Shown here: positions 1 to 64,000 of the stretch, piece after piece
How the letters are laid out: every line of letters starts with the position of its first letter
Numbering within the stretch: the first letter of the stretch is position 1
Assembly (NCBI RefSeq): GCF_001677955.1
Contig: NZ_LELA01000006.1
Coordinates: 1 to 64,000 of the forward strand
Direction: 5' to 3'
DNA: 64,000 nt
Origin: Chryseobacterium sp. BGARF1
GTDB lineage: Bacteria; Bacteroidota; Bacteroidia; Flavobacteriales; Weeksellaceae
Program-made: the position numbers and the translations under genes
Notes under the pieces: generated by a model
What the model was told of the DNA's origin: nothing
The model's database searches: none
Seen by the model: only the letters and a program-made list of their open reading frames with translations

Positions 1-57
1 AAAGGACTTTTGGATGATATTGTGGTTTTTAGAATGTTTGATTTATAGGATCACTGA

Positions 58-207
58 CCACACGAAAGGATTCGTGCGGCAGCGAGGGACACTATTAAAG
101 ATAAAAAAGGAAATGACAGGAAAAATCCTAATAAAGGATTTCTTAAATCTCCTATTTCTCGAAGTCACTTTATTAAGAATTATTACGGTTATATAAAAGT
201 AAAATAA
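58..207 (+). pseudogene. Possible C-terminal remnant of a polymorphic-toxin-like protein
   Basis: An open frame without its own start runs to a TAA at 205-207, one base before the ATG of the next gene. Its translation is basic and nuclease-like in character (…RIRAAARDTIKDKKG…NPNKG…SHFIKNYYG…), which recalls toxin C-termini of Rhs-type proteins. The same frame has stops at 46-48 and 55-57, so nothing continuous enters from the left edge in this frame. It could be a decayed or frameshifted tail, or chance. The toxin reading is inference from composition and from the small gene that follows directly. Confidence 0.3.
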
Positions 208-208
208 T

Positions 209-634
209 ATGAAAAAAAAGTTTATAATAATTTTAGCAATAATTAGTTGCTATATTTATATTGCCTATAGAAATCAAGAAAATAAACATGAAAAAATCAT
301 TTGTGATTGTAGATTGAAGGGAATATATATCACGAAAGACTTTGCAACATTTAGTTTAAATAAAGAAAAAACTGATGTTATTTTTGCCGGAAAAAAAATA
401 GAATATGAGAAAAAATCTTATGGCAAAGGATTTATATTATCTATAGAAATGTTATTTAATAAATCTATAAAAGACACTCTTTTTATAAAAGATAATAGCA
501 AAACTATTAAAATATACGATTTTGATGTAGACACACTAATTATAAATAAGAAACAAGGAATTATATGTGACTTAAAAGAATTAACTGTAAATGGTAAAAA
601 ACAATCTGCAAAAAATTTAATTATCTTAGATTAA
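209..634 (+). CDS. Small membrane-anchored or exported protein, unknown (immunity-like context)
   Basis: A 141-residue protein that I do not recognise. Residues 1-20 form a hydrophobic segment after MKKK, so it is a signal anchor or signal peptide. A Cys pair (CDC) follows at about residues 32-34, and the rest is Lys/Ile-rich beta-type sequence. It starts one base after the stop of the remnant upstream, a spacing typical of toxin-immunity pairs, so an immunity function is possible but unproven. The gene is more AT-rich than its right-hand neighbours, which suggests accessory DNA. A terminator-like hairpin at 800-830 closes this unit. Confidence 0.5.
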   Translation: MKKKFIIILAIISCYIYIAYRNQENKHEKIICDCRLKGIYITKDFATFSLNKEKTDVIFAGKKIEYEKKSYGKGFILSIEMLFNKSIKDTLFIKDNSKTIKIYDFDVDTLIINKKQGIICDLKELTVNGKKQSAKNLIILD

Positions 635-799
635 GTAATTAATATACCACATTACCTTCTGCTGCCGCATTCTATGATAAAAACCAAATAAAATTTGTTA
701 AAACTATTATGCAAATTTGTAGGTATTTACAAAAGCTTCGTTTCTGGCAATGACAGAGAATGCTCTACTTATAATTTTACACTTTACATTATTTATAAT

Positions 800-830
800 C
801 AGGAGGGAATGTTTTCCTTCCTGTTTTTTT
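800..830 (+). terminator. Rho-independent terminator
   Basis: A 10-bp stem (800-809 with 814-823, one G-T wobble) and a TGTT loop are followed by seven T. It is placed to end transcription of the small gene at 209-634. Confidence 0.75.
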
Positions 831-953
831 CTCTCATAGTAAGTGCATAAAATGTTGTCTCCACTTCCAAACGATTCTATCGTGTGGCTTTTTTAATTAC
901 AACCAACCATTAAAAAACAAATTCCAAAAACTTTTAAAGAAAAAAATAAAACA

Positions 954-987
954 CGACACCATTTGTCGCAGTAACCGCATATATTTG
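954..987 (+). promoter_or_regulatory. Candidate promoter and palindromic operator of the WYL gene
   Basis: The -7 type box TATATTTG is at 980-987. Just upstream is a perfect inverted repeat, CGACA (954-958), 5 bases, TGTCG (964-968), overlapping the position expected for the -33 element. The start codon is at 1007. Autoregulation by the WYL protein is an inference from position. Confidence 0.45.
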
Positions 988-1006
988 TTTTAGAAAATGA
1001 TACGAA

Positions 1007-1927
1007 ATGAAAAAAGATTTTTACCTTACGAGATATGCCTTGATCATTAAGAAATTAGAGAGCGCTCCAGCGACGTATTCGCAGATGGAAGATTATCTTC
1101 TGAATTCTTTCGAATTTCAGGATGCGGGAATTAAGAGCTATTCTATTCGTACTTTGCAACGGGATATTCGTGAGATATCCAATCTTTTTAATCTATCTAT
1201 TCACAACAAAAAGAAAGGTGATAATCGGTATTATATCGAAAGTCGTCCGATGATGGAAGTCGATGAGTACAACCAAAAACTATTAGAATCTTTTCAGGTA
1301 AGCAATGCATTAAATAATTATCCCGATTTTGCTAATTTTATCTTTTTTGAAAGCAGAAAACCTACTGGAGTTGAGCATTTTTATGATCTTTTCTTTGCCA
1401 TCAGAAACAAAAGAATTGTTTTGTTTGAGCACTACAATTACAAAAACAAACTGATGACCTCAAGAAAAGTTCATCCTTTAGCGTTGAAAGAATCTAAAGA
1501 CCGATGGTATCTCATTGCGATTGATACCAAAGACAAAACGTTGAAATCTTTCGGTTTAGACAGAATTAATTATCTGGATATTACTCCACAAAAATTCAGG
1601 GAAAAATATAAGTATAACTTTAGAGAACATTTCAAAAATGCTTTTGGCGTGATGAATCTTACCGAACAAAATCCACAGAAAATTGTGCTGAAATGCAGCC
1701 GCCATCAGGGAGAATACATTCGAAGCTTTGCGCTCCATCAATCTCAAAAAGAAGTTAAAGAAACCCCAACTGATATTTATTTTGAGTTTTTCCTCCACCC
1801 TACTTACGATTTTATGCAGGAAATTTTATCGTACGGAAAAGAAGTAAGAGTTTTAGAACCTATCAATTTAGTTGAAGATATCAAAAAACATTTACAAGAA
1901 TCGCTAAACAGTTATTTGAAAGAGTAG
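1007..1927 (+). CDS. WYL-domain (YafY-type) transcriptional regulator
   Basis: A 306-residue cytoplasmic DNA-binding regulator. Residues about 1-80 form a winged-helix HTH (SIRTLQRDIREISNLF is the recognition-helix style of this family). Residues about 125-200 are the WYL domain, with HPLALKESKDRWYLIA as its signature, followed by the C-terminal extension seen in full-length members. WYL regulators sense ligands, sometimes nucleotides or nucleic acids, and control diverse functions including DNA-damage and defence genes. The gene stands alone between a terminator and an exported protein, so its target is not clear. A palindrome directly upstream suggests autoregulation. Confidence 0.9.
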   Translation: MKKDFYLTRYALIIKKLESAPATYSQMEDYLLNSFEFQDAGIKSYSIRTLQRDIREISNLFNLSIHNKKKGDNRYYIESRPMMEVDEYNQKLLESFQVSNALNNYPDFANFIFFESRKPTGVEHFYDLFFAIRNKRIVLFEHYNYKNKLMTSRKVHPLALKESKDRWYLIAIDTKDKTLKSFGLDRINYLDITPQKFREKYKYNFREHFKNAFGVMNLTEQNPQKIVLKCSRHQGEYIRSFALHQSQKEVKETPTDIYFEFFLHPTYDFMQEILSYGKEVRVLEPINLVEDIKKHLQESLNSYLKE

Positions 1928-1970
1928 AATTTCACATCTTTTTGAGTACATTTACATAAATAATCATGTA

Positions 1971-2588
1971 TTGAAAGCTTTATCTCTTCTTTTTATACTT
2001 CTCTCAACATTTTGTTTTTCTCAGCAAACCGAGGATTTCAAAATGGTGAAGAATTATTATAATCAGCACAGAACAATGCTGAATACTGAGTTTAAGAAAA
2101 AGTTTGATGCCGAGCAGAATCCTTTATACAAAACAGCTGTTAAGAATGACTTTCTTTTTTTTATGAAAAAGATGGACAGTATCGAAAATGTAGCCCTTAT
2201 CGCAGCTTTGCTTAAGGTAAAAAATCTTGAAGATTTAAAAAAAATTAAATCTAAAACAGTTCTCATCCCTCAACAGGATTTCCCAAGTTCGATTGAAAAA
2301 ACGGCAGATTATCCCGGCGGAATAAATGCTTTACGAAAAGAAGTTGCACAGCTTTTTTATGGAGACGGAGTGTTTTCTGAAACAGGAAACTTGAAAACCA
2401 ACGTTGCATTTATTGTAGAAAAAGACGGAACCATTAGCAATGTAAAAGCCGAAGGTGATAATTTTACATTCAACCGACAGGCAGAAATTGCGTTGTACTC
2501 TGTTTCTGAAAAATTTTCTCCAGCTTCTCATAACGGAGACCCAGTTAGATACCGCTTCAGACTGCCTTTAGCACTCAATTTTGACTAG
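1971..2588 (+). CDS. Exported protein with a C-terminal TonB-C-like domain
   Basis: A 205-residue protein with an N-terminal signal peptide ending near CFSQQ, a Lys-rich helical middle part, and a C-terminal domain (about residues 110-205) resembling TonB C-terminal domains: YPGGINALRKE, VAFIVEKDGTISNVK, and a closing strand before the stop. The only in-frame start I can see is TTG at 1971. The nearby ATG at 1966 is out of frame and meets a stop at once. No transmembrane anchor and no proline-rich linker are present, so it is not an energy-coupling TonB. Its role is unknown; related paralogues lie at 16841-18571. Confidence 0.75.
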   Translation: MKALSLLFILLSTFCFSQQTEDFKMVKNYYNQHRTMLNTEFKKKFDAEQNPLYKTAVKNDFLFFMKKMDSIENVALIAALLKVKNLEDLKKIKSKTVLIPQQDFPSSIEKTADYPGGINALRKEVAQLFYGDGVFSETGNLKTNVAFIVEKDGTISNVKAEGDNFTFNRQAEIALYSVSEKFSPASHNGDPVRYRFRLPLALNFD

Positions 2589-2623
2589 CCTGTAATTTTA
2601 TCACCATATATGGTTTTATTATT

Positions 2624-2631
2624 TATCTTTG
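2624..2631 (+). promoter_or_regulatory. Promoter -7 box
   Basis: TATCTTTG, the flavobacterial TANNTTTG consensus, lies 13 bases before the ATG at 2645, so the untranslated leader would be very short. No clear -33 TTG is seen at the ideal spacing. Confidence 0.55.
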
Positions 2632-2644
2632 GCAAAAAAACTAA

Positions 2645-3196
2645 ATGAATAAAATTCTACTTGGATTATCTTTAATTCTCGGAACCTTTGCAGCTCAGGC
2701 ACAGGAAAATACAGAAAAGCAAAGAAAAAACGATATCCTCGCCGATCCTATTTTATTGATCGCACTACCGTTAGCCAACGTTTCTTACGAAAGATTAATT
2801 TCTGAAAACAAAGGGATTGGGGTGAATGCAATGATTACATTGAGCGACGAAGTAGACGACTTCAAACAAATTTCACCTTACTTCAGATACTATTTCGGAA
2901 AAAAATATGCTTCAGGGTTTTTCTTTGAAGGCTTTATTCCGATTACCATGCAAAAAGATGAGTACTACAATAACTACTACGACAGCCCAACAAATACTTA
3001 TTATTATAATTATGGGGGTGCAAAAAACATTACCACTGTAGGAGTAGGTTTTGGAGTTGGAGGAAAATGGGTCATCAAAGACAGATTGGTGATAGAAGCA
3101 AGTGGGGGTATCGCAAGAAGATTTGGAGATTTCGATACTTACGACATCGGTCCTGTTACAGGAAAAGTGATGGGCGGAATTGGGTATAGATTCTAA
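2645..3196 (+). CDS. Outer-membrane beta-barrel protein (DUF3575-like)
   Basis: A 183-residue protein with a signal peptide (cleavage near AAQAQ) followed by alternating amphipathic strands. It shows the pattern of small Bacteroidota barrels: LANVSYERLISENKGIGV near the start, ISPYFRYYFGKKYASGFFFEGF in the middle, and a final strand ending in aromatic YRF. The last residue F is the usual barrel-insertion signal. A Tyr/Asn-rich loop lies at about residues 115-130. The family resembles DUF3575. The function, whether structural or sensory, is unknown. It has its own promoter and stands alone. Confidence 0.75.
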   Translation: MNKILLGLSLILGTFAAQAQENTEKQRKNDILADPILLIALPLANVSYERLISENKGIGVNAMITLSDEVDDFKQISPYFRYYFGKKYASGFFFEGFIPITMQKDEYYNNYYDSPTNTYYYNYGGAKNITTVGVGFGVGGKWVIKDRLVIEASGGIARRFGDFDTYDIGPVTGKVMGGIGYRF

Positions 3197-3230
3197 ATCC
3201 CCTCAAAAAAGCAAAAAATTTAAAGCTTAT

Positions 3231-3380
3231 TTTTTACCGCAAAAGAATCAATAGAAATGATTGAAAAAAAGTAATGCAAAAGTTTTCAAAATGTAAAATT
3301 CTTATTTACTTTTTTGTTTTGTTAGCTTTTGAATTACTTATTACACTATAAAAAACTTTTGTGTCTTTTGCGGTTAAAAA
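3231..3380. repeat. 150-bp intergenic element with long terminal inverted repeats (copy A)
   Basis: The left end TTTTTACCGCAAAAGA (3231-3246) is the inverted copy of the right end TCTTTTGCGGTTAAAAA (3364-3380). The right arm, 3356-3380, read in reverse matches the left arm of a second element at 34681-34703 almost base for base over about 22 bases. No ORF lies inside. It lies just upstream of tadA. It is probably a non-autonomous mobile element or a dispersed repeat. Confidence 0.65.
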
Positions 3381-3432
3381 AAAGCCACGTACAATATTGA
3401 AAAGCTTAGTTTTGCACTAAGCTTTTATTTTT

Positions 3433-3864
3433 ATGTTTACAGACGAATATTTTATGAGAATGGCTTTTCAGGAAGCTCAGATTGCATTAGAAAAAGATGA
3501 GGTTCCCATCGGATGTATCATCGTTTCCAACAATCGCGTTATTTCAAGAGCTCATAATCTTACCGAAACATTAAACGATGTGACGGCGCATGCCGAAATG
3601 CAGGCAATCACTTCTGCAGCCAATTATTTGGGCGGAAAATATTTGATCAACTGTACGTTGTATGTGACATTAGAACCTTGTGTGATGTGTTCCGGAGCAC
3701 TTTCCTGGTCACAGATCTCAAAAGTAGTGATTGGTGCAAGAGACGAGCAACGTGGTTTTATCAATAAAAACCTAAGTCTTCATCCTAAAACAGAAATAGT
3801 TTCAGGAATTATGGAAAACGAATGTTCTACGATTGTGAAAGAGTTTTTTAAATCAAAAAGATAA
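3433..3864 (+). CDS. tadA: tRNA adenosine(34) deaminase TadA
   Basis: A 143-residue zinc deaminase that converts adenosine-34 to inosine in tRNA-Arg(ACG). The catalytic signature is complete: H53-A-E55 (in TAHAEMQAI) and P82-C83-V-M-C86, giving the zinc ligands H53, C83 and C86 and the proton shuttle E55. The length is normal for bacterial TadA. The ATG at 3433 follows a short AT-rich gap after repeat element A, which may supply or displace its promoter. It converges with coaX, from which it is separated by a shared terminator-like stem. Confidence 0.93.
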   Translation: MFTDEYFMRMAFQEAQIALEKDEVPIGCIIVSNNRVISRAHNLTETLNDVTAHAEMQAITSAANYLGGKYLINCTLYVTLEPCVMCSGALSWSQISKVVIGARDEQRGFINKNLSLHPKTEIVSGIMENECSTIVKEFFKSKR

Positions 3865-3869
3865 GGTCA

Positions 3870-3914
3870 AGGCTAAGGTTGAAGTTGATAAATTATTTCT
3901 TTAAACCTTAGCCT
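3870..3914. terminator. Bidirectional terminator-like inverted repeat
   Basis: An 11-bp perfect stem AGGCTAAGGTT (3870-3880) pairs with AACCTTAGCCT (3904-3914) between the convergent genes tadA and coaX. There is no long T-tract, so termination is inferred from position. The sequence style resembles intergenic repeats of this genus. Confidence 0.45.
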
Positions 3915-3923
3915 CAACCTCAG

Positions 3924-4682
3924 TTATAAATCTTTTCCAAGGAAATAAAGTCCTTTCAAGGTGTGAAGTCGGTCTGCAATATGAATTTTTTCCGTTAAAG
4001 GTTTGTAAACATGAGAAACTCCGCCCGTTGCTATCACAAAACAATCATCATTCACCTCATTGTTTATTCTGTCAATAAAACCTTCCACCATTCCCAGGAA
4101 GCCGTACACCATTCCGCTTTGCATACAAGTAATCGTATCTAATCCTAAAACAGATTTCGGTTTTACCAGTTCAATTTCGGGAAGCTGAGCAGTTTGACTG
4201 ATCAAAGAATTTAAAGAAGTTACAATTCCGGGAGCGATAATTACGCCTAAACATTCGCCATTTTCGGCAACACAACTTGCAGTAAGTGCTGTCCCAAAAT
4301 CTAAAACGATCTTTTTTCTTCCGGGATACATATTGTGTGCTGCAACGAGATTCGCATAAATATCGGTTCCCATCTGTTTTGACTTTGCTACGACTTCTGA
4401 AGGAGTCGTTCTATCAACCATTACAGGAGCGATCCCGTGAATTTTTCTGATTGCAGAAGTAATTTCTCTCGTTAATTGCGGTACTACAGAACCTATAATT
4501 ACTTTCTTAATATCTTTGGGATTAATTTTATAAGTTTGATACAAAATCAACATCTGCCCATGCAGTTCGTCTGCAGTACGGTAAGGTTTTGTATTAATAA
4601 TCCATGAAATATCACAGTTATCATCATCAAAAAGACCAAATCTGATATTGCTGTTTCCAACATTGATTACGATAGAATTCAT
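3924..4682 (-). CDS. coaX: Type III pantothenate kinase
   Basis: Catalyses the first step of coenzyme A synthesis, the phosphorylation of pantothenate. It has the ASKHA fold with the family motifs GTDIYANLVAAHN (holding the catalytic Asp, residue 107 from the chosen start) and DFGTALT (Asp128). I chose the ATG at 4680-4682 because MNSIVINVGNSN is where the family normally starts; an upstream ATG at 4709 would add nine residues. Odd point: the first ATP-binding motif, normally DxGNT, reads NVGNS here, so the usual first Asp is Asn. The length of 252 residues is normal. Confidence 0.9.
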   Translation of the reverse strand: MNSIVINVGNSNIRFGLFDDDNCDISWIINTKPYRTADELHGQMLILYQTYKINPKDIKKVIIGSVVPQLTREITSAIRKIHGIAPVMVDRTTPSEVVAKSKQMGTDIYANLVAAHNMYPGRKKIVLDFGTALTASCVAENGECLGVIIAPGIVTSLNSLISQTAQLPEIELVKPKSVLGLDTITCMQSGMVYGFLGMVEGFIDRINNEVNDDCFVIATGGVSHVYKPLTEKIHIADRLHTLKGLYFLGKDL

Positions 4683-4843
4683 TGACATATTTTTCAGCCG
4701 GAAACTCATCCCATTTTTTTAATGAAGACGAATATCCATATTAATTTTTCAGAGGTAAAAATAATACTTTTCATTAAAATAAGCTTTTAAAATCAATGAA
4801 AATGGTCTATACTTGTAATGGATTTGTTTTAAACCAAACACTT

Positions 4844-5677
4844 ATGAAAAATATTTTCTCCTTTTTTCTAATAATTCAATGTCTTTTTGTATTGGCTCAG
4901 AAAAACATAAAAATGTACCACGAAAAAAATGGAGATTCAATTACTTATTACGCAGATAATCTTGAGGTCTACCCTGTTTCATTCGTCTTTAAAGGTCAAC
5001 CGGAAGTAAATAATATGAAAAAGCCGGAAGTTTTTAAAACAACACAAGTAATTCCGGCAAAAACGACAAAAATGAGAGTCGCTTATTTTGTGGTAAATGA
5101 TAATCAGAAAGGTTGGGGCGTAAAGAAAATGCCTGGTTATAATAGCTATATAGGAGATATCACTATTAAAAATTACAATAAAAACTACACCTACGACTTA
5201 CCATTTGGCAAAGGAAAAGCCTTCTGGATACATCAAGGCTATAATGGAACATTCTCACATCAGAACGAAAATTCTCTAGATTTCATCATGCCGGAAGGAA
5301 CTGAAATTTTGGCAGCAAGAGAAGGTTTAATTATCGATGTGGTACAAAACAATAATCAAGGTTGCCCTACCAGAAACTGTGCTCCTTATGGAAATTACGT
5401 TTCTATTTTGCATTCTGATGGTACGATTGCGCAATATTATCATCTACAGCAAAACGGAGCGCAGGTAAAGATTGGCGACAGCGTAACAAAAGGTCAACTC
5501 ATCGCTCTAAGCGGAAATACGGGTTGGAGCAGTGGTCCGCATTTACATTTCGTCACTTACTTGCCAAGTGCAACAGGAGACAAGAACAGAATTACTGTAA
5601 AAACTCTTTTTAAAACCGGATACGGAGATAAACTTGAATATTTGGAAGAGAGAAAATCGTATTCGAGGGCGTATTAA
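4844..5677 (+). CDS. Exported M23-family metallopeptidase
   Basis: A secreted peptidase of the LytM/lysostaphin type, expected to cut peptidoglycan cross-links. An ATG at 4796 in the same frame is possible, but the one at 4844 begins directly with a signal peptide (MKNIFSFFLIIQCLFVLAQ). The N-terminal half is a beta-rich region without known motifs. The C-terminal half carries the zinc site: H...D in HQNENSLDF and the downstream HLHF in GPHLHFVTY, with GNYVSILHSDGTIAQYYHLQ between them. Monocistronic; it converges on prfA. Confidence 0.88.
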   Translation: MKNIFSFFLIIQCLFVLAQKNIKMYHEKNGDSITYYADNLEVYPVSFVFKGQPEVNNMKKPEVFKTTQVIPAKTTKMRVAYFVVNDNQKGWGVKKMPGYNSYIGDITIKNYNKNYTYDLPFGKGKAFWIHQGYNGTFSHQNENSLDFIMPEGTEILAAREGLIIDVVQNNNQGCPTRNCAPYGNYVSILHSDGTIAQYYHLQQNGAQVKIGDSVTKGQLIALSGNTGWSSGPHLHFVTYLPSATGDKNRITVKTLFKTGYGDKLEYLEERKSYSRAY

Positions 5678-5721
5678 ATTTCTTTTTTACTCAAACAGGT
5701 TTGTTTAGATCTAAAATGTTA

Positions 5722-5764
5722 ATAGGATTTTATCCTATCCTTTAATAGGCTGTCCCTTCGGGAC
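5722..5764. repeat. Two-hairpin REP-like element (copy 1)
   Basis: Hairpin 1 is ATAGGAT-TTT-ATCCTAT (5722-5738). After 13 bases comes hairpin 2, GTCCC-TTC-GGGAC (5752-5764). The same layout, with different stem sequences, occurs at 41044-41090. It lies between the convergent genes M23 and prfA. Confidence 0.5.
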
Positions 5765-5784
5765 TCTTCAGAGATTATTAAACC

Positions 5785-5813
5785 AAAAAAGCTTCCGATT
5801 ACTCAGAAGCTTT
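5785..5813 (-). terminator. Terminator of prfA
   Basis: An 8-bp perfect stem AAAGCTTC (5788-5795) pairs with GAAGCTTT (5806-5813). On the minus strand the stem runs into a T-rich tract. It lies 23 bases beyond the prfA stop. Confidence 0.75.
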
Positions 5814-5835
5814 GTATATAATAAAGAGAAATAAT

Positions 5836-6921
5836 TTAGTAATTATCTTCTTCGCCTTTCATTTTTTCGGCGTTTTCTGCCATGATTACGGCATCAATCA
5901 TTTCAGAGATATCACCATTCATATAGGCATCAAGGTTATACATTGATTTACCAATTCTGTGATCGGTCACCCTTCCTTGAGGATAGTTATAAGTTTTGAT
6001 CTTTGCAGAACGGTCACCTGTAGAAACCATCGATTTACGCTGTGCCGCAATATCTCCCACCGCTTTTTGAACTTCGATATCGTATAATTTAGTTCTCAAC
6101 ATTTCCATTGCCAACTCACGGTTTGCCAACTGAGAACGGGCTTGCTGACAAACAACTACCATACCTGAAGGTTTGTGCGTCAACTGCACTTTAGTTTCAA
6201 CCTTGTTTACGTTTTGTCCACCCGCTCCACCAGAACGTGAGGTCTGCATCTCTATATCTGCAGGATTTAATTCAAAATCAATCTCTTCCGCTTCCGGTAA
6301 AACGGCAACGGTAATCGCAGAAGTGTGTACTCTACCTTGAGATTCTGTCTCAGGAACCCTTTGTACACGGTGAACACCAGATTCAAATTTCATGATCCCG
6401 TAAACACCATCTCCTTCAATTCTTAGAATTAATTCTTTATATCCTTTTGCTGCTTCACTAGAGTCAGTAATCTCGTGCTTCCAGCCTCTGGTTTTAAAAT
6501 ACATAGCATAAGCTCTGTAGACATCTTCTACGAAAATTGCAGCCTCGTCTCCACCGGTTCCGGCACGAAGTTCTACAATAACGTTTTTATCATCTGCAGG
6601 ATCTTTGGGAATTAAAAGAACTTTAAGTTCTTCTTCAAACGCAGGGATCTTTTCTAAAGCTTCATATTTTTCGATTTTTGCTAATTCTACAAAATCTTTA
6701 TCAGAACCATCTGCAATGATTTCATCAGACTCTTCAATGGTATCTAAAGCCCCTTTATATTGATCGTAAACTTTTACAATTTTTCCCAAATCACTATATT
6801 CTTTGTTTAAAGAAGAATATCTTTTCTGGTCTGAAATGACATCAGGCTGAATAATAAGGTCGGCAACCTCATTATATCTTTGCTTTATCGCTTCTAATTT
6901 TGGAATTAATGATTTAGACAT
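5836..6921 (-). CDS. prfA: Peptide chain release factor 1
   Basis: A 361-residue RF1 that terminates translation at UAA and UAG. The catalytic GGQ is at residues 234-236 ([10 protein letters not shown]). The stop-codon-reading PxT tripeptide is P190-E-T192 ([15 protein letters not shown]), which fits RF1 rather than RF2. The C-terminal [11 protein letters not shown] is also typical. The length is normal. A textbook flavobacterial promoter lies just upstream, giving a short leader. It is monocistronic with its own terminator. Confidence 0.96.
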
Positions 6922-6938
6922 ATTAAAAATTTAGTTTG

Positions 6939-6968
6939 CAAAGATACGGAATTGACAACGAAGAACAA
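6939..6968 (-). promoter_or_regulatory. Promoter of prfA
   Basis: On the minus strand, TTG (6966-6968), 19 bases, then TATCTTTG (6939-6946). Both boxes and the spacing fit the Bacteroidota sigma-A consensus. The ATG is at 6921. Confidence 0.75.
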
Positions 6969-6990
6969 AAGCTCATTTTCATGAGCTTTT
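6967..6990. terminator. Hairpin between prfA promoter and lipoprotein gene
   Basis: A 10-bp perfect stem AAAAGCTCAT (6967-6976) pairs with ATGAGCTTTT (6981-6990), loop TTTC. The core is identical to the hairpin at 8851-8880. It probably terminates the lipoprotein gene at 7026-7790 and overlaps the -33 element of prfA. Confidence 0.6.
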
Positions 6991-7025
6991 ATTTATTTTA
7001 AACTAAAAAGAGTTCTTGCATAGCC

Positions 7026-7790
7026 TTATTGATCAAATTCCATTTGTTTACTGGTTTTTTCTCTGTCTTCTTTTATATCTTCTTTACCAGACTCTATATC
7101 TTTTAGATTCCGTACTACAAAATATTGAGGGCTCATCAAAGCATATAACTTGAATAAGGTAGCAGGAATCACTTTTGTTTTATAAGTAAGGGTGTTGAAG
7201 GCAGGAGAACCTCCTGAAGACCTTGTCTCAATGGTTTTCGGAAAATCCTGATTCAAACCAAAGTCCCAATCTTTTACAATAAACTTGGCAGGTTTATGAT
7301 ATTTCATGTAATTTCCTTTCCCATCGAGCCTTTTATTCATATCAAGTGCTTTTTTCAAACGTGCATCAGAAACTTCTTCTAAAGAATCTGTTTTAGAATA
7401 ATAAAGCATACTGTCTATTACCACAAAATGATTTCCTGCAGTAAAATCAATATTAGCATTAAGCCCAGACACATTTTCAACATCCATCCCGTAAGGTTGG
7501 CTCATGACCACAAAATCTTCATTGCTAAGATTTAAAATTCCACCTTTACTTGATATTACCTGAGTAAACTCTTTTCCGTTATTAAGCTTAAAGGTGTGAC
7601 TTCCTTCTGTGATGGTAATCGTTGTGCTTGTAGAATCTTCTGAAAGCTTAAATGTAAATTTATCATCTACTTTTAATGTGCCTTTTTGAGTTTCGGGGTC
7701 ATAACTTACATCCACTGCAACCGAAGCTTTATGGCAGGAAATCATCGTTATAAGTAAAATAAGTAACTGAAGAGTAGTTTTGAATTTCAT
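7026..7790 (-). CDS. Putative lipoprotein, unknown function
   Basis: 254 residues. A hydrophobic leader ends in the lipobox-like TMISC with the lipidated Cys at residue 19, so it should be anchored to a membrane outside the cytoplasm. The first 100 residues are beta-rich and acidic/threonine-rich (STSTTITITEG), and the rest is mixed. I recognise no catalytic motif. It diverges from the gene at 7853, and the two ATG codons are only 62 bases apart, so they may share a control region. The C-terminal tail is strongly charged. Confidence 0.6.
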   Translation of the reverse strand: MKFKTTLQLLILLITMISCHKASVAVDVSYDPETQKGTLKVDDKFTFKLSEDSTSTTITITEGSHTFKLNNGKEFTQVISSKGGILNLSNEDFVVMSQPYGMDVENVSGLNANIDFTAGNHFVVIDSMLYYSKTDSLEEVSDARLKKALDMNKRLDGKGNYMKYHKPAKFIVKDWDFGLNQDFPKTIETRSSGGSPAFNTLTYKTKVIPATLFKLYALMSPQYFVVRNLKDIESGKEDIKEDREKTSKQMEFDQ

Positions 7791-7852
7791 AGGTTATTTT
7801 TTTATAAACATAACCAAAAATTTTTATATTGCAACACTAATAACATTGAACC

Positions 7853-8848
7853 ATGAGTATTGTTTTCGGACACAACAACTTTGTCATTAAAAGATTATCA
7901 CCAAAAGAACTGGGATTAGAAAATAATCCCGAGATGAAAAATGCAGAGATACAGCTTATTCAGAAATATGCACATCTTTATTTTATTCCGGTTTTCCCGA
8001 TGGGGCAAGAGTGGATTTTAAGAAAAGACGGTAAATCGTATCATCTTATCAATGATTTGCAACACAAACTTCTTTACCACTATCCTTCACGAGTTCATGT
8101 GGGTGCTTTTGCACTGCCTCTAATTTTAATTCTGGGATTTTTTGGTTATTTTACTTATGAAAAAATAGCCAATTACCAATCTGAAAAAAGGTACATCGCC
8201 GAGATGGAAAACAAAGGTGTATTATTAACCCAACAGCTGGATTCTATAGACAATAAAAACAGTGTGATTATGTCTTTTGAAAATGAAAATTATGGTGAAG
8301 ACAATTACGCCGTTTTAAAAAGAGAAGGAAACAAATTTTTATTACAAAAAGTAAATAAAGGAATGATGATAAATATCCCTCATTCTATCAGCTATTACCT
8401 TTCTTCTAAAGATGAAGAAAATACCAATGACAGCATTTGGGTAGCCAAACAGGAAATTAAAAACAGTATTGCACTAAAAGAACCTTTTTCAAAAAAACTG
8501 ATCAATACCTTGGGGAAAAAATTAATGCTTTCTAATGTTTATATCATTAAAGATGCTTATTTCAAAGAAGATACACCGGATGAGGCAAAAAGTTCTTTAT
8601 ACACCGAGTATGTAAATTATGGTAAAAATTCTGTGATTGACAGCCTTGTTCCTTCCAACAAATCAGAAGACTGGAAACTTTCAAAAACAAAAGCAGTTAA
8701 CTTCAAGGATAGATTTGCTATAAAAACGGATAGCAGAAACTCCGCTGTTCTTTATTATCATACTATTCCGGATAATATTAAACACAGCGTAAAAATTGCA
8801 AATCAAACAATTGAAAATAAAGAAGACCAATATTCTTACAATTATTAA
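7853..8848 (+). CDS. Membrane protein of unknown function
   Basis: 331 residues. Residues about 1-80 are a soluble N-terminal domain (FVIKRLSPKELG, HLYFIPVFPMGQEWIL) that resembles the layout of small zinc-ribbon proteins but lacks the cysteines. A single transmembrane helix at about 84-103 (FALPLILILGFFGYF) is followed by a long soluble domain with a helical start. It has no N-terminal signal peptide, so the N-terminal domain is probably cytoplasmic. I do not recognise the family. It is divergent from the lipoprotein at 7026-7790 and ends in a strong shared terminator. Confidence 0.65.
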   Translation: MSIVFGHNNFVIKRLSPKELGLENNPEMKNAEIQLIQKYAHLYFIPVFPMGQEWILRKDGKSYHLINDLQHKLLYHYPSRVHVGAFALPLILILGFFGYFTYEKIANYQSEKRYIAEMENKGVLLTQQLDSIDNKNSVIMSFENENYGEDNYAVLKREGNKFLLQKVNKGMMINIPHSISYYLSSKDEENTNDSIWVAKQEIKNSIALKEPFSKKLINTLGKKLMLSNVYIIKDAYFKEDTPDEAKSSLYTEYVNYGKNSVIDSLVPSNKSEDWKLSKTKAVNFKDRFAIKTDSRNSAVLYYHTIPDNIKHSVKIANQTIENKEDQYSYNY

Positions 8849-8850
8849 AA

Positions 8851-8886
8851 GCAAAAAGCTCATTTTCATGAGCTTTTTGCTTTTTT
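8851..8886. terminator. Strong bidirectional terminator
   Basis: A 13-bp perfect stem GCAAAAAGCTCAT (8851-8863) pairs with ATGAGCTTTTTGC (8868-8880), loop TTTC, then six T. It lies between the convergent genes at 7853-8848 and 8920-11040. Confidence 0.85.
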
Positions 8887-8919
8887 GATTCGAATTGGCA
8901 GCAAAATTTTGCCTTCATT

Positions 8920-11040
8920 CTAATTTTTCCCTCTGCTATCTTTGATCTCCTGAATTTTATTTTCAAAATGTTCTTTTCGCTGAGGATGTTTATTAATCAA
9001 TACCTGAAATGCTTTAATGGCCTTCGTGTATAATTTCTGCTCAATGTAAAGTGTAGCTAAAGTTTCGGTCATCAGGTGAGAAATATCGTCTGTTTTTTCT
9101 TTAACCACGAAATTTACTTCATCTTTTAACTGGCTTATTTTAGGATTGTTTTCTATGAAAGATTCAATCACTTTATTTTTAGTCTCTATTTTAACCTTTT
9201 CAATGTCATCTGTTCTGTCGATTTTCAGCCAGCTTTGCCAAGTATTGATAAAACCAGGAACATTACTATCCAAAACAGATTGGGTTTCAGATTCCAAAGG
9301 TAATTCTTCTACTTTTTCTTTTGGTTGTTCTTCTTCCTTTTGTATAGCTAAGCTTGAAATATCTGCTCCAAAGAACGAAACATTCATCACGGGAGCTTCT
9401 TCTTTTTCATGAGAACTTGTGATCTCTTGTTCTAAACTTTCAACTTCGCTTATACTTTCCTCTACCCTATTTTCGATTACAGTTTCTGATTTTTCTTCTT
9501 CTGAAATAATTTCCTCCGAAACTTCTTTTACTGCTTCAATCTTTTCTTCCGGTTCAGGTTTTATTTCGATTTTTTTGCTGAATGAATCTGGCGCATGAGA
9601 CTCAAAATTCATTGGTTTCCATGCTGTTTTTTCTTCATTTTCTACTTCAGAAACAGAAGTTTGATTTTCTTCGGCTGAAAGATTATCGTTAATTTCCTGA
9701 GCAATTTCTACCTTTTCAACCTCTTTAGTTTCATTTGAAGTTTCAACAACAAAATCCTGCGTGTCTGCAAAACTTATTTCTCCTCCAATTTCTTCTTCCG
9801 GTTCGTTGATTTTTGTTTCCGGCTCTTGCTTATTAGCTTTCATCTTTTTCTCAACTTCTTCAATCAAACGTCGCATTTCATCTTCATGCTTATTCACCGT
9901 AGATTTTGGAGTTTCTTGCTGATGTACTTGCTCTGAAACATTAGCCTCTACTTTAACTTCCGGCAAGAAAGAATCTGTTCCGTGGAAGCTTAGTTGAGAT
10001 TCGTCATTTACATCTTCAGCAACTTCTTTAGAATCTATTTCACCCTCATTGATAATCATTTCCGGGTTTAAAACTTCCGTTACAATTTCTTCTGTATCTG
10101 TGTTTTCTGCCAAATTCACATCTTCAACAGATTTTTCTTTCTGAATTTCTGTTTCAGATTCAAAAGATTCTGTTTCAGCAAAACTCACATCTGCTTCATC
10201 AATAATATCTTCCTCAGTTTTCTCAGTTTCTACTGCATCATCATTGATGGTTACTTCAGGTTCTAATACTTCTGTACTATTTTCTGCTTCAATATTTTCT
10301 GTCGCCTCTTCTTCTACAGATTCTTCACGCTGAACTTCTGCTTCAGGTTTAAAAGATTCTATTTCAACAGAGCTAACCTCTGATTTTTTACTGATTTTTT
10401 CAGGCTCAATAATCTCTTCTTGAGGAATAATTTCAGTAGAAACTTCTGCCGAAGAGGTATCATTTATATTTTCATCCTCTTCAACAATACGTTTAATTGG
10501 AAAAGAAGATTTTTGAGTAACAATGACTCCAGATTCCAGTGTAGACTCTAAATCGATGATTTCGGAATGGTTTTCATCTAAGAAGTTTTCTTCACCTTCA
10601 AATAAAATTCTGTTGCGCTCACCATTTACAACAACATGCTTAATTTCAGTTTTGGGTGCTGCCAAAGATTCTGAAATAGCTTTGTAATCATGCTTCGGGA
10701 ACGTTTTTTTCTCTTTAACCCACCAAAAAGGTTCTTTGGTAGCCTTTGTTTTATTTTCAACAATAATCGGAGCTTCTTTTTCTGCCGTTTCAATTTTTGT
10801 CGGCAAAATTTTTCCGTTAATCAACTGATACAAAATTTTCTTATCGGTGGTATAAGCAGCAGTAGTTGATAATTCTTTCTGATAATTTTCTTTATCAAAA
10901 AGATGAACGCCATACAGATGCAAAGCACGAATATTTTGAATATAAGGGAAAGAAATTATTTCTTCCTTCAAAAGATGTAAATCTTCTGACTGTATATTTT
11001 TCGGATTTTTTAATAATTCTAAAACTCTAGCATTCATCAT
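8920..11040 (-). CDS. Long acidic repeat protein with TPR-like C-terminus
   Basis: 706 residues with no signal peptide. The N-terminal ~80 residues (ARVLELLKNPKNI, FPYIQNIRALHLYG) form a helical domain that I associate with a conserved Flavobacteriia family. Residues about 150-600 are extremely Glu-rich and contain imperfect repeats of about 62-65 residues, visible as VEIESF (near 225), FAETESF (near 287) and FHGTDSF (near 352), each followed by TEV-L-PE type segments. The C-terminus (LYIEQKLYTKAIKAFQVLINKHP) is a TPR-like helix pair. It is the last gene of the sigma-54 activator/lptE operon and starts one base after the lptE stop. Function unknown; probably a scaffold or envelope-biogenesis helper. 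Confidence 0.8.
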   Translation of the reverse strand: MMNARVLELLKNPKNIQSEDLHLLKEEIISFPYIQNIRALHLYGVHLFDKENYQKELSTTAAYTTDKKILYQLINGKILPTKIETAEKEAPIIVENKTKATKEPFWWVKEKKTFPKHDYKAISESLAAPKTEIKHVVVNGERNRILFEGEENFLDENHSEIIDLESTLESGVIVTQKSSFPIKRIVEEDENINDTSSAEVSTEIIPQEEIIEPEKISKKSEVSSVEIESFKPEAEVQREESVEEEATENIEAENSTEVLEPEVTINDDAVETEKTEEDIIDEADVSFAETESFESETEIQKEKSVEDVNLAENTDTEEIVTEVLNPEMIINEGEIDSKEVAEDVNDESQLSFHGTDSFLPEVKVEANVSEQVHQQETPKSTVNKHEDEMRRLIEEVEKKMKANKQEPETKINEPEEEIGGEISFADTQDFVVETSNETKEVEKVEIAQEINDNLSAEENQTSVSEVENEEKTAWKPMNFESHAPDSFSKKIEIKPEPEEKIEAVKEVSEEIISEEEKSETVIENRVEESISEVESLEQEITSSHEKEEAPVMNVSFFGADISSLAIQKEEEQPKEKVEELPLESETQSVLDSNVPGFINTWQSWLKIDRTDDIEKVKIETKNKVIESFIENNPKISQLKDEVNFVVKEKTDDISHLMTETLATLYIEQKLYTKAIKAFQVLINKHPQRKEHFENKIQEIKDSRGKN

Positions 11041-11041
11041 A

Positions 11042-11566
11042 TTACCAGTTCGCTACAATGTCGTTAAATATTTTATTGATAATTCTATCAGTAGCCAGTT
11101 TTACCTGAGACGTTTCTATCTGACTTTGAGAAAGATTACTGTTGAACACTGCTTCATCAGAGAAATTTTTATCAAAACTCAATTCAGGATGCAGTTTATT
11201 TTCATAACGAACCTTCACTGTAATGGTCAGCTTATTCTGTGATTCCTGAATCGTTCCACCTGCACTCGTCTGCTGCGTGGTAGAGCTGATCGTGGTTGGA
11301 GAAATTGAATAATCTGTAATTTCACCTTCAATCAAAATATCCGGATTTTGCTTCGTTCCTTTTAAAGTGGTACGCTGCAAAAACCTATTTTGAATATCTG
11401 TAGAAAACTGCTGTGCTAAAGTAGGGTTTACCAGCGCTGCATTATTGGGAAACTCATTGATCTGTACCGTTTTCTCGTCTGTAAGAGAAGAACCCGTAAA
11501 TGAGTAACAAGAATTCAAAAATCCGACAGATATGATTAAAAGGAAAAGATTTTTCAGCTGATTCAT
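11042..11566 (-). CDS. lptE: LPS assembly lipoprotein LptE-like
   Basis: A 174-residue lipoprotein with lipobox LNSC and Cys20. The pattern CYSFTGSSL…VQINEFPNNAALVNPTLAQQF…DIQNRFLQRT matches the Bacteroidota LptE family. LptE plugs the LptD barrel that inserts lipopolysaccharide into the outer membrane. A Thr/Ser/Gln-rich strand pair follows (STTQQTSAGG). The assignment is from the family pattern; sequence identity to the E. coli protein is low in this phylum. Operon partners are a sigma-54 activator and a membrane protein upstream and the acidic TPR-like protein downstream. Confidence 0.8.
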   Translation of the reverse strand: MNQLKNLFLLIISVGFLNSCYSFTGSSLTDEKTVQINEFPNNAALVNPTLAQQFSTDIQNRFLQRTTLKGTKQNPDILIEGEITDYSISPTTISSTTQQTSAGGTIQESQNKLTITVKVRYENKLHPELSFDKNFSDEAVFNSNLSQSQIETSQVKLATDRIINKIFNDIVANW

Positions 11567-11583
11567 TTTAAATAATTTTGATC

Positions 11584-12291
11584 TTAATATTTTTCTTTAA
11601 TACCGATTTCGGTAATTTCGTCGTATTCAATTTGTTGAATAGCATCTTCAAATGCAAAATAATTAGCAGCATACATAAATGGTAATGTTAGGAAAAGCCC
11701 GATTCCGCAAGCTAAAATCCCAAGCTGTGATAAAATTCCAATTACAAATGAAAATAGGAAAATATTGATAAGATTTCCTTTGGTCATTACTTTTGAGATA
11801 TTCCAAGCTGTTTTTATATCTGTAATTCCTTTAAAACTAATTAATGCAGGAATGTAAAAACCCTTTAAAGCAAAATATAAAATGGCTGCGAACATCAAAA
11901 ACATATAAGGGAACATTAAGAGAGGCCCCATTACACTTGGCTCATCGCTACCATAAGACGCCGCTCCTCCTAATATCATAATAAATATCATCGGAATATA
12001 AAGAACCATCATTCCACCAATAATGATAAGCTGAAGAATAAGATACGGCATAAAATCTTTGAAATCAAAAATTTCCCCTGCACTTGCTGGCTGATTTTTA
12101 GAAAGTTTTCTAAGATATTTATAGTAATTACCAACTGCCAAAACCCCAAAAAGAGGGATAATTGTCATGATAAGACATACTAAAAAGCCTACGAAAACTC
12201 CTCCAAAGTCTTTTTTCAAAAGCTCAAAGCCTTTATTGATGTACTCGCCAAATTTAAAATTGATAGGTTTGGGTGATAAATTTACATTCAT
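11584..12291 (-). CDS. Polytopic membrane protein, unknown
   Basis: 235 residues with about five hydrophobic segments (near 33-55, 87-115, 123-145 and 175-210) and a soluble N-terminal tail containing FKFGEYINKGFELLKKDFGG. The layout resembles small DUF-type integral membrane proteins of Flavobacteriia; I recognise no transport or catalytic motif. It lies between a sigma-54 activator and lptE with gaps of 17-18 bases, so it is part of that operon and may serve envelope biogenesis. Confidence 0.7.
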   Translation of the reverse strand: MNVNLSPKPINFKFGEYINKGFELLKKDFGGVFVGFLVCLIMTIIPLFGVLAVGNYYKYLRKLSKNQPASAGEIFDFKDFMPYLILQLIIIGGMMVLYIPMIFIMILGGAASYGSDEPSVMGPLLMFPYMFLMFAAILYFALKGFYIPALISFKGITDIKTAWNISKVMTKGNLINIFLFSFVIGILSQLGILACGIGLFLTLPFMYAANYFAFEDAIQQIEYDEITEIGIKEKY

Positions 12292-12309
12292 GATTTAATG
12301 TGTTATGGT

Positions 12310-13602
12310 TTATTCTTCTAAATTATATTGTTTTATTTTCCTGTATAATGTTCTCTGTGAAATTCCCAGCTCATCTGCCGCTCTATTTCTTCTTCCGTTA
12401 TGTTTTTCTAATGCTTTTACGATTAGATCTTTCTCATTATTCTGAAGAGATAAAGATTCCGGTCTGTTTTCTTCCACCTCAATATCTTCAAAATCTTCGT
12501 AAGTATCGTCAGAATTTGAGATAATTGTAGGATTCTGAACATTCTGATTACTCGTATTGTTATTTTCAAAATACAATAACGAATTGGCATTGGCAGCCTG
12601 CTGAGGTTCAGGTGTATAAATTCTGCTAATTAAGTTTTTCTCCTGATTGCTGAGGTCTGCAGTACCGCGGTTTTTAATGAGTTCCGAAGTTAAGGATTTT
12701 AAATCATTAATATCATTTCTCATATCGAAGAGAATCTTATACATAATTTCTCTTTCGTTGCCAAAATCGGTCTGTTTTTGAGAATTTGGCTGATTGACCA
12801 CCATTGGTAAATGCGTATCCATCGGGATGTATTCTGCAAGTTTCGCCACAGTAATATTCCGTTCACGTTCTACTACCGTCATTTGTTCCACTAAATTTCT
12901 TAGCTGACGTACGTTTCCGGGAAAAGTATAATTTTCGATGTAATGAACGGCACTTGGGTCTAATTCCAATTCTGGCATTCTGTATTTTTCGGCAAAATCG
13001 ATTGCAAATTTTCTGAAAAGCAAATGAATATCGCCTTTTCTTTCTCTTAAAGCCGGCATATCAATTTGCACAGTGTTTAGACGGTAATACAAATCTTCAC
13101 GGAATCTTCCGTCATGAATTGCTTTCATCATATTCACATTGGTTGCGGCAACAATTCTTACATTGGTTTTCTGCACTTGTGAAGAACCTACTTTCATAAA
13201 TTCACCACTTTCTAAGACTCTCAAAAGACGAACTTGTGTTTGAACAGGCAGTTCTCCTACCTCATCTAAGAAAATTGTTCCCCCATCGGCAACTTCAAAA
13301 TACCCTTTTCTTGTAGCTGTAGCTCCTGTAAAAGACCCTTTTTCGTGACCAAAAAGCTCGGAATCTATTGTTCCTTCGGGGATTGCACCACAGTTTACGA
13401 CAATATAAGGCTGATGTTTTCTTTTAGATTCTGAATGAATAATTTTGGGAATAAATTCTTTCCCCACCCCACTTTCTCCGATTACTAAAACGGAAATATC
13501 GGTAGGTGCTACTTGAATAGATTTTTCTAAAGCTCGGTTTAAAGCCGGAAAATTTCCGATAATGCCGAAGCGGTTTTTTATATTTTGAAGTTCGTTACTC
13601 AT
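12310..13602 (-). CDS. Sigma-54-dependent transcriptional activator without receiver domain
   Basis: 430 residues. The AAA+ domain starts almost at the N-terminus: Walker A GESGVGKE (42-49), the sigma-54 contact loop GSFTGA (89-94, where the canonical form is GAFTGA) and Walker B in GGTIFLDEVGELP. A linker rich in Asn/Gln is followed by a C-terminal Fis-type HTH (NRAADELGISQRTLYRKI). No receiver, GAF or PAS domain precedes the ATPase, so activity may be set by a partner or by expression level. First gene of a four-gene operon ending in the acidic protein; in this phylum such activators are often linked to envelope genes. Confidence 0.92.
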   Translation of the reverse strand: MSNELQNIKNRFGIIGNFPALNRALEKSIQVAPTDISVLVIGESGVGKEFIPKIIHSESKRKHQPYIVVNCGAIPEGTIDSELFGHEKGSFTGATATRKGYFEVADGGTIFLDEVGELPVQTQVRLLRVLESGEFMKVGSSQVQKTNVRIVAATNVNMMKAIHDGRFREDLYYRLNTVQIDMPALRERKGDIHLLFRKFAIDFAEKYRMPELELDPSAVHYIENYTFPGNVRQLRNLVEQMTVVERERNITVAKLAEYIPMDTHLPMVVNQPNSQKQTDFGNEREIMYKILFDMRNDINDLKSLTSELIKNRGTADLSNQEKNLISRIYTPEPQQAANANSLLYFENNNTSNQNVQNPTIISNSDDTYEDFEDIEVEENRPESLSLQNNEKDLIVKALEKHNGRRNRAADELGISQRTLYRKIKQYNLEE

Positions 13603-13685
13603 GAGTAAAATTTAGATTGTTGATTAAATTTCGTCTACTTTATCATCGTAGATTCTTAATTAGTTGAAATAATTTGATTTAAATT

Positions 13686-14117
13686 TTAAGCAACCAAATC
13701 CAAATAATCTTTGTTTCTAATCTTCGAAACTTTACTTTTAAAATATAAAACCTCAGCAAAGACATTCTCTTTACTTTCTTTTAAAAAATTGATTAAAATC
13801 TGACAATGCTTCTCTTTTTCAGAAAATGCTATTACTATTTTAGGATATGAATAGTTTTGACTTTTTTTAATAAAAATATCCCCTAAAATATCCCCTGCAT
13901 TGTGTTTACCACTTATGCTAAGTTTGCGTCTTGACTTTTCGTTTAAAAAAATATTTTTTAACGCATTGCTGTCTTTAGAGTTTAGAAACTGATTGTAAAT
14001 TTCATACAGCTGTTTGCAATCTTCACTTCTAATTGTGCCATTACTAATTTGTGCAGAAATATTGCTGCAGATAATTACTAACAATACACTTAGGCAATAT
14101 TTATGAAATTTTTCCAT
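13686..14117 (-). CDS. Small exported protein, unknown
   Basis: 143 residues with a signal peptide ending near NISAQ. The body is helical and Lys-rich, with ILGDIFIKK and VAEVLYFKSKV-type strands. I do not recognise the family. Its start overlaps the end of the YhcG-type nuclease gene by 17 bases, so the two are probably translated from one message. Why an exported protein should be coupled to a cytoplasmic nuclease is unclear, and the pairing may be accidental. Confidence 0.6.
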   Translation of the reverse strand: MEKFHKYCLSVLLVIICSNISAQISNGTIRSEDCKQLYEIYNQFLNSKDSNALKNIFLNEKSRRKLSISGKHNAGDILGDIFIKKSQNYSYPKIVIAFSEKEKHCQILINFLKESKENVFAEVLYFKSKVSKIRNKDYLDLVA

Positions 14118-15144
14118 TGTCTGAGTTTAATATGTTAATAAAATCTTCTTTACTTGGCAAGACGGTAAGATATTTACTTGCAAAAATCTGCTCATTATCT
14201 TCCGGTAGTGTATATCGTACTAATGCTTCACTTTTGTCCTGACAAAGGATGATGCCGATGGTTTTGTTTTCGTCTTCGAGACGTTTTTCTCTGTCGAAAT
14301 AATTCACATACATCTGCATTTGCCCGATATCCTGATGTTTTAGTTCTCCTATTTTTAAATCAATAAGAACAAAGCATTTTAAAATTCTGTTGTAAAAAAC
14401 CAAATCGATACGAAATTGCTTTTCATCAAAGCTAATTCTTTTTTGCCTTGAAACAAAGGTAAACCCTTGTCCTAATTCCAAAAGAAAATGCTCTAATTTA
14501 TCAATTAGCTCACTTTCTAAATCATTTTCAGAATAAGTTGATTTTTCGGGCAGTCCAAGAAATTCTAAAATGTACGGATCTTTGATGAGGTCTCTTGGTT
14601 TTTCTATAATTTGTCCTTTTTCAGACAATTGAATAATCTCTTCTTTATTTTTACTTAAAGCTAATCTTGTATATAAGGCTGCATCGTATTGTCTTTGCAA
14701 TTCTCGCAAACTCCAGTTGTTTTTAAAAGATTCAATTTCGTAGAATTTTCTTTCATTGATATCTTTAATGCGCATTAATTTTAGATAATGCGACCAAGAT
14801 AGTTTGAAATTCACAGACAGTGTCTGTGAAATTGATTTTTTAGATTCGTCATACAGTGTCTGACGAATTGAATAAGACAAATAAAACTGCGTCATCTGTT
14901 GTAAATTTGAAGCAGAAAATCCTTTTCCAAACCTTTGCGTCAAACCAATTGACAAATCTTTTAATAATTTTTTTCCGTATTCTGCACGGTTTTCACCGTT
15001 TTGCTCTTCTTCTACAATCATTCTACCAATCTCGAAATAAGTAAGAACCATGGTATGATTTACAGCGACAACAACATTTTTTCTGGCATCATCTAGTAAT
15101 GCAGAAATATTTTGTAGAAGTTGTACGTTTTGTAAATCTTTCAT
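14101..15144 (-). CDS. PDDEXK nuclease family protein (DUF1016/YhcG)
   Basis: About 347 residues from the ATG at 15142-15144 (MKDLQNVQL); a further in-frame ATG at 15231 would run through the repeat-like DNA upstream and is less likely. The N-terminal DUF1016 domain shows TYFEIGRMIVEEEQNG and YGKKLLKDLS, and NWSLRELQRQ lies mid-protein. The C-terminal PD-(D/E)xK domain contains FRIDLVFYNR and LIDLKIGELKHQDIGQMQMYVN; the family usually has ELK, here DLK. Members occur near restriction or recombination genes, but here it stands alone. The stretch between FYLSY and FKLSWSHY holds a 12-residue repeat (IRQTL…, ISQTL…) encoded by palindromic DNA. Confidence 0.88.
   Translation of the reverse strand: MKDLQNVQLLQNISALLDDARKNVVVAVNHTMVLTYFEIGRMIVEEEQNGENRAEYGKKLLKDLSIGLTQRFGKGFSASNLQQMTQFYLSYSIRQTLYDESKKSISQTLSVNFKLSWSHYLKLMRIKDINERKFYEIESFKNNWSLRELQRQYDAALYTRLALSKNKEEIIQLSEKGQIIEKPRDLIKDPYILEFLGLPEKSTYSENDLESELIDKLEHFLLELGQGFTFVSRQKRISFDEKQFRIDLVFYNRILKCFVLIDLKIGELKHQDIGQMQMYVNYFDREKRLEDENKTIGIILCQDKSEALVRYTLPEDNEQIFASKYLTVLPSKEDFINILNSDNGKIS
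14810..14868 (-). repeat. Tandem palindromic DNA inside the YhcG gene
   Basis: A perfect 21-base palindrome, TTCACAGACA-G-TGTCTGTGAA (14810-14830), is followed by an inverted repeat ATTCGTCA (14844-14851) / TGACGAAT (14861-14868). The core ACAGTGTCTG occurs in both, at 14817-14826 and 14853-14862, exactly 36 bases (12 codons) apart and in frame. Confidence 0.7.
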
Positions 15145-15180
15145 TTTGATTAAAAAAATCTTGTTTTGAAACCTTAATTC

Positions 15181-15262
15181 GCAGCCCGACCTGAGTGGAG
15201 CTCTTTTTTCGAGGAAGAATGACAAGCACAAAAGCGAGAGCGGAAGACGGATAAAGCTGCCC
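15181..15262. repeat. GC-rich 82-base intergenic element
   Basis: The stretch from GCAGCCCGACC to AAAGCTGCCC is much richer in G and C than its surroundings. The ends GCAGC (15181-15185) and GCTGC (15256-15260) are complementary and could close an RNA structure. From memory the style matches sequence recurring between genes of this genus; that was not checked. It lies between miaB and the YhcG gene. Confidence 0.5.
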
Positions 15263-15270
15263 TAAAAAAA

Positions 15271-16710
15271 TTAATCTTTTACCGTTTCCCCTAAAAGTGT
15301 GCCTTGCGTGTTGTCAAATACAAAAACGTTCACAAAGTCACCCATTTTCTGACCTTCCTGCATATCGAATACGCAAACAGCATTTTGAGAATTTCTTCCT
15401 TTCCACTGCTTTTTATTTTTCCTTGAGATTCCTTCGATTAGAACCTCGTGAACTCTCCCAACATAACCTTCCATTCTTTTTCTTGAAAGCTCGCCCTGCA
15501 AAGCAATTACTTCTGCTAAACGTCTCTGTTTAACATCAGCCGGGATATTGTCTTCCATTTTTTTGTGAGCCGGAGTTCCTGGTCTCTCAGAATAAGAGAA
15601 CATGTAGCCATAATCGAACTCTACTTCTCTCATCAAGCTTAAAGTATCTTGGTGGTCTTCTTCGGTCTCGTTGCAGAAGCCGATAATCATATCTTGTGAA
15701 AAAGAAATATCCGGAACAATTTCTTTCGCTTTTCTAATGAGTTCTAAATATTCTTCACGGGTATGTTGTCTGTTCATGGCTTCAAGCATCTTATTGCTTC
15801 CACTTTGAACAGGAAGGTGTACATAATTACAGATATTATCATGTTTTGCAATCATTCTGAACACATCCAAACTCATATCCTGAGGGTTGGAAGTCGAGAA
15901 TCTGATTCTCATTTCAGGAATGGCTTTAGCTACTAAATCAAGCAATTGCACAAAACTTACAGCGGTTGCTTTCTGCATTTCTGATGCTTTTGCAAAATCT
16001 TTTTTCGGACCGCCTCCATACCAAAGGTAAGAATCAACGTTTTGACCTAATAAAGTAATTTCTTTATAACCGTTTTCCCAAAGGCTTTTACATTCTTCAA
16101 TAATCGAATGCGGATCACGACTTCTTTCACGACCTCTGGTAAATGGAACCACGCAAAAAGTACACATATTATCGCAACCTCTTGTAATGGTAACGAAAGC
16201 CGTAACGCCATTTCCACCTAAACGAACCGGATTAATATCTGCGTAAGTTTCTTCTTTTGAAAGAATAACATTGATGGCATCTCTTCCGTCTTCGGTTTCT
16301 TTTAAAAGATTAGGTAAATCTCTGTAAGCATCGGGGCCAACAACAAGGTCAACTAACTGTTCTTCTTCTAAAAATTTGGTTTTCAGCCTTTCAGCCATAC
16401 AACCTAGAACCCCAACCGTCATACTTGGGCGTTCTTTTTTCAGATTTTTAAATTGAGCAAGACGCATTCTTACCGTTTGCTCTGCTTTTTCACGAATTGA
16501 GCAGGTATTAAGAAGAATCAAATCGGCTTCTTCAACCTTTAATGTTGTATTATAGCCTTGCTCGTTAAGAATTGACGCAACAATCTCAGAATCAGAAAAA
16601 TTCATCTGACAGCCGTAGCTTTCCAAGAATAATTTCTTAGAGTTGCCATCTTTTTCTGCAATTGCAAAAGCTTCTCCCTGTTTTGTTTCGTCTATATATT
16701 TTTCCTGCAC
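15271..16710 (-). CDS. miaB: tRNA-2-methylthio-N6-dimethylallyladenosine synthase
   Basis: A 479-residue radical-SAM methylthiotransferase that thiomethylates i6A-37 of tRNAs reading UNN codons. The N-terminal UPF0004 domain carries three cluster cysteines (C34 in ESYGCQMN, C70 in NTCSIREKAEQ, C104 in LGCMAER). The radical-SAM motif is C179-x3-C183-x2-C186 (GCDNMCTFC). A TRAM domain closes the C-terminus. NTCSIREKAEQ separates MiaB from its relative MtaB/RimO. It has a TATCTTTG promoter with a leader of about 90 bases and no clear operon partner. Confidence 0.95.
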   Translation of the reverse strand: MQEKYIDETKQGEAFAIAEKDGNSKKLFLESYGCQMNFSDSEIVASILNEQGYNTTLKVEEADLILLNTCSIREKAEQTVRMRLAQFKNLKKERPSMTVGVLGCMAERLKTKFLEEEQLVDLVVGPDAYRDLPNLLKETEDGRDAINVILSKEETYADINPVRLGGNGVTAFVTITRGCDNMCTFCVVPFTRGRERSRDPHSIIEECKSLWENGYKEITLLGQNVDSYLWYGGGPKKDFAKASEMQKATAVSFVQLLDLVAKAIPEMRIRFSTSNPQDMSLDVFRMIAKHDNICNYVHLPVQSGSNKMLEAMNRQHTREEYLELIRKAKEIVPDISFSQDMIIGFCNETEEDHQDTLSLMREVEFDYGYMFSYSERPGTPAHKKMEDNIPADVKQRRLAEVIALQGELSRKRMEGYVGRVHEVLIEGISRKNKKQWKGRNSQNAVCVFDMQEGQKMGDFVNVFVFDNTQGTLLGETVKD

Positions 16711-16806
16711 GGTTTTTAATATTTGAGACTTGAGATTTGAGGTTTTACACCAAAACTGCTATACAATTTTAGATTTAAAAATCAAATTTCAAATTAAATT
16801 AGTTTG

Positions 16807-16814
16807 CAAAGATA
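16807..16814 (-). promoter_or_regulatory. Promoter -7 box of miaB
   Basis: TATCTTTG on the minus strand in the context TATCTTTGCAAACTAA, the same context as the prfA promoter. No -33 TTG is found at the ideal spacing. Confidence 0.6.
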
Positions 16815-16840
16815 CAAAATCTTATGCCAGAATGGCAGAA

Positions 16841-17569
16841 CTATTTTTTCCGAAAATAAGCAGAAAACTTTCCAGGAAAAGCAACCCTTTGTTTAATTGG
16901 AATATCAGAATACTGAGCTGGTTTCCATTTCTTTTTAAGACTACTTAAGGCTTTTTTAAAATCAATATTAAAGGCTTCATTTTTTACTTCGGGATAGATT
17001 CTGGCATTGATAATCTCACCTTCTCTACTAACGTAAAACTCTAAATTAATATCATCATTCAGTTCATATTTTCTAAAAAGAAACTTGAAATGATTTACAA
17101 AATCGCTATCAAAAGCTGTGTATCCACCTGGATATTGTGCTCGAGTAACATTTTTATACGGATTATATCCACTTTCATAACCGCTGATTAAATCTTTAGG
17201 ATAAATAATAAACTCGGTTACGGCTCCCAATTTATTTCCTTTTACTTCAGCTGGTTTCCAATTTTTAAGATTTTTCAACAAATCCATAGAGATATCATAA
17301 GCACATTTATTTTTAGAAATATAATCTGAATCGATATCCTGAACCAATTTTACCGTCTTATCTTGCATAACGATGATTCTCGGTTGATAAATCTCCTTAG
17401 AATCACATTCAGGAATTTTATTTTTAATTAAATATTCATTAATTTCTTTATAAAACTGTACAACTCCACCTTCATAAAAACGTTGACCTTTAGGGTATTC
17501 GTCTAAAAACTGAGCCTTGAATAAAACTGTATTTAAAAGGAATAGAAAAATATAAAATCGATATCTCAT
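16841..17569 (-). CDS. Exported protein with two TonB-C-like repeats
   Basis: 242 residues, with a signal peptide ending near LFKAQ. Two repeats are visible: the first runs from YEGGVVQFYKEINEYL to LKNWKPAEVKG, the second from YPGGYTAFDSDFVNHF through DINLEFYVSREGEIINAR to LKKKWKPAQYSD. These resemble the C-terminal domain of TonB but lack an anchor and a Pro-rich linker, so energy transduction is unlikely. Two paralogues lie at 17672-18571. Role unknown; periplasmic. Confidence 0.75.
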   Translation of the reverse strand: MRYRFYIFLFLLNTVLFKAQFLDEYPKGQRFYEGGVVQFYKEINEYLIKNKIPECDSKEIYQPRIIVMQDKTVKLVQDIDSDYISKNKCAYDISMDLLKNLKNWKPAEVKGNKLGAVTEFIIYPKDLISGYESGYNPYKNVTRAQYPGGYTAFDSDFVNHFKFLFRKYELNDDINLEFYVSREGEIINARIYPEVKNEAFNIDFKKALSSLKKKWKPAQYSDIPIKQRVAFPGKFSAYFRKK

Positions 17570-17585
17570 CGTGAAAAAATTTAAT

Positions 17586-17614
17586 AAAAAAAGTCATTAC
17601 AAAATGCAATGACT
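17586..17614 (-). terminator. Terminator after the TonB-C-like gene pair
   Basis: A 7-bp stem AGTCATT (17592-17598) pairs with AATGACT (17608-17614). On the minus strand it is followed by at least six T. Confidence 0.65.
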
Positions 17615-17671
17615 AAAATAAATGAATTAATTCATTTACTGGTGTATTTTAACAACAATTAATCGAAAAAA

Positions 17672-18088
17672 TTAATCTCCATAATCAAAATAATCTGAAG
17701 TGAAATTTATTCTAATAACTTTTTTTGAAACAACAGGTTTGCCATCCTACATTGCCGGTTTCCATTTTTTCTTAACTCTTTTAATGGCGAAATTCATATC
17801 ATCGATAAATAATTCGCTGTCTTTTACTTTAGGTAAAACTTTAAGATTGTCGACCTTCCCATCTGTAGTGACGTCGAAAAGAAAAGTAAACTGACCATTC
17901 ACAGCATATTTTCTCAAATCAATATAGCCATGGATCATTTTTAAAAATTCTTTAGTAAAAACCTCGTCTCCTCCCGGAAATTCGGCTTTTTCTGTTTTGG
18001 TGAGATTCTCAGCTTCAACTTTAGATTCTTGAGCAAAGCTTTTAAATCCTATTAATAAAATAAGTACAAAAAAATATTTTTTCATCAT
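17672..18088 (-). pseudogene. TonB-C-like exported protein interrupted by an in-frame TAG
   Basis: The frame from the ATG at 18086-18088 has a signal peptide (FKSFAQ) and the TonB-C-like domain up to KKKWKPAM, then TAG at 17747-17749. The same frame continues without a break as DGKPVVSKKVIRINF and ends at TAA (17672-17674). The paralogue directly upstream reads WKPAMCNGQPVKSEMKLKMSF at the same place, so the stop falls inside a conserved strand. One substitution such as CAG to TAG would explain it. The gene could be a recent pseudogene, a truncated but stable protein, a read-through case or a sequencing error. It starts directly after the stop of the paralogue. Confidence 0.75.
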
Positions 18089-18571
18089 TTACATATCGGC
18101 AGATAATGATGAGAAGCTCATCTTAAGTTTCATTTCAGATTTTACGGGTTGTCCGTTACACATTGCAGGTTTCCAGTCTTTCTTAATCCTTCTTACTACA
18201 TACTGCATGTCATCAAAGAAAACATCACTGTTCAAAACTTTAGGATCGCCGACTACGTCAACTACTTTTCCCATTGCATCAATGGTCAGCGTAAATGTAA
18301 AATCACCCGTTAAAGTATAAAAATCTGAATTCAAATAGGTGTACATATACTTCTTGAGAATAGCTTTGTAAGCTGCCGCTCCTCCGTCAAAACTAGCTGC
18401 CTGAAAATCATTACAACCTTTTACGGCAACCTGCATAAAAGGCTCTTTGATATCTATTTTTAAAAGATTTTTGTTGTTTTCTACGATAAAAGATTCATCT
18501 CTGTCTTCAAGATCTTGGGCAAATGCAAAGTTCGCAGCAAACAGCCCGATAAATAACGCTAGTGTTTTCAT
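18089..18571 (-). CDS. Exported TonB-C-like protein
   Basis: 160 residues, with a signal peptide ending near NFAFAQ, and a single TonB-C-like domain: SFDGGAAAYKAILKKYMY, DFTFTLTIDAMGKVVDV, VVRRIKKDWKPAMCNGQPVKSE. Two extra cysteines (VKGCND and PAMCNG) could form a disulfide. It is followed without any gap (TAA-ATG) by the interrupted paralogue, so both are co-transcribed. No transmembrane anchor or Pro-rich linker, so this is a periplasmic protein of unknown role rather than a true TonB. Confidence 0.75.
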   Translation of the reverse strand: MKTLALFIGLFAANFAFAQDLEDRDESFIVENNKNLLKIDIKEPFMQVAVKGCNDFQAASFDGGAAAYKAILKKYMYTYLNSDFYTLTGDFTFTLTIDAMGKVVDVVGDPKVLNSDVFFDDMQYVVRRIKKDWKPAMCNGQPVKSEMKLKMSFSSLSADM

Positions 18572-18599
18572 AAAATATTTTTTAAAAATACATAAAAAA

Positions 18600-18634
18600 T
18601 TAGACCAAAAAAAGAGACTATTTTTTTGGTCTAA
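18600..18634 (-). terminator. Terminator of the MFS gene
   Basis: A 14-bp perfect stem TTAGACCAAAAAAA (18600-18613) pairs with TTTTTTTGGTCTAA (18621-18634), three bases beyond the MFS stop codon. Confidence 0.8.
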
Positions 18635-18636
18635 TT

Positions 18637-19872
18637 TTAATTTGCAATTTTCGCCTTAGTTCCTGTTTCTTTAAGCATTAGCGAAATAATGATGGCTAAA
18701 ACGATTCCTCCAATCCAGAAAAACAGAGAATTTTGAAAATGAATAGTTGCATCAGACAAACCAAGATTTTTACCAAAAAGATTACTAAACACAGGGCTCA
18801 ACAATGTGGTCACACCAAAAGTTATAAAATTAATTGCTCCTGTAGAGCTTCCTTTCACGTAATCCGGATTGGTTTCTTTTATCACAGAATACGGGATCAT
18901 CGCTGCTCCTGAACCAAGACCTAAAATAAACATACTCACTTTTGCAGAATATAGATCTGGCAATACGATCATCTGCAGCAAACTTAAGATCATCAAAACT
19001 GCACCGCCCACCAAAACCGGTTTTCTTCGCCCTATTTTATCGGTGATAAAACCGAGCAAAGGACACCCGAAAACCCAACCAAAAGCAACCATTGCGCTTG
19101 TTACTGCTGCATCATGAAAAGCAAACTGCTTATCTTTTTGGAAAAAAGCAACCGCCCAAGTCATTGCAAAAATAGTTGTCGGAGCAAAAAGCAATCCCGA
19201 AATAATCCCGCAAAGCCAAGATTGAGGATTTCTAAAAACGATTTTATATGGTTCTAAATATCCTAAATGTTTAGGCTCATTATCGGAAGTATTTTCACTT
19301 TCCTTTTCTTTAGGAATAACAAAAAACAAACAGAATGCTGTAATAATTGTGGCAATTCCAGACCAAAGCCAAAAAGTATGAACACTTACTCCTGCTTCCA
19401 TCCAAGGTCCTACAACGAACTGTCCCGCTGTTCCACCCAACATTCCTATACATTGGGTAACCCCAATTGCTGTTGCCAAAGATTTTGATGAAAACCCTTT
19501 ACTTGCAAGATAAACACATCCCGGAAAGGCAAATGCACATCCTGCTCCCTGCAAAAGTCTTCCGGAAACTCCACCGATCTGAGTGGAAAGTAAAAACAAA
19601 AGACAGCCAATTCCCAAAATTAAAGTTCCTACAAAGAGAGACTTTTTCGCACCAAACTTATCTAGAGCAATCCCCGCGATTAAGCTGCAAGTAGAATAAG
19701 TGTAGTAATACGTACCTATCATACTGATAAGTTTCAACTCGGTGGTATTGAAATTATCAACCAGTTGAGGGATCATAACCGCAGGAGCAGACCGAATGAC
19801 GTAGTCTAAAAAATAAAAGACCAATCCGAAAACCCAAGCGATGATATAGAATTTCTTCAGAGAACTACTCAT
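18637..19872 (-). CDS. Major facilitator superfamily transporter
   Basis: 411 residues with about twelve transmembrane helices. The loop between helices 2 and 3 is LDKFGAKKSLFVG, and the central cytoplasmic loop (residues about 190-215) is acidic/Lys-rich (PKEKESENTSDNEPKH). FITDKIGRRKPVLVGG, the second MFS loop motif, lies at the start of the second half. FLDYVIRSAPAVMIPQL near the N-terminus recalls the anion:cation and organic-acid branches, but the substrate cannot be read from sequence. Monocistronic, with a strong terminator behind it. Confidence 0.88.
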   Translation of the reverse strand: MSSSLKKFYIIAWVFGLVFYFLDYVIRSAPAVMIPQLVDNFNTTELKLISMIGTYYYTYSTCSLIAGIALDKFGAKKSLFVGTLILGIGCLLFLLSTQIGGVSGRLLQGAGCAFAFPGCVYLASKGFSSKSLATAIGVTQCIGMLGGTAGQFVVGPWMEAGVSVHTFWLWSGIATIITAFCLFFVIPKEKESENTSDNEPKHLGYLEPYKIVFRNPQSWLCGIISGLLFAPTTIFAMTWAVAFFQKDKQFAFHDAAVTSAMVAFGWVFGCPLLGFITDKIGRRKPVLVGGAVLMILSLLQMIVLPDLYSAKVSMFILGLGSGAAMIPYSVIKETNPDYVKGSSTGAINFITFGVTTLLSPVFSNLFGKNLGLSDATIHFQNSLFFWIGGIVLAIIISLMLKETGTKAKIAN

Positions 19873-20013
19873 TATAATTATTCTTTATTGTATTTATAGA
19901 TATATTTGGCCATAATTGCCAAGATTTTTAAATCATTTTATAGAAGATCAAATGTAAGCAATTACTAAGATTCCAAAAGAATCAATGATTGTTTTCTGAG
20001 ATTTAAATTAAAC

Positions 20014-20040
20014 AAAAAAACTCCACAATTTCTTGTGGAG
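20014..20040 (-). terminator. Terminator of lysA
   Basis: An 8-bp perfect stem CTCCACAA (20021-20028) pairs with TTGTGGAG (20033-20040), loop TTTC. On the minus strand seven T follow. Confidence 0.85.
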
Positions 20041-20051
20041 CTCTATTATTT

Positions 20052-21251
20052 TTAAATTATTTCGATCTGATTTCTCAAAAGGTCTTCAAACTCATCTCTT
20101 TTTCTGATCAAATGAGCTTTTCCATCTAAGAAAAGAACTTCTGCAGGTTTTAATCTTGAATTGAAGTTTGAACTCATTTCAAAACCATAAGCTCCTGCAT
20201 TGTGGAATGCTAAAATATCGCCTTCTCTTACTTCATTCAGCTTTCTGTCCCAAGCAAAAGTATCTGTTTCACAGATATTTCCTACAACCGTATAAATTCT
20301 TTCCGCTCCTTTTGGATTAGATAAATTTTCAATCTGGTGGTAAGAATCGTAAAACATCGGACGAATCAAGTGATTGAATCCAGAATTTACGCCAACAAAA
20401 ACGGTCGCTGTCGTTTGTTTGATGACATTTGCTTTTACCAATAAATAGCCACTTTTTCCAACTAGAAATTTTCCAGGCTCAAACCAAAGTTCAAATTTCT
20501 TTCCGGTAGATTTTGAAAATTCAGAGATTACTCTTTCTACTTTTTTTCCTAAAGTTTTCACATCGGTCTCTTCTTCGCTGTCTTGATAAGGAATTTTGAA
20601 ACCACTCCCCATATCAAGATATTTCAGATTCGGGAAATGCTCAGACAATTCAAGCATAATATCAAGAGCCTGAAGGAAAACATCAGGATCTTTTATTTCG
20701 CTTCCTGTATGCATGTGAAGACCTTCTACATTCAGGTTGGTAGATTTCATCACTCTTTCAATATGACGAACCTGATGAATAGAAATTCCGAATTTAGAAT
20801 CGATATGACCTGTAGAGATTTTGTAATTTCCGCCAGCAAAAATATGCGGATTGATCCTCACTAAAATAGGATATGTATTCCCATATTTATTCCCGAATTG
20901 CTCAAGAATAGAGATATTATCGATATTGATGTGAACACCGAAAGCCATTGCTTCCTCAATCTCAGCCAAATCTACACAGTTGGGCGTAAATAATATTTTT
21001 TCTTTTGTGAAACCAGCTTTTAGACCTAATTTCACTTCGTTTATTGAAACACAATCCAAAGAAGCACCTAAGTTCTTGACATATTTCAGAATATTGATGT
21101 TTGTCAATGCCTTTGCAGCATAGAAGAACTTTGTGTGTTTTAAAAAAGAGGATGTAAGTTTTTCGTATTGAATTTTAATCGATTCTGCATCGTAAACATA
21201 CACCGGTGTGCCAAATTCGCTGGCAATCTTTAATAATTCTTTTGAATTCAT
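20052..21251 (-). CDS. lysA: Diaminopimelate decarboxylase
   Basis: The last step of lysine synthesis: meso-diaminopimelate to lysine plus CO2, PLP-dependent. The PLP lysine is in FYAAKALTN (residue 47 from the chosen start). HTGSEI and DMGSGFKIPY follow, and EPGKFLV and CETDTFAWDR complete the fold-III decarboxylase signature. I chose the ATG at 21249-21251 (MNSKELLKIASEFGTPVYVYD) because the in-frame ATG at 21305 would translate a terminator hairpin. The length of 399 residues is normal for this phylum. The upstream leader looks like an attenuator (21268-21431). Confidence 0.95.
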   Translation of the reverse strand: MNSKELLKIASEFGTPVYVYDAESIKIQYEKLTSSFLKHTKFFYAAKALTNINILKYVKNLGASLDCVSINEVKLGLKAGFTKEKILFTPNCVDLAEIEEAMAFGVHINIDNISILEQFGNKYGNTYPILVRINPHIFAGGNYKISTGHIDSKFGISIHQVRHIERVMKSTNLNVEGLHMHTGSEIKDPDVFLQALDIMLELSEHFPNLKYLDMGSGFKIPYQDSEEETDVKTLGKKVERVISEFSKSTGKKFELWFEPGKFLVGKSGYLLVKANVIKQTTATVFVGVNSGFNHLIRPMFYDSYHQIENLSNPKGAERIYTVVGNICETDTFAWDRKLNEVREGDILAFHNAGAYGFEMSSNFNSRLKPAEVLFLDGKAHLIRKRDEFEDLLRNQIEII

Positions 21252-21267
21252 AATTTCGATTTTACAT

Positions 21268-21301
21268 AAAAAAAGGCAGATTCTTCCGAAAAGAGTCTGC
21301 C
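21268..21301 (-). terminator. Terminator or attenuator hairpin in the lysA leader
   Basis: On the minus strand GGCAGACTCTT (21301-21291), loop TTCGG, then AAGAATCTGCC (21285-21275) with one wobble, followed by seven T (21274-21268). It ends only 16 bases before the lysA ATG, so lysA must be transcribed through it. Confidence 0.75.
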
Positions 21302-21332
21302 GCAATAATTATTTTTTATGCAAGGCAACTCC

Positions 21333-21404
21333 TTAAATATTCCAAACCTTAGAGAACCTTACAGTTCCCTTTTTACCAGTTTTATTTTGTTTAAAATTTT
21401 GCAT
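21333..21404 (-). CDS. Putative lysA leader peptide
   Basis: A 23-codon ORF, ATG at 21402-21404 and TAA at 21333-21335, lies between the promoter box and the hairpin. Five of its 23 residues are Lys, including a KK pair (NKTGKKGT). Directly after its stop the sequence GGAGTTGCC (21332-21324) can pair, with one bulge, with the 5' half of the terminator (GGCAGACTC, 21301-21293). This is the architecture of leader-peptide attenuation. Translation of the ORF is unproven, and Lys is common in AT-rich DNA. Confidence 0.4.
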   Translation of the reverse strand: MQNFKQNKTGKKGTVRFSKVWNI

Positions 21405-21423
21405 TGCTTTTTTTATTCTTTTG

Positions 21424-21431
21424 CAAAAGTA
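21424..21431 (-). promoter_or_regulatory. Promoter -7 box of lysA
   Basis: TACTTTTG on the minus strand, about 175 bases before the lysA ATG, the only good consensus in the gap. It gives a leader of about 165 bases. Confidence 0.6.
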
Positions 21432-21509
21432 CTATTTATTTTGCGAAAATATTAATTTGAAAAAAGTTTTCTTCATGACCAAAATACAGATTCATCTAAA
21501 AAAGTTCTT

Positions 21510-22733
21510 TTATTTTGGTAACGGTAACGTCTCAAAATCACCACGAAGTATTGCCAATTGCAAGTCATTGATGAGGTCACTAGTCGGCAAAGGCAAATCT
21601 ATTTTGAGTTTTGAAATTTTACTCATCGTCTGAATTTGAGTAAACAATTCATAAAAACCATATGACGTAACTTTTCCGTTATCAATAATCAGGAAAAGTT
21701 TTTCACCAAGCTTTCTTCCGCTTCCCAGCCAAAGCTCATTTCTTTTTCTGAAATCGATTTTCTTTTTAAAAACATTGATATCCTTAAATTCTTCAATTTT
21801 ACTGATAAACTGCACCGCTTTTGAGCCCTGTGTAAAGGCCTTAAATTTAAGGATTGGTTTTTCGGTTTTATTTAAAGTATTTTTTTCGACTATATATTTA
21901 TCATTTCTAAAATACAGTCCGAAAGGCAATGTTTCTCTCTTTTTTATTCCTTTTGAATTTAAGATCAGCTTGGCAATAATATCAGTTCCCGTCAGTTCAA
22001 AATTGATTTGCTCAACCTCAGTCTGAATATTTTCCCATTTTTTTGATTTAGAATTAAAAAGTTTCTTCGAAAATTTATTAATATCCTGAACGTAATCTGA
22101 AAAAATAATTTTCCCGGCTTCATTCTGGAAATAAACAAACCCTTTTTCGCTTGGTAAATCCTGAGTCAACAACTTGATTTTGTTGATGTAAGTTTTAGCA
22201 TTTGTTTCCTCATGCTGCTCCTGAATAATATCGTTATTCGTATCTTTTGAAAGCAATAATTTAAACAGCTCTAAAGTTGCCCTTGCATCACCTTCTGCAC
22301 GATGCGCATTCACCAACGGAATTCCTAATGATTTTACCAGCTTGCCCAAAGAATAACTTACCTCATCCGGAATCAGCTTTTTCGCTAAAGGAATTGTATC
22401 TAAAGTATTGATTTTAAAATCATAACCAAGCCTTTGAAACGACTGACGAAGCATTCTATAATCGAAATCGATATTGTGTCCTACCAAAGTTGTCCCTTCG
22501 GTAATTTCCACTACTCTTTTGGCTAATTCATGGAATTTTGGAGCAGTTTTTACCATTTTCGGGCTTATATTCGTCAACTTTTGTACAAAGGGAGTAATCT
22601 CGCTTTCGGGATTAACGAGCGAAATAAACTGGTCTACAATTTTGTGACCGTCATATTTGAAAATGGCGATATCGATAATGCATTCTTTTCTAAAACCTGC
22701 ACCATTGCTTTCTATATCTATAATTGAATACAT
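21510..22733 (-). CDS. DnaQ-type 3'-5' exonuclease with a degenerate GIY-YIG-like domain
   Basis: 407 residues. The N-terminal DEDDh exonuclease (1-160) has D6-I-E8, D89 in GHNIDFDYRML, H144 and D149 in HRAEGDA, as in the DNA polymerase III epsilon subunit. After a linker, about residues 195-270 (LPSEKGFVYFQNEAGKIIFSDYV…) follow the pattern of the UvrC/Cho GIY-YIG nuclease, but the GIY and YIG positions are replaced (GFV, FSD), so this second nuclease is probably inactive. Such fusions are known in other bacteria with an intact domain. The role is likely repair or proofreading. Confidence 0.85.
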   Translation of the reverse strand: MYSIIDIESNGAGFRKECIIDIAIFKYDGHKIVDQFISLVNPESEITPFVQKLTNISPKMVKTAPKFHELAKRVVEITEGTTLVGHNIDFDYRMLRQSFQRLGYDFKINTLDTIPLAKKLIPDEVSYSLGKLVKSLGIPLVNAHRAEGDARATLELFKLLLSKDTNNDIIQEQHEETNAKTYINKIKLLTQDLPSEKGFVYFQNEAGKIIFSDYVQDINKFSKKLFNSKSKKWENIQTEVEQINFELTGTDIIAKLILNSKGIKKRETLPFGLYFRNDKYIVEKNTLNKTEKPILKFKAFTQGSKAVQFISKIEEFKDINVFKKKIDFRKRNELWLGSGRKLGEKLFLIIDNGKVTSYGFYELFTQIQTMSKISKLKIDLPLPTSDLINDLQLAILRGDFETLPLPK

Positions 22734-22858
22734 TATAATCTAACTTAATCTTCTATAATCAAAAATCAAACCTTTTGAAATTTTGATTTTACTAAAAGGC
22801 AATTCTGCTAAAATAAGGAATTTACTTTAAGAAATCCAAAAACAGACCACTCAAAACA

Positions 22859-24385
22859 CTATCTTTTTCTTCCCCCCAAGCCAAACATTCCCAGAATAGC
22901 TTTTGCGCCTTCTCTCATCAAAGTATTAGCGAAAGTTCTTCCTGCACTGCTTTTTAAAACCTGTTCAAACATTCCCGGTTCTTCTTTCACTGGTTTTGTT
23001 TTTTGTGTTGGGGCAGAATTTTCAACGGCCTGTTCCATTCTTCTTACTAAAATTTCGTAGGCAGACTCGCTGTCGATTGGCTTTTCATATTTTGAAACCA
23101 ATGCCGATTTTGATGTTAATTCTGAAACTTCTGCATCATTCAACACATCCATTCTTGATTCTGGTGAAATTAGATAGGTGTGAACAAGCGGTGTTGGAAT
23201 TCCTTTTTCATCCAAAGCCGTGATAAAAGCTTCACCAATTCCTAAGTTCTGAATCAATTCAGAAGCATTGTAAAATTCTGTCGTAGGATAATTTTCTACC
23301 GCTTTAGAAATTTCTTTTTTATCTTTTGCGGTAAAACCTCTCAATGCATGCTGGATTTTTAATCCCAATTGAGAAAGTACACTTTCAGGCACATCACCCG
23401 GAATTTGGGTAATAAAATAAATTCCGACCCCTTTAGAACGAATCAGTTTGACCATCGTTTCAATTTGCGAAACCAAAGCTTTTGAAGATTCATCAAAAAT
23501 TAAATGCGCCTCATCAATGAAGAGAACTAATTTGGGTTTTCCACTGTCACCTTCTTCAGGAAAAGTCATATAAATTTCGGCAAAAAGCGAAAGCATAAAT
23601 GTTGAAAACAGTTGTGGCTTGTTTTGAATATCGGCAACTCTTAAAATATTGACAACTCCTTTTCCGTCACGTGTTTCCAATAAATCGTGAACATCAAAAC
23701 TCAGTTCACCAAAGAAATCTGCGGCACCTTGCTGCTCTAAAGCAACAATTGACCTCAACATTGCGCCTAAAGAAGCTGGAGCAATAGAACCGTAATTGGC
23801 AGACAATTCTGCTTTACCTTGCGGATTATCGGTTACATATTGCAGAACTTTCTTTAAATCGTTTAAATCAATTAACGGCAAACCTTTGTCATCACAATAT
23901 TTAAAAACAATCGACATGATACTTTGCTGAGTATCATTCAATTCTAAAATTTTGCTTAACAAAACAGGTCCAAATTCGGTAACCGTGGCACGCAATTTTA
24001 CGCCTTTGCCACCAGAAATGCTCATCAACTCTACCGGAAATGGTTGTGGATTGTATGGAAGCTGCGTTTTTGCATATCGCTCTTCAATGATAGAATTCAT
24101 TTGTCCCGCCTCTGCAATTCCCGAAAAATCACCTTTAATATCTAAAACCAAAGACGGAATTCCTGCATGAGAAAGCTGTTCGGCGAAAACCTGAAGTGTT
24201 TTTGTTTTTCCAGTTCCGGTAGCTCCGGCAATCAAACCGTGACGATTGATCGTTTTTAAAGGAATCGTAACGTTGACCTCAGTAACTACTTCGCCATCCA
24301 ACATTCCTTTTCCTAAAATAATATGTTCTCCTTTTGGAGTATATCTTGTAGAAAGTTCTTCGATAAATTTTGTTTTGTCTGCCAT
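22859..24385 (-). CDS. HerA-like/DUF853 P-loop ATPase
   Basis: 508 residues of a VirB4/HerA-type ATPase. Walker A is GATGTGKT (54-61) and Walker B is LVLFIDEAHLIF near residue 290. ISPESRMDVL and the C-terminal GREGAKAILGMFGLGGRKR-type tail are typical of the DUF853 (YjgR) group. HerA proteins are hexameric DNA translocases, often working with a NurA nuclease; DUF853 members usually stand alone, as here, and their role is not settled. Its neighbour on the same strand is the DnaQ-type exonuclease, though 120 bases separate them. Confidence 0.85.
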   Translation of the reverse strand: MADKTKFIEELSTRYTPKGEHIILGKGMLDGEVVTEVNVTIPLKTINRHGLIAGATGTGKTKTLQVFAEQLSHAGIPSLVLDIKGDFSGIAEAGQMNSIIEERYAKTQLPYNPQPFPVELMSISGGKGVKLRATVTEFGPVLLSKILELNDTQQSIMSIVFKYCDDKGLPLIDLNDLKKVLQYVTDNPQGKAELSANYGSIAPASLGAMLRSIVALEQQGAADFFGELSFDVHDLLETRDGKGVVNILRVADIQNKPQLFSTFMLSLFAEIYMTFPEEGDSGKPKLVLFIDEAHLIFDESSKALVSQIETMVKLIRSKGVGIYFITQIPGDVPESVLSQLGLKIQHALRGFTAKDKKEISKAVENYPTTEFYNASELIQNLGIGEAFITALDEKGIPTPLVHTYLISPESRMDVLNDAEVSELTSKSALVSKYEKPIDSESAYEILVRRMEQAVENSAPTQKTKPVKEEPGMFEQVLKSSAGRTFANTLMREGAKAILGMFGLGGRKR

Positions 24386-24769
24386 TTGATATTTTTAACA
24401 CCTAAAGATAAAGTTTTTTGTAAAAAGTTTTAATAATCTATTTTACTTTATCACATTCATTTTTACAGTTTGTAATAAAAAAAAATTAAATTAGCGGCTA
24501 GAGTAGATTATCAGAAGATAATCTCTTAAAAAAATAATAAGCATATCTGAGTAAATGATTACCCTGAAAGCGAATCTAGAAAAGACAGTTTAAAATTGAT
24601 AAATATATCTCTGAAAATACCAATGAAATTTTTATAAGATTTTTTATAATTTAGAATAAATAAAACTTTATAGATTTATTCTATTATAACAGATATTTTA
24701 TTTTAACTCGTATTAAAAAATAAAACCCGATTTTTGTAGATCAAAGAACAAAAAATTCTCAAACAAAAA
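24386..24769. other. AT-rich divergent gap of 384 bases
   Basis: No supported gene. It holds an 8-bp hairpin AGATTATC/GATAATCT at 24505-24524 without a T-tract. A weak -7-like TATCTTTA on the minus strand at about 24413-24420 may serve the HerA-like gene. I find no clear promoter for the sulfur operon at 24770. Confidence 0.4.
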
Positions 24770-26179
24770 ATGAAAATTGAGCAAATATATACAGGCTGTT
24801 TAGCACAAGGTGCATATTATATCGTATCAGAAAATGAAGCAGCGATTATCGACCCGCTGAGAGAAGTAAAACCATATCTTGACCGTCTGGAAAAAGACAA
24901 TGTCACATTAAAATATATTTTTGAAACTCATTTTCATGCAGATTTTGTTTCAGGCCATTTAGATTTAAGCAAAAACACTAATGCCCCTATCGTTTACGGG
25001 CCTACTGCACAACCTGAATTTGAAGCAATCATTGCAGAAGACAATCAGATTTTCGAAATTGGAAATATCAAAATAAAAGCACTCCACACCCCTGGTCACA
25101 CGATGGAAAGTACGACCTATCTTTTAATTGACGAAAACGGTGTAGAAACTGCCATTTTTACAGGAGACACTTTATTTTTAGGTGATGTAGGACGACCTGA
25201 CCTTGCTCAGAAAGCAGGAAGTGTGACGCAGGAAGATCTTGCCGGAATTCTATACGAAAGTTTACACAGTAAAATTCTTCCTTTAGATGACAGTATTACA
25301 GTCTATCCGGCTCATGGGGCAGGTTCTGCTTGCGGAAAAAATATGCAGAAAGAGACCGTAGATATTTTAGGTAATCAAAAAAGAACAAATTACGCACTGA
25401 ATCAGCCTGATAAAGAATCATTCATCAGAGAAGTTTTAGATGGATTAACGGCGCCTCCAAAATATTTCGGGATGAATGTTGCGATGAATAAAGGTGGTTA
25501 CGACAGTTTAGACACGGTGATGGACAGAGGTTTAAACCCTATTTCAGTAGAAGATTTTGAAAGTTTTGCTGAAGAAACCGGAGCTTTGATTTTAGATACA
25601 AGAGGACCTGCAGATTTTCATAAAGGATTTATTCCAAATGCTATCAATATCGGTTTAAAAGGTGATTTTGCACCATGGGTAGGAAATCTTATCGTAGATG
25701 TAAAACATCCTTTATTATTGGTTGCGGATGAGGGAACTGAAGAAGAAGTCATTACAAGATTAAGCAGAGTTGGTTTTGACAATGTTTTAGGATATTTAAA
25801 AGGCGGTTTTGAAGCATGGAAAAACTCAACAAAAGAAACTGACGAAGTAAAAAGAATCTCCCCTGCCGAATTTGCAGAAGCATTTAATGAAAATTCAAAA
25901 GTGATAGATGTAAGAAAAATCGGAGAATATTCGGCGGAACATATCGACAACGCTTACAGCAGACCTTTGGATACAATCAGCGACTGGGTTACATCCATTG
26001 ATGATTCTGAACATTTCTTTTTGCATTGTGCAGGAGGTTACAGAAGCATGATCGCAGCAAGCATCCTTAACTCACACGGAATCAGAAATTTCACAGAAAT
26101 AGAAGGTGGTTTTAACGGCATCAAAAAAACAGAAAAACTTCCTGTTTCAGATTTTGTATGTCAATCTAAAACATTGTAG
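24770..26179 (+). CDS. Persulfide-dioxygenase-like MBL protein with two rhodanese domains
   Basis: 469 residues. The N-terminal metallo-beta-lactamase domain has H54-F-H56-A-D58-F59, H110 (HTPGH) and D133 (GDTLFLGDVGRPD). H54, H110 and D133 match the iron ligands of ETHE1-type persulfide dioxygenases. The rhodanese domain at about 255-355 has no catalytic Cys (LLLVADEG). The one at about 362-460 has it (C420 in LHCAGGYRS). It likely oxidises glutathione or protein persulfides to sulfite and passes sulfur between domains. First gene of a sulfur operon with a rhodanese lipoprotein and a thioredoxin. The D-F where HxHxDH is usual is typical of the iron-type branch. Confidence 0.88.
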   Translation: MKIEQIYTGCLAQGAYYIVSENEAAIIDPLREVKPYLDRLEKDNVTLKYIFETHFHADFVSGHLDLSKNTNAPIVYGPTAQPEFEAIIAEDNQIFEIGNIKIKALHTPGHTMESTTYLLIDENGVETAIFTGDTLFLGDVGRPDLAQKAGSVTQEDLAGILYESLHSKILPLDDSITVYPAHGAGSACGKNMQKETVDILGNQKRTNYALNQPDKESFIREVLDGLTAPPKYFGMNVAMNKGGYDSLDTVMDRGLNPISVEDFESFAEETGALILDTRGPADFHKGFIPNAINIGLKGDFAPWVGNLIVDVKHPLLLVADEGTEEEVITRLSRVGFDNVLGYLKGGFEAWKNSTKETDEVKRISPAEFAEAFNENSKVIDVRKIGEYSAEHIDNAYSRPLDTISDWVTSIDDSEHFFLHCAGGYRSMIAASILNSHGIRNFTEIEGGFNGIKKTEKLPVSDFVCQSKTL

Positions 26180-26548
26180 ATGAAAGTAAAAATAGGTGCG
26201 CTAATTCTAATCTCAGTATTTGCGTTAAATAGTTGTAAAACAAAAGCTGTAACAGAATACAGCGTTAAAACTAATATTAAAGAGCTCGTAAAAAGCTCCG
26301 ACGTTGTTTTGGTTGATGTAAGAATTCCGGAACAATATTCTGAAGCAACAGCGAAAGACGCCGTGAATATTCCTTTGGCTGAACTGCAAAATAATATTGA
26401 AAATCTGAAAGGTAAAAAAGTGGTTGTTTTTTGCAACAAAGGCATTCAGGCAGATCAGGCAGTAGAAATTTTGAAGAAAAACGGAGTTGAGGTTTACGAT
26501 GGTACCACCTGGAAAAACGTAAAAGCTATACAGCAAGAAAAACAGTAA
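26180..26548 (+). CDS. Rhodanese-like lipoprotein
   Basis: 122 residues: lipobox FALNSC with the lipidated Cys at residue 19, then a single rhodanese domain with VLVDVRIPEQYSEA and the catalytic C85 in VVFCNKGIQA. It should sit in the periplasm, anchored to a membrane, and move sulfane sulfur there. Its ATG directly follows the stop of the MBL gene (TAG-ATG), so the two are strongly coupled. It complements the cytoplasmic rhodanese of its neighbour. Confidence 0.88.
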   Translation: MKVKIGALILISVFALNSCKTKAVTEYSVKTNIKELVKSSDVVLVDVRIPEQYSEATAKDAVNIPLAELQNNIENLKGKKVVVFCNKGIQADQAVEILKKNGVEVYDGTTWKNVKAIQQEKQ

Positions 26549-26560
26549 AAACGATATACG

Positions 26561-26860
26561 ATGTCACAAAAATTCCAAGAAATAATAGATTCTGAAAGAC
26601 CGGTCTTAATCGATTTTTTTGCCACTTGGTGTCAACCATGCAAAGTACAATCGTCGGTTTTGAACACAGTGAAAGAAAATGTTGGTGAAAAAGCCAGAAT
26701 TATAAAAATTGATGTTGATCAGTATCCTTCAATTGCTTCTCAGTATGGAGTTCGTGGAGTTCCGACCTTAGCAGTTTTCAAAAAAGGAGAATTGTTATAT
26801 AAAGAAAGCGGTGTGCATGATGTTAATCGATTGACGCAACTTCTAGAACAGTATATGTAA
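26561..26860 (+). CDS. Thioredoxin
   Basis: A 99-residue thioredoxin fold with the active site C24-Q-P-C27 in FFATWCQPCKVQ; the usual sequence is WCGPC, here Gly is replaced by Gln. The cis-proline loop is RGVPTLAVF. No signal peptide, so it is cytoplasmic. As third gene of the operon, 12 bases behind the rhodanese, it may reduce persulfides formed on the rhodanese or dioxygenase. General redox work is also possible. Confidence 0.92.
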   Translation: MSQKFQEIIDSERPVLIDFFATWCQPCKVQSSVLNTVKENVGEKARIIKIDVDQYPSIASQYGVRGVPTLAVFKKGELLYKESGVHDVNRLTQLLEQYM

Positions 26861-26900
26861 CTGATTTAAAAAAAATTAGCCTAAATGTTGGTTTATAAAA

Positions 26901-26928
26901 AAGGCTTAGATCATAAAATCTAAGCCTT
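26901..26928. terminator. Bidirectional terminator
   Basis: An 11-bp perfect stem AAGGCTTAGAT (26901-26911) pairs with ATCTAAGCCTT (26918-26928). On the minus strand a T-tract follows. It lies between the thioredoxin and the convergent T9SS gene. Confidence 0.8.
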
Positions 26929-26959
26929 CTCTTTGAAACGATATAAATCCTAAAAAGCA

Positions 26960-29029
26960 CTAATTTTTAATCACTTTCTTAGAAATTTTCTGTCCGTTCT
27001 TCAATTGTAATTCAACAATATAAACTCCTTTCTGAAGTTGTTGCATATTGATTGTATTATTTGAAAACTGTACATTCATTTTTTGTCCTACAATACTGGT
27101 AACGTTTACTTTATCAATATCAGAATCTGTTTTAACATTTAAAATCCCATTGGTTGGATTTGGATAAACTCCTACAGCAATTTTTCTAATATCTGAAGTT
27201 CCTAAACCTGTAGTAACATCTTTTATACATCTTATCGATTGTCCCTGGCCTCTTGGTCCTCCAGCTGAAGGATTTCCAATAGCAGTACCTACATAAAAAT
27301 ACTTAGCTCCTAATCCGGTTGTGGTTGAGCTCCAGAAATAACCTCTTTGTCCTACATAATCAAAAGCACCATCTACAAAAGATCGGTTACCTCCGGCCGG
27401 AAGTTTAAGTTTACTTGCGTATGCAGTTGCAGGATTATTTATTCCTTCAGCGTTTTTAGTGGCAGTCCAGTCTGCCTGCGACGGCATCTTCCAATCCTGT
27501 CCTATTGCTTTACAAGGATCTGTTCCATTGGTTGAGCTAAAAGAATTAGAAGTCGCTGTCCATTGATCACTAAGATCATTTCCTCCCCACCATGATCCGA
27601 GAATGAATGAAGTGGAATTATTTAAACCTTCAGGAGTGTTTGGTGAAGGAACATTAGCCATTGCTGAGTTTCTGTCTTGGTGACCATCATCCCATCTTCC
27701 CCACTGGAAAAGATCTCCGTAAGACTCGGCATCTGCCATAGAAGTCGCGACTTGTCTACTTCCTAAATTTTGCTGAAGCCAAACTTTACCATCTGCACCT
27801 CTTACGGTCGTATACGTTACCGACGCACCTTTATAATTAAAAGTTACACAGCCTGTATCTCCAGGATTTGTTCCTGGATCAGCGTTATTACATACAGGAG
27901 TGGTATTAGGCAGCTGCACTCTTTTTACCCTTACCCCACTTTGAGAATAGGTAAGGACCAAAGTATTGCTCGCTGCATCATATTGTAGATCATTATATAA
28001 AGCAGTACCATCAGATACAAAATCTCCCCCAAAAGTTGTCCAGGTATTAGTTGTGGTATCAAATTCGTAAACCGTATTTTTACCACCGTTTACAGACCAT
28101 CCGCTTGCTACTGTGTAGAGTTTACCAGAAGGAGTTATAGCAATAGAAACATTATACAGATCATTTGAGATCCCAAAATCGGCATTTCCAACCTGTACCC
28201 AATTTGTTCCGTCGAATTTTTTTACATTCAGCCTTCTGTTATTTGCGGCTGTAGATGAATAAACAACATACAAGGTATTGTCTGTGCCTATTGCAATATC
28301 TGAAGTTGAGTTTCCTCCCTCTGTGAAGGCACTACCCACTGAAGCTCCACCAACTAAAGACCACGCATCCGTTGAAGAAGCTGTTAAATTATTTTCAAAA
28401 ACTCTTACTCCGGATGCAATATGACAAACATAAACCTTTCCGTTTGTTCCGATGACCATTTCCGCATGAGTAGGGTTTGCACCCGCAATATTAGTTGGGC
28501 CAACCTGTTCCCAGACTCCGCTTACAAAGCGTTTTACGGTTCCTGAACCAACAGATCCATAAACGAAAGGAATACCATTAGGTGCTACTGCAGACGCCTG
28601 ATAATTTGTAGTATCCGTGAATGGAAGGGGAAGTAAATTCCATGATGTTCCTTCAAATTTTCTCACCTCCATTCCTGAGTTGGGATACCCCCATTGATTG
28701 GTATAATATACATTTCCTGAAGTATCTATAGAAAGCGAATTATACGTAGCTGTTGCAGTCGTTATTCCTGCACTTCCACCTACATATGACCATGAAGTTC
28801 CATTAAACTTTTGTACAGAACCTTTTTGAACAGCAACATCGTAGTAAGAAACATAATAATTACCCTGCGTATCTATTGCCAGATTATTATAACTGCTTCC
28901 ACCCGTAGAAATACTACCTGAAGAAGCAACATCTACCCATTGCTGAGCGTTGATTGAGCTCACAGCTATCGAAAGGATACCAAATCCGGCTCCAATTCTT
29001 TTTATTTTTGATTGTAAATTTTCAAACAT
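26960..29029 (-). CDS. Secreted FISUMP protein with T9SS type A sorting domain (paralogue 1)
   Basis: 689 residues. The signal peptide ends near SINAQ. Residues about 30-375 form a beta-propeller-like repeat region with many 'SxD..GN.YV' units. A FISUMP-type domain follows (TTVRGADGKVWLQQNLGS, YGDLFQWGRWDDGHQ, IGQDWKMPSQADW, FWSSTT, SIRCIKD). The C-terminal tail GVYPNPTNGILNVKTDSD…GVYIVELQLKNGQKISKKVIKN is the sorting signal that sends proteins through the type IX secretion system to the surface. Tandem paralogue of the gene at 29234, sharing its promoter layout. Likely surface or extracellular adhesin-like; the ligand is unknown. Confidence 0.9.
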   Translation of the reverse strand: MFENLQSKIKRIGAGFGILSIAVSSINAQQWVDVASSGSISTGGSSYNNLAIDTQGNYYVSYYDVAVQKGSVQKFNGTSWSYVGGSAGITTATATYNSLSIDTSGNVYYTNQWGYPNSGMEVRKFEGTSWNLLPLPFTDTTNYQASAVAPNGIPFVYGSVGSGTVKRFVSGVWEQVGPTNIAGANPTHAEMVIGTNGKVYVCHIASGVRVFENNLTASSTDAWSLVGGASVGSAFTEGGNSTSDIAIGTDNTLYVVYSSTAANNRRLNVKKFDGTNWVQVGNADFGISNDLYNVSIAITPSGKLYTVASGWSVNGGKNTVYEFDTTTNTWTTFGGDFVSDGTALYNDLQYDAASNTLVLTYSQSGVRVKRVQLPNTTPVCNNADPGTNPGDTGCVTFNYKGASVTYTTVRGADGKVWLQQNLGSRQVATSMADAESYGDLFQWGRWDDGHQDRNSAMANVPSPNTPEGLNNSTSFILGSWWGGNDLSDQWTATSNSFSSTNGTDPCKAIGQDWKMPSQADWTATKNAEGINNPATAYASKLKLPAGGNRSFVDGAFDYVGQRGYFWSSTTTGLGAKYFYVGTAIGNPSAGGPRGQGQSIRCIKDVTTGLGTSDIRKIAVGVYPNPTNGILNVKTDSDIDKVNVTSIVGQKMNVQFSNNTINMQQLQKGVYIVELQLKNGQKISKKVIKN

Positions 29030-29075
29030 AAATAATACTATTTTTATTTATTCTAAATTATTTTAATAATTTCGG

Positions 29076-29130
29076 CAAAATTAATCCTGAAAAAAAGTAA
29101 TAAGTTATCATTTCCAATTTTTTAGTTATC
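29076..29130 (-). promoter_or_regulatory. Promoter and direct-repeat operator of paralogue 1
   Basis: The -7 box TAATTTTG (29076-29083, minus strand) is preceded by a 19-base gap and then by two GATAAC repeats (29104-29109 and 29125-29130) 21 bases apart. The same arrangement precedes paralogue 2 at 31401-31455, with the intervening bases largely conserved. Confidence 0.7.
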
Positions 29131-29172
29131 ATATCAAGCACAACGCTTATCATCATTCTGATCATAAAAGCA

Positions 29173-29207
29173 TTATCCGACAATTTCATGATAAAATTGT
29201 CGGATAA
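29173..29207 (-). terminator. Terminator-like hairpin behind paralogue 2
   Basis: A 14-bp perfect stem (29173-29186 with 29194-29207), TTATCCGACAATTT, with a seven-base loop. It lies 27 bases beyond the stop of the gene at 29234-31357. Confidence 0.7.
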
Positions 29208-29233
29208 ATACAAATCAAATGTTAAAATGAACG

Positions 29234-31357
29234 TTAGTTTTTAATGACTTTTTTAGAAATTTTTTGCCCGTTTTTCAATATCATTTCTACAATATAGACT
29301 CCGCTTGGTAAACCTTGCATATTAATTTGATGATCAGAATACTGAATTTTTAATCTTTGTCCCACAACATTGGTTACATTTACAGAAATAATTTCAGAAT
29401 CTGTTTTAATATTTAAAATCCCATTGGTAGGGTTAGGATAAACACCGATGGTTACTTTTTTAATTTCTGAAGTTCCCAATCCGGTAGTAACATCTTTTAT
29501 ACATCTTACAGACATTCCTGCGTCTCTGCTTGCACTATTGGATAAGGTTGAGAATCCGCTGATATACAAATGCTGACCAGAGCCTGTATAAGGCGATGCC
29601 GATGAAGACCAAAGATAAAGTCGAGTTCCCGGAGAGAAAATACCACTATAATCTTTCATTCCTGCAGGAATCAGTTTTAAATGACTTGAAAGCGCTGAAT
29701 TATATTCTGAAATATTTTCTGCCACCATCGCTGCGTCAATTTCTCCAACTGTTGGAAGTCTCCAGTCTAAGCCGATGGCTTTACAAGGGTCAACTCCTTT
29801 TGTTGCTGTTGCAGCGGAAGCGTTTTCTGCGGTCCAGGTATCAGAATCAGTTCCTCCTGACCAAAAGTTTGAAGACGAATTATATGCCGCAGAATGAAAA
29901 GCTGCATTTCCTCCATTTAAACCTGAAGGATTATTCGGTGAAGGAGCTGTAGCAGATAATGTTGAATTCCTCAGCTGATGACCATCATCCCATCTTCCCC
30001 ATTGGAACAAGTCTCCATAAGCATCAGAATCTGTAAGTGATGCTGCTACTTTCGTACTTCCTAGATTTTGCTGAAGCCAGATTTTACCATCCGTTCCTCT
30101 TACTGTTGTGTATGTAACCGATTGTCCTCTGTAATTAAATGTTACACAACCTAGATTTCCAGGGCTATTTCCTGGGTCTGTATTATTGCATGATGGCTGA
30201 ACTTGTAAAGCAAACTTTTTCACAACTGTTCCTTCAGTAATTCCTTGAGAAAAATAATCATCTAAAGAATAAGCTAGAACCAAACTATTAGTGTTGGTAT
30301 CAAATTCTAGATCATTGTAGTGTGTAGAGCCATCAGACACATAATTCCCTCCGAATGGGCTCCATGTATTGGTCGTTGTATTGATCTCATATACCGTATT
30401 TTTACCTTCGTTTTCATACCAACTGCTTGCAGCAACAAACGGTTTTCCTTGTGGCGTAACAGCTATTGAAAGATCTAGATTGCTTTCAGCTACACCAAAA
30501 TTTTCGTCTCCCATTTGCAACCAGCTAGTACCATCAAATTTCTTTACATTGATTTTTCTAAGTAAACTGTTCGGGTCATTTGGATTATTTAATGTTTTAC
30601 CATACACTACATACAAACTATTATCAGCATCCATCGTAAAATCTAAGGTAGCATATACACTTTCAGTAAAAGCATTTCCCAAAGAAGCTCCTCCCACCAA
30701 CGTCCAAGCTGTAGTAGATAACGCTGTTAATGTATTTTCATAGACACTTACTACCCCATTAGAGATTTGGCAAACATAGACTTTTCCATTAGTTCCAATT
30801 TTAATTTTGCTATGGTAAGCGGTTCCAGAAACTACACTAGCCCCTATTTGTTGCCATGCACCATTTACAAAACGTCTTACGGTACCCTGAACATACGTAT
30901 ACAAAATATTATCTGATGAGACTACTGAAGATGGATATCCTGCAAAACCACTCGTAGGAATAGAAATCAAAGAAGACCATGCAGTTCCAGAAAATTTATT
31001 GACATCCATATTGTTCCCTTTACTTAAGTGATAAACACTACCGTCGGATGCCACGGATAAAGAATTATGATTAGCATAATCATCAGTAACTCCAGCCGAC
31101 CCTCCTAGATAAGACCATGAAGTCCCGTTAAGTTTTTGTACCGAGCCTTTATCAACAGAAAGATCATAGTAAGAAACATAATAATTTCCTGTATTATCTA
31201 TTACCAGGTCATTAAATCCACTTCCGTTAGCAGATATTATTGATGTATTTCCTACATTTTGCCACTGTTGAGCATTTACAAAATTCGCTCCTGCAATCGA
31301 TAGCACAAAAGCACTTAAACCAACTTTTGCAATAGCAGAATATAAATTTTTAAACAT
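29234..31357 (-). CDS. Secreted FISUMP protein with T9SS type A sorting domain (paralogue 2)
   Basis: 707 residues with the same architecture as its neighbour: signal peptide ending near NFVNAQ, a propeller-like N-terminal region (YVSYYDLSVDKGSVQKLNG near residue 55), FISUMP domain (TTVRGTDGKIWLQQNLGS, YGDLFQWGRWDDGHQ, WSSSAS, SVRCIKD) and sorting tail GVYPNPTNGILNIKTDSE…KKVIKN. The N-terminal regions differ more than the tails. The last bases of the leader (TTTTTATTTATTCTAAATT, 31369-31387) are identical to those of paralogue 1 at 29041-29059, so the duplication included the promoter. It is divergent from an AraC regulator. Confidence 0.9.
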   Translation of the reverse strand: MFKNLYSAIAKVGLSAFVLSIAGANFVNAQQWQNVGNTSIISANGSGFNDLVIDNTGNYYVSYYDLSVDKGSVQKLNGTSWSYLGGSAGVTDDYANHNSLSVASDGSVYHLSKGNNMDVNKFSGTAWSSLISIPTSGFAGYPSSVVSSDNILYTYVQGTVRRFVNGAWQQIGASVVSGTAYHSKIKIGTNGKVYVCQISNGVVSVYENTLTALSTTAWTLVGGASLGNAFTESVYATLDFTMDADNSLYVVYGKTLNNPNDPNSLLRKINVKKFDGTSWLQMGDENFGVAESNLDLSIAVTPQGKPFVAASSWYENEGKNTVYEINTTTNTWSPFGGNYVSDGSTHYNDLEFDTNTNSLVLAYSLDDYFSQGITEGTVVKKFALQVQPSCNNTDPGNSPGNLGCVTFNYRGQSVTYTTVRGTDGKIWLQQNLGSTKVAASLTDSDAYGDLFQWGRWDDGHQLRNSTLSATAPSPNNPSGLNGGNAAFHSAAYNSSSNFWSGGTDSDTWTAENASAATATKGVDPCKAIGLDWRLPTVGEIDAAMVAENISEYNSALSSHLKLIPAGMKDYSGIFSPGTRLYLWSSSASPYTGSGQHLYISGFSTLSNSASRDAGMSVRCIKDVTTGLGTSEIKKVTIGVYPNPTNGILNIKTDSEIISVNVTNVVGQRLKIQYSDHQINMQGLPSGVYIVEMILKNGQKISKKVIKN

Positions 31358-31391
31358 AATGTATATTGTTTTTATTTATTCTAAATTTAAT

Positions 31392-31409
31392 TTACTTTTG
31401 CAAAAGTAA
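31392..31409. promoter_or_regulatory. Palindromic divergent promoter
   Basis: A perfect 18-base palindrome, TTACTTTTG-CAAAAGTAA, places a TACTTTTG -7 box on each strand (31393-31400 plus, 31401-31408 minus). It would serve the FISUMP gene leftward and the AraC gene rightward. RNA polymerase cannot use both at once, so the two promoters may compete. Confidence 0.65.
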
Positions 31410-31428
31410 TCTGCTTCTTAAATCCCTA

Positions 31429-31455
31429 GTTATCATTTTCAAATTTTTACTTATC
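31429..31455 (-). promoter_or_regulatory. Direct-repeat operator of paralogue 2
   Basis: GTTATC (31429-31434) and CTTATC (31450-31455) are 21 bases apart and separated by ATTTNCAANTTTTTA, as at 29104-29130. The distance to the -7 box is 19 bases at both loci. A site for the divergent AraC-type protein is inferred. Confidence 0.6.
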
Positions 31456-31476
31456 GGATGCAGGCTTGCTTCAACT

Positions 31477-32370
31477 ATGACAGAAACAAAAAAACTTCGC
31501 ACAATGAAACAGAAGAAAAGAGGCTTACTATTTCAATCTGAGGACATTAAAGTGGTTTTTAATGAAGACGAAACAACAGAAAATTATCTAAAATCTCATT
31601 TTATTGAAGGAGAATCTAGTTTTAATCTTTTGTTTTTACTGAGTCCCAATATCAATTTGAGAGCATCAGATTGTGGTACTTATTTTAAATTTCAAAAAAA
31701 CCAATACATCCTGCACTATTCTTCATTAGAAAATCGTGCAGAATTGTGGACAGAAAATCAGGAAGTTTTAAAGTACTTGCAGATACAGATCAACTATCAA
31801 TATGTTTTCAATCTGATTGATCCGCATTCTAACACTGAAAGTGCCGAAATTCTGAAAAATATGAAGAATAATAATTTTATTTTTCTTCATAAGCAGACTC
31901 CACCCAATATGACGGTAGAAATGCACATGATCTTGAAGGAAATTTCCGGATATTCTAGAATAGGAGTTATGCAAAAACTCTTTATTGAAGCAAAAATCAT
32001 CAAACTATTAATTCTGATTTTTGAACAGTTTAATGAAAAAGATATTGAAGAAGATCTGTCTAAAACGCCAGAAACAATCAAGAAATTTTTAGATGAAAAC
32101 TATCATAAGAATCTTAAAATAGAAGAGATCTCTAAAATTATAGGTATTAATCCAAATAAATTGAGAAAAGAATTTAAAGAGCATTATCAAACCACAATTG
32201 TAGATTATATTTCAGAACTCAGAATGTTGAAAGCTAAAAAAATGATTATCAACAAAGAAATAATGATCAAAGAAATTGCTATAGAATGCGGCTATGAATA
32301 CGTACAGAATTTCACACGTGCTTTTAAGAAAAAGTTTGGAGTCTCTCCTGAAAAGCTTAGATTAGGATAA
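31477..32370 (+). CDS. AraC-type transcriptional regulator
   Basis: About 297 residues from the ATG at 31477 (MTETKKLRTMKQ); an ORF start at 31366 would lie inside the promoter region and is rejected. The C-terminal ~100 residues form a double HTH of the AraC/XylS family: KFLDENYHKNLKIEEISKIIGINPNKLRKEF, then IKEIAIECGYEYVQNFTRAFKKKFGVSPEKLR. The N-terminal ~190 residues have no cupin motif that I can see; they may sense a ligand. It is divergent from the FISUMP gene and next to the direct-repeat sites at 31429-31455, so control of both FISUMP paralogues is likely. Confidence 0.9.
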   Translation: MTETKKLRTMKQKKRGLLFQSEDIKVVFNEDETTENYLKSHFIEGESSFNLLFLLSPNINLRASDCGTYFKFQKNQYILHYSSLENRAELWTENQEVLKYLQIQINYQYVFNLIDPHSNTESAEILKNMKNNNFIFLHKQTPPNMTVEMHMILKEISGYSRIGVMQKLFIEAKIIKLLILIFEQFNEKDIEEDLSKTPETIKKFLDENYHKNLKIEEISKIIGINPNKLRKEFKEHYQTTIVDYISELRMLKAKKMIINKEIMIKEIAIECGYEYVQNFTRAFKKKFGVSPEKLRLG

Positions 32371-32378
32371 AAAAAATA

Positions 32379-32404
32379 AAACCACTAAAATAAATTAGTG
32401 GTTT
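32379..32404. terminator. Terminator of the AraC gene
   Basis: A 10-bp perfect stem AAACCACTAA (32379-32388) pairs with TTAGTGGTTT (32395-32404), loop AATAAA. The T-tract is poor on the plus strand. Confidence 0.6.
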
Positions 32405-32469
32405 AGTATATGTTGTTTTGCTTTGATATTACTTCCTCGGAATTCATGTGAGAAAGCAATGACAATCAA

Positions 32470-32760
32470 TTAATGATGTCCGTGATTGTGCCCGTGGCTA
32501 TCGTGAATGAAAGGACCGTGACCTTTAGGTTGGCTGAAAATTACCTCAACACCTTCTTGCTCAGTAAGCAATTTGCTTCTGATCTGTTCTGGATCAAAAG
32601 GTTTTACTTTACCAAAATATTCTTTCAAACCTTCAGTTAACCACAAAGGAATAATAAAACCGAAAAACATTAAGATACACCAGAACCCTACAAGGAACAT
32701 ACATACGAAATAAATTGTCCAAAGGAATTGGTAAAACGGCCAAAATGCTGATAACATCAT
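32470..32760 (-). CDS. Small membrane protein with a His-rich C-terminus
   Basis: 96 residues. Two hydrophobic segments (about residues 3-22 and 24-42) form a hairpin in the membrane. A soluble tail with KPFDPEQIRSKLLTEQEGVEV follows and ends in HDSHGHNHGHH, a cluster that could bind Ni, Zn, Cu or Co. I do not recognise a named family. A -7 box TATTTTTG lies at 32778-32785 on the minus strand, 18 bases before the start. Transcription continues away from the class I fumarase gene upstream, but each has its own promoter. Confidence 0.7.
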   Translation of the reverse strand: MMLSAFWPFYQFLWTIYFVCMFLVGFWCILMFFGFIIPLWLTEGLKEYFGKVKPFDPEQIRSKLLTEQEGVEVIFSQPKGHGPFIHDSHGHNHGHH

Positions 32761-32939
32761 GTTTCTTAAATTTTAAGCAAAAATAGGGCTTTTTTCTTTT
32801 GCGCCAAAAGATATACGCCCTATTTTTATTATTTATTTTTATTTTAAACTAATTAATCTAGATATTAGAAGTTAGAGGTTAGATATTAGACTACAATTGC
32901 AGCGCTAATACTCTTGCCTATAACTTCAAACTAAAAATT

Positions 32940-34547
32940 TTAATGGGCAAGGTTTGCAAAGAAATCGTTTCCTTTATCATCTGTAATAATGAATGCAGGG
33001 AAATCTTTCACTTCAATTTTTCTTACCGCTTCCATACCTAATTCCGGAAAATCTACCACCTCAACCGACAAAATATTATCTTTTGCTAAAATTGCAGCAG
33101 GTCCACCAATCGAGCCAATGTAGAATCCACCGTATTTATGACAAGCATTGGTAACATCTGCCGTTCTGTTTCCTTTTGCCAACATGACCATGCTTCCGCC
33201 ATGACTTTGGAACTCGTCAACATACACGTCCATTCTTCCTGCTGTTGTTGGTCCGAAACTTCCTGAAGCCATTCCTTCCGGAGTTTTTGCCGGTCCTGCA
33301 TAATAAATCGGATGATTTTTAAAATATTCAGGCATTGGTTTTCCGGCATCCAATAATTCTTTGATCTTTGCGTGAGCAATATCTCTAGCAACAATTAAAG
33401 TTCCGTTTAATTTCAGTCTTGTCTTGATTGGATATTTCGACAATTCAGCCAGAATTTCAGGCATTGGCTTATTCAGATTAATTTCAACTGCTTCTTCCAA
33501 ATGTGGCGGAGTTGCCGGTAAGAATCTTTTCGGATTTTGCTCCAATTGCTCTAAGAAAATACCGTCTTTGGTAATTTTTCCTTTAATATTTCTGTCTGCC
33601 GAACAAGAAACTCCCATTCCAACCGGACAAGAAGCCGCGTGACGAGGCAATCTGATTACACGAACATCGTGTGTTAAATATTTACCCCCAAACTGTGCTC
33701 CAATGGCACTTTCCTGGCAAATCTTCTGAACTTTTGCTTCCCATTCCAAATCTCTGAAAGCCTGACCTGCTTCATTTCCTTCAGTCGGAAGATTATCGTA
33801 ATATTTTGCTGAGGCTTTTTTCACAGCTGCTAAATTCGCTTCTGCAGAAGTTCCTCCGATTACCAGAGCTAAGTGATAAGGTGGACAAGCCGCTGTTCCC
33901 AAATCTGAAATCCTCTCTTTTACAAAAGCTTCCAAAGATTTTTCGTTCAACAAAGACTTTGTCTTTTGATAAAGGAAAGTTTTATTGGCAGAACCTCCTC
34001 CTTTTGTTAAGAATAAAAATTCGTAATAATTTCCTTTTTTAGCATAAATATCAATTTGTGCCGGAAGATTTGAACCTGAATTTTTCTCATCAAACATCGT
34101 TAAAGGAACCACCTGAGAATATCTTAAGTTTCTTTTTTGGTAGGTATTGTAAATTCCTTTGCTTAAATATTCACCATCTTCTACACCGGTATAAACATTT
34201 TCACCTTTTTTACCCATCACAATCGCCGTTCCGGTATCCTGGCAAGAAGGCAAAGCGCCTTCCACAGCAACCGCAGCATTTTGCAATAAATTGTAGGCAA
34301 CAAATCTGTCGTTATCAGTCGCTTCAGGATCATCAATAATTCTTCGCAAACTTTCTAAATGCGAAGAACGTAGCATGAAAGAAACGTCTGCCATAGCCTC
34401 TTCAGCTAGCAATTCCAATCCTTTTGGATCAATCGTTAAAATTTCTCTTTCTCCATGTTGCTCAACCTTCACGTAGTCTGAAGTCAATTTTTTGTACGCC
34501 GTATCGTCTTTTAAAATTGGATACGGATCTTGATATTTAAAATCCAT
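32940..34547 (-). CDS. Fumarate hydratase, class I
   Basis: 535 residues of the two-domain, single-chain class I enzyme (FumA/FumB type), which hydrates fumarate to malate with a [4Fe-4S] cluster. The probable cluster cysteines are C102 (LPSCQDTGT), C221 (AACPPYH) and C315 (GVSCSADR), spaced as in E. coli FumA. The C-terminal beta domain has [12 protein letters not shown] and [21 protein letters not shown] class II fumarase gene lies divergently beside it. Class I enzymes are fast but oxygen- and superoxide-sensitive. Confidence 0.95.
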
Positions 34548-34885
34548 TTACTTTCTATTTCAGTGCAAAAATACGGCTTACGAAAAAAAACATGAGCAAA
34601 ATCAGAGACTTATACTCGTATTTATAATGATTATAAATTGTGAGGTTTTTTATTATTGAGTAATTTTATAGGAGAATATTTTTAACCACAAAAGACACAA
34701 AAGTTTTTAAACACATTAGTTATTTTAAGTTTAATTAAATACTGTCTTAGAAGAACACATCAGTTTTTGAAGATCTTTGATCTTCATTTTGTGAACTTTA
34801 AAGATTCTTATAATTCAACTAAAAATGCAAGAAAATTCTTTTGTGACTTTTGTGGTTAAATTAAAATTAAAAAATTTCAATCACA
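34548..34885. other. Divergent gap between the two fumarase genes
   Basis: 338 bases without a gene. They hold the -7 box TATTTTTG of the class I gene (34566-34573, minus strand) and the 180-bp inverted-repeat element (34681-34860). I see no other clear promoter for fumC, so it may lie inside the element. Confidence 0.55.
34681..34860. repeat. 180-bp intergenic element with 23-bp terminal inverted repeats (copy B)
   Basis: The left end TTTAACCACAAAAGACACAA (continuing AAG, 34681-34703) and the right end (34838-34860) are inverted copies with 22 of 23 bases matching. The left arm also matches the right arm of the element at 3356-3380 read in reverse. Inside is a shorter palindrome, GAAGATCTTTGATCTTC (near 34778-34794). 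There is no ORF. It lies 25 bases before the fumC start. Confidence 0.7.
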
Positions 34886-36280
34886 ATGAATTACAGAATA
34901 GAAAAAGACACCATGGGTGAAGTGCAGGTTCCTGCAGACAAATTTTGGGGCGCACAAACGGAACGCTCAAGAAACAATTTCAAAATCGGTCCGGAAGGTT
35001 CTATGCCTCACGAAATCATTGAAGCTTTTGCTTATTTAAAAAAAGCAGCAGCATTTACCAACACGGATTTGGGAGTTCTTCCGGCTTCAAAAAGAGATAT
35101 GATTGCTAAAGTTTGCGACGAGATCTTGGAAGGTAAACTGAATGACCAATTTCCTTTGGTGATTTGGCAAACCGGCTCAGGAACGCAATCGAATATGAAT
35201 GTGAACGAAGTGGTTTCTAACAGAGCACACGTAAACAATGGCGGAACTTTAGGCGACAAATCAGAAGTTCATCCGAATGACGACGTGAACAAATCACAGT
35301 CTTCAAACGATACTTATCCAACTGCGATGCATATTGCAGCTTACAAAAAAGTAGTTGAAATAACCCTTCCTGCAGTTGAGAAACTAAAAAATACGTTGAA
35401 CGAAAAAGCAGTGGCTTTTAAAGACATTGTAAAAATCGGAAGAACGCATTTGATGGATGCTACTCCACTCACTTTGGGGCAAGAATTCTCAGGATATGTT
35501 GCTCAGTTAAACTACGGAATCAAAGCGTTAAAAAACACATTACCTCATCTTTCTGAACTTGCTTTAGGGGGAACCGCTGTAGGAACAGGATTGAACACTC
35601 CAAAAGGTTATGATGTAAAAGTAGCGAAATATATTGCAAAATTCACCAATCTTCCTTTTGTAACGGCTGAAAATAAGTTTGAAGCTTTGGCTGCTCATGA
35701 TGCTATTGTAGAATCTCACGGAGCTTTAAAACAATTGGCGGTTTCTTTATATAAAATTGCGCAGGATGTAAGATTGCTAGCTTCAGGACCTCGTTCAGGA
35801 ATTGGTGAAATTCATATTCCTGAAAATGAACCTGGTTCTTCAATTATGCCGGGAAAAGTAAATCCTACTCAAAACGAAGCATTAACAATGGTTTGCGCAC
35901 AAGTTTTAGGGAACGATACAACAATTTCTTTTGCAGGAACTCAGGGAAATTATGAACTGAATGTTTTCAAACCGGTAATGGCTTATAATTTCTTGCAATC
36001 TGCCCAATTGATTGCTGATGCATGTATTTCATTCAATGACCATTGTGCAGTGGGAATCGAGCCGAATCATGAAAGAATTAAAGAACTGGTTGATAAATCT
36101 TTGATGTTGGTAACCGCATTAAACACGCATATTGGTTATGAAAACGCCGCAAAGATTGCAAAAACAGCTCACAAAAATGGAACAACTTTAAAGGAAGAAG
36201 CAATAAATCTTGGCTTTGTAACTTCTGAACAATTCGACGAATGGGTAAAACCTGAAGACATGGTGGGAAGCCTGAAATAA
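34886..36280 (+). CDS. fumC: Fumarate hydratase, class II
   Basis: 464 residues, the iron-free homotetrameric fumarase. The superfamily signature [10 protein letters not shown] (317-326) contains the catalytic Ser318. The other active-site blocks are [13 protein letters not shown] (97-109), [14 protein letters not shown] (129-142) and [10 protein letters not shown] (185-194). The length is normal. It is oxygen-stable, unlike the class I enzyme encoded divergently. An inverted-repeat element fills most of the upstream region. A strong terminator follows. Confidence 0.96.
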
Positions 36281-36297
36281 GGCTCAACGACATAAAA

Positions 36298-36337
36298 ACA
36301 AAAACACTCCGTAGAAAGTTCTGCGGAGTGTTTTTGT
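36298..36337 (+). terminator. Terminator of fumC
   Basis: A stem of about 13 bp, CAAAAACACTCCG (36299-36311) with CGGAGTGTTTTTG (36324-36336), perfect, with T-rich flanks on both strands. It also serves the convergent S41 gene. Confidence 0.85.
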
Positions 36338-36411
36338 TTGTTAATGTGAATGTTGATTTTTACTACTCAATTCTTATGCCAAATTGAGATATTCGTTAGT
36401 TTGTCATGAAA

Positions 36412-37440
36412 TTATTTTTTAGTGAAAAATTGTATTGCTTCCTGAATATTTCTGTCTTGGAGCAAATCATCAAAATTATCCTGCTTTGAAACAGCAACAT
36501 CTGGTACAATCTGTTTATAATAATTACCATTTCTATCGCAATCATAACCAATGCTTAAAGGCATTCTTGCATCAAAAGGTAGATCCACAACCATATTAGA
36601 AGTAGTTTTTCCTAAAGTTCTTTCTCCAATAAAAATCGTGTTTGGTCTTCCTTTAAAAGCTAAAGCGGTCACTTCACCAGAACTTGCTGTTAACCCACCA
36701 ATAAGAACCGCCACTTTAGATTTATCAACTAATTCTCCGTTTGGATTTATATAAGAAGGCTTCTTTTCTCCCTGATCATAAACTCCTTTATTTAGTTTAG
36801 TAGAATTAATCAGTTTTTTCTCTCCATCAAGAGTTCCCCACACGACATTATCTCCTAACAAATCATATAAAGCTAATAACATTGGCGCTGAATTCCCACC
36901 TGTGTTAAAGCGAAGATCTACAACCCAACCTTCCAATTTATTATTCGTTTTCAGTTCAGCTATTTTGTCATATAAAGGCTGAGCAATTTTATGAACATTT
37001 TCAGAACTAAAATCATCAAATGAAATATTTGGCATTAAAATATAACCATATTTTTCATCTAAGACTTTTACCTCAAACTGTGGTTTGGAAGCAAACTTTG
37101 TCATCCATTGCTTGCTAAAATTCTCCCACGAAATCTCTACTGCTGGACCGTAGTTTTTTCCTTGATACATTACTTTAGAATGATCTGCCCCAATTTTCTC
37201 AAGTAAAACCTTCACTTCTTTTAAAGAACTTTTAAAATCTTTTGCAGAATTCAGATTTTCAAACGTTTCTGTTTTTAATTTCTTCCAGTCAAAATCTTTT
37301 TTATGCAGATAAGCTACTTCTAAAGATTTAAAAATTTTATCATAAAATACTTTTGTACTATCCTGCGAAGTTTTCAACTTTTGTGCATTTACATTCAACA
37401 CAAAATACAGTAAGCAAATTAATCCTAAAGTTTTTTTCAT
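36412..37440 (-). CDS. Exported S41-family peptidase-like protein
   Basis: 342 residues with a signal peptide ending near VNAQ. The C-terminal domain follows the tail-specific protease fold: GWVVDLRFNTGGNSAPMLLALYDLL, VAVLIGGLTASSGEVTALAF with the nucleophile Ser in SSGE, and FIGERTLGKTTSN with the Lys of the Ser-Lys dyad. No PDZ domain is evident between the N-terminal helical part and the catalytic domain. Likely periplasmic or secreted. It lies 20 bases behind the outer-membrane protein at 37461 and is probably co-transcribed with it. Confidence 0.85.
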   Translation of the reverse strand: MKKTLGLICLLYFVLNVNAQKLKTSQDSTKVFYDKIFKSLEVAYLHKKDFDWKKLKTETFENLNSAKDFKSSLKEVKVLLEKIGADHSKVMYQGKNYGPAVEISWENFSKQWMTKFASKPQFEVKVLDEKYGYILMPNISFDDFSSENVHKIAQPLYDKIAELKTNNKLEGWVVDLRFNTGGNSAPMLLALYDLLGDNVVWGTLDGEKKLINSTKLNKGVYDQGEKKPSYINPNGELVDKSKVAVLIGGLTASSGEVTALAFKGRPNTIFIGERTLGKTTSNMVVDLPFDARMPLSIGYDCDRNGNYYKQIVPDVAVSKQDNFDDLLQDRNIQEAIQFFTKK

Positions 37441-37460
37441 TATTTATTTGTTAGCTTAAA

Positions 37461-38498
37461 TTACCATCCCAAAGCTACTCCAAAAACCAAAGCTTTGTCG
37501 TTTTGAAAATAAGAGTCTTTGAAGAAATTACTGAAATCTTTTTTCACAAAAAGGGAATAAGTACCATAAGAAAGCGTCAACTGCGCACCGTAAACAAAAG
37601 GATTTACTTGATAATTTGATTTATCTCTGAAACCCTGACTATCACCTTTCACGATATTATTCGTTGCCATTTTAATTCCTCCATAAACATTGGCTCCTAC
37701 TCTTAACCCGCCTAAATAAGGTCTGTACTGAACATCCATTCCTGCGCTTTTCAATTTAGAAAAATTATACTGAAGACCCAGCGGAACCATAACATAACCC
37801 GTTCTTAGTTTAGCTTTATCAAGACTTCCTTCATATTTTGTAAGAAAAACATCTCCGTTTTGTTTTACAAAAATCATATTATTATCTGTACGAACGGTTC
37901 TCCAGGAAAAACCTAAACCTGAAGTCAATCCCCACGGACTGGTTCTGCTGAATTGATAATTAAATTTCAAGCCAAATTCAAGATTATTGGCGTAACCTAA
38001 ATTTTTATCTAAATCATTATCTGCCTTATCATTCGTTAACGTCATAATTCCGTAAGAAACATATCCATCGAAGCTTTTTTTAGGTCGAAACTTTCTCAAT
38101 AGTTTTTCTTTTAATTCTTCATTTGAAGTTACATCAGAATTCAACAAAGAATATCTTACCTGTTTTTGAATAACTTGGTCTAGATCAAATCCCAAAGCTT
38201 CAATTTTTTCATCTATTTTTTGAGAATAGGTATCTGCAATCTGAGCTTTTTGTTTATCAAAATCTGCTTTATCCAAATTCTTTTCCTGAAGAAACTTCAA
38301 TTCGGTTTCCATCTGTTTCTTTTCTTCCTGAATAATGGCATTTATTTTCGCAGCATATTCTTCTACTTTCTCTTTTACAATCGGACTTACCGTAGTATCT
38401 TCTTTTGACTGAAGGTTTAAACTTAGCGATTTTCTTTGTGCATTTATTGAGGTCGCAACAAGGCACAACATTCCTGTGATGATAAATTTCTTAATCAT
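37461..38498 (-). CDS. Outer-membrane beta-barrel protein with coiled-coil N-terminus
   Basis: 345 residues, with a signal peptide ending near SINAQ. Residues about 35-125 are a Lys/Glu-rich coiled coil (AAKINAIIQEEKKQMETELKFL…). From about residue 145 the sequence is alternating beta strands typical of a barrel (FDGYVSYGIMTL, LEFGLKFNYQF, GLGFSWRTV, YSLFVKKDF), ending in the aromatic-type GVALGW. The barrel ligand is unknown. It follows the ECF sigma and anti-sigma genes on the same strand, 29 bases behind the anti-sigma gene, so it could belong to that operon. Confidence 0.75.
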   Translation of the reverse strand: MIKKFIITGMLCLVATSINAQRKSLSLNLQSKEDTTVSPIVKEKVEEYAAKINAIIQEEKKQMETELKFLQEKNLDKADFDKQKAQIADTYSQKIDEKIEALGFDLDQVIQKQVRYSLLNSDVTSNEELKEKLLRKFRPKKSFDGYVSYGIMTLTNDKADNDLDKNLGYANNLEFGLKFNYQFSRTSPWGLTSGLGFSWRTVRTDNNMIFVKQNGDVFLTKYEGSLDKAKLRTGYVMVPLGLQYNFSKLKSAGMDVQYRPYLGGLRVGANVYGGIKMATNNIVKGDSQGFRDKSNYQVNPFVYGAQLTLSYGTYSLFVKKDFSNFFKDSYFQNDKALVFGVALGW

Positions 38499-38527
38499 GA
38501 TATTATATTTTTTTAGTTTAAATTGGA

Positions 38528-39139
38528 TTATTTTGTATTAAGGTCGATCGTCGCAACGTTGCTTCCATCCTTAGATCTTTCGATGACATCTTTATGCTCT
38601 ACCGAGAAAAGCAGTGTAGAAGGATCTACATATCTTTTTTTCTTTTGAATTTTAGCAGAATCAGATTTTGCCATAATTTTCGTTGGTGGATTCAACGTTA
38701 TCTGAGAAGCAATTCCTGAAGGATTTTCTTTAATTAACGGCAGATTATTCTTTACAGGAACTATTTTTTCTATTTTTTCTTCCGAAGAAGTATTTTTTAT
38801 CTGAGTCAGTTTTCCCTGATCTTCTTTTACAATAATTTCCTGTGAATTTATTTTTTCAGGCTGTGTTGTTGTTCTTTCTTCATTTAAAGAAGGAATTTTA
38901 ACCGTGTCTGCAACCTGTACTTTGGGCTCGGTTTCATTATTAAAAAACAAAACTGTCCCCAAACCAAATACCAAAACAAAACACGCAGCAAGTAACACCC
39001 AGTTAAGATTAGTTTTTTTTGAACTCGTATTTTCGGTTTGAGCCTGAATTTCCGACCACAAATCTCTTGACGGAGCTACTTCCCGCTCATCGATTTGCTT
39101 TTTGATCTGATATTCTAAATTATTTTTAAACGTGTTCAT
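38528..39139 (-). CDS. Putative anti-sigma factor membrane protein
   Basis: 203 residues. A cytoplasmic N-terminal part (about 1-45) contains VAPSRDLWSEIQAQ, a pattern common in Bacteroidota anti-sigma proteins. A transmembrane helix at about 46-66 (WVLLAACFVLVFGLG) is followed by a periplasmic, Lys/Thr/Glu-rich tail without recognisable fold. It overlaps the sigma gene by 14 bases, which supports the pairing. I call it anti-sigma from layout; no ZAS-type zinc motif is seen. Confidence 0.75.
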   Translation of the reverse strand: MNTFKNNLEYQIKKQIDEREVAPSRDLWSEIQAQTENTSSKKTNLNWVLLAACFVLVFGLGTVLFFNNETEPKVQVADTVKIPSLNEERTTTQPEKINSQEIIVKEDQGKLTQIKNTSSEEKIEKIVPVKNNLPLIKENPSGIASQITLNPPTKIMAKSDSAKIQKKKRYVDPSTLLFSVEHKDVIERSKDGSNVATIDLNTK

Positions 39140-39686
39140 TTCTCAGTTGTTTTTGTTGTTGAAAGTAGATCTTTCTCAATTTTTCCTTTGCTCTGAAGAG
39201 TTGGGTTTTGCTTACTGCCAAGGAAATATTTAGCGTATCTGCAATTTCCTGATGCGAATATTCTTCGATCACATAAAGGTTGAAAACCATTCTGTACGCA
39301 TCCGGAAGTTGATCTAAAAGTTCCTGAGCATTAAAATCAAGATCTATTGACTCTTCATGTAGATCTTCCAAAACAGACGCATGAACATCATCAAGATAGA
39401 AAACCGTCTTACGGCTTTTGATAAAATTAAGACATTCGTTGACCACAATTTTTCTCGCCCATCCTTCAAAATTTCCTTCACCGCGAAAGCTTTCTATATG
39501 TTTAAAAATTTTACAAAATGCTTTGATCACGCAATCTTCCGCCTGATACAAATCGCTGACGTAGCTTTTTGCCACACTCAGGAATTTTTTTACACTTTGG
39601 TCATAAAAGATCTTCTGCGCAGCAGGATCCTGCTTCTTCAGCCGGCTCAGCAGATCTTCTTTTTTATTTTTAAACAAAAGCTTCAT
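39126..39686 (-). CDS. ECF-type RNA polymerase sigma factor
   Basis: 186 residues with region 2 (LYQAEDCVIKAFCKIFKHIESFRGEGNFEGWARKIVVNECLNFIKS) and region 4 (LPDAYRMVFNLYVIEEYSHQEIADTLNISLAVSKTQLFRAKEKLRKI), the two domains of an extracytoplasmic-function sigma-70 factor. No region 3 and no C-terminal extension. Its stop codon overlaps the start of the membrane anti-sigma gene. Its targets probably include this operon, with the barrel protein downstream. Confidence 0.93.
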   Translation of the reverse strand: MKLLFKNKKEDLLSRLKKQDPAAQKIFYDQSVKKFLSVAKSYVSDLYQAEDCVIKAFCKIFKHIESFRGEGNFEGWARKIVVNECLNFIKSRKTVFYLDDVHASVLEDLHEESIDLDFNAQELLDQLPDAYRMVFNLYVIEEYSHQEIADTLNISLAVSKTQLFRAKEKLRKIYFQQQKQLRNEHV

Positions 39687-39793
39687 GGTTTATTCTGTTT
39701 CTATAGTAAAGACAGTGAAATTTTGAAAAGGTTACGGAAATTTTTATTTTTTCGCTACACTTAATGTAACATACTGAAAATGAACACAAAAAA

Positions 39794-39822
39794 ATCCACT
39801 TTTTATTTTTAATAAAGTGGAT
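39794..39822 (-). terminator. Terminator of the small exported gene
   Basis: A 9-bp perfect stem ATCCACTTT (39794-39802) pairs with AAAGTGGAT (39814-39822). Seven T follow on the minus strand. Confidence 0.75.
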
Positions 39823-39842
39823 CGTAAATTGAAATTAATTTA

Positions 39843-40220
39843 TTATTCGTCACTTTTGCAATTAGGCGTTGCCGTCATTACATCCAAAGACATATCCATC
39901 GCCTTTTTTGACTGTTTTTTTGCTTCTTCTAAATTGTCAGCTTTGCCTGCTTTTATCCCGAAGGTAACAGCATTTAAAGCATAATTTTTCGCTAATGGGC
40001 AATCGCAGATCAAAGCGTATGCAGAAGCTTGCTCGGCATCTTCTACTCCTTTTTTGATAAAAATTTTCGCATTATCTAAATTGTCTGACTTGTAAGCGTT
40101 TTTAAATTTTTCAAAAGCCATTTCAGAATACGTCACCGACATATTGCAATTAGACTGAGAATATATTTTTAAAGGAATAAAAAAGATTCCGCAAAAAAGA
40201 ATCAGGGTTAAAATCTTCAT
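39843..40220 (-). CDS. Small exported helical protein, unknown
   Basis: 125 residues, with a signal peptide ending near IYSQ. The mature part is Ala/Lys-rich helix with two similar halves (FEKFKNAYKSDNLDNAKIFIKKGVEDAEQA and NAVTFGIKAGKADNLEEAKKQSKKAMD). Four cysteines (SNCN, ICDC, PNC) could form disulfides. I do not recognise a named family. It lies 47 bases behind the ABC ATPase gene on the same strand and may be co-transcribed with it. Confidence 0.65.
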   Translation of the reverse strand: MKILTLILFCGIFFIPLKIYSQSNCNMSVTYSEMAFEKFKNAYKSDNLDNAKIFIKKGVEDAEQASAYALICDCPLAKNYALNAVTFGIKAGKADNLEEAKKQSKKAMDMSLDVMTATPNCKSDE

Positions 40221-40267
40221 GGTATTGTGATTAAGATTTCATAAAAATAAGAATTTATTTTTACAAA

Positions 40268-40999
40268 TTACTCAACACTTACAACAGCAGAAGTCTTATT
40301 CACCTGATCTTCAAAATATTTCTCTAAATCACGTAAAGTTTCAGGAGTCGTCTGAATATCCTGAACAACAATCCCTTTATTTACCACTACAATCCTGTTA
40401 CAAACTTCTGTGGTATGCGCAAGATCGTGACTTGAGATCAAAAATGTAACTCCGTTTTCTTTAGCAAAATCACGGATCATATTTTTAAGCTTAATCTGTG
40501 TAGAAGGATCGAGGTTCGCAAAAGGCTCATCCAGAATAATGATTTCCGGCTTACCAATCAAAGCTCCCACAATCCCTACTTTTTTCTGATTTCCTTTTGA
40601 AAGATCACGAACGTATTTTCCTGCATTTACGATCTCGCCATTAAAAAGATCATGAAACTGCTTTAAAAACTCATCTACAGAAGCTTTATTCTGACCTCTC
40701 AATTCGCCAATGAAATAGAAATATTCTTCAGGAGTAAGATATCCAATTAAAAAAGTCTCGTCGATAAAAGCAGAAACTTTATTTTTCCAGGCTTCAGATT
40801 CGTTTACTTTAATGTTCTCAACGCTTACAAACCCTGTTGTAGGCTGTATCAAATCAAGCATTAAGCTGAAAAGCGTTGTTTTTCCGGCTCCGTTGTTTCC
40901 AACTAAACCGAAAGTTTCGCCTTTTGTAATTTCAAGGTTTTCTATATTGAGAACGGTTGCTGTACCGTAAGTTTTCTTTAAATTTTGTATTGTAATCAT
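40268..40999 (-). CDS. ABC transporter ATP-binding protein
   Basis: About 243 residues from the ATG at 40997-40999 (MITIQNLKKTYG); an ATG 48 bases upstream would add an unrelated tail. Walker A GNNGAGKT, signature LSKGNQKK, Walker B IIILDEPFANLDP and a switch His (SSHDLAH) are all intact. It is the nucleotide-binding subunit of an ABC-2 type exporter; the permease is the DUF5687-like gene directly upstream. A REP-like element lies between the two genes. The substrate is unknown. Confidence 0.92.
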   Translation of the reverse strand: MITIQNLKKTYGTATVLNIENLEITKGETFGLVGNNGAGKTTLFSLMLDLIQPTTGFVSVENIKVNESEAWKNKVSAFIDETFLIGYLTPEEYFYFIGELRGQNKASVDEFLKQFHDLFNGEIVNAGKYVRDLSKGNQKKVGIVGALIGKPEIIILDEPFANLDPSTQIKLKNMIRDFAKENGVTFLISSHDLAHTTEVCNRIVVVNKGIVVQDIQTTPETLRDLEKYFEDQVNKTSAVVSVE

Positions 41000-41043
41000 G
41001 TTGTTGGGTGTTTGATGATGGGTGTTAATTAAATTTTCAATTA

Positions 41044-41091
41044 CCATGGGTTTTCACCCACGGCTACTATTGTTTGACCTCTTCGAGGTCG
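41044..41091. repeat. Two-hairpin REP-like element (copy 2)
   Basis: Hairpin 1 is CCATGGGT-TTTC-ACCCACGG (41044-41063, one A·C mismatch). Twelve bases later hairpin 2 is GACCTC-TTC-GAGGTC (41076-41090). It matches the layout of 5722-5764. It lies between the permease and the ATPase of one ABC transporter. Confidence 0.55.
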
Positions 41092-41155
41092 CCCAAGTCT
41101 TATATTTAATTTTTTAAACTTGGCTCTTTTTACTTTTGCCTTGGCACATTAAAAA

Positions 41156-42619
41156 CTAATCTTTTTTGAAAGCTTCCAGCGTACTGTATTTCTCAGTTTT
41201 GTATTTTTTAATAATAATATCGAATATTTTTTCGCGGAAAATAAATCCTAGAACTCCTAAAACAGCGACACTAATTACGGCAGTAGAAATATTGAAGAAA
41301 TAATTCATCACATAAAAAACAGCCATTGGTAAAAGCATTTTAGGAACCATTAAAATAAATGCCTTGAAAGTGATCGTATTTTTTTGTCCGACCCTTTTTT
41401 CTTTTGAATTAAGATCAATAAGGTTTTTATTATACGCTCCCGATAAAAGGGTTAACTGAGAATTTACACCGATATTGTATAATCCTGCTGCAAAGAAGGC
41501 GAAATAAATATTCCATCCAAAATAGGAATAAAACAGAGCTAGAACAATAGAAATTGCCGTAACAATATTCATCAGCCACCATTTTGCTTTAAGATATTCT
41601 TTATAGGGAACGTTTTGGGTCATCATCAAAGGGTAATAAGCACTGTCGAAAGCCGGAACTCTCTGCCCGAAAGCAAACTGAAAGCCTCCCGTTACAAAAA
41701 GCCCCATAAGCATCATCCATGCCGGACCTCTGTATATATCATTCGTAAACATCAGCAAACCGTAAAATAGAAACATAAAACTTCCGATAAGAACGCCTTT
41801 TGTGACTTTATTACGTTTCAGCATTTTAATATCGTTATTGATAAAAGTTCCGATGGCTCCGTATTTATTAAGGAAGGCAATATTTTCGGTTTTACCAATC
41901 TCTTTTTTGGCTTCAAGACCCTCATCCAGATAAAAGCTTTTTCGGATATAATTAAAGGTGATTTTCCAAAGACTGAAAAAGAGCATTACAGGCACTACCG
42001 CAAAGTAAGGTCTCTCGTAAAGAGCATAGAAAAACTTTTCTGAGTAAGATAAAACAGGAATAACTTGATAATAATTTAAAGCTGCAAAAACAGCAATTAG
42101 AACTCCAACCCCAATTGCGATATTTTCTTTATCATTAAATAAAAGATTGATGAAATTATTTAGGTAAAATAACGAAGAAATACCTATAAACCAAGTGAAG
42201 ACGCCAAGAAAACCGTAACCATTGAAAGCCAAAATCCCGCAAAAGGTTACAATAAATATTGAGTTAAACCAACTCAGCGGCGTAAGAAATGTTTTAATTA
42301 AAGTATAATTGACAACGACTTTTTTAGGAATATTCAGCGTAAGAAAAGGCTTGATATTCTGCGTCGGAATCTGCTGAATCATATATTTAAAAACCAGATC
42401 GATCAACCAGCCAATAATCATGAAACGCGAAATAACCTTCAGCGGATTTTCCTTCATTTCTTCCTGTACATAGAAGTACGCAATAAAAGACATCATTGCA
42501 AGCCATAAAATGAAGAAGCAAATCCCGATAATTCTAAAGATTTTCATGGCAAGATTGATCCCGACCGAAGATCCTCTAAAAAAACTTTTCCATTCCAGCT
42601 TCAAAAATCGTTTGAACAT
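41156..42619 (-). CDS. DUF5687-like ABC-2 permease
   Basis: 487 residues with about ten to eleven transmembrane segments grouped in two halves. The first residues FKRFLKLEWKSFFRGSSVGINLAMK and IPKKVVVNYTLIKTFLTPLSWFN resemble the family that NCBI calls DUF5687, the membrane partner of an ABC-2 type exporter in Bacteroidota. The matching ATPase follows at 40268. The segment YYPLMMTQNVPYKEYLKAKWWLMN is a conserved cytoplasmic loop. Role: export of an unknown substrate across the inner membrane. Confidence 0.8.
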   Translation of the reverse strand: MFKRFLKLEWKSFFRGSSVGINLAMKIFRIIGICFFILWLAMMSFIAYFYVQEEMKENPLKVISRFMIIGWLIDLVFKYMIQQIPTQNIKPFLTLNIPKKVVVNYTLIKTFLTPLSWFNSIFIVTFCGILAFNGYGFLGVFTWFIGISSLFYLNNFINLLFNDKENIAIGVGVLIAVFAALNYYQVIPVLSYSEKFFYALYERPYFAVVPVMLFFSLWKITFNYIRKSFYLDEGLEAKKEIGKTENIAFLNKYGAIGTFINNDIKMLKRNKVTKGVLIGSFMFLFYGLLMFTNDIYRGPAWMMLMGLFVTGGFQFAFGQRVPAFDSAYYPLMMTQNVPYKEYLKAKWWLMNIVTAISIVLALFYSYFGWNIYFAFFAAGLYNIGVNSQLTLLSGAYNKNLIDLNSKEKRVGQKNTITFKAFILMVPKMLLPMAVFYVMNYFFNISTAVISVAVLGVLGFIFREKIFDIIIKKYKTEKYSTLEAFKKD

Positions 42620-42729
42620 AGTTTACTTTTTAAATATTAGTAAAGAAAAGTTTAAAAATGTTACAGAATTTGTCACTAAATATGGGGATAATCAATACTT
42701 CCTATATTTTTTTTGATTCATTTGAAAGA

Positions 42730-43233
42730 TTATTCCAAAATTTCCTTTATAAAAACCTCATCATGAAATCTCACTGTAAAACCTGAGCTTTCTTCATTTT
42801 TTTCTTTTACGGTTAATACATTTCCATTCAAATCAACTGAAGGACTTCTACCGAGTACACCTAAGTTTTCAAGCTCAAAGGTTTTGGTATTGATTACCAC
42901 TAACTGACTGCGGTGTTTATCTGCATACATTACGATTAAAAAATTCTCACAGAACTCAATAAACATGCAACCTCCATAAGAAAACCCCATCGAATTCACA
43001 GGAACTTTCCATTCGAGAATAAAGTTGCTGTTGATTTTCAATTTTAGAATATCAAAACCTACGTCATTATCTTCATACCAAGCAAACATTTCGTTTCGAA
43101 AAGCAATATTGTACTCGGAAACAACGTGCTCTGCTCCGAAAATATTTTTCCAGACAATTTCATCATCTTTAAATTCTCCTTCTTTAAAATCTATTTCTTC
43201 GTAGATTAATTTTAAAAGCTCTTTTTTATCCAT
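42730..43233 (-). CDS. Unknown cytoplasmic protein
   Basis: About 167 residues from the ATG at 43231-43233 (MDKKELLKLIYEEIDF); an ORF start at 43278 would add fifteen residues. No signal peptide and no transmembrane segment. Beta-rich with aromatic runs (NEMFAWYEDNDVGFDILKLKI, GGCMFIEFCENFLIVMYADKHRSQLVVI). I do not recognise the family. It lies between the ABC permease and the M1 peptidase, on the same strand, with a terminator between it and the peptidase. Confidence 0.6.
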   Translation of the reverse strand: MDKKELLKLIYEEIDFKEGEFKDDEIVWKNIFGAEHVVSEYNIAFRNEMFAWYEDNDVGFDILKLKINSNFILEWKVPVNSMGFSYGGCMFIEFCENFLIVMYADKHRSQLVVINTKTFELENLGVLGRSPSVDLNGNVLTVKEKNEESSGFTVRFHDEVFIKEILE

Positions 43234-43286
43234 TTTAAATGAAAGTTTATTTTTAATACTCTCAAATATAAACATCAAAAGAGAAA

Positions 43287-43315
43287 AATCCCCAAAGAAA
43301 AACTCTTCGGGGATT
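43287..43315 (-). terminator. Terminator of the M1 peptidase gene
   Basis: A 12-bp stem (43287-43298 with 43304-43315) with one mismatch, loop AAAAC. On the minus strand it is followed by T-rich sequence. Confidence 0.7.
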
Positions 43316-43336
43316 ATTATTTATTTAAACTAAAAG

Positions 43337-45178
43337 CTATTTCACTTCAACAAAATTATCTTCAGGATTCACATCCGCAAGTCTATGGCTGAAATCTATT
43401 CCTAAAACTCTCAATTGAGATTTGTTGTATGGAACTGTGAATGTATATTCTTTCTGCGTCCAAGGCCAGTATTTCAAAGTGGTAAACTCACCGAATGCGT
43501 CTTTGGTTTTCCAGGTATGCGTCATGTTTAATGGGATTTGATAATTAACCATTTTATTGTCGGCAGTAATTACGCTAAAATCAATCGGCATAGGAACCTG
43601 ACTGTTATTAACTAAAGTTATCGTTGTAGAGGTATTTCCGTATTGTACGTCTTTAATTCCGTAATCGATGGTTTTTGTTGTATTGATCCAATAATGATGA
43701 AACCATTTCAAATCCATGCCTGAAACTTTCTGTGCAATGTGAAGGAAATCTCTGTCGGTAGGATGTTTCATGCTCCATTCTTTGAAATATTCAGTCATAA
43801 TTTTAGACAAATTTTCTTCTCCAACGATATAGCCCAACTGTACCAAATACAATTCACCTTTCACATATGTTGCGTAAGAGTATGCTGTACCATTATCGTG
43901 ATGATCGCCCAACCAAACAGCAGGTTCTTCAATTCCTTTTTTAAGAAATTTTCTGTAGGCTTCAATTTTATCAACGAAAGCATTGGGTTGTTTATCTTTT
44001 CGTGGGAAAAGCTGATGCATTACGTAACTTTCAGCATAGCTTGTAAAGCCTTCATCCATCCACGGTCTTACAGGTTCGTTGGTTGCCAACATTTGCTGAT
44101 ACCAAGAGTGAGAGCCTTCGTGAGCCATTAATCCCATCAAATCTTCAATGTTTTTTGCTTCACCCAAAATCATGGTACACATTCCATATTCCATTCCGCC
44201 ATCACCACCTTGAATGAAAGCGTAAGAAGGATAAGCGTATTTCCCGAATTTAGAATTCATGATCTGGAAATATTTGGTAACATAAGGCTTTGCTTCACCC
44301 CAAGCCTTCGTTTTCTCATTTTTCAGATACACGAAATATACTTTCGGACCTTGAGGAACATCAAAACTTTCTACCGAATAATCTTTATCTGCAGCCCAAG
44401 CAAAATCGAGCATATTTTTGGCAGCCCATTTCCAGGTTGCTTTATTTTGATCAGCTTTAATTTGTGCTGACGCATCATACCCTTTTACTTCTTTTGGATT
44501 TAAAAGCGTTCCTCCAGCTCCCACAACATAATCTTTATTAATTTTGATCGTCACATCAAAATCTGCAAACGGGGCGTGAAATTCTCTACCCACATAGTCG
44601 AAAGTTGCCCAACCGTCATAATCGTATTCTGCAATTTTAGGATACCATTGCGTCATTGTCATATCAACACCTTCCTTATTATCTCTTCCTGCTCTCCTGA
44701 TTTGCTGAGGAATCACCGCATCCCATTCCATTGTGAAAGTTGTTTTTGAATGTGCTTTCATCGGTTTATCCAGATATACTTTCATTACAGTTTCCTGGAT
44801 TTCAAACTTCAGATTTTTTCCGTTTTGTTTGATCCAGTGAATATTTTGTGCCCCTTCCTGATCTTTCGGAATGGATGCTAACCTTGAAACACCATCTTTC
44901 TGCAATCTGGAATCACCGTTTTTCCCCTGGTTTGCCACTCTCTGATCCATCATAGAATTAGGCTTAAAAGTATTCCAATATAAATGGAAATACACAACGT
45001 TGAGTTCGTCGGGCGAGTTGTTGCGGTATTTTAAAGTTTGAGTTCCCTGATAAGTAAATTGTTCTGCATTGACGTCGATATCCATTTTATATTGTGCAGC
45101 CTGCTGGTAATAGGCTTTTTGCTGAGCCTGAAACTGCGAAATAACAAACGCAAAAAGGATGATAAACGATTTTCTCAT
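43337..45178 (-). CDS. M1-family aminopeptidase, exported
   Basis: 613 residues with a signal peptide ending near QFQAQ. The zinc motif H353-E-G-S-H357 (HEGSHSWY) is followed at the normal distance by E376 (DEGFTSYAE). The exopeptidase motif GGMEYGM stands where GAMEN is usual. An N-terminal beta domain begins with KMDIDVNAEQFTYQGTQTLKYRNN, and a short C-terminal beta region closes the protein. It likely trims N-terminal residues from peptides outside the cytoplasm. Confidence 0.93.
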   Translation of the reverse strand: MRKSFIILFAFVISQFQAQQKAYYQQAAQYKMDIDVNAEQFTYQGTQTLKYRNNSPDELNVVYFHLYWNTFKPNSMMDQRVANQGKNGDSRLQKDGVSRLASIPKDQEGAQNIHWIKQNGKNLKFEIQETVMKVYLDKPMKAHSKTTFTMEWDAVIPQQIRRAGRDNKEGVDMTMTQWYPKIAEYDYDGWATFDYVGREFHAPFADFDVTIKINKDYVVGAGGTLLNPKEVKGYDASAQIKADQNKATWKWAAKNMLDFAWAADKDYSVESFDVPQGPKVYFVYLKNEKTKAWGEAKPYVTKYFQIMNSKFGKYAYPSYAFIQGGDGGMEYGMCTMILGEAKNIEDLMGLMAHEGSHSWYQQMLATNEPVRPWMDEGFTSYAESYVMHQLFPRKDKQPNAFVDKIEAYRKFLKKGIEEPAVWLGDHHDNGTAYSYATYVKGELYLVQLGYIVGEENLSKIMTEYFKEWSMKHPTDRDFLHIAQKVSGMDLKWFHHYWINTTKTIDYGIKDVQYGNTSTTITLVNNSQVPMPIDFSVITADNKMVNYQIPLNMTHTWKTKDAFGEFTTLKYWPWTQKEYTFTVPYNKSQLRVLGIDFSHRLADVNPEDNFVEVK

Positions 45179-45373
45179 TGATAAATTTTATTTCTTTAAA
45201 GGTAAGTAAATTTTGAAAGAGGCTCAAATGTGACTATTTCAGCTCATTAATTCTTTTGATTATTTAATAAGGAGAATGTTAAAATTTTTTATTGCATATT
45301 TTGACGAAAAGAATAATTTTTTGAAGAGCGTCCCACAGATTTTCACAGATGATTGTGTATACTTTTTTCAACA

Positions 45374-45406
45374 AGCCTTGTCAAGGTTTTAAACCTTGAC
45401 AAGGCT
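45374..45406. repeat. 33-base perfect palindromic repeat
   Basis: AGCCTTGTCAAGGTTT (45374-45389), one T, then the exact inverted copy AAACCTTGACAAGGCT (45391-45406). No T-tract on either side. From memory, palindromes of this type recur between genes in this group; that was not checked. Confidence 0.6.
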
Positions 45407-45432
45407 AATAATGATACAGGGGAGAAAAAGCA

Positions 45433-45462
45433 AAACCTCAAATGCAAAAACATTTGAGGTTT
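45433..45462 (-). terminator. Terminator of the DUF6909-like gene
   Basis: A 12-bp perfect stem AAACCTCAAATG (45433-45444) pairs with CATTTGAGGTTT (45451-45462), loop CAAAAA. Confidence 0.75.
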
Positions 45463-45476
45463 ATATTTAAATTAAA

Positions 45477-47168
45477 TTATTTCTTTACAGAAACTTCTTT
45501 CTTTCCGCTTTGTAAAATCTTTTCAAGGATTCTTAAAGTAATCAGATAGGTTGGTTTCACTCCCGTCAATCCCAAACCACCAGAAGAAAGTGTAGCTCCT
45601 GTTTCCAAAGGATTATCTGAAGCATAATAAGCATAACTAACAAAAAGATCCGGTGCAATGTGATGTCTGATTTTTGATGCCACTTGAATTGCTTTCTGAT
45701 AATGAGCACCTTCCATTTCAAGACCAATTGCCTTCCATGAAGTATTCATAAAATACTGAAGAATATCTCTGTTTTGAAGGGATGTTCCCAAAACCGTAAT
45801 CATTGGCCCTTCAAAAGCTTTTAATTCATCATCTTTAAAATCTTCTAATTTCAAAGCATTTTCAAATGGATAATTATCTGCCGTTCCTTCAAAAATATGA
45901 GAAGTAGGAATCATAATATCTCCTTTTCCACCTTCAAGAATTCCTGCTTTCCCCATGATAGAAACTGATTTCACTTTCATCATATAAACCTCACCCTTTT
46001 GCTCGAAAGGTCTCAGTAATTCATCCATTACTTCAAAAGCCTGCTCACCAAATGCATAATCGAAAACCATGATAACATCATCTCCTGTAAATTTCACATC
46101 ATTAAAAGGAGTGTTTTTTAAATCTACTTTGCTTAAATCGATAATCTGAACATCGATATTACTTCCGCTTTTGTCATGAATATGAATTAAACCTTCTTCT
46201 AAAGCATATTTTGAAACTTTATCGCGAAGCTCTTTTTTGTCTGAGATATCACCATACAGTTTGTAATCAACTTCTTTGGCATGTTTTTTCTTTAAAGCAT
46301 CATTTCCGTACAGCATATTTTTTACAGAATGCATGTTTGCCGAAATAATGTGTAGCGGACGCATGTGAAGATCATTTTCAAACAAAACTTCTTTTACTTT
46401 ATTGGCCCATTTTTCACCAAAATAGTGATGCCCTACTCTTTCTTTAAGAATAGCACTAAAATAGATCTCTCTTTCTCTGCTCTGTTTAGCATCTTCAAGA
46501 CTCACTTTTCCTAAATGGTAAATAATCTTGAATAATCTGTCTGGATTTTCGTCATCGCCAAAAGTATTATAAGCATTTAAAGTTTCATCAAAAGTTCTTC
46601 CTATTAAAGAAGAAAGATGGATTAATGCCACTTCTTTTTCTCTTCTGCTGAATTTCTTCTCCCCTTTTACCACTTCTTCGATGATTTTGAAAGCTCTTGT
46701 CGGCTTCCAATTCTCATCCTGAATAAATGCGAGGTTACGAATTTTATCTGCTTCTATAAATAAGAATGTTAAATGCGTAAGAATATCATAAATCTCTGAA
46801 CGACCCAAAAGAACTTCAATATTCATTTGGTGCTCATCGATACGGTAACAGTTTCTTCTTCTCTTCTTAGGTACAATCGGCTCGAAACTTCCTTTATCAA
46901 AACCTTCATCTGAGGTAAGATGAATGAAAGCACACTCTTCAATACCCTCTGGAAGTCTGTCTAAAACATACATCAAACCATCTAGTTCCAACTTGCTTGG
47001 AATGCTCATGGTACCGTAAATTTCCGGATTGATCGTCTTCAACAAACTTCTAATGCTCTCTCCAGAAACTCCACTTGGCTTGAAAAAACCTCTATAAAAC
47101 AGGTGTCTCATAGATATGTATAGTCTTTCAATTGCCTCGGTAGTTTCTCTTGCTCTAGAATTTGTCAT
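45477..47168 (-). CDS. DUF6909-like protein with nucleoside-phosphorylase-like C-terminus
   Basis: 563 residues, no signal peptide. From memory this matches a Bacteroidota family that NCBI calls DUF6909 (not checked). The N-terminal half is helical (RARETTEAIERLYISMRHLFYRGFFKPSGVSGESIRSLL). In the C-terminal half, VIMVFDYAFGEQAFEVMD, GPMITVLGTS, GLEMEGAHYQKAIQVAS and ASDNPLETG follow the order of phosphate-binding, purine-binding and ribose-binding elements of PNP/UDP-phosphorylases; MEG and SDNP resemble the MEG/SD motifs. An AMP-nucleosidase-like role is an inference. Confidence 0.75.
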   Translation of the reverse strand: MTNSRARETTEAIERLYISMRHLFYRGFFKPSGVSGESIRSLLKTINPEIYGTMSIPSKLELDGLMYVLDRLPEGIEECAFIHLTSDEGFDKGSFEPIVPKKRRRNCYRIDEHQMNIEVLLGRSEIYDILTHLTFLFIEADKIRNLAFIQDENWKPTRAFKIIEEVVKGEKKFSRREKEVALIHLSSLIGRTFDETLNAYNTFGDDENPDRLFKIIYHLGKVSLEDAKQSREREIYFSAILKERVGHHYFGEKWANKVKEVLFENDLHMRPLHIISANMHSVKNMLYGNDALKKKHAKEVDYKLYGDISDKKELRDKVSKYALEEGLIHIHDKSGSNIDVQIIDLSKVDLKNTPFNDVKFTGDDVIMVFDYAFGEQAFEVMDELLRPFEQKGEVYMMKVKSVSIMGKAGILEGGKGDIMIPTSHIFEGTADNYPFENALKLEDFKDDELKAFEGPMITVLGTSLQNRDILQYFMNTSWKAIGLEMEGAHYQKAIQVASKIRHHIAPDLFVSYAYYASDNPLETGATLSSGGLGLTGVKPTYLITLRILEKILQSGKKEVSVKK

Positions 47169-47359
47169 ATATTAAATTTTTTATAAAAAGTCTTTCAAGT
47201 TACGAAAAATATATTTAATAGTAGATTTTACCTGATTTCAATAACTTAATTTTTTAATCTAAAAACCTAGGTTAATGATTAAAGTTTTTAAAATTAACAT
47301 TAATACTGGGTACTAAAAAGGAATTTAGAATAAGTTTTCTTCATATTAGAGATAATAAT

Positions 47360-49843
47360 TTAATCTATTATTTCCAGCTTTTTCACTTCTTCCTTCACTT
47401 TATTAAAAGTAACATTTTCTACAATTTTCATCAATTTTCTATTCATATACAGTTGTAAAGTATAAGTATTGTTTTGAGCTGGTGTAATCAAAATTCCATC
47501 TTTTGGCTTTCCTGTAGAATCAATTTGAACTCCTGTAAGAATTAGATTTTCGTCGGTTTCCTCTATAAATTTGTTGTTTATGAATTTATCTGCAAGATTA
47601 TTAAATACTTCTTGAACTGTTGGAAAGTCAGCAATAACAGCATAAACTTTATAAAACAATTCTATTCCTTCGCTCGGCTCGATTGGCTCGTCTTGCACAT
47701 TAACTTTTTTAGAAATAATCTTATCATTATCCTCATAATAAAGAGTTACCGTTTCACTGTATTTCGATTCCAGATAATTTTTTATTGTATCATCAATCAC
47801 TTTACCATCGATGGAAAGCTTTTTATCGAATCCGTTTTTTGAAATATCAATTGTAATCACCGCAGATTTCTTACCCTGCATATCAATAATTTCAATATTA
47901 TTATTTTTCAGTTCAAAATGAATCCTGTTAAAATAATGCATCGCAAACAAATCCCAATCGAAACTTTTCAAAATACCGTTTTTCCAATATCTTGAGACAA
48001 ATTGCTTTTCATTCAGCTTATATTCTACACCATCGAAAATCTTTCCATTTTTATAGGTTGATTTGATATCATACAATTGATGTCTGTAATTATCCATATT
48101 TTTCAGATAATCATTAGAATATTGAAATTTCCGAATTCCGTCTTCCAAATAATCAACCTGCTTAAATTCACGATTATCTTCAGTTTCAAAATATCCCGAA
48201 AAAGGTTTTTCATTTTTATAAATACCTTCATAAAATTCCTGCGGTTTTTCAGCAATAGTAAAAGAATAGTCTTTGATTTTTGCTAAAATTCCATTCTCGT
48301 AGATTTTTTGTTTTTGAATTCTGTCCTTATTATAAGAGTCTTCAAAAAAAGTTTCATCGGCAATTTTTCCATTTTTGTAAACTGAAGTTTTTCCTTCACC
48401 TACTAAAGTTCCGCTGTAAGGCTCATCGTTTTTATACTCTAAAGTTCCTACAATTTTCCCGTCATCATAAAAAGTGGTCATTCCATTCTGCTTTTCATCT
48501 TTAATGGTATACGTTTTTTCTAAATTATCCAATCTGTAACCAAAAACTTTCTGCAATCCGGTCTTTTTGAAATTTTCTACATTAATCAATTCAAAATCAT
48601 CGGATCGGTCATTTAATTCTACAACAAAAGTCCCGTTGAAAGGTTTTCCGTTTTTATAAATTCCTTTGGCAACAATGTGTTTTTCTTCATCAGCAGCAAT
48701 TGCCTCGCCTTCTTTCACACCATTACTGTAATTTAAGTTAACAGTAAGCTCGTCCATTTTTTCATCAAAATTACCCTGAAAAGGCTCATTTTCTTTATAG
48801 ATTCTTTTGTTTTTCAAATTCCCATCATTAGAATAAAGCACTTCGTCTCCATTTTTTATACCATCCTGATACATTGTTTCAGATGAAACTTTACCATTTG
48901 GAAAATAGGAAATTATCATTCCTGATCTGCTGCCATTGATATATTTAGCTTTCTCTTTAAGCCCTGTTGCAAAATTATTCTTGAGATAATATTGATATTC
49001 TACTCCGTTTACAAAACCGTTTACATATTGATTAAAATCAATTTCATTTAAGACCTGAATTAATTTCCCTGATTGATCATAATCTTTTTGCCCAATGAGT
49101 TTAAAATCATACGAACCGATTTCATAAACTATTTCCTGGGCAAGTTGTTTCGAATCTTTCCAAAATATTTTTTCAGTGATAGTCTTTCTGTTTTTGGATT
49201 TTTTCGAAGAGTTTCTTTCATCATCGATTGGAGCTAAAAGCTCTACTGTTTGAGGTTCAATCCCTACAGTCGTTGACAAAGGTGGCGGTGGCGGAACAAT
49301 AGAATCTTCAATTCTGCTTTGTGATTCTTCACCTCTCGTATTATAGTCGTAATCATCACTATTTTTTGCTTTTTCAAAGCTTCCGTTTGTAGGTTTTCCT
49401 TTTGTATAAATTCCCTTCATTAAAATCGCTCCATCAGTACCGTAAATTATAGTTTCGCCATCTTTCACACCATTCTTATACTGAACTTTTTTCCTGAGCT
49501 TACCATTTGGATGATAATATAATAAGGTAAGGTTCTTTGTATCATTTCTGTATTGCCTGAAATCATTATCATTTCCATATTCATCATACCAGACAATATC
49601 TCCAACGTATGCATTTTCATCTTTTTTAAAAACATAGCCTTCAAACTGCGGAGTTCCATCGATATAAAAATCCTGGAGCAAAATCAATTCACCCAATTCC
49701 TTCATTGGTATTAGTCTATAATAAGAAGCGTTTGACTTTGACGTTACTTTCCATTCTTTGTCATAATAAACAGATTCTGGCTTTTGAGAAAATAGTATTT
49801 GGGAAAATAAAAAAGCTGTAATAAGAACAATTCTTTTAATCAT
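47360..49843 (-). CDS. Exported YwqK/MORN-type repeat protein
   Basis: 827 residues with a signal peptide ending near ILFSQ. It contains many copies of the short beta-hairpin repeat Y-xNG-xx-G-ExxxY (for example YHPNGKLRKKVQYKNGVKDGE, YFPNGKVSSETMYQDGIKNGD, YDDGKIVGTLEYKNDEPYSG), the MORN-like YwqK motif. A Pro-rich stretch (VPPPPPLSTT) lies near residue 187. The C-terminal ~150 residues are a mixed domain without repeats. Such proteins have been annotated as antitoxin-like, but in Bacteroidota they are mostly exported and of unknown function. A -7 box TATTTTTG lies at 49860-49867 on the minus strand. Confidence 0.8.
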   Translation of the reverse strand: MIKRIVLITAFLFSQILFSQKPESVYYDKEWKVTSKSNASYYRLIPMKELGELILLQDFYIDGTPQFEGYVFKKDENAYVGDIVWYDEYGNDNDFRQYRNDTKNLTLLYYHPNGKLRKKVQYKNGVKDGETIIYGTDGAILMKGIYTKGKPTNGSFEKAKNSDDYDYNTRGEESQSRIEDSIVPPPPPLSTTVGIEPQTVELLAPIDDERNSSKKSKNRKTITEKIFWKDSKQLAQEIVYEIGSYDFKLIGQKDYDQSGKLIQVLNEIDFNQYVNGFVNGVEYQYYLKNNFATGLKEKAKYINGSRSGMIISYFPNGKVSSETMYQDGIKNGDEVLYSNDGNLKNKRIYKENEPFQGNFDEKMDELTVNLNYSNGVKEGEAIAADEEKHIVAKGIYKNGKPFNGTFVVELNDRSDDFELINVENFKKTGLQKVFGYRLDNLEKTYTIKDEKQNGMTTFYDDGKIVGTLEYKNDEPYSGTLVGEGKTSVYKNGKIADETFFEDSYNKDRIQKQKIYENGILAKIKDYSFTIAEKPQEFYEGIYKNEKPFSGYFETEDNREFKQVDYLEDGIRKFQYSNDYLKNMDNYRHQLYDIKSTYKNGKIFDGVEYKLNEKQFVSRYWKNGILKSFDWDLFAMHYFNRIHFELKNNNIEIIDMQGKKSAVITIDISKNGFDKKLSIDGKVIDDTIKNYLESKYSETVTLYYEDNDKIISKKVNVQDEPIEPSEGIELFYKVYAVIADFPTVQEVFNNLADKFINNKFIEETDENLILTGVQIDSTGKPKDGILITPAQNNTYTLQLYMNRKLMKIVENVTFNKVKEEVKKLEIID

Positions 49844-49930
49844 TTGATTTGGATTTACTCAAAAATAAGAAATTCCAGCTTCATCAGATTTTCTTTTGAA
49901 AAGAATAATAAATTTAATTAAAATAAAAAC

Positions 49931-50038
49931 AACACCCTATTAAAGACAGGGGTGTTCGATATTTAAACCATTAAAACAAATAAATAATGAAAAATTATAG
50001 GGGTGTTTTATTTTCGAATCATTTTTTTTGTAAATTTG
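49931..50038 (+). promoter_or_regulatory. Promoter and candidate operator of glnN
   Basis: The -7 box TAAATTTG (50031-50038) lies 22 bases before the ATG. AGGGGTGTT occurs at 49948-49956 and 49999-50007, exactly 51 bases apart, and the inverted copy AACACCCT at 49931-49938. No clear -33 TTG exists at the expected place, so an activator that binds these repeats is plausible. Confidence 0.5.
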
Positions 50039-50060
50039 CACTGCAAAACCAAACCCAATT

Positions 50061-52256
50061 ATGTCAACTTTAAGATTCAAAGCATTAGAAACTTTACCTT
50101 TTAAGGACTTTAGAAAAGATAACTCAGTAGAAATTCCTGCTAAATTATCAGAATTATTTTGTGAAAATGTATTCTCTGAAAACACAATGAGAGAATATTT
50201 AACAAAAGAGGCATTCCAATCTATTATGGATGCTATTAAAAAAGGAACAAAAATCCAAAGATTAATAGCAGACCAAGTTGCCGTAGCAATGAAAGACTGG
50301 GCAATGAGCAAAGGGGTTACCCACTACACTCACTGGTTTCAGCCATTAACAGGTACAACAGCAGAAAAGCACGATTCTTTTTTCACTCCTATCGAAGGTG
50401 GTAGAGCAATCGAAAGATTCAGCGGAAACTTATTGATTCAGCAAGAACCGGATGCATCTTCTTTCCCGAATGGAGGTATAAGAAATACTTTTGAAGCAAG
50501 AGGCTATACCGCATGGGATCCTACTTCTCCTGCATTTATTATGGGAACTACTTTGTGTATTCCTTCAATTTTCATCTCTTACACAGGAGAAACTTTAGAT
50601 TACAAAGCGCCTCTATTAAGAGCTTTAAATGCTGTAGATGAAGCTGCAACCAACGTAATGCAGTATTTTGACAAAAACGTAACGAAAGTAACTCCTACTT
50701 TAGGCTGGGAGCAAGAATATTTCCTGGTTGATTCTGCATTGTATCAATCTCGCCCAGATTTAGTTTTAACAGGGAAAACTTTATTAGGACATTCTCCTGC
50801 AAAAGGACAACAATTAGATGACCATTATTTCGGTTCTATTCCGACAAGAGTAATGAACTTCATGAAAGAGTTGGAAATCGAATGTATGAAATTGGGAATT
50901 CCGGTTACTACAAGACACAACGAGGTTGCACCAAACCAATTTGAGCTAGCTCCAATGTTTGAAGAAGTAAACGTTGCTGTTGACCACAACTCTTTGTTGA
51001 TGGATGTTATGGCGAGAATTGCTCACAGACACCATTTCCATATCTTATTCCACGAAAAACCATTCGCAGGAGTAAACGGAAGCGGAAAACATAACAACTG
51101 GTCTTTAGCAACTGATACTGGTGAAAACCTTTTAAGCCCAGGAAAAAATCCTAAGAAAAACTTACAGTTCTTAACATTCTTCGTGAATGCTATTAAAGCA
51201 GTACACGAATACGCAGATCTTTTGAGAGCAAGTATTGCTTCTGCAAGCAACGACCACAGATTGGGTGCAAATGAAGCTCCACCAGCAATTATTTCTGTAT
51301 TTATCGGAAGCCAATTGTTCAGAGTTTTGGAAGAGCTTGAAAAAGTAACTGAAGGAAAACTTTCTCCTGACGAAAAAACAGATTTAAAACTAAATGTTGT
51401 TGGAAAAATTCCTGAAATTTTGTTGGACAACACAGACAGAAACAGAACTTCTCCATTTGCATTTACAGGAAATAAATTCGAAATCAGAGCAGTAGGTTCT
51501 TCTGCAAACTGCGCAGAGTCTATGACCGTAATGAATACGATCGCTGCTAAACAATTAAACGACTTCAAAATAGAAGTTGATGCTTTAATTGAAACAGGAT
51601 TGAAAAAAGACGAAGCCATCTTCAATGTTTTGAGAGAATACATCAAGCAGTGTAAAAACATTATGTTTGAAGGTGACGGATATTCTGATGACTGGGCTAT
51701 AGAAGCTGAAAAAAGAGGATTAAACAACTGGAAAACAACGCCTGAAGCATTGAAGCAGGAAATGAATCAGAAGTTTGTTGATCTTTACGAAGAAATAGGA
51801 ATCTTCAACCACAGAGAAGTTGAAGCAAGAAACGAGATCAAATTAGAAAAATATTCTACCGTAATTGATATTGAAGCAAGAGTTTTAAGTGATATCGCAA
51901 GAAACCACATTATTCCTTCTGCTTTAAAATATCAAAACAGATTGATTGAGAACGTAAAAGGTCTTAAAGAAATCTTCGGGGATAAAGAATTTAAAACGTT
52001 GGCTAAAGAGCAAATGAGCTTAATTACCAACATTTCAGAAAACGTTTCTATCATCAAAGTTGGTGTAGAAGATTTACTTAAAGCAAGAGATGCAGCAAAA
52101 GCTGTAAAAGAAAGTCAGACGCAGGCAGAAGATTACTGTAACAAAGTAAAACCTTTATTTGATATTATCAGAGATGCTTCTGATGATCTTGAAATGATGG
52201 TGGATGATGAGCTTTGGCCAATGACTAAATATAGAGAAATGTTATTTACAAGATAA
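50061..52256 (+). CDS. glnN: Glutamine synthetase type III
   Basis: 731 residues, the long GSIII form typical of Bacteroidota and some cyanobacteria, which joins ammonia to glutamate with ATP. Family blocks are present: GVTHYTHWFQPLTGTTAEKHD, GGRAIERFSGNLLIQQEPD, GWEQEYFLVD (metal-binding Glu), NEVAPNQFELAPMFE, FAGVNGSGKHNNWSL (catalytic loop), NRTSPFAFTGNKFEIRAVGSS. ATG at 50061. A near-consensus promoter and repeated motif lie directly upstream. It is the only GS gene in the window. Confidence 0.96.
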   Translation: MSTLRFKALETLPFKDFRKDNSVEIPAKLSELFCENVFSENTMREYLTKEAFQSIMDAIKKGTKIQRLIADQVAVAMKDWAMSKGVTHYTHWFQPLTGTTAEKHDSFFTPIEGGRAIERFSGNLLIQQEPDASSFPNGGIRNTFEARGYTAWDPTSPAFIMGTTLCIPSIFISYTGETLDYKAPLLRALNAVDEAATNVMQYFDKNVTKVTPTLGWEQEYFLVDSALYQSRPDLVLTGKTLLGHSPAKGQQLDDHYFGSIPTRVMNFMKELEIECMKLGIPVTTRHNEVAPNQFELAPMFEEVNVAVDHNSLLMDVMARIAHRHHFHILFHEKPFAGVNGSGKHNNWSLATDTGENLLSPGKNPKKNLQFLTFFVNAIKAVHEYADLLRASIASASNDHRLGANEAPPAIISVFIGSQLFRVLEELEKVTEGKLSPDEKTDLKLNVVGKIPEILLDNTDRNRTSPFAFTGNKFEIRAVGSSANCAESMTVMNTIAAKQLNDFKIEVDALIETGLKKDEAIFNVLREYIKQCKNIMFEGDGYSDDWAIEAEKRGLNNWKTTPEALKQEMNQKFVDLYEEIGIFNHREVEARNEIKLEKYSTVIDIEARVLSDIARNHIIPSALKYQNRLIENVKGLKEIFGDKEFKTLAKEQMSLITNISENVSIIKVGVEDLLKARDAAKAVKESQTQAEDYCNKVKPLFDIIRDASDDLEMMVDDELWPMTKYREMLFTR

Positions 52257-52282
52257 CATCTGTAAAGTTCCATATTAGTGAG

Positions 52283-52312
52283 GTTCTCCGGTTTTCCGGA
52301 GGACTTTTTTTA
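52283..52312 (+). terminator. Terminator of glnN
   Basis: A 9-bp stem GTTCTCCGG (52283-52291) pairs with CCGGAGGAC (52296-52304), one wobble, loop TTTT, then seven T. Confidence 0.85.
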
Positions 52313-52536
52313 TGTTTTTTTAATACCTTTCTTTTAAAATTAAAAAATAATAAAACCCGATGAATAAAGGAAAGCGAATATATTTTGTTAAAAAATCTTA
52401 ATAAAAAAAACTTCACACTCACCAAAACAGGCGCATAGCAGCTACTTTTTCTTTAACATACTGATGCACGATGTTAAAATATGTTAAAACAATAACATGA
52501 CAATAATCATATCGAGGCTGTTTTAGATGGAATCTC

Positions 52537-52544
52537 TACTTTTG
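52537..52544 (+). promoter_or_regulatory. Promoter -7 box of the NlpC/P60 gene
   Basis: TACTTTTG, 50 bases before the ATG at 52595. The gap upstream has no other consensus box. Confidence 0.55.
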
Positions 52545-52594
52545 TAGGGCTTTAGAGAAATAAATATTTCTTTTTCAACCGGAAATTAAAAAAT

Positions 52595-53284
52595 ATGAAG
52601 AAAAGAGTTTTGTTTTATTTAGTTGCTTTCGTCTCTACAATATCACTACAATCATGCGTAACTAATTACGTAGTTTCAAAACCAGCAACTTATGCTAAAG
52701 AATACAAAACAGATGCCAAACTAGCTGCAATTGACACTAAGATGGATAATGATAAAAAGTTGTTAATCAACTCTTTTATCTCTGAAAAAGCAGTGGCACT
52801 CTCAAACGCTAAAAATTCTTTAAAAAATTCTGAAATCGCAAAAGCGATCAAACATAATAAGACAATTGATAATATCTTAACAGAAGCTCAAACTTATCTT
52901 GGAACTCCTTACAGATATGGAGGAATGACAAGAAAAGGAATCGACTGCTCAGCATTTGTATTATCAGTATTCGGAGCCGCAGCAGGCCTTACTTTACCAA
53001 GAGTGGCAGCATCTCAATCTCAGGAAGGAGAAGCGATCGATAAAGAAAACCTTCAGAAAGGAGATTTAATTTTCTTCTCTCACGGAAAAAGAATTTCTCA
53101 CGTAGGAATTGTAGAAAGCGTAACTGAAGAAGGTGAAATAAAATTTATTCACGCAGCAACATCAAAAGGAGTAATGATCTCATCATTGAATGATTCTTAT
53201 TGGGGACCAAAATTCAGGTTTGCAAAAAGAGTAATCAATGAAAACGGAGATAATTACAACAACTTAGCCTCTACTAATTTTTAG
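52595..53284 (+). CDS. NlpC/P60 (C40) lipoprotein
   Basis: 229 residues. The lipobox LQSC has its lipidated Cys at residue 21. A helical linker precedes the C-terminal NlpC/P60 domain with the triad C118 (GIDCSAFVLS), H169 (ISHVGIVES) and H186 (FIHAATS). Such enzymes cut the D-Glu-mDAP bond of peptidoglycan stem peptides (gamma-D-glutamyl-diamino acid endopeptidase). It likely acts in the periplasm during growth. Confidence 0.9.
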   Translation: MKKRVLFYLVAFVSTISLQSCVTNYVVSKPATYAKEYKTDAKLAAIDTKMDNDKKLLINSFISEKAVALSNAKNSLKNSEIAKAIKHNKTIDNILTEAQTYLGTPYRYGGMTRKGIDCSAFVLSVFGAAAGLTLPRVAASQSQEGEAIDKENLQKGDLIFFSHGKRISHVGIVESVTEEGEIKFIHAATSKGVMISSLNDSYWGPKFRFAKRVINENGDNYNNLASTNF

Positions 53285-53308
53285 TCTTAAATAATTGATT
53301 ATATAAAT

Positions 53309-53333
53309 AAAGCCATCAAATTTTGATGGCTTT
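53309..53333 (+). terminator. Terminator of the NlpC/P60 gene
   Basis: A 12-bp perfect stem AAAGCCATCAAA (53309-53320) pairs with TTTGATGGCTTT (53322-53333), followed by T-rich sequence. Confidence 0.85.
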
Positions 53334-53426
53334 AATTTTTTTCATATTGTTTTCTGGACTTTGCCTTAAAGCAAAAGTTGCCAAAAATTCAAGTCTTGAA
53401 TATTTTACTAAAATTCAACCTTAGAT

Positions 53427-54008
53427 TTAGCTATTTTTATCAATTTCTATATCAAATTGACGTAAGAGCCCATGAACTTCAGAAAGTGAAAATTTGGTCT
53501 TTTTAAGCTTATTAGATTCTGGATTAATGGTATAATTGAATGAGGTTCTTAAATCTGCCTTTTCTAAATTGGTTCTTTCGAATGTCGCTCCGCTAAAATC
53601 GCAGTTGGAAAATACAGAATTCGACAGATCACATTCAGCAAAATCTACTTCAATCAGTTTAGAGTTTTTAAATAAGGTTCTTTTAATAGTCGTTTTATAG
53701 AAAACAGAATTATTCAAAGCACATCCATCGAATCTGAAAGACATCCCAAACTCATTACAATCATCGAAATGCATTCCGAACATTTTGCAATCCTTAAAAA
53801 CAACGTCTCGAAAAGCAGTTCCTGCTAATTTGGTCATGCTTAAATTACAATCGACGAATTCACAGTTGGTAAATTTAAATTCAGAAAGATTTATATATTC
53901 AAAATTGCAAGTTCGGAAAGTACAATTCTCATATTCTCCAACTTCTAAAGGTTGTTGTGTAAAATTTATATTATCGAAATTATCATCAATAACGTAAGCT
54001 TCTCTCAT
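53427..54008 (-). CDS. Pentapeptide-repeat protein
   Basis: 193 residues, built almost wholly of A(D/N)LxX-type repeats: CTFRTCNFEYINLSEFKFTNCEFVDCNLSMTKLAG and so on from about residue 27 to 150, then a C-terminal helix-like tail. These fold as a right-handed quadrilateral beta helix. The layout, length and tail (SLSEVHGLLRQFDIEI) resemble the Qnr/McbG-like group, some members of which protect DNA gyrase from quinolones. That role is not shown here, and the family also includes many proteins of unknown function. Confidence 0.88.
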   Translation of the reverse strand: MREAYVIDDNFDNINFTQQPLEVGEYENCTFRTCNFEYINLSEFKFTNCEFVDCNLSMTKLAGTAFRDVVFKDCKMFGMHFDDCNEFGMSFRFDGCALNNSVFYKTTIKRTLFKNSKLIEVDFAECDLSNSVFSNCDFSGATFERTNLEKADLRTSFNYTINPESNKLKKTKFSLSEVHGLLRQFDIEIDKNS

Positions 54009-54142
54009 AAATTTTTATGATTTTATTTAATGGAAAAATTAGTAGAAATTTTATTTCGCTGATTTTGCGATTGAATAGATTTTAAATATTATCTGTAAAG
54101 AATGATTGTAAACTTCCATCATCCTACTTCTGACTTTCAGCT

Positions 54143-55390
54143 CTATACCAAACTGTTTTTATCTGCATAATTGAGTTTAAAGAAAATAAAGGTCATCATA
54201 GAAAAGGCAAGCAACGAGCTTCCTCCGTAACTGAAGTACGGCAACGGAATTCCAACAGTTGGAAACAACCCCATAACCATGCCTAAATTGATAGAAAAGT
54301 GCATCAACAGGATGGAAGCAAAACAATAGCCAAAAACCCTGTTAAATACCGATTTCTGCTTTTCTGCGAGATAATATATTCTTCCAATGAAAATCATATA
54401 AGCAAAAACTAAAACAGCACTTCCAACAAAACCCCACTCTTCTCCAACAGTACAGAAAATATAATCGGTTTCCTGCTCCGGAACAAATTTCCCTTGGGTT
54501 ACAGAGCCTTCACGATATCCTTTACCAAACATTCCTCCAGACCCAATTGCGGTTTTTGAATACAATAAATTATATCCTGAAGTATCACGAAATTCTCTTT
54601 CCCCTTTATACAAAACCTCAACACGCTCCTGCTGATGTTTTGGTAATTTTTCAAAAATAACAGGCGAAATAAATGCCAATGCCGCCAATAAAAGAACCAC
54701 TCCTACTCCAGGCAAAAGAGTATATGTATTTTTGCGGAGAAAAGCTGCATTAAATGCAAACCACAATCCACCAATTACAATAATAAATACTGTGAAATAC
54801 CACAAACTCCATTGCAGAGGATCATTGAGATAATTTGCAATAAGAAATACCGCTCCAAAAAGACCTCCAATCAAAAATAGTTTTCCGGAAAGACCTTCTC
54901 TGTATAATGCAATAAAAAACGCTGTAAATACGAGCAGCGACCCAACATCAGGAATTGACAATACAACGACTGCTGGAATACCAATGATTGCCAACGCAGT
55001 TATTAATGATTTTGTATTTTTAAGATCGAAATCTGCTCCGGATACATAGTTTGCCAACATCAAAGCCGTTCCAATTTTTGAAAACTCTACGGGCTGCATG
55101 GTAAAACTTCCGAATTTATACCAGTTTTTCTGACCGAGAATTTCTGTTCCGAAAACATGAAGGCCGGCAAGCATTAAAACTCCGCCAATGTAAATAATCC
55201 CCGACATATTTTCGAAAAACTTACTTCTGCTGAAGAAAATAATTAAGCCTACAAAAATTGAAATCCCAAAAAAGATCAATTGTTTTTTACCTAAACCTTC
55301 ATCTACACTGTAAATATTGGCTATCGCAAATAAGCAAAGCAAAAAATACAACCCAAGACCTAATTTATCTATTCCTTCTGTCCATTTCAT
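54143..55390 (-). CDS. rodA: Peptidoglycan glycosyltransferase RodA
   Basis: 415 residues of the SEDS family with about ten transmembrane helices. Landmarks are PVEFSKIGTALMLANYV, the TAIGSGGMFGKGYREGSVTQGKFVPEQETDYIFCTVGEEWGF loop and the closing VGIPLPYFSYGGSSLLAF. It polymerises glycan strands for cell elongation with its partner PBP2 encoded directly upstream (3-base gap). Last gene of the mreB-mreC-mreD-mrdA-rodA operon. Confidence 0.95.
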   Translation of the reverse strand: MKWTEGIDKLGLGLYFLLCLFAIANIYSVDEGLGKKQLIFFGISIFVGLIIFFSRSKFFENMSGIIYIGGVLMLAGLHVFGTEILGQKNWYKFGSFTMQPVEFSKIGTALMLANYVSGADFDLKNTKSLITALAIIGIPAVVVLSIPDVGSLLVFTAFFIALYREGLSGKLFLIGGLFGAVFLIANYLNDPLQWSLWYFTVFIIVIGGLWFAFNAAFLRKNTYTLLPGVGVVLLLAALAFISPVIFEKLPKHQQERVEVLYKGEREFRDTSGYNLLYSKTAIGSGGMFGKGYREGSVTQGKFVPEQETDYIFCTVGEEWGFVGSAVLVFAYMIFIGRIYYLAEKQKSVFNRVFGYCFASILLMHFSINLGMVMGLFPTVGIPLPYFSYGGSSLLAFSMMTFIFFKLNYADKNSLV

Positions 55391-55393
55391 GGT

Positions 55394-57412
55394 TTACGGT
55401 TTTTTGGGTTTAACAGTTTGGGCCTTTTGAAGTTTTTCTTTAGCTTTCTTTACAAGATTCAGACTGTCTTGTATTCTTTTCAGTTTTATAGAATCTGGTT
55501 TCGGTTCTTTATACAAACCTTTTCTTTTCAGGTCGACAATCCATTGTCTTTTATATTCAGGCATGAAACTCGACGAAATCATTTTTTTGTAAAGATGTTC
55601 ACGTTTAATATCTCCGGTGATATATTTTTCAGCAATAATTGTACAAGCAGGACCGGCCCAAGTACCCCCGAAACCACCATGTTCCATGACACCCACTACG
55701 ACAATTTTGGGTTTCTCGGCTGGAGCAATCAACACAAAAATAGCATTATCTTTCCCTTGCGGAACCTGTGCAGTACCCGTTTTTGCCAATTGGGTAAAGT
55801 CATTTGATTTTAAACTTCTCGCAGTACCTCGAAGAACCACTGCTTCCATCCCTTTCAGAACAGGTCCAAAATGTTTGGGATCAACTAAGGTATGATGTTT
55901 CACTTTAAATCTAGGATCAGGATTTGGTCTTCCATCAATAAGCTTAACAATATGTGGCGTATAGTACCAACCTCTATTAGCAATCGCTGAAACATAATTA
56001 GCAAGTTGTAAAGGAGTTACCATTACGTCTCCCTGACCCATCCCATTGTAAATGGCTCCGGTTGACATTTCATCCCAATTCTTATAATCTTGTCTTGTAG
56101 AACCGTTTGCTTTAATGATGGCTTTAAATCTTCTTTCATAAAAGTCTCCCGAAGGAATTCTTCCTTTTGCACCAACAGCGAAATCGTTATTTAAAAACTC
56201 TCCAACTCCAAAGCTGCTCATTATTTTTTTCCATTCATCAACACCTTTAGATGGATTTCCGGGATATTTTTTAATGATCGCAATAAATGCATAGGTGAAA
56301 AAACAGTTACTCGAAACCTGAATAGACGGAATCAAAGGATCTGCTCCACCGTGGCCTTTTATTCTTTTTCCTTTGTAGAAGAATCCTCCTCCGCAAGGGA
56401 AAATTGTATTCTCATCCATCACTCCCATTTGCATTGCTGCCAAAGCGGTTAACAATTTGAAAGTAGAACCTGGTGGATAGCCTGCCTGCAAAGCTCTATC
56501 AAATGTAGGTTTGTTTTCGTAAATCGTATCTTTTGAAAGTGCGTATAAATTTTTAGATTTATTAGGTCCGGTAAAAAGGTTCGGATCAATATCTGGTCCG
56601 GTTGCAGAAACAAGAACTTCACCGTTATTAGGGTCTATTGCAACGATAGCGCCATGCTTATTCACCAACATTTCTTCTGCTAGTTTTTGCAAGTCATAAT
56701 CGATGGTCAGTGTAATATCTTTTCCGGTTACAACATCTCTGTCTAAAGTTCCGTTTTTGTAGGGTCCAACGTTTCTGAGTTTGATGTCTTTTTGAATATA
56801 TTTAATCCCTTTTACACCTCTCAGTTCTTTTTCGTAAGATTTTTCAACACCCGTTTTACCGATGAGGTCACCCGGAAGATAGTAGGTAGAATCTTTTTTA
56901 ATTTCTCTATCGTTAACTTCACTGGTATACCCCAAAAGGTTTCCAGAAGTAGAAACTTCGTACTGTCTTTGCGGACGCTGAACGATACTGAAAGCCGGAT
57001 ATTTGAATATAATTTCCTGAACTCTCGCTATTTCCTCCCTGCTTAGATCTTTGATGAAAGTCATCGGTGTGAGTTTAGAATAGTATTTTTCAGCTTTAAT
57101 TAAATTGACTCTTTTAATGAAATCTCTCTTCTCAATTTTCATTAAATTACAGAACGCCAAAGTATCAAAATCAGGTTTCATTAAAGCCTGCGTAAAAGAA
57201 ATCTCATAGGCAGGCTGGTTTCCTACCATGATCTTTCCATTTCGATCAAAAATAACACCACGTTGCGGAATGACATATTCGGTTTTGATGGAAGTATTAG
57301 CTGCATTCAATGCATAACGATCTGTAAACAGCTGTAAATAAGAAAGCCTTGCTACAAAAATAAGAGCAATGGCAATGAGAATCGTTAAGATTTTTATATG
57401 GCGTGTGTTCAA
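55394..57412 (-). CDS. mrdA: Penicillin-binding protein 2
   Basis: 672 residues, the transpeptidase partner of RodA. An N-terminal anchor helix (about 8-28) and pedestal domain are followed by the transpeptidase with S316-T-F-K319 (PPGSTFK), S367-S-N369 and K544-T-G-T547 (LAKTGTAQ). A Lys/Pro-rich C-terminal tail (about 640-672) is longer than in E. coli PBP2. Its ATG overlaps the mreD stop by four bases (ATGA). Confidence 0.95.
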   Translation of the reverse strand: MNTRHIKILTILIAIALIFVARLSYLQLFTDRYALNAANTSIKTEYVIPQRGVIFDRNGKIMVGNQPAYEISFTQALMKPDFDTLAFCNLMKIEKRDFIKRVNLIKAEKYYSKLTPMTFIKDLSREEIARVQEIIFKYPAFSIVQRPQRQYEVSTSGNLLGYTSEVNDREIKKDSTYYLPGDLIGKTGVEKSYEKELRGVKGIKYIQKDIKLRNVGPYKNGTLDRDVVTGKDITLTIDYDLQKLAEEMLVNKHGAIVAIDPNNGEVLVSATGPDIDPNLFTGPNKSKNLYALSKDTIYENKPTFDRALQAGYPPGSTFKLLTALAAMQMGVMDENTIFPCGGGFFYKGKRIKGHGGADPLIPSIQVSSNCFFTYAFIAIIKKYPGNPSKGVDEWKKIMSSFGVGEFLNNDFAVGAKGRIPSGDFYERRFKAIIKANGSTRQDYKNWDEMSTGAIYNGMGQGDVMVTPLQLANYVSAIANRGWYYTPHIVKLIDGRPNPDPRFKVKHHTLVDPKHFGPVLKGMEAVVLRGTARSLKSNDFTQLAKTGTAQVPQGKDNAIFVLIAPAEKPKIVVVGVMEHGGFGGTWAGPACTIIAEKYITGDIKREHLYKKMISSSFMPEYKRQWIVDLKRKGLYKEPKPDSIKLKRIQDSLNLVKKAKEKLQKAQTVKPKKP

Positions 57413-57915
57413 ACTTTCTGTTTGATTTTAAAGATTAATGCGTAAACTATGATAAATATAAAGGAAATTCCACTAGTTACCAACACATTAAGGAAAATTT
57501 CAAAAATTCTGCTGAATTTAAAAAACTCAATATACTGCACCAAAAGCTGATGCAGAAAGATACTTGAAAACAGAAACAGTAAAAACTGCGTCCATTGCAA
57601 AGACTGAAATGAGAAGAAATCTGTAGAAGTATCTGTAGACGTACGGAAAATTATCGTACGGAAATAAGCAATTAAAGTGGTTGCCAAAGCGTTGATTCCC
57701 CAAGAATATAAAAAGGCATCAATTGATAAACCTATTAAAAAACTTAGAGCCAAAAATTGAAATCTATTTCTAAAAAAAGGATAAAACATCACAAAAACCG
57801 GATACAAAACCGGAGTGAATTTACCAAACAGCGTAATTCTGTTCAATACAAAAATCTGTAATGCAACCAGAAAAGCCATGATCAAAAGATCTGTAAATAC
57901 GGTTCTACTAATCAT
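57409..57915 (-). CDS. mreD: Rod-shape protein MreD
   Basis: 168 residues with about five transmembrane helices; FGKFTPVLYPVFVMFYPFFRNR and FLIGLSIDAFLYSWGINALATTLIAYFR are MreD hallmarks in this phylum. It sits in the inner membrane as part of the elongasome and contacts MreC. Its start overlaps the mreC stop by eight bases. Confidence 0.9.
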   Translation of the reverse strand: MISRTVFTDLLIMAFLVALQIFVLNRITLFGKFTPVLYPVFVMFYPFFRNRFQFLALSFLIGLSIDAFLYSWGINALATTLIAYFRTIIFRTSTDTSTDFFSFQSLQWTQFLLFLFSSIFLHQLLVQYIEFFKFSRIFEIFLNVLVTSGISFIFIIVYALIFKIKQKV

Positions 57916-58762
57916 TTTCTTTTTTTATTACAGCCTGCATAGTATCCTGAATTTTCTGAACCTCAGCTTTCTTAAGATTTTTAACTACGAAAACTTTGTT
58001 TAAAGCTCCCATTTTTTCGCTTAATTCCACTGAAATATCCCAAAATCCTGTTTTATTATCTACGGTGTAGCCCGCAATTTTACCAATCATAACTCCTTTA
58101 GGAAAAATCGCTGATTTTCCGTCGGTTTCTATCGTGTCACCAATTTTCAGGGAAACATATTTTGGCACATCAGCCAAATGCATCAATCGGGAATTATCTC
58201 CTTTCCACGTTAAAGTTCCGAAATATCCTGAGTTTTTAAGTGAAGCATTAATTCTGATTTTATTTACACTCAAAACAGATTGTACCAAAGCATAACTGTC
58301 GGTAGAATTAATAACAATTCCGGCAATTCCTTTTGGAGCCATTACGCCCATTTGAGGATAAACACCGTCTCTTGTACCACGGTTGATTGTAAAATAATTG
58401 TTTCTTCTGTTGATGCTGTTGAAAACAATTTCGCCATCTACAAAAGTATAGATCTGTCCACCTCCCAAAGTATCATGTACTTTTCTGAATTGAGGATTTG
58501 CAGCGCCTTGTTTTCCATAAAGCTCAACCATTAAAGCCTTATTTTGAGCAACAAGATCTTCGTTGGTCTGTTTCAGTTTTAAATAAGAAACACCTTCATC
58601 AATATAGCCTGAAACCCATGAGTTGAAAGCCGCAGTCTGACCCGCAAGCCAAGATTGCTGCATCGCATTCTTAGAGAATATCAAAATGAGAGCAATAATT
58701 TGCAGGAAAATAAAGAATACAAAAAGAGCATTCTTCGAAAATAATCTCAGCAAAAATCCCAT
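57908..58762 (-). CDS. mreC: Rod-shape protein MreC
   Basis: 284 residues: a short cytoplasmic tail, one transmembrane helix (about 12-30), a coiled coil (LKLKQTNEDLVAQNKALMVELYG) and a double beta-barrel domain with GDTIETDGKSAIFPKGVMIGKIAGY, the typical MreC motif. It links MreB inside the cell to the PBP2/RodA enzymes outside. It lies 31 bases behind mreB. Confidence 0.93.
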   Translation of the reverse strand: MGFLLRLFSKNALFVFFIFLQIIALILIFSKNAMQQSWLAGQTAAFNSWVSGYIDEGVSYLKLKQTNEDLVAQNKALMVELYGKQGAANPQFRKVHDTLGGGQIYTFVDGEIVFNSINRRNNYFTINRGTRDGVYPQMGVMAPKGIAGIVINSTDSYALVQSVLSVNKIRINASLKNSGYFGTLTWKGDNSRLMHLADVPKYVSLKIGDTIETDGKSAIFPKGVMIGKIAGYTVDNKTGFWDISVELSEKMGALNKVFVVKNLKKAEVQKIQDTMQAVIKKEND

Positions 58763-58793
58763 TTAGATAAAAAGTCGTAAAAAGTTAAAAAAT

Positions 58794-59819
58794 TTATTTA
58801 ATTAAGAAATTGAATTTATCCATATTCTTAAGTGCAATCCCTGTTCCGCGAACAACAGCTCTCAAAGGATCTTCTGCCACGAAAACCGGAAGCCCTGTTT
58901 TCTTGTGTAATCTGTCTGCAAGACCTCTCAATAAAGCACCACCCCCTGCAAGATAAATACCTGTTTTGTAAATATCTGCAGCCAATTCCGGCGGCGTAAG
59001 AGAAAGTGTTTCCATTACAGAATCTTCAATTCTGATAATTGATTTATCTAAAGCACGAGCAATTTCTTTATACCCAACCATAATTTCTTTTGGCTTACCG
59101 GTAATAAGATCTCTTCCCTGTACTGGAATATCGTCGATATCTACATCAAGATCTTCAACGGCAGAACCTACTTCAATTTTCACTCTTTCAGCAGTTCTTT
59201 CTCCGATGTATAAATTATGATGTGTTCTTAGGAAATAAGCAATATCATTAGTGAATACGTCACCTGCAATTTTCACAGATTTATCACAAACAATACCTCC
59301 TAAAGCAACAACAGCGATTTCGGTAGTACCACCACCTATATCGATAATCATGTTACCTTCAGGTTTCTGTACATCAATACCAACTCCTATTGCAGCAGCC
59401 ATTGGTTCATAAATCAAGCGTACTTCTTTTGCGTTTACTTTCTGAGCAGAATCTCTTACTGCTCTTTTTTCAACTTCTGTAATTCCTGAAGGAATACAGA
59501 TCACAATTCTTAAAGCAGGCTGAATAAATCTCCCTTTGATCCCCGGAATTTTTTTGATAAATTCTTTGATCATGTGCTCTGAAGCGTGGAAATCTGCAAT
59601 AACTCCGTCTTTAAGTGGACGGATAGTTTTTATATCTTCATGTGTTTTACCCTGCATATGTTTCGCCTGCTCCCCAACAGCAATTGGCTTTCCTGTAGAA
59701 CGCTCTATTGCAACAATAGAAGGCTGATCTATAACAATTTTATTATTATGGATGATAAGCGTGTTGGCAGTTCCAAGGTCTATCGCTATTTCTTGCGTAA
59801 ACATATCGAATAAACTCAT
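58794..59819 (-). CDS. mreB: Rod-shape-determining actin homologue MreB
   Basis: 341 residues of an actin-like ATPase. The phosphate-1 motif is EIAIDLGTANTLI, phosphate-2 is NMIIDIGGGTTEIAVVALGG and the adenosine motif is GIYLAGGGALLRGLADRL. It forms membrane-bound filaments that guide the elongasome. First gene of the mreBCD-mrdA-rodA operon. The residue patterns and length are normal. Confidence 0.96.
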   Translation of the reverse strand: MSLFDMFTQEIAIDLGTANTLIIHNNKIVIDQPSIVAIERSTGKPIAVGEQAKHMQGKTHEDIKTIRPLKDGVIADFHASEHMIKEFIKKIPGIKGRFIQPALRIVICIPSGITEVEKRAVRDSAQKVNAKEVRLIYEPMAAAIGVGIDVQKPEGNMIIDIGGGTTEIAVVALGGIVCDKSVKIAGDVFTNDIAYFLRTHHNLYIGERTAERVKIEVGSAVEDLDVDIDDIPVQGRDLITGKPKEIMVGYKEIARALDKSIIRIEDSVMETLSLTPPELAADIYKTGIYLAGGGALLRGLADRLHKKTGLPVFVAEDPLRAVVRGTGIALKNMDKFNFLIK

Positions 59820-59843
59820 AATTTTCTCCTTGATTTAAGTTTA

Positions 59844-59851
59844 CAAAGATA
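59844..59851 (-). promoter_or_regulatory. Promoter -7 box of mreB operon
   Basis: TATCTTTG on the minus strand, 25 bases before the mreB start. A short AT-rich divergent region separates it from hemA; I saw no -33 TTG at the ideal spacing. Confidence 0.55.
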
Positions 59852-60042
59852 TAAATTATACTATACTAACGATTACAAAGTTTTATATAATTTGGTTAAA
59901 TTTTTATTAAAATTACACTTTTTTCTTAATGTATTGTTTTTGTAAGTTTTAGAAAAAGCGACAAAAACTTAGATAATTAATTTATAGCTTTTTACGATAA
60001 TTATCATACAAACAATCGCAAAATGTTTAAGTAAAATTTGCT

Positions 60043-60050
60043 TAAATTTG
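60043..60050 (+). promoter_or_regulatory. Promoter -7 box of hemA
   Basis: TAAATTTG ends only ten bases before the hemA ATG at 60060, so transcription would start about three to six bases before the start codon. A 10-base palindrome GATAATTATC lies at 59996-60005 and may be an operator. Confidence 0.5.
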
Positions 60051-60059
60051 CGACTGCTT

Positions 60060-61334
60060 ATGATACAGTATTCCAATATACATCAGACATCAAATTTTGC
60101 CGTATTATCTATCAGTTTTGAAAAGGCTGATGTAGAAACAAGGGGAAAATTTGCTTTTTTTGATGACAATATTAAAAACTTTGTTACCCGAATTCACGAT
60201 GAGAATTTAGGGGACGCATTTGTGGTTTCCACATGCAACAGAACCGAAATTTACACCACTTCACCAAACTATCTTTTGGTCGCCGAAGAATACTGCAAAT
60301 CTATCGGTGTTAATTTTTCAGATTTTTTACGTTTTGCCAATATTTTCACAAAAGAAGAAGCATTGCAGCATCTCTTCCGAGTATCGGCAGGATTAGAAAG
60401 TCAGATTATTGGTGATTTTGAAATCATCGGTCAGATTAAGAAAGCGTATGCCCGTTTTAAAAAAGAAAGACAAAACTCAAATCCTTTTTTAGAAAGGTCG
60501 ATTAATTCTGCGATTCAGATTTCTAAAAGAATAAAAAACGAAACCGGAATTTCAAACGGAGCGGCCTCTGTTTCTTATGCGGCAGTTCATTACATTTTAA
60601 ATAATCAAAAAAGAATTACCGAAAAGAATATTCTCCTTCTCGGAGTTGGTGAAATTGGCCAAAATACGGTCGAAAATTTGGTAAAACACGTTTATCAACC
60701 CACCATAAAAATCGCTAACCGAACTCAGGAAAAAGCGGCGAAAATTTCAGAAAAATACAATATTCCCAATATTGATTATAATGATTTTGAAAAGGAATTA
60801 GACAATACTGATATTTTAATTGTTGCTACGGGCGCAAAAACTCCCATCATCAATAAGTCTCATTTAAAAAACGGAAAAGAAATTCTGATTATTGATCTTT
60901 CTATTCCTCATAATGTTGACAAAGATGTTTCCGAACTCGATAATGTAACCTTGATCGATGTTGACGAGCTTTCAAAACAAATTCAGGAAACCATTCAGCA
61001 GCGTGAAAAAGAAATCCCCAAAGCCGAGGTTATCATTAAAGAAATGACCAAAGATTTTCTGGAATGGGAAAAAAAGAGAAAACTAGCGCCAAACATTCAT
61101 CATTTCAAAGCAGTGCTGAAAAATATGGAGCGCAACGAAATGCACAATTTTTACAGAAAAAATAAGTACATCAATATCAACGACATGGAGCTTTCTGAGA
61201 AGATGATTCAGAAAATAACCAACCGTTTTGCAAAATATATTATCGACAACCCTTTAAAAGCGGAGGAAATTAGTAAATTAATGCACGAAATTTTAGTCGA
61301 ACAACCCAATAACGAATTCAATGAAAAGCATTAG
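60060..61334 (+). CDS. hemA: Glutamyl-tRNA reductase
   Basis: About 424 residues from the ATG at 60060 (MIQYSNIHQ). A TTG at 60048 in the same frame overlaps the promoter box and is rejected. The catalytic Cys lies in STCNRTEIY (residue 59). LESQIIGDFEIIGQIKKAY and the NADPH-binding NILLLGVGEIGQNTVENLVKH follow. It is the first committed step of C5-pathway heme synthesis, reducing glutamyl-tRNA to glutamate-1-semialdehyde. It overlaps hemC by 14 bases. Confidence 0.95.
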   Translation: MIQYSNIHQTSNFAVLSISFEKADVETRGKFAFFDDNIKNFVTRIHDENLGDAFVVSTCNRTEIYTTSPNYLLVAEEYCKSIGVNFSDFLRFANIFTKEEALQHLFRVSAGLESQIIGDFEIIGQIKKAYARFKKERQNSNPFLERSINSAIQISKRIKNETGISNGAASVSYAAVHYILNNQKRITEKNILLLGVGEIGQNTVENLVKHVYQPTIKIANRTQEKAAKISEKYNIPNIDYNDFEKELDNTDILIVATGAKTPIINKSHLKNGKEILIIDLSIPHNVDKDVSELDNVTLIDVDELSKQIQETIQQREKEIPKAEVIIKEMTKDFLEWEKKRKLAPNIHHFKAVLKNMERNEMHNFYRKNKYININDMELSEKMIQKITNRFAKYIIDNPLKAEEISKLMHEILVEQPNNEFNEKH

Positions 61335-62229
61335 AATAGGAACCCGAAATTCTGCACTTGCTCTTTGGCAGGCAAGAGAAGTTGCAAGGCATTTGCAAAA
61401 CCTTAATTACCTTACCGAGATTGTCCCAATCGTTTCTTCAGGTGATAAAAATCTAAACCAACCTCTTTATACTTTAGGAATAACAGGTGTTTTTACGAGA
61501 GATCTAGACACCGCATTACTGAATGACGAAATAGACATTGCCGTACATTCGCTTAAAGATGTACCTACAAAACTACCCGAAAACATAGAAATTGTCGCTT
61601 ATCTTGAAAGAGATTTTCCGCAGGATGTTTTGATTAAAAGAAAATCAGCAATCGACAAAGAATTTCACGAACTTAAATTGGCGACAAGCAGTTTAAGAAG
61701 AAGGGCTTTCTGGTCTAAACACTATCCTACTACAGAATTTTTTGACATCCGAGGAAATATCCAAACTAGGCTTCAGAAGCTGGAGGAACAAGATTTTGAT
61801 GCTACTATTTTATCTCTTGCCGGAATTAAAAGAATGAAAATGGATATCGATTATGAGTTTATTCCATTCATGATTCCTGCACCATCACAAGGTGTGGTAG
61901 CTGTTGCCGGACATTCGGATAAAAAAGAAATTAACGATATTTTAAAACAAATTTCTCACAAACAGACTCAAATTTGTGTAGAGATCGAAAGAAACTTCCT
62001 GAGCACTTTGGAAGGTGGCTGTACCGCACCAATTGGAGCCTTTGCTGAAAAATTTGACGATCAGATCAGATTCAAAGCTGCTCTTTGCTCTTTAGATGGA
62101 AAAAATTATATCGCAACCGACGAAAGTTTTGAATATAATGAAGAAGAAAATTTTGGTGAAAAATTTGCCAATATTGTTTTAGAAAACGGAGGTAAAGAAT
62201 TGATGACTGAAATTAAAAGTCAGCTTTAA
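61321..62229 (+). CDS. hemC: Hydroxymethylbilane synthase
   Basis: 302 residues. It joins four porphobilinogen units to hydroxymethylbilane on a dipyrromethane cofactor bound to C234 (LEGGCTAPIGAF). Other family blocks are IGTRNSALALWQAR, AVHSLKDVPTKLP and the phosphate-binding LATSSLRRRAFW. Overlaps hemA by 14 bases. Its stop codon is followed immediately by a heptamer tandem array. Confidence 0.95.
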   Translation: MKSIRIGTRNSALALWQAREVARHLQNLNYLTEIVPIVSSGDKNLNQPLYTLGITGVFTRDLDTALLNDEIDIAVHSLKDVPTKLPENIEIVAYLERDFPQDVLIKRKSAIDKEFHELKLATSSLRRRAFWSKHYPTTEFFDIRGNIQTRLQKLEEQDFDATILSLAGIKRMKMDIDYEFIPFMIPAPSQGVVAVAGHSDKKEINDILKQISHKQTQICVEIERNFLSTLEGGCTAPIGAFAEKFDDQIRFKAALCSLDGKNYIATDESFEYNEEENFGEKFANIVLENGGKELMTEIKSQL

Positions 62230-62274
62230 GGTTTTAGGTTTTAGGTTTTAGGTTTTAGGTTTTAGGTTTTAGGT
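62230..62274. repeat. Tandem array of the heptamer GGTTTTA
   Basis: Six perfect copies (62230-62271) plus a partial seventh (GGT) start on the base after the hemC stop codon. No interruption, so copy number may vary between strains. Confidence 0.95.
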
Positions 62275-62386
62275 AAAATTAAGATTTTCTGAATCTTAAC
62301 ATTTCTTTATGCTTAAAGAATTTTCATGTTTAAAATTAATTTTTGAACTTTACAAACCTTGTTTTTCAATTCAACATTTTAAGCCA

Positions 62387-62968
62387 ATGAAAAAATTCTT
62401 TTCAATATTCATTTTAGTACTTTTTGTTTTTTTTGGAAAAGCACAAGCTCAGTTTGCTCAAAAATTATCTGATGCAGCTTTAAGCTTAACTAAAGATAAG
62501 GTGACTTACGATCCTGCTTACTACTCCATCAAATATCCAAACGGCGATGTAGCTTCAGACAAAGGTGTCTGTACAGACGTTGTTATCAGAGCCTACAGAA
62601 AATTGGGAATTGATTTACAAAAAGAAGTGCATGAAGATATGAAGAAGAATTTTTCTAAATATCCTAAAAAGTTTGGTTTGAAAAGACCCGACACGAATAT
62701 TGATCACCGAAGAGTTCCCAACCTGATGGTTTTCTTTGCAAAATTTGGAAAATCTAAATCAATCGAAACCAAACCTGAATTATATGCTCCCGGAGATATT
62801 GTAACGTGGCTTCTTCCAGGAAATTTAACGCATATCGGAATTGTGGTCAACAAAAAATCGACAGACGGAAAAAGATATTTAATTGTACATAACATCGGTG
62901 CAGGACAGGTTATTGAAGATTGTCTGTTTAAATTTGACATTACCGGACATTATCAATATTCAAAATAA
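62387..62968 (+). CDS. DUF1287-family exported protein
   Basis: About 193 residues from the ATG at 62387 (MKKFFSIFILVLFVFF, a signal peptide ending near GKAQAQ). The in-frame ATG at 62309 would place a long extra tail before the signal. Blocks are GVCTDVVIRAYRKLGIDLQKEVHEDM (with a Cys that could be the nucleophile), DTNIDHRRVPNL, APGDIVTW and THIGIVVN, an NlpC-like Cys/His arrangement of the DUF1287 family. The function is unknown; a role in cell-wall cleavage is an inference. It lies between hemC and an amidase gene. Confidence 0.85.
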   Translation: MKKFFSIFILVLFVFFGKAQAQFAQKLSDAALSLTKDKVTYDPAYYSIKYPNGDVASDKGVCTDVVIRAYRKLGIDLQKEVHEDMKKNFSKYPKKFGLKRPDTNIDHRRVPNLMVFFAKFGKSKSIETKPELYAPGDIVTWLLPGNLTHIGIVVNKKSTDGKRYLIVHNIGAGQVIEDCLFKFDITGHYQYSK

Positions 62969-62971
62969 TTT

Positions 62972-63631
62972 ATGATGAAAAAGATAGGTTTCGTTCTTTT
63001 CTTATTTATTTTAAACTTTAGCTTGGCACAAAACTCAAGCTTAAAGATTATCGAAAAACCGATCAGTTATTCTGCGGAAAGAATTCAATTAAGTTTAGAG
63101 TATCTAAAAGAACATCACGGTTTAACTCAAAAAACGCCGACAATTGTTCCCAAAATGATTGTTTTGCATTACACAGCAGGAGGAACGGTAGAAAGCAACC
63201 ACAAATATTTCAATAAAACTCACCTTGAAAGTGCAAGAAACACTCTAAAAAAGCAAAGCACTTTAAATGTTTCTTCACAATTCATTATAGACCGAGATGG
63301 AACTATTTATCAGTTAATGGAACCTACAATGTTTGCAAGACATACGATTGGTCTAAATTATTGCGCCATCGGAGTTGAAAACATCGGAAGCAAGAAACAA
63401 CCGCTTACCGAAAAACAAGTGGAAGCCAACGCAGAACTGGTGAGATATTTAACCAAAAAATATAAAATAGAATACTTGATCGGACATTCGGAATACGGAG
63501 TTTTCAGAAATTCTAAATTATGGAAAGAATCTGATCCCAAATATTTCACCGGAAAAGAAGATCCAGGAAAAGATTTCATGACCAAAGTACGAAAGCAAGT
63601 CGCCGATTTACACTTAAAAGACAAACCTTAA
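62972..63631 (+). CDS. N-acetylmuramoyl-L-alanine amidase, exported
   Basis: 219 residues with a signal peptide ending near FSLAQ, then an amidase_2 (AmpD/PGRP-like) domain. LHYTAGG holds zinc ligand H66. HTIGLNYCAIGVE, H172 (IGHSEYG) and the DPG of KEDPGKDF follow as in AmpD (H172 and D197 as likely ligands). It removes stem peptides from peptidoglycan. It starts 3 bases behind the DUF1287 gene and overlaps hemD by one base (TAATG). Confidence 0.9.
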   Translation: MMKKIGFVLFLFILNFSLAQNSSLKIIEKPISYSAERIQLSLEYLKEHHGLTQKTPTIVPKMIVLHYTAGGTVESNHKYFNKTHLESARNTLKKQSTLNVSSQFIIDRDGTIYQLMEPTMFARHTIGLNYCAIGVENIGSKKQPLTEKQVEANAELVRYLTKKYKIEYLIGHSEYGVFRNSKLWKESDPKYFTGKEDPGKDFMTKVRKQVADLHLKDKP

Positions 63632-64000
63632 TGAACATTTTATTTACCAAAAACATCGATCCAAAATATCTTTCAGAAAAACTGGGAAATAATATTTCGA
63701 TTGATTGTGTTGAGGTAATAAAAACAAAATCGATTTCTATAGAGCGTTTTGACCTGAAAGATCGATCGCTTATCTTCACAAGTTTCAATGGCGTAAAATC
63801 TTTTTTTGAAAACAGGTTTCTGCCTAATGAAGATTTTACCGCAAAAAACTATAATAAAATTTATTGTGTAGGTGAAAAAACCAAAAGAGAACTTCGTAAA
63901 AACGGATTCGGAACCTTTAAGGTTTTAAAAAACGCAGAAACATTATCCCATTTTATTATCGAAAACTGCGCTCACGAAAAATTCATTCATTTTTGTGGAA
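63631..64000 (+). CDS. hemD: Uroporphyrinogen-III synthase, truncated by the window edge
   Basis: The first ~123 codons are present: MNILFTKNIDPKYLSEKL, then SLIFTSFNGVKSFFEN and IYCVGEKTKRELRKNGF, the pattern of HemD in this phylum, which closes the tetrapyrrole ring with inversion of ring D. The protein continues past base 64000. Its ATG shares one base with the amidase stop. Together with hemA and hemC it forms a heme operon interrupted by two cell-wall-type genes. Confidence 0.85.
   Translation, partial: MNILFTKNIDPKYLSEKLGNNISIDCVEVIKTKSISIERFDLKDRSLIFTSFNGVKSFFENRFLPNEDFTAKNYNKIYCVGEKTKRELRKNGFGTFKVLKNAETLSHFIIENCAHEKFIHFCG

What the first reader, a model, noticed from the sequence alone, without database searches (positions are those of the whole stretch)
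21251..21431. lysA leader looks like a leader-peptide attenuator
Seen in the sequence: a TACTTTTG promoter box (21424-21431), a 23-codon ORF with five Lys codons including KK (21333-21404), a stop codon followed at once by GGAGTTGCC (21332-21324), and a terminator hairpin with seven T ending 16 bases before the lysA ATG. GGAGTTGCC can pair with the 5' half of that hairpin (GGCAGACTC, 21301-21293, one bulge), so antiterminator and terminator exclude each other. A ribosome at the ORF stop would cover GGAGTTGCC and favour termination; stalling at the KK codons would leave it free. Because the hairpin is so close to lysA, lysA must be read through it. Peptide-based control of lysA would be unusual; the known lysine control is mostly riboswitch-type.
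Basis: partly seen in the sequence, partly recalled or inferred. Interest (0 to 1): 0.62.

Follow-up and report, generated by a model that had tools for sequence, protein, structure and literature searches.

The report
Lysine leader-peptide switch before lysA
A short lysine-rich reading frame and a two-state RNA hairpin sit between the promoter and the lysine-making gene lysA in Chryseobacterium and some related genera, and most likely let the cell switch lysA on when lysine runs short, a control well known for tryptophan and histidine genes but usually done by a riboswitch for lysine.

Summary
The Lys-rich mini-ORF, the segment right after its stop codon and the terminator stand directly upstream of lysA in 84 of 144 lysA loci read in the family: Chryseobacterium, Epilithonimonas, Halpernia and four genera I could not name. 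Peptides fall to about 30% identity between genera but stay Lys-rich (mean 5.9). Changes are synonymous twice as often as chance predicts. Terminator, antiterminator and a hairpin inside the ORF show covariation, weakest for the antiterminator. A promoter box precedes the ORF in 93 of 94 and follows the terminator in none. No lysine riboswitch in 40 of 40 genomes. The same genome has textbook His and Trp leaders; its hisG leader has the same stop-codon layout. Best explanation: ribosome-mediated attenuation of lysA by lysyl-tRNA supply. The device is absent from 17 of 50 congeners. There are no expression data, and at equilibrium the terminator often wins even with a stalled ribosome, so switching must be kinetic. 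I found no lysine/lysA leader peptide in the open-access papers searched.

The parts
21424..21431 (-). Promoter -7 box TACTTTTG (TAnnTTTG type); transcription start expected near 21419
   Evidence: TAnnTTTG lies 16-29 nt before the leader ATG in 93 of 94 leaders; consensus and its -12 to -5 position reported for F. psychrophilum, PMC9723704, passages. Start site itself is inferred.
21333..21404 (-). Leader-peptide ORF, 23 codons plus TAA, five Lys codons (K5, K8, K11, K12, K19)
   Evidence: synonymous excess and no stop gained in 69 distinct ORFs
21369..21374 (-). KK control codons (codons 11 and 12, AAA AAG)
   Evidence: role as control codons inferred
21351..21370 (-). Hairpin H1 inside the ORF (arms 21370-21364 and 21357-21351), overlapping the second Lys codon of KK
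   Evidence: 93.7% of cells paired in 45 leaders, 2 of 7 pairs changed on both sides; pause or spacing role inferred
21324..21332 (-). Segment 3 (GGAGTTGCC), directly after the stop codon; 5' half of the antiterminator
   Evidence: Complementary to 21301-21293 with one bulge; pairs in 88.2% of cells, 3 of 10 pairs changed on both sides
21293..21301 (-). Segment 4 (GGCAGACTC), shared arm: 3' half of the antiterminator, 5' half of the terminator
21275..21301 (-). Terminator hairpin
   Evidence: 88.2% of cells paired, 6 of 12 pairs changed on both sides
21268..21274 (-). Run of seven T after the terminator hairpin
20052..21251 (-). lysA (diaminopimelate decarboxylase), the controlled gene; ATG at 21251

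Best explanation
A ribosome-mediated transcription attenuator that sets lysA transcription by the supply of charged lysyl-tRNA. RNA polymerase starts near 21419 and a ribosome translates the 23-codon leader behind it. With enough lysine the ribosome reaches the stop codon and covers segment 3 (21332-21324); segment 4 then pairs with its downstream partner and the terminator stops transcription 16 bases before lysA. When lysine is short the ribosome waits at Lys codons (KK 21374-21369, or the later one), segment 3 is free and pairs with segment 4 as it emerges, the terminator cannot form, and lysA is transcribed. Shown from sequence: the parts, their conservation, the coding signature, covariation, the promoter position and the place before lysA. 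Inferred: that lysine is the signal, the kinetic order of folding, and the role of hairpin H1 as a pause or spacing element.
For: Conserved Lys-rich leaders before lysA in 84 of 144 loci and, with a core pattern, 78 of 80 named loci, the other 2 cut by a contig end. Coding: 22 synonymous to 28 non-synonymous changes against 22% expected, p 0.0005. Covariation of terminator and H1 and of the antiterminator. A C of the shared arm is kept in 44 of 45 leaders although it is unpaired in the terminator in 25; it pairs with segment 3 in 39. Segment 3 begins 0-2 nt after the stop in 91 of 94. On the nascent transcript the antiterminator forms (P over 0.5) in 80 of 94 with a ribosome at KK and 3 of 94 with one at the stop. 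Promoter before the ORF in 93 of 94, none after the terminator. Same genome: His leader before hisG with the same stop layout, Trp leader before trpE. No lysine riboswitch in 40 genomes.
Against: No expression data. On the complete leader at equilibrium the terminator wins in 15 of 18 representatives even with a ribosome at KK; folding only the RNA downstream of the ribosome, the antiterminator wins in 41 of 94, where also 24 of 94 keep some nascent pairing with a ribosome at the stop. Antiterminator covariation is not above shuffles in the number of pairs with double change (92 of 500) or of pair types (424 of 500), and cognate duplexes are little better than swapped ones outside the two main genera (-9.36 against -8.84). 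In genus g43 the post-stop pairing is not significant (p 0.12, 0.18). The device is missing in 17 of 50 congeners. Lys codons are scattered rather than in one long run as in the His and Trp leaders.
Confidence: 0.85

Rival explanations
1. Arrest-peptide sensor: the nascent peptide itself senses lysine or diaminopimelate in the ribosome tunnel and stalls the ribosome at or near the stop codon (as TnaC and SpeFL do for other ligands, recalled), so that segment 3 stays covered and transcription ends.
For: Nearly invariant peptide within Chryseobacterium and Epilithonimonas, FSKVWN included; KG and FSK kept between genera; the segment starts right at the stop codon.
Against: The C-terminus is not conserved between genera (WNI, WNV, SVD, GISVT, KPV). 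The peptide is no more conserved than the His leader of the same seven congeners (0.87 against 0.84 mean identity). The F, S and G codons are also constrained by hairpin H1.
Confidence: 0.08
2. The RNA leader is sensed directly by a metabolite or a protein (riboswitch or protein-bound leader) and the ORF is incidental.
For: Strong RNA conservation and a conserved hairpin inside the ORF; sub-threshold matches to L20_leader (30.9 bits in L120, cut-off 58.7).
Against: Coding signature and strongly diverged but Lys-rich peptides; no Rfam family over cut-off (sub-threshold only); RF00168 in 0 of 40 genomes.
Confidence: 0.04
3. The ORF is an ordinary small gene with its own terminator, and lysA is merely read through constitutively.
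For: Conserved frame and stop codon; the terminator is predicted to win at equilibrium in most leaders.
Against: Always before lysA in the named loci where lysA could be seen (78 of 78); strong model hits in 296 genomes of the order only in this family, and the 15 weaker places read look like gene ends; the peptide diverges strongly; post-stop pairing with the terminator arm.
Confidence: 0.03

Closest known systems
Histidine leader-peptide attenuator (his operon type), here seen before hisG in the same genome (L335)
   Same: Short ORF with codons of the end product, stop codon followed at once by a segment complementary to the terminator 5' arm, terminator before the gene
   Different: Lysine instead of histidine; control codons scattered, with KK instead of a His-rich run; a conserved hairpin overlaps the KK codons
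Tryptophan leader-peptide attenuator, here before trpE in the same genome (L336)
   Same: Mini-ORF with control codons and a downstream terminator
   Different: WWW run; antiterminator layout not analysed here beyond a look by eye
Lysine riboswitch (L box, RF00168)
   Same: Controls lysine genes by transcription termination (recalled; L-box control of lysine stated in PMC1262725, passage)
   Different: No match in 40 family genomes; this leader carries a translated ORF
Leader-peptide attenuation reported for Flavobacterium psychrophilum (PMC9723704, section 19 read)
   Same: Same bacterial order as I understand it (recalled); the authors report strong clues for leader-peptide attenuation before amino-acid operons; pheA and hisG are among conserved 5' elements

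Membership tests
Ribosome-mediated (leader-peptide) transcription attenuator | Short ORF with start and stop between promoter and structural gene | tested here: met
   84 of 144 loci; coding signature
Ribosome-mediated (leader-peptide) transcription attenuator | Codons of the amino acid that the gene makes, kept in relatives | tested here: met
   Mean 5.93 Lys per peptide in 94 leaders; kept at about 30% identity; 8.4% Lys in long window ORFs
Ribosome-mediated (leader-peptide) transcription attenuator | Intrinsic terminator before the gene, with no promoter after it | tested here: met
   (TAnnTTTG boxes only)
Ribosome-mediated (leader-peptide) transcription attenuator | Antiterminator that excludes the terminator | tested here: met
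   weaker covariation than the terminator, not significant in genus g43
Ribosome-mediated (leader-peptide) transcription attenuator | Ribosome position decides which structure forms | tested here: inconclusive
   Nascent folding 80 of 94 at KK against 3 of 94 at the stop; equilibrium folding often disagrees
Ribosome-mediated (leader-peptide) transcription attenuator | Expression rises when the amino acid is short | not testable with these tools
   No expression data
Lysine riboswitch RF00168 | Match to the family covariance model | tested here: not met
   0 of 40 family genomes, own included; controls ring in 4 of 14
Rfam leader families (His, Trp, Phe, L20 and others) | Match over the curated cut-off | tested here: not met
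   No match in the window; only sub-threshold matches in the leader and 10 relatives
Arrest peptide (TnaC/SpeFL type) | Conserved C-terminal stalling residues | tested here: not met
   C-terminus conserved within but not between genera
Arrest peptide (TnaC/SpeFL type) | Ligand-dependent ribosome stalling | not testable with these tools
   Needs toeprinting or ribosome profiling

The most novel reading that the evidence does not exclude
A first lysine-specific leader-peptide attenuator in which the peptide is more than a row of Lys codons: its conserved KG...FSK core, whose codons also build a hairpin inside the ORF, senses lysine supply (or free lysine or diaminopimelate) by codon waiting and nascent-chain stalling together.
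Probability: 0.1. Interest if true: 0.75.

Novelty: new variant of a known kind. Interest (0 to 1): 0.5.

Why it matters
Lysine genes are usually described as riboswitch-controlled. A lysine leader-peptide attenuator would add an amino acid to the classic attenuation mechanism and suggests that this family uses one scheme for his, trp and lys. lysA turns diaminopimelate into lysine, so control at this step spares the diaminopimelate needed for the cell wall (pathway knowledge). Its absence in 17 of 50 congeners gives natural comparisons.

Tried and rejected
Programmed -1 frameshift at A AAA AAG next to hairpin H1, considered by eye on the alignment: rejected, because the base before AAA AAG varies (T in the window) and the -1 stop is a by-product of the TCT/ACT AAG codons, lacking in some leaders.

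Second copies elsewhere: the model search gave weak hits (own contig C106, E 0.015; one recurrent place in six same-genus genomes, E 7e-5 to 0.01). I fetched 15 weak places (5 of those six among them); by eye 14 look like gene 3' ends followed by a terminator and one (L219) lies inside a gene. Rejected as copies.

Lysine riboswitch and known Rfam leaders: no match over cut-off. A trp-like 2:3 pairing between the H1 3' arm and segment 3: by eye at most about 4 pairs and not conserved; dropped. Extra pairing of the start-codon region with the post-stop linker: cognate -8.24, swapped between genera -6.41, within g45 -7.31 against -6.46; left open. The swap test of antiterminator duplexes gave little signal outside the two main genera. 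The E. coli thr leader was fetched and folded as a yardstick but not used.

Literature: searches showed me no lysine/lysA leader peptide (listings; passages of some papers). Apparent lysA hits in PMC10117765 are words such as lysate; that paper has a Thr/Lys-rich sORF before an aspartate dehydrogenase gene (passages). Lopatovskaya et al. 2010, cited in PMC4833913 (passages), surveys attenuation across bacteria and was not readable here. PMC4117421 and PMC6386406 (passages) gave nothing on lysA.

Rows dropped: L014 has the leader by eye but my terminator finder missed it, so it is in no count. L085 is cut by its contig end and counted as without. 15 of 109 leaders were duplicates. Alignment A1 uses 45 of 94 distinct leaders, chosen by me to span the groups; searches used 23 and 18 representatives. 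In L158 and L162 I placed segment 3 by eye inside the ORF. 80 of the 91 stretches were held. The tree uses 30 of the 50 own-genus genomes (those with a whole lysA at hand).

Full report
OBSERVATION. The leader folds better than its shuffles (z -2.85, 2 of 200 as good). Rfam has no family over cut-off in the window.

CONSERVATION. The peptide is found at 74-100% identity in 27 of 36 same-genus genomes, own included. lysA was located in 181 of 197 family genomes. I read 144 lysA upstream regions, one per genome, and my script found the leader in 84: 33 of 50 in the own genus g1, 21 of 22 in g28 (the other is cut by its contig end but shows the terminator), 23 of 36 in g45, 2 of 2 in g26, 2 of 2 in g43, 1 of 1 in g46, 2 of 4 in g30, and 0 of 27 in 13 further genera. 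A degenerate core pattern hit 91 stretches of named genomes; of the 80 held, 78 have lysA directly downstream (its ATG 69-90 nt after the match) and 2 are cut by a contig end. Names there are mostly Chryseobacterium, with Epilithonimonas and Halpernia; equal contig lengths tie g1, g28 and g26 to these names. Twenty lysA upstream regions from other families of the order lack the leader, by eye. A covariance model run over 296 genomes of the order, with strict filters, gave 28 strong hits (E 5e-10 or better), all in this family; the other listed hits are weak (E 7e-5 or worse).

PEPTIDE AND CODING. 94 distinct leaders carry on average 5.93 Lys, 25% of residues, against 8.4% in long window ORFs. 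Between genera the peptides fall to 26-32% identity with the window peptide (17% for one), yet share a KG...FSK core with a few exceptions. In 69 distinct 72-nt ORFs of the Chryseobacterium/Epilithonimonas type there are 22 synonymous and 28 non-synonymous changes where 22% synonymous is expected (p 0.0005), 18 variable third positions against 8 first and 8 second, no stop gained, and TAA varies to TGA and TAG. One relative has a two-codon insertion (L152). The frame has therefore been under selection as a reading frame.

RNA. On the 45 leaders of alignment A1 the terminator pairs in 88.2% of cells with 6 of 12 pairs changed on both sides, and the hairpin inside the ORF (H1, 21370-21351) in 93.7% with 2 of 7. 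The antiterminator pairs in 88.2% with 3 of 10 pairs changed on both sides; slid versions pair in 34-58%. Cells with double change and the covariation score exceed all 500 shuffles, but the numbers of doubly changed pairs and of pair types do not (92 and 424 of 500 shuffles reach them), so it is weaker evidence than for the terminator. A C in the shared arm is kept in 44 of 45, though its terminator partner is A in 22 and T in 3; it pairs with the post-stop segment in 39: the arm serves two partners. The segment starts 0-2 nt after the stop in 91 of 94. Its complementarity to the terminator arm beats shuffled linkers at p 0.05 or less in 16 of 23 representatives, worst in genus g43 (p 0.12 and 0.18). 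In g30 the stop lies beyond the segment, which a terminating ribosome should still cover (inference).

SWITCHING, COMPUTED. On the transcript ending in the terminator loop the antiterminator forms (P over 0.5) in 80 of 94 with a ribosome at KK, 72 with no ribosome and 3 with a ribosome at the stop. On the complete leader at equilibrium the terminator wins in 15 of 18 representatives even with a ribosome at KK. If only the RNA downstream of the ribosome is folded, the antiterminator beats the terminator in 41 of 94 at KK and 0 of 94 at the stop; the nascent measure is then 89 of 94 at KK and 24 of 94 at the stop. For the window leader alone, the stretch 21350-21268 folds with the antiterminator as best structure. 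So the logic fits but must be kinetic; this is the main computed weakness.

TRANSCRIPTION. TAnnTTTG, the -7 consensus reported for F. psychrophilum (PMC9723704, passages), lies 16-29 nt before the leader ATG in 93 of 94 and after the terminator in 0 of 94; chance is about 0.04 per window of that size. lysA must then be read through the terminator. In congeners without the leader a promoter box stands close to lysA, by eye. On a lysA tree of 30 congeners presence or absence needs 2 changes (shuffled mean 6.5).

CONTROLS IN THE SAME GENOME. Upstream of hisG lies MKPNFLTVHHYYHHLC and upstream of trpE MIISNNKNWWWHSNSSSGLMLLSCC, each followed by a terminator-like hairpin. In a chosen set of relatives His-rich mini-ORFs precede hisG in 20 of 20 and WW-containing ones trpE in 22 of 23. 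In 7 of 7 same-genus hisG leaders, and 11 of 21 in all, the stop region is complementary to the terminator 5' arm (-6 kcal/mol or better), the layout seen at lysA. Mean peptide identity in seven congeners is 0.87 for lys, 0.84 for his (equal-length pairs only) and 0.73 for trp, so strong peptide conservation needs no special peptide function. The homoserine dehydrogenase gene shows no obvious leader, by eye.

ALTERNATIVES. RF00168 has no match in 40 of 40 family genomes, while 4 of 14 control genomes ring. The arrest-peptide reading is not excluded, but the C-terminus is not conserved between genera. The weak second-locus hits that I read look like gene ends.

LITERATURE. In the open-access library I found no lysine or lysA leader peptide (searches). 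A 2005 survey of Actinobacteria found none for lysine and cites L-box control (PMC1262725, passages). A 2010 survey calls a leader peptide outside Proteobacteria and Actinobacteria new and does not contain the word lysine (PMC2965389, passages). F. psychrophilum has reported clues for leader-peptide attenuation before amino-acid operons (PMC9723704, section 19). Subscription papers, among them Lopatovskaya 2010, were not readable, so priority is not settled.

VERDICT. A real, conserved leader-peptide attenuator before lysA; mechanism classical, amino acid unusual. Confidence 0.85 in the mechanism, from sequence alone.

Noticed in passing
L335 (own genome C2, upstream of hisG) and L336 (own genome C224, upstream of trpE): Classical His and Trp leader peptides with terminators; similar ones before hisG in 20 of 20 and trpE in 22 of 23 relatives searched.
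   Followed up: partly
window 21351-21374: AAA AAG directly before hairpin H1 resembles a -1 frameshift site in many leaders (A AAA AAG); judged a by-product.
   Followed up: partly
window 21309-21404: The start-codon region (AUGCAA) can pair with UUGCAU after segment 3; cognate pairs are somewhat better than swapped ones. Could make termination the default without translation.
   Followed up: partly
window 21251-21305: The lysA frame is open up to a TTG at 21305 through the terminator, an artefact of ORF listing; the spacing of terminator to ATG varies in relatives.
   Followed up: partly
L172 (genus g41), just before lysA: A terminator-like hairpin near lysA without a recognisable Lys-rich mini-ORF (by eye); perhaps a remnant.
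   Followed up: no
L120 65-187 (-), L134 231-337 (+), window 21262-21377 (-): Repeated sub-threshold matches to Rfam L20_leader (17.8-30.9 bits, cut-off 58.7), probably shared AT-rich anatomy.
   Followed up: no
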